This document shows positions 1 to 7,668 of a stretch of DNA of 7,668 nt, piece after piece. The DNA comes from a bacterium (GTDB lineage: Bacteria > T1Sed10-126). Position 1 is the stretch's first letter; the number at the start of each line of letters is the position of its first letter. The position numbers and the translations under genes were made by a program. The DNA lies in the NCBI GenBank assembly GCA_003554945.1, contig PWHN01000058.1, positions 1-7,668 on the forward strand, given 5' to 3'. The notes under the pieces are model-generated. The model was not told the DNA's origin, searched no databases, and worked only from the letters and a program-made list of their open reading frames with translations.

Positions 1-76
1 ATTGTGTATAGCATTGAAACCAATGTTTTAAAGCCGTATAATGGTTTTGAATCAAAATTCCGGCTTCGATTGAATG

Positions 77-116
77 CGCCCCTACGGGCGAATAATTCAC
101 GACAGTTGTGCTGTCG
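77..116. repeat. Two adjacent small hairpins downstream of higA
   Basis: Two short inverted repeats lie just past the 3' end of higA. The first is CGCCC/GGGCG (77-81 and 86-90, 4-nt loop). The second is CGACAG/CTGTCG (100-105 and 111-116, 5-nt loop). The 9-mer GAATAATTC occurs after each of them (90-98 and 118-126). Neither stem is followed by a T tract in the higA reading direction, so they are not canonical intrinsic terminators. They could be a 3'-end stem-loop, or part of a dispersed GTAGGGGCG-type intergenic repeat; the second idea is inference. No gene is visible in 1-130 on either strand. Confidence 0.4.
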
Positions 117-130
117 GGAATAATTCGGGA

Positions 131-496
131 TTAAACTGCTTTTTTTACGGTTTCGATTTTTTGCCAACGATCACTTTCTTTAAGTTCATATAAATCATAG
201 GCTGATTGTAAATTCAGCCAGAAACGTTCACTTGTATCCAAAACCCGAGCAAGCATAGCGGCGGTTTCTGCTGTAACACGGCGTTTACCGCGAATTAGTT
301 CATTGACTCTCGTAACATGAACGCCCATATGATCAGCCAGTTCCCGTTGAGTCATATCCAGTGGATCCAAAAATTCTTTTTGGAGCATTTCACCTGGATG
401 GGTCGGAGATCGCTGCTCGGGAAGAAAAAAATCCCCCTCAATCAAATCCTCAGGTAACTGGGTTTTATCACTTTTCAACTTGTTTTCCGTGCTCAT
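131..496 (-). CDS. higA: HigA-type antitoxin, XRE-family helix-turn-helix protein
   Basis: This is the antitoxin of a HigBA type II toxin-antitoxin pair: in this family it binds and neutralises the toxin and represses the shared promoter. The protein is 121 aa. An N-terminal extension of about 30 residues, rich in charged residues, precedes the family signature HPGEML (33-38). An XRE helix-turn-helix follows at about 48-70 (MTQRELADHMGV...VNELIRGKR), then TAETAAMLARVL and RFWLNLQ, which are typical of the HigA/VapI group. The ATG at 496 has a good ribosome site (AGGGGT about 8 nt upstream) inside the 14-nt gap after the higB stop. Toxin-first gene order is the norm for higBA. The N-terminal extension makes it slightly longer than the usual roughly 100 aa. 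Family assignment is confident; activity is inferred. Confidence 0.93.
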   Translation of the reverse strand: MSTENKLKSDKTQLPEDLIEGDFFLPEQRSPTHPGEMLQKEFLDPLDMTQRELADHMGVHVTRVNELIRGKRRVTAETAAMLARVLDTSERFWLNLQSAYDLYELKESDRWQKIETVKKAV

Positions 497-510
497 ATAG
501 ATACACCCCT

Positions 511-807
511 CTAATGATAGTCTATAATTTCTACAGCATGAGGATGTCCTTCAATCCAGTAAAAACAAATCCTATATTGCCTATTTATACGAACAGATAA
601 CTGACCTTCTCGGTCAGCCGATAGTTTTTTTAGATTATATCCCGGAGTGGCTTCAATTTCATTTATATTTTCCGCTTTATCAATCCGGTCTAACATCCTT
701 TGAGCTTTAGAGTGTAGTCGTGATGGAAGTAAATTCCTGGCAGCCTTGCTGTTCTTACCCTGATAGACGTCCAAAGTTGCCTGATTTCTGAAGCTTTTGA
801 TGGACAT
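511..807 (-). CDS. higB: HigB-type toxin, RelE/ParE-superfamily mRNA interferase
   Basis: This is a 98-aa toxin of the HigB branch of the RelE/ParE fold; known members cleave mRNA on the translating ribosome. The visible family pattern is an N-terminal SIKSFRNQATLDVYQG, a central PGYNLKKLSADREGQLSVRI (55-74), the core strand INRQYRICFYW (74-84) and the C-terminal EIIDYH (93-98). The conserved arginines in SVRIN and QYRICF and the terminal His are in the positions expected for this family. Length is normal and the frame is intact. It is the first gene of the pair, 14 nt ahead of higA, with a purine-rich AAGAAAGAAGA upstream of its ATG at 807. A 25-bp palindrome lies about 20 bp upstream, which suggests autoregulation by the HigA or HigBA complex. 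Confidence 0.92.
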   Translation of the reverse strand: MSIKSFRNQATLDVYQGKNSKAARNLLPSRLHSKAQRMLDRIDKAENINEIEATPGYNLKKLSADREGQLSVRINRQYRICFYWIEGHPHAVEIIDYH

Positions 808-826
808 TATTAATCTTCTTTCTTTG

Positions 827-851
827 TTATCGTGTTACGGTAACAAGATAA
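827..851. promoter_or_regulatory. Palindromic operator of the higBA module
   Basis: This is a 25-bp inverted repeat centred on position 839. The core GTTAC-G-GTAAC (834-844) is perfect, and outer arms TTATC (827-831) and GATAA (847-851) share the same centre. Eleven of the twelve pairs are complementary; only 832/846 mismatches. It lies between higB and the candidate -35 box and overlaps the candidate -10 box. That is the position expected for a site where HigA blocks RNA polymerase. The symmetry is seen directly; the binding partner is inferred from how higBA modules are regulated. Confidence 0.75.
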
Positions 852-873
852 TATATTTAAGAGACGATGTCAA
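845..873 (-). promoter_or_regulatory. Candidate sigma-70-type promoter of higBA
   Basis: Read on the minus strand, a perfect TTGACA (868-873) is followed after 17 bp by TATCTT (845-850), a four-of-six match to TATAAT. A better TATTAT (848-853) exists but at a 14-bp spacing. Transcription would begin near 838, giving a leader of about 30 nt before the higB ATG. The outer arm of the operator palindrome overlaps the -10 box. The box positions are seen; activity is inferred. Confidence 0.55.
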
Positions 874-1031
874 TGTTTTATTGTTTTCGCTATTTTTGAA
901 CTGTTAATTCATAATTTATTAGTTTTTGATTTCTTTGCCTTTAATCTCTCAATAAGAGAGGAATAGAACCCCTGTATATCCTCTTTTTGTATTTTCTCCT
1001 TTCTGGGGAGAAAAGCTGAAAATCGAAAAAA
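874..1031. other. AT-rich spacer after rnfA containing hairpins; no rnfB
   Basis: The spacer between the rnfA stop and the higBA promoter contains no credible open reading frame. It holds an 8-bp stem TTTTCTCC/GGAGAAAA (992-999 and 1007-1014, 7-nt loop) starting 17 bp past the rnfA stop. A 5-bp stem CTCTC/GAGAG lies at 946-960. The larger hairpin could mark the 3' end of the rnf transcript, but no T tract follows it in the rnf direction, so a classical intrinsic terminator is doubtful. In the usual clostridial order rnfB would start here; no remnant of it, such as cysteine motifs or a membrane anchor, is visible. Confidence 0.5.
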
Positions 1032-1610
1032 CTACACTGCAAGGAGGCCGGCGAAGCCCATGAAAGCGAGGGCGAGAATGCCGGCGATAAGTAAGGTTAT
1101 CGGAGCGCCGCGAAAAGGCCAGGGAACGTCGGCAAGCTGAAGCCGTTCGCGAATACCGGCCATGATGCTGATAGCGAGGGTGAAGCCAACACCGGCGCCA
1201 AATCCGTAGACAAGGGTTTCAATGAACGTATAATCGCGCATTGAAGCAAACAGGGCCATGCCGAGGATAGCGCAGTTAGTGGTAATAAGAGGCAAGAAGA
1301 TACCGAGGGCCTCGTAAAGCGGTGGACTAACCTTGTGAATAAACATTTCAACAAGCTGGACAAGAGAAGCGATGACAAGAATGAAGGAGACGTATTCCAG
1401 GTAGTGAAAGTTATAGGGAATAAGCAGGAAGTTGTTTATGAGCCAGCTTACAGCGGCAGTCATGGTCATCACGAAGGTGGTGGCCATGCCGAGCGAAAAA
1501 GACGAATCAAGCCGGTCGGAGACGTTAAGGAACGGACAGATGCCGAGAAAGTAGGTGAGGACAAAGTTATTAACCAGCGTTGCAGCAAGAAAAATCAGAA
1601 ATAATTCCAT
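1032..1610 (-). CDS. rnfA: Rnf complex membrane subunit RnfA
   Basis: RnfA is an integral membrane subunit of the Rnf complex that forms a pseudo-symmetric pair with RnfE. In structures of Rnf and the related Na+-NQR, this pair holds an [2Fe-2S] cluster within the membrane. I use the ATG at 1610, giving 192 aa. It forms a TAATG overlap with the rnfE stop, and the protein then begins MELFLIFLAATLVNNFVL, matching the family N-terminus. An in-frame ATG at 1622 would add four residues. Landmarks are LVNNFVL, FLGICPFL with Cys25, GMATTFVMT, PLITTNCAILG with Cys113, and about six hydrophobic segments. The two cysteines are in the positions expected for cluster ligands. This is the last rnf gene in the window. 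Confidence 0.96.
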   Translation of the reverse strand: MELFLIFLAATLVNNFVLTYFLGICPFLNVSDRLDSSFSLGMATTFVMTMTAAVSWLINNFLLIPYNFHYLEYVSFILVIASLVQLVEMFIHKVSPPLYEALGIFLPLITTNCAILGMALFASMRDYTFIETLVYGFGAGVGFTLAISIMAGIRERLQLADVPWPFRGAPITLLIAGILALAFMGFAGLLAV

Positions 1611-2218
1611 TAGCTTTCCCATCCTAACTTATGGGTTGTGTAGTTGGCGAGTCCAATCAGAACGCCGAGAGAAAGAAAGGCTCCGGCGGGGAGAATCATG
1701 ACGCCCCAGTCACGAAAAAGTCCCATGGTAACGGGGAAGCCGAAGAGTTCGCCGACGCCAAGGATTTCGCGGACCGAGGAGAGAACGAGCAGGGCGAAAG
1801 TAAAACCGGCGCTCATGCCGAGAGCGTCGAGAAAAGCCCGGTGTGTGGGGTGGTCGGAGGCGAAAGACTCCTGGCGGCTTAAGATGAGACAGTTAACTAC
1901 GATCAAAGGAACATAGGCGCCAAGGGCGCGGCTGATTTCCGGAAAGAGAGCGGCTAGCACGAGGTCAGCCACGGTGACAAAAGTAGCGATTATGACAATA
2001 TAAGAGGGGATGCGGACCTGGCGGGGGATGAAGCCCTTGATAATTGAGACTATGATACTTGAACTTATCAATACAAAAGCAGTGGCCAGACCCATGGAAA
2101 GGCCGTTAAGGGCCGTGTTAGTAACTGCGAGGACCGGGCACATGCCAAGTAGCTGTTTGAAGACCGGGTTCTGCTCCCAGATTCCCTTGGCAAAATCACG
2201 CCAGTATTGTCGTCTCAT
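1610..2218 (-). CDS. rnfE: Rnf complex membrane subunit RnfE
   Basis: RnfE is the membrane partner of RnfA in the ferredoxin:NAD+ oxidoreductase. It is 202 aa, a normal length, with about six transmembrane segments. Family landmarks are NPVFKQLLGMCPVLAVT with Cys27, NGLSMGLATAFVL, AYVPLIVVNCLILSRQESFAS with Cys110, and a long C-terminal hydrophobic stretch from about residue 130. The cysteines fit the proposed membrane [2Fe-2S] ligands shared with RnfA. The ATG at 2218 has a strong ribosome site, AAGGTGA, about 7 nt upstream. Unlike every other junction in the operon, rnfE is separated from its upstream neighbour rnfG by about 380 bp because a mobile element lies between them, so its own promoter or read-through is needed. 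Confidence 0.96.
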   Translation of the reverse strand: MRRQYWRDFAKGIWEQNPVFKQLLGMCPVLAVTNTALNGLSMGLATAFVLISSSIIVSIIKGFIPRQVRIPSYIVIIATFVTVADLVLAALFPEISRALGAYVPLIVVNCLILSRQESFASDHPTHRAFLDALGMSAGFTFALLVLSSVREILGVGELFGFPVTMGLFRDWGVMILPAGAFLSLGVLIGLANYTTHKLGWES

Positions 2219-2243
2219 TAAGTTTCACCTTAGGCTTAAATTG

Positions 2244-2272
2244 ATAATAAAAAGTGCAGCAAGTTTACGCAA
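2244..2272 (-). promoter_or_regulatory. Weak candidate promoter in front of rnfE
   Basis: On the minus strand TTGCGT (2267-2272) and TATTAT (2244-2249) are 17 bp apart. The -10 matches five of six consensus bases, the -35 only three. Transcription would begin about 20 nt before the rnfE ATG, close to its ribosome site. This would allow rnfEA expression independent of the inserted element. The match is weak and could be chance. Confidence 0.22.
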
Positions 2273-2297
2273 TTTGCAAGCCACCTGCAGGGGGCTT

Positions 2298-2326
2298 TCT
2301 ATATGTTACAAAAGGTTCTGTTGAAA
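2298..2326 (-). promoter_or_regulatory. Possible hybrid promoter at the element end, directed at rnfE
   Basis: Reading out of the element toward rnfE, TTTCAA inside the terminal repeat (2321-2326) and TATAGA in the flank (2298-2303) are 17 bp apart. IS6-family elements such as IS257 are known to supply a -35 box, TTGCAA, at the same place in their terminal repeat, forming hybrid promoters with flanking -10 sequences. Here the -35 matches three and the -10 four of six bases, so this is only a hypothesis. Confidence 0.22.
2306..2313. repeat. Target-site duplication, copy on the rnfE side
   Basis: The sequence TTACAAAA immediately abuts the terminal repeat and is identical to 2551-2558 on the other side. 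A perfect 8-bp duplication is direct evidence for transposition. Confidence 0.92.
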
Positions 2327-2550
2327 TCCTATATGATAGTGGACTACTCAAAGGTATTGGGACTCATTCTTGGTTGCCATCCAGGCAACCTCCGAGGTAT
2401 ACTCGGCGATAACCAGATCCTCCAGGATCTATTGCCGAGTATAAATCCGTCAAATACCTTTGAGTAGTCCGTATTGACGGCTAAATATTTTTTTAGAGTC
2501 ACAGTAAAAAAGCTAACTGTAGTAAAAATGAAATCGATTTCAACAGAACC
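2314..2550. mobile_element. MITE-like element, 237 bp, between rnfG and rnfE
   Basis: The ends are perfect 15-bp inverted repeats, GGTTCTGTTGAAATC (2314-2328) and its complement (2536-2550). They are flanked by the perfect 8-bp duplication TTACAAAA. No transposase reading frame is present, so the element is non-autonomous and would need enzyme supplied in trans. The terminal sequence resembles the IS6-family end as I recall it (GGTTCTGTTGCAAA in IS257/IS431), and IS6 transposition makes 8-bp duplications. ISL3 and IS1595 families also make 8-bp duplications and are alternatives. The interior is almost entirely nested inverted repeats (2341-2470) plus an A/T-rich stretch. Perfect ends and duplication suggest a fairly recent insertion. 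It splits an otherwise overlapping operon. Confidence 0.9.
2341..2470. repeat. Nested inverted repeats forming a branched fold inside the element
   Basis: An outer 18-bp perfect stem joins GGACTACTCAAAGGTATT (2341-2358) to its complement at 2453-2470. Within it are two more hairpins. One is GGTTGCC/GGCAACC (2372-2378 and 2384-2390, 5-nt loop). The other is TATACTCGGC/GCCGAGTATA (2398-2407 and 2434-2443), topped by AGATCC/GGATCT (2415-2420 and 2425-2430) with a TCCA loop. Together they draw a three-way junction of about 130 nt. Competing pairings also exist: CCGTCAA (2447-2453) with TTGACGG (2474-2480), and CCGAG (2392-2396) with CTCGG (2402-2406). The symmetry means either strand could fold. 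Whether this is a functional RNA, a cruciform or a passive relic cannot be told from one copy. Confidence 0.85.
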
Positions 2551-2558
2551 TTACAAAA
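2551..2558. repeat. Target-site duplication, copy on the rnfG side
   Basis: TTACAAAA directly abuts the terminal repeat and is identical to 2306-2313. It marks the second edge of the inserted element, 41 bp past the rnfG stop. Confidence 0.92.
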
Positions 2559-2599
2559 CAAAAATTTTCTCTATTTTTAACGATTAGTTTCTAAGTATT

Positions 2600-3160
2600 C
2601 TATTTTATTTTTTTTCTAACTTTCGGTAAAGCGCGGTTGATGATGTTTACTACTGCTTCGGCGGAGATAGTGGCGCCGGTGATGGCCTGAACTTCTCTGT
2701 CGTCCGGGTCGCGATCAACGATGCCGATATTAGGACTTTCCGGGTCAAAATGGAGACCTTCAAAGTGGCGGCGAAAGTCCTGTTCAGTAATACGAGCGCC
2801 AAGACCGGGAGTTTCGGTCTGTTCAAGGACAAAGATACCGTTCAGTTCCTGGAGATTTTTCTGCAGACCGACCATCAGTCTAATTTCGTCAGAATAACCG
2901 GTGCCGCGGGCCTGAAAGGCAAAACCTATGGTGTCGCCGGTCGCGTCGAAACAGGCGTAAATTGGTATATCTTCAGCGTAAGTTGCAATTTCCATGTGTT
3001 CGGGTTCGCCGGGATAGAGGTCATTTATAGCCTGGACAATCCGGGCCCGCCGGTGTTCTTCGATGCGGGGCTCCGCCCACTGATTGAGAGCAGAGAGCAG
3101 GGCGGCGGAGGAGAGAGCGATGAGCGTTAGAACAACTGTCATGCGAATAGTCAGTTTCAT
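2600..3160 (-). CDS. rnfG: Rnf complex subunit RnfG with covalent FMN
   Basis: RnfG is a membrane-anchored Rnf subunit that carries an FMN joined by a phosphoester bond to threonine. The protein is 186 aa, a normal length. One N-terminal membrane segment (about residues 6-24) is followed by a soluble FMN-binding domain placed outside the cytoplasmic membrane in this family. The flavinylation motif AITGATISAEAVV (159-171) is intact, with Thr164 the expected attachment site. Other landmarks are GYSDEIRLMVGL (88-99) and QTETPGLGARI (114-124). The ATG at 3160 overlaps the rnfD stop as TGATG, indicating coupled translation. A flavin transferase (ApbE) would be needed for cofactor attachment; none is encoded in the window. 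Confidence 0.96.
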   Translation of the reverse strand: MKLTIRMTVVLTLIALSSAALLSALNQWAEPRIEEHRRARIVQAINDLYPGEPEHMEIATYAEDIPIYACFDATGDTIGFAFQARGTGYSDEIRLMVGLQKNLQELNGIFVLEQTETPGLGARITEQDFRRHFEGLHFDPESPNIGIVDRDPDDREVQAITGATISAEAVVNIINRALPKVRKKIK

Positions 3161-4107
3161 CAGTTACCCTCCTCGCCAAACGGACTGGGCCGGGTGTAGC
3201 GGTCAATTATTGGTGTAAAGGCATTCATCAGCAGGATAGCATACATGACGCCGCCGGGCTGACCGCCAAATAGGCGGATAATCACGACAAGCGTGCCGCA
3301 ACCGAGGCCGAATATCCAGCTTCCTATTGATGTGATGGGAGTGGTGACCATGTCTGTCGCCATGAAAAAGGCACCGAGCATTAGCCCACCGCTGAGCAGA
3401 TGAGTTAACGGGTCGGGATGGCCGGGGTTGTAAAGGTGAAGGAGACCGCCAACAACTGCAGTTGAAGTAAGAAAAGAGAGCGGGATACGCCAGTCAATAT
3501 TACCAAGCAGAATTAGAAACAATCCACCGGCGAGGAGAGCGAGGGCAGAAGTTTCACCAAGGCTGCCGCCAATGTTGCCGAGGAAAAGTTCCCGGTAGCC
3601 CGCTTCAACAGTTTCGGCCAGTGGAGTGGCGGTTGTAGTGGCGGCGAGAGCGTTGTCGGTCCAGTGCTCCAGTGGAGCAATCCAGGTGGTCATGAGAACC
3701 GGATAAGAGGCCTGGAGGAAGGCGCGGCCAACCAGGGCGGGGTTAAATATGTTGTGGCCGAGACCGCCAAATATTTGTTTGCCCAGAGCAATTGCAATTA
3801 TGGAACCGAGGGCCGCGAGACTGAGATGAATACGGACCGGCAGGGTTAACCCAAGCAGGAGACCGGTGAGTATGGCGCTGCCGTCGGTCAAAACCAGATT
3901 TTTTCCGCGCAGGTAGAGAAACACCAATTCAGTAACAATGGCGGATAAAACGCAGGTGGTAACGACCAGTAGAGCCCGGTAGCCAAAGAAATAAGTGGCT
4001 GCCAGCAGAGCGGGTATGAGGGCTAATATGACGGAAAACATAACTTTGGGTGTGGAGTCTTCTGCCGGTAGATGAGGGGCGGTTTGCAGAACCATTTCTT
4101 TACTCAT
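3160..4107 (-). CDS. rnfD: Rnf complex membrane subunit RnfD with covalent FMN
   Basis: RnfD is the large membrane subunit of Rnf and carries a second covalent FMN, part of the electron path associated with ion movement. I prefer the ATG at 4107 (315 aa): it gives a TGATG overlap with the rnfC stop, as at the next junction, and AAGGTG lies 8 nt upstream. A GTG at 4116 would add three residues. The protein has many hydrophobic segments. Landmarks include the family block GGLGHNIFNPALVGRAFL (114-131), the flavinylation segment AATTTATPLAETV with Thr161 the likely FMN site, FMATDMVTTPIT (248-259) and a C-terminal block ending MNAFTPIIDRYTRP. The attachment motif is a TTAT variant of the general S/T-G-A-T pattern. 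Confidence 0.95.
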   Translation of the reverse strand: MSKEMVLQTAPHLPAEDSTPKVMFSVILALIPALLAATYFFGYRALLVVTTCVLSAIVTELVFLYLRGKNLVLTDGSAILTGLLLGLTLPVRIHLSLAALGSIIAIALGKQIFGGLGHNIFNPALVGRAFLQASYPVLMTTWIAPLEHWTDNALAATTTATPLAETVEAGYRELFLGNIGGSLGETSALALLAGGLFLILLGNIDWRIPLSFLTSTAVVGGLLHLYNPGHPDPLTHLLSGGLMLGAFFMATDMVTTPITSIGSWIFGLGCGTLVVIIRLFGGQPGGVMYAILLMNAFTPIIDRYTRPSPFGEEGN

Positions 4108-5423
4108 CAGGGACACACCTTTTCCTTGCCGACGCGCAGCCAGTGCACAAGCGGTATATTAGAGGGACAGACGTAGGAACAGACGCCACACTCCAGACAG
4201 TTCTGAACATGTAGATCTTTAGCCTCGTCGTAGCGGCGTGCTTTTACCAGGCGTGCCAGGCGGGTCGGAACCAGTTTTTGCGGACATTTTGAAACGCAGC
4301 GGGCACAGCGGATGCAGGGGTGTTCTTGGCGTTCATTGACGTGCTGCTGGTTGAGTGCCACAATACCACCAGTAGCTTTGACAGTGGGCACGGAGAGATC
4401 AGACTGCGATGTACCCATCATGGCGCCACCGTCAAGAATAAGTTTTGTTTCGTCTATAAGACCGCAGTGTTCAAACAAATGTTCGAAAGGAGTCCCGATG
4501 GGAACTGTATAATTAGCCGCTGATTTGACAGCCGGACCGGCAACTGTAATTATGCGCTCAATAAGTGGCTTACCCCGTAAGACAGCGTCAGAGATTGCGG
4601 CCGCAGTGCTGACGTTGTTGACGACGCAGCCGACGTCCGCCGGGAGCAGGGAAGCGCCCATTTTACGCCCTGTTAGGGCGTAGATTAGCATGTTTTCAAC
4701 ACCCTGTGGGTATTTGTCTTCCACTGCTTGAACAGTCAGGTTTTCACTTTCAGGTAGGCTATCGTCCAGCTCTTCGACAGCGTCCGGCTTATTGTCTTCC
4801 ACCCCGATTATACCCTGTTCGGCGCCAACAGCCTTCATAATCAGTCGGAGGCCGTTTACTACTGCTTTAGGCCGTTCCAGCATCGTTCGATGGTCGGAGG
4901 TGAGAAAAGACTCACACTCGCAGCCGTTGAGGATGACCGTGTCAATGTTTGTTTCTTCCGGGGGGGAAAGCTTGACGTGACTGGGAAAAGCGCCACCGCC
5001 GAGTCCAACTACGCCCGCTTCTCGAACGCGCCGGTAAATCTGCTCGCTGGAGATAGAGTCAATTTTTTGAAAAGGGGAATAAAATTTTTCGTCTTCGTTA
5101 TCTTGATCTACTTCGATAATTATGCAGTCACCGGTGGTTCCGTCGGGCAGAGGATGTTTGCCAATTTTATTCACAGTGCCCGAGGCGGGAGCGTGTAGGG
5201 AAGCTGATATATTGCTTTCCGCTTCAGCGATCATCTGTCCCCGCAGGACCTCGTCGCCTTTTCCAACCAGGGGTTTAGCGGCTGCCCCGGTGTGCTGTTG
5301 CAGAGAGAGAAATAGCTTTTCCGGCAACGGAATTCTCGTTGATTTTTTGGAGGCAGTCTGATGTTTATATTCGGGCGGATGAGTTCCGCCGGGGAAAGTA
5401 GCTAAACGGCTGAGTAACTGCAT
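4107..5423 (-). CDS. rnfC: Rnf complex peripheral subunit RnfC, NADH and Fe-S protein
   Basis: RnfC is the cytoplasmic subunit that exchanges electrons with NAD(H) through FMN and two [4Fe-4S] clusters. The 438-aa length fits the shorter clostridial form, without the long C-terminal repeat tail seen in E. coli RsxC. The order is: N-terminal TFPGGTHPPEYK (9-20); a lipoyl-like sandwich region with GKGDEVLRGQMIAEA (54-68) and SLHAPASGTV (75-84); a nucleotide-binding glycine loop GVVGLGGGAFPSHVKL (137-152); NGCECESFLTSDHRTM (166-181); and an SLBB-type region. Two ferredoxin-like clusters follow, with Cys370/373/376/380 and Cys409/412/415/419. It is the first gene of the operon. Its ATG has GGAAGG about 12 nt upstream, a little far. 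The divergent gene begins 284 bp away. Confidence 0.97.
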   Translation of the reverse strand: MQLLSRLATFPGGTHPPEYKHQTASKKSTRIPLPEKLFLSLQQHTGAAAKPLVGKGDEVLRGQMIAEAESNISASLHAPASGTVNKIGKHPLPDGTTGDCIIIEVDQDNEDEKFYSPFQKIDSISSEQIYRRVREAGVVGLGGGAFPSHVKLSPPEETNIDTVILNGCECESFLTSDHRTMLERPKAVVNGLRLIMKAVGAEQGIIGVEDNKPDAVEELDDSLPESENLTVQAVEDKYPQGVENMLIYALTGRKMGASLLPADVGCVVNNVSTAAAISDAVLRGKPLIERIITVAGPAVKSAANYTVPIGTPFEHLFEHCGLIDETKLILDGGAMMGTSQSDLSVPTVKATGGIVALNQQHVNERQEHPCIRCARCVSKCPQKLVPTRLARLVKARRYDEAKDLHVQNCLECGVCSYVCPSNIPLVHWLRVGKEKVCP

Positions 5424-5518
5424 ATTCGTGAGTGCCTTCCTGAGTTGTGATTGAATTTGCCAGCTAATAGTTTATCAGATGATTTGCTTGGAAGAAAGGC
5501 GGGGAAGGGACCCCGAGC

Positions 5519-5550
5519 AGGCGAGCTTGCGAAGAGGCGAGCGGGCGAAA
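5519..5550. repeat. Two 16-bp imperfect tandem repeats in the divergent intergenic region
   Basis: AGGCGAGCTTGCGAAG (5519-5534) is followed directly by AGGCGAGCGGGCGAAA (5535-5550); 13 of 16 positions agree. A 5-bp hairpin CGGGG/CCCCG (5500-5515) lies just before. The block is GC-rich against a more AT-rich surrounding and lies about 100 bp upstream of rnfC. It could be part of a dispersed intergenic repeat or a binding region for a regulator; no known motif was recognised. Confidence 0.55.
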
Positions 5551-5603
5551 GGTCGGTAATCAAGAGCAAGATCAAATTCAAGTTCCTCCCTCACCTGGTT
5601 GGA

Positions 5604-5627
5604 GTGGGAAAGTGTGAAAGTGGGAAA
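5604..5627. repeat. Three 8-bp tandem repeats upstream of the plus-strand operon
   Basis: GTGGGAAA (5604-5611), GTGTGAAA (5612-5619) and GTGGGAAA (5620-5627) follow each other without a gap; one base differs in the middle copy. They lie about 80 bp upstream of the PLP-fold gene. Purine-strand low-complexity runs of this kind are common between genes in Bacillota, so function is uncertain. The rest of 5424-5707 shows no gene, RNA or convincing promoter. Confidence 0.6.
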
Positions 5628-5707
5628 GACGGTGAAGGCGCCAAACAAGTATGGTGTTGTTGTGAATATCCGAATTAAGACGTAAAAGTTTCTCAACGGG
5701 GCTGGAT

Positions 5708-6853
5708 GTGATAGAATTTGTAGACAAAATAAAAAAGACCGAGGTTGAAATTATGGGATTGTTAGCAGGATTATATGAGCCCGAAAAAAACAAGCTTTAC
5801 CCGCCCGGTGAAATGGGGGCTAATGGAGCGGAAGAAGCTTATCTTCGGGCGGTGTATGACTATGAAATACTGGCCGAGACCCACAATATAAAGAGTGCTT
5901 TCCAGGGATGGGCAGAGCAGGGCATAAGATCTTTTATTGATCTGCTCCCCGTGGAATCACCAGAAAATTTAGAGGCTGAATGCGGCCCGAGTAGCTGTGA
6001 TTCACTCTGGGGGCGACCAGAAATACTATATAAAAACGAGCAGACTCTACAAAACGGAACAGTATTTGACCGGGTCGCGGTGTTACTCATCGGGCTGGCC
6101 CTGGAAAGTGGAGCCGAGGGGATCACAGGCGTTTTCAGGGATTGGAAGTTAATTAAGGCATTTGATAAAAATATCTCGAAAAAAGGAATCAGGGCAAAGG
6201 TTTTTGCTCCACAGAATGTTGTTGGGTCAGTTTATGAACCAGAAAATCTGATATTGAAGAAGCTGTCGGTACCGACAAGTGAAGCTTTTAAGAGAAGCCG
6301 GCAGATTGAAGCAGATAATTTTTACAACGTTACACCGGGATACAATCCTTACAGTCGCGAAGCTTATAAAACAATCGCTTATGAAATCTTTTTACAGCAG
6401 GGGAGGGTTCCCGAACGGATATATTTACCAATAGGCGAGGGCGACGTCATAAGTGGTATATGGGAGGGATTCGAAGAATTACGTATTATTGGCTGGAGTA
6501 AGAGTCAGCCCAAGATTTTTGCCATACTTTCGCCGGGGGATGAAGCACGAGCGAGATGGCTGGAAAGAGCACTTGACAAAGAAAAGCAAACAGTAAATTC
6601 CGAGTTGAGCGATTCTGGTCGAGGGATGTTTGACCTTCATTTCGCTGCTCAGGCGCTGCAACGCAGTGGTGGAGGTATTGTCAAAATCTCACGTGAAGAG
6701 CTGCGCCGGGCCGAACAGGAGAGTGCTTTTGCAGCGACCGGTCAGACAGTGTCGGCAGAATTTCATGCGGCTTACAACGTGGAAAATAATGAAAAGGCAG
6801 AGAGGGTAGTTTTTGTGGATACCGGCAAAGAAATGGTTCGGGAAAGAAAGTAA
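5708..6853 (+). CDS. PLP fold-type-II (threonine synthase-like) protein lacking the cofactor lysine; probable pseudoenzyme
   Basis: The framework of threonine synthase and its relatives can be followed through most of this 381-aa protein. Near residue 117, GTVFDRVAV aligns with the usual GSFKDRG-A block, followed by LALESGAEGIT. Further on come FYNVTPGYNPYSREAYKTIAYEI (205-227) and PIGEGDVISGIWEGFEEL (241-258). The C-terminal part has SGGGIVKISREEL (320-332) and VVFVDTG (367-373). The cofactor parts are altered. The Schiff-base Lys is Phe120, the SGN-type loop that holds PLP is replaced by GVFRDW (141-146), and the glycine-rich phosphate loop GNGG is GEGD (243-246). Ordinary PLP chemistry is therefore unlikely; a binding, scaffolding or structural role is inferred. 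The GTG at 5708 is used here; an ATG at 5753 with GAGG 8 nt upstream is an equally good start. An endonuclease III-like gene follows after 5 bp, so the two are probably co-transcribed. Databases may label it a threonine synthase. Confidence 0.8.
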   Translation: MIEFVDKIKKTEVEIMGLLAGLYEPEKNKLYPPGEMGANGAEEAYLRAVYDYEILAETHNIKSAFQGWAEQGIRSFIDLLPVESPENLEAECGPSSCDSLWGRPEILYKNEQTLQNGTVFDRVAVLLIGLALESGAEGITGVFRDWKLIKAFDKNISKKGIRAKVFAPQNVVGSVYEPENLILKKLSVPTSEAFKRSRQIEADNFYNVTPGYNPYSREAYKTIAYEIFLQQGRVPERIYLPIGEGDVISGIWEGFEELRIIGWSKSQPKIFAILSPGDEARARWLERALDKEKQTVNSELSDSGRGMFDLHFAAQALQRSGGGIVKISREELRRAEQESAFAATGQTVSAEFHAAYNVENNEKAERVVFVDTGKEMVRERK

Positions 6854-6858
6854 TATAA

Positions 6859-7650
6859 ATGCGCTGGTTATCCCGAAACGACAGTCGTATTAGAAAGCTC
6901 ATTGAAATCCTGGAGCAAATTTATGGCTGCCGTCAGCGTCGGCAGGGACTTGATTTAACCCAGGTTATAGTGCTAACGGTATTGAGTCAGAACACGACGG
7001 ACGTAAACTCGCGTCGTGGTTATTTTAATCTCTTAAAAGAGCATCCACCGGCGGCCGGTGTCCCGGAAGAGATAAAAGATAGCGGCTGGGACATCCGGGT
7101 CGTGGATTCAGCAAAAGAACTGCCACCGCCAGATTGGAAGAGTGTTCGTAAAAGCGATCAGAAATCACTTGAGAGTGCGATAGCACCGGCAGGCCTTCAA
7201 AAATCAAAGGCGGCGACAATCCGGGCGGTTTTAGACTGGCAGGACAACTTACCAGAAGAACCCGGCAGATATTTAGCTGACTTGCCGGAGGATGAAGGGA
7301 TAAAATGTTTGACTGAAATTAAAGGACTGGGTGTTAAGACAGCAGCAGTTGTGTTGATGGAGACAACGGAAGCTGACGTTTGTCCGGTTGACACACATGT
7401 CAATAGAATCTGCCGGCGGCTAAAACTGGTCGAATACGACGGGCCCAGCCGGGAGAAGCTTTTCGGGGAGCTTCAACCGCTAATTCCCTCCGGTGAGGGT
7501 TACAACCTGCATCACAACCTGCTAAGCTTCGGCCGGACGATTTGCAAAGCGCGGGACCCGAGGTGTGGCGACTGTCCGATCAAACAAATCTGTTGGGACA
7601 GGAGGGTGAGAAAGGAAGGAGAGGAACTAAAGCTTAAATTTCCAGGGTAA
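6859..7650 (+). CDS. Endonuclease III-like HhH-GPD DNA glycosylase with [4Fe-4S] cluster
   Basis: This is a base-excision repair protein of the endonuclease III superfamily, which removes damaged bases and can nick at the resulting abasic site. Visible elements are the N-terminal helix block VIVLTVLSQNTTDVNS (36-51), and the helix-hairpin-helix EIKGLGVKTAAVVL (153-166) with Lys160 at the catalytic-lysine position. VDTHVNRICRRL (177-188) follows, with Asp178 the catalytic aspartate. The C-terminal cluster motif is C-X6-C-X2-C-X5-C, with Cys229/236/239/245. It is 263 aa against 211 for E. coli Nth. Part of the excess is an insertion at about residues 62-104, so it is a divergent subgroup rather than classical Nth. 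The ATG lies 5 bp after the upstream stop, with only a weak AAAGAAAG ribosome site, suggesting coupled translation. The substrate is not predictable from sequence. Confidence 0.92.
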   Translation: MRWLSRNDSRIRKLIEILEQIYGCRQRRQGLDLTQVIVLTVLSQNTTDVNSRRGYFNLLKEHPPAAGVPEEIKDSGWDIRVVDSAKELPPPDWKSVRKSDQKSLESAIAPAGLQKSKAATIRAVLDWQDNLPEEPGRYLADLPEDEGIKCLTEIKGLGVKTAAVVLMETTEADVCPVDTHVNRICRRLKLVEYDGPSREKLFGELQPLIPSGEGYNLHHNLLSFGRTICKARDPRCGDCPIKQICWDRRVRKEGEELKLKFPG

Positions 7651-7668
7651 AATTTTGCAGTGTAGTCG

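Follow-up and report, generated by a model that had tools for sequence, protein, structure and literature searches.

A putative pseudoenzyme descended from PLP-dependent threonine synthases in the bacterial phylum T1Sed10-126

Results

Genes and features at the locus

The analysed window, i.e. the whole stretch of 7,668 nucleotides, comes from T1Sed10-126 (Ca. Busufiota), a phylum of two genomes (2.15–2.2 Mb) from soda-lake sediment (PMC11382960). Its forward strand contains an open and intact reading frame at positions 5708–6853. The features in and around this frame are:

5690..5717, +: possible extended -10 promoter, TTCTCA-16-TAGAAT with TG (consensus match only)
5753..6853, +: threonine-synthase-like putative pseudoenzyme, 366 aa from ATG 5753 (evidence: PALP domain, PDB threonine synthases, ortholog, profile alignment)
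5753..5842, +: N-terminal segment, residues 1–30, MGLLAGLYEP..., in place of a Cys4 ribbon; 50% identical between orthologs
6056..6076, +: former Schiff-base motif GTVFDRV, residues 102–108, with Phe105 at the Lys position; ortholog GTSLYRG
6128..6145, +: former substrate/PLP loop GVFRDW, residues 126–131, opposite the ASTGN loop of enzymes; ortholog LLTVQP
6344..6367, +: NPYSREAY, residues 198–205, opening the best-kept block NPYxREAYKTIAxExxLQ
6434..6445, +: former phosphate loop GEGD, residues 228–231; ortholog SEGE, enzymes GDGN/GDGC/GDGV
6859..7650, +: endonuclease III-like DNA glycosylase (nth-like), HhH-GPD and 4Fe-S domains

Translation probably starts at ATG 5753. The GTG at 5708, from which a sequence-only reading of the locus had counted, is disfavoured, since the first methionine of the ortholog is the residue matching ATG 5753 and since a GAGGT is found seven bases upstream of this codon. 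Phe120 and K109 of the former numbering correspond to Phe105 and K94 when counted from the ATG. Promoter-like sites were found four times versus 1.9 times expected in shuffles, by consensus match only; the best of them, at 5690–5717, would possibly put the transcription start after GTG 5708 and before ATG 5753.

Upstream of the gene lies a divergent rnfC, as identified by domain search, and presumably rnfD, G, E and A, which we named by reading of the translations, continue this array. Directly after rnfA genes for a HigB-like toxin and a HigA antitoxin (131–807, reverse strand) occupy the place where rnfB is expected from the usual order rnfCDGEAB. The rnfB match of the genome lies on a separate contig (G000:C115).

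Homology and fold

As judged from sequence, the protein is a homologue of threonine-synthase-like PLP enzymes along its length. Its homology along the fold assigns it to the fold-type-II family PF00291, for which the PALP domain match (E 3e-18, 66.6 bits versus a cut-off of 35) covers the second half of the protein. NCBIfam threonine synthase models gave 56.5 bits versus a curated cut-off of 421, and the remaining models also stayed far below. The Pfam/NCBIfam search returned no above-cut-off domain other than PALP/threonine synthase. PDB threonine synthases were matched at 4e-8; the best matches by sequence and by fold, the ThrC structures 2zsj, 6cgq and 1uim, are PLP enzymes with cofactor motifs. 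Using hhalign, a profile of 27 homologues was aligned nearly end to end (348 columns, 99.9% probability). AlphaFold models calculated from a two-row alignment were poor (pLDDT of 37.6 with the window protein first and 40.4 with the ortholog first), because only two rows were usable. A Foldseek search with the low-confidence ortholog model, taken as supporting only, placed threonine synthases at the top (E 3e-8, probability 1.0, TM-scores of 0.3–0.4).

Loss of the cofactor motifs

Motifs were compared in an alignment of 29 homologues, namely the window protein, its ortholog and 27 enzymes. All 27 enzymes carry the S(S/T)G-N, GDGN-type, EPA and TGNG-LKD motifs in recognisable form, as well as a lysine motif of the type (A/G/F/L)S(F/L/Y)KDR (GSFKDL in ThrC). 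Only the window protein and its ortholog lack the lysine and all of the cofactor motifs. GTVFDRV aligns gap-free with (A/G)SFKDRx, such that the Schiff-base lysine, present in 27/27 enzymes, is replaced by Phe in the window protein, just as the sequence-only reading had proposed, and by Leu in the ortholog. Neither GTVFDR nor the GTSLYR of the ortholog corresponds to (G/A)SxKDR. The suggested replacement of the S(S/T)GN substrate/PLP loop is likewise borne out: GVFRDW and LLTVQP lie opposite the ASTGNAG loop of the enzymes.

At the phosphate loop, GEGD and SEGE are partly similar to the loops of the relatives used (GDGN/C/V or GGGG) and end in an acidic residue. The initial comparison of GEGD with GNGG had correctly noticed an altered loop but used the wrong yardstick and overstated the change. 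Since the nearest intact relatives carry GDGN, GDGC or GDGV, the change is small, its notable part being the acidic last residue. The proposed rewriting of three PLP motifs was confirmed, though the count was too low. EPA is deleted or substituted, TGNGLKD has become TGKEMV (window) or TGFDYE (ortholog), such that neither ortholog carries the C-terminal EPA and TG(N/S)G(L/F)KD motifs, and both have lost the four cysteines that form the N-terminal Cys4 ribbon in the enzymes. In the best-kept block REAYKT stands where enzymes have REGKKT (Gly to Ala, Lys to Tyr).

By this alignment the loss exceeds what is expected by chance: the genome's true ThrC lies roughly as far from the threonine-synthase-like (TS-like) enzymes (mean identity of 26.5%, versus 23.3% and 23.1% for the two pseudoenzymes) and keeps 36 of 53 near-invariant columns, whereas the window protein keeps 22 and the ortholog 20.

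Were the lysine merely misplaced by the alignment, the protein could still work as a PLP enzyme, using a Schiff-base lysine at a shifted place. K109 (K94 from the ATG), which precedes the Schiff-base position by 11 residues, would be the candidate. It pairs, however, with the separately conserved lysine of LKDD/LKNE at an identical 11-residue spacing, so that no shifted Schiff-base lysine is available. No further lysine occurs between K109 and K147, and the phosphate-loop and C-terminal motifs are likewise lost. We consider this explanation highly improbable; by alignment no other lysine takes the Schiff-base site.

A single ortholog under shared constraint

The sole close relative found is an ortholog in another genus of the same phylum (genome G001; L026:8001–9146, the same protein as L004:1519–2664), where the source of L026 is the MAG CSSed10_354m from soda-lake sediment. 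The two share 40% identity and are similar in length; the ortholog, too, directly precedes nth, and it shows the same motif losses with different residues. A close homologue with intact motifs in the same context, which would have spoken against a stable family, is therefore not what was found: the nth-adjacent protein carries GTSLYRG and SEGE. It is the loss that is shared, while the residues which the sequence-only reading had pointed to differ between the orthologs (F/L; GVFRDW/LLTVQP; GEGD/SEGE).

Identities at codon positions 1, 2 and 3 between the orthologs were 0.51, 0.60 and 0.35. Fourfold sites were 0.36 identical, a saturated level that is also found for arcC, otc and the TS-like paralog described below. 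The constraint on the protein is thus far above that of saturated synonymous sites, which places the pair under purifying selection. The pair forms a clade that selection maintains although its catalytic residues are lost, as is characteristic of pseudoenzymes, with this conservation being based on one comparison of two distinct orthologs.

The gene evolves faster than most, as would be the case for a decaying or neutral paralog, or an assembly artefact, heading for loss. Among 48 sampled reciprocal best hits of the two genomes the median identity was 57%, versus 40% for the pseudoenzyme, though 23% of the pairs also reached no more than 40%, so the gene is fast-evolving without being exceptional. 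Against decay stand its intactness in two genera and two MAGs, the similar length, the stop-free frame and the constraint far above saturated synonymous sites, so that we regard decay as very unlikely. The earlier view of an intact, non-decaying gene agrees with the open frame, with the 40% identical ortholog having the same losses and with the divergence by codon position.

Two scans of genome contigs revealed no relative beyond the G001 ortholog, and no ortholog was found in the scanned viral contigs. In about 400 genomes across the domain and three small phyla no further member without the lysine was seen among the matches read, the weakest of which were read in part. Matches among plasmid records were confined to ordinary threonine synthases of about 25% identity (lysines unread). 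Further members may exist beyond the genomes, viral contigs and plasmids scanned.

Shift of constraint away from the old pocket

Segment identities between the orthologs were compared with those of 176 enzyme pairs of 35–45% overall identity. The orthologs were more similar than the enzyme pairs over residues 1–30 (0.50 versus 0.30), 31–93 (0.49 versus 0.28) and 190–272 (0.54 versus 0.48). Over residues 94–189, which comprise the lysine and the SGN loop, the identity was 0.26 versus 0.49, and over the C-terminal residues 273–366 it was 0.24 versus 0.42, in both cases under every one of the 176 enzyme pairs. Only 5 of 16 motif columns were identical between the orthologs, while every enzyme pair had at least 11. 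Furthermore, the orthologs agree at 58 positions in residues that are rare (≤10%) in enzymes, among them several charged or aromatic ones. The redistribution of identity over the segments is the main evidence that selection has left the old pocket and now acts on the N-terminus and on the NPYxREAYKT...GFEELxIxGW block.

Origin and relation to paralogs

In a phylogenetic tree the two pseudoenzymes form one clade (support 100/100) outside the sampled enzymes. The stem is long (3.9 changes per column), so that the exact position of the pair is unsure. The genome has seven PALP members, of which the other six all keep the lysine; we take these to be a CysK-, a TrpB-, a ThrC- and a diaminopropionate-lyase-like protein, the protein of an arcC operon and a distant 492-aa member, with four of the names assigned by sequence reading.

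The TS-like PALP enzyme of the arcC-TSlike-otc operon (L002:964–2157, L005:1405–2598) belongs to the same family and aligns with the pseudoenzyme over the full length, as seen in the stretch GDGNIISGVWKGF against GEGDVISGIWEGF. In contrast to the pseudoenzyme, it keeps the Cys4 ribbon, SFKDRAS, STGNAG, EPAG and TGNGLKD, and it is 71% identical between the two genera (pseudoenzyme 40%). Given its similar G-loop, this paralog was weighed as the ancestor. The tree places the pair elsewhere, with a position left unsure by the long stem, and this origin was rejected.

The neighbouring glycosylase gene

In the window the ATG of the nth-like gene follows five bases after the stop codon of the pseudoenzyme gene, and in G001 the two genes overlap by 8 bp. 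They are probably co-expressed. The upstream neighbours in G001 differ from those in the window. Conserved adjacency to nth is weak evidence for a functional link, since gene order is generally conserved: of 31 codirectional gene pairs sampled, 21 are neighbours in the two genomes alike. Against this background, synteny was rejected as proof of function. In other phyla, 28 nth-like loci were read, and no PALP gene adjoins any of them.

The glycosylase (6859–7650, forward strand) reaches the cut-offs of neither the nth nor the monofunctional glycosylase models. Its N-terminal residues 1 to about 90 are unaligned in most homologues and are shared at least partly with a protein of G068 (L053).

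Discussion

The comparisons above describe a stable pseudoenzyme family, known from two sequences, that by sequence descends from PLP threonine synthases. The idea that selection kept the fold and dropped the chemistry gains support from an ortholog that is 40% identical and lacks the same motifs, and from the codon-position divergence. As all motifs that hold the cofactor are lost, the protein must have another, probably non-enzymatic task. With modest confidence, we explain the whole best by a stable pseudoenzyme that most likely serves as a non-catalytic scaffold or regulatory subunit via protein contacts. By sequence, an ancestral fold-type-II threonine-synthase-like enzyme had given up PLP binding by the time the two genera diverged, and the present proteins would not bind PLP. 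The new N-terminal segment together with NPYxREAYKTIA...RVPERxY...GFEELxIxGW may provide the contact surfaces. The likeliest partners would be, speculatively and about equally probably, the nth-like glycosylase or the intact TS-like paralog of the arcC-otc operon. Partner binding is therefore a putative role and our best guess. The more specific idea that, in a candidate phylum, a PLP-free threonine-synthase fold now serves a base-excision repair glycosylase of the endonuclease III type as its dedicated partner or regulator appears doubtful.

Ligand sensing, which had been suggested as an alternative to partner binding, would mean that the old pocket binds a metabolite such as an amino acid, homoserine phosphate or a B6 vitamer, leaves it chemically unchanged and passes a signal on to a partner. 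The fold is kept, and both orthologs share T103, R107, K94, N198, E203 and E229-G230, which lie within or close to the old motifs. The segments of the pocket loops are, however, the least conserved between the orthologs (26% for the lysine/SGN-loop segment, below the 176 enzyme pairs, and 24%), the motif residues differ (5 of 16 columns identical versus at least 11 in enzyme pairs), and an acidic D/E occupies the phosphate-loop position where enzymes have N, C, V or G. A ligand sensor is thus disfavoured and seems unlikely, as does any ligand conserved at the former PLP site. The 58 shared positions that are rare in enzymes, with their charged and aromatic residues, could also be expected of a repurposed enzyme whose reaction needs no PLP and takes place in a newly formed active site. 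No new cluster of catalytic-type residues was recognised, and PALP/threonine synthase are the sole Pfam/NCBIfam domains above cut-off, which makes us consider such a reaction improbable.

Tryptophan synthase beta is a fold-type-II PLP enzyme. A plant TSB-like pseudoenzyme is a non-catalytic relative of it that activates the partner protein TSA (PMC12727527). This protein has two key residues changed, is eukaryotic and has a known partner, whereas the window protein displays a wholesale loss of motifs. Rv3778c of M. tuberculosis is, like the window protein, a bacterial PLP-enzyme relative without the PLP lysine; it is presumed non-catalytic and possibly functional but is a distant cysteine desulfurase relative and thus of another PLP fold family (PMC12910592). 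Pseudoenzymes derived from PLP enzymes are therefore already known as a kind, among which the window protein is real and unusual; our literature search turned up no publication that describes a threonine-synthase pseudoenzyme. The dead relatives of PLP enzymes known so far are mainly eukaryotic, with bacterial cases being isolated. Here one would have a bacterial, threonine-synthase-derived family in which the entire cofactor machinery is gone while other parts are more constrained. With two small proteins the question what a PLP fold does without PLP becomes directly testable. Automatic annotation would label the pseudoenzyme, wrongly, as threonine synthase.

Further observations on the PALP proteins of the genome

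The order of carbamate kinase, TS-like enzyme and ornithine carbamoyltransferase at L028 1502–6811 (G000:C100) recurs in G001. By reading, we take this row to consist of two YgeW-like carbamoyltransferases, a carbamate kinase, the intact TS-like PLP enzyme and an ornithine carbamoyltransferase. Related TS-like enzymes of other phyla (L006, L007, L008) also adjoin a carbamate kinase or a carbamoyltransferase, and the label 'threonine synthase' does not make evident what the substrate of the L028 enzyme is. The distant 492-aa PALP member (L087; G000:C81:8923–9603, reverse strand) has its lysine in GAHK and is possibly an uncharacterised PLP enzyme; the adjoining reading frame is presumably ParB-like, as read from its sequence.
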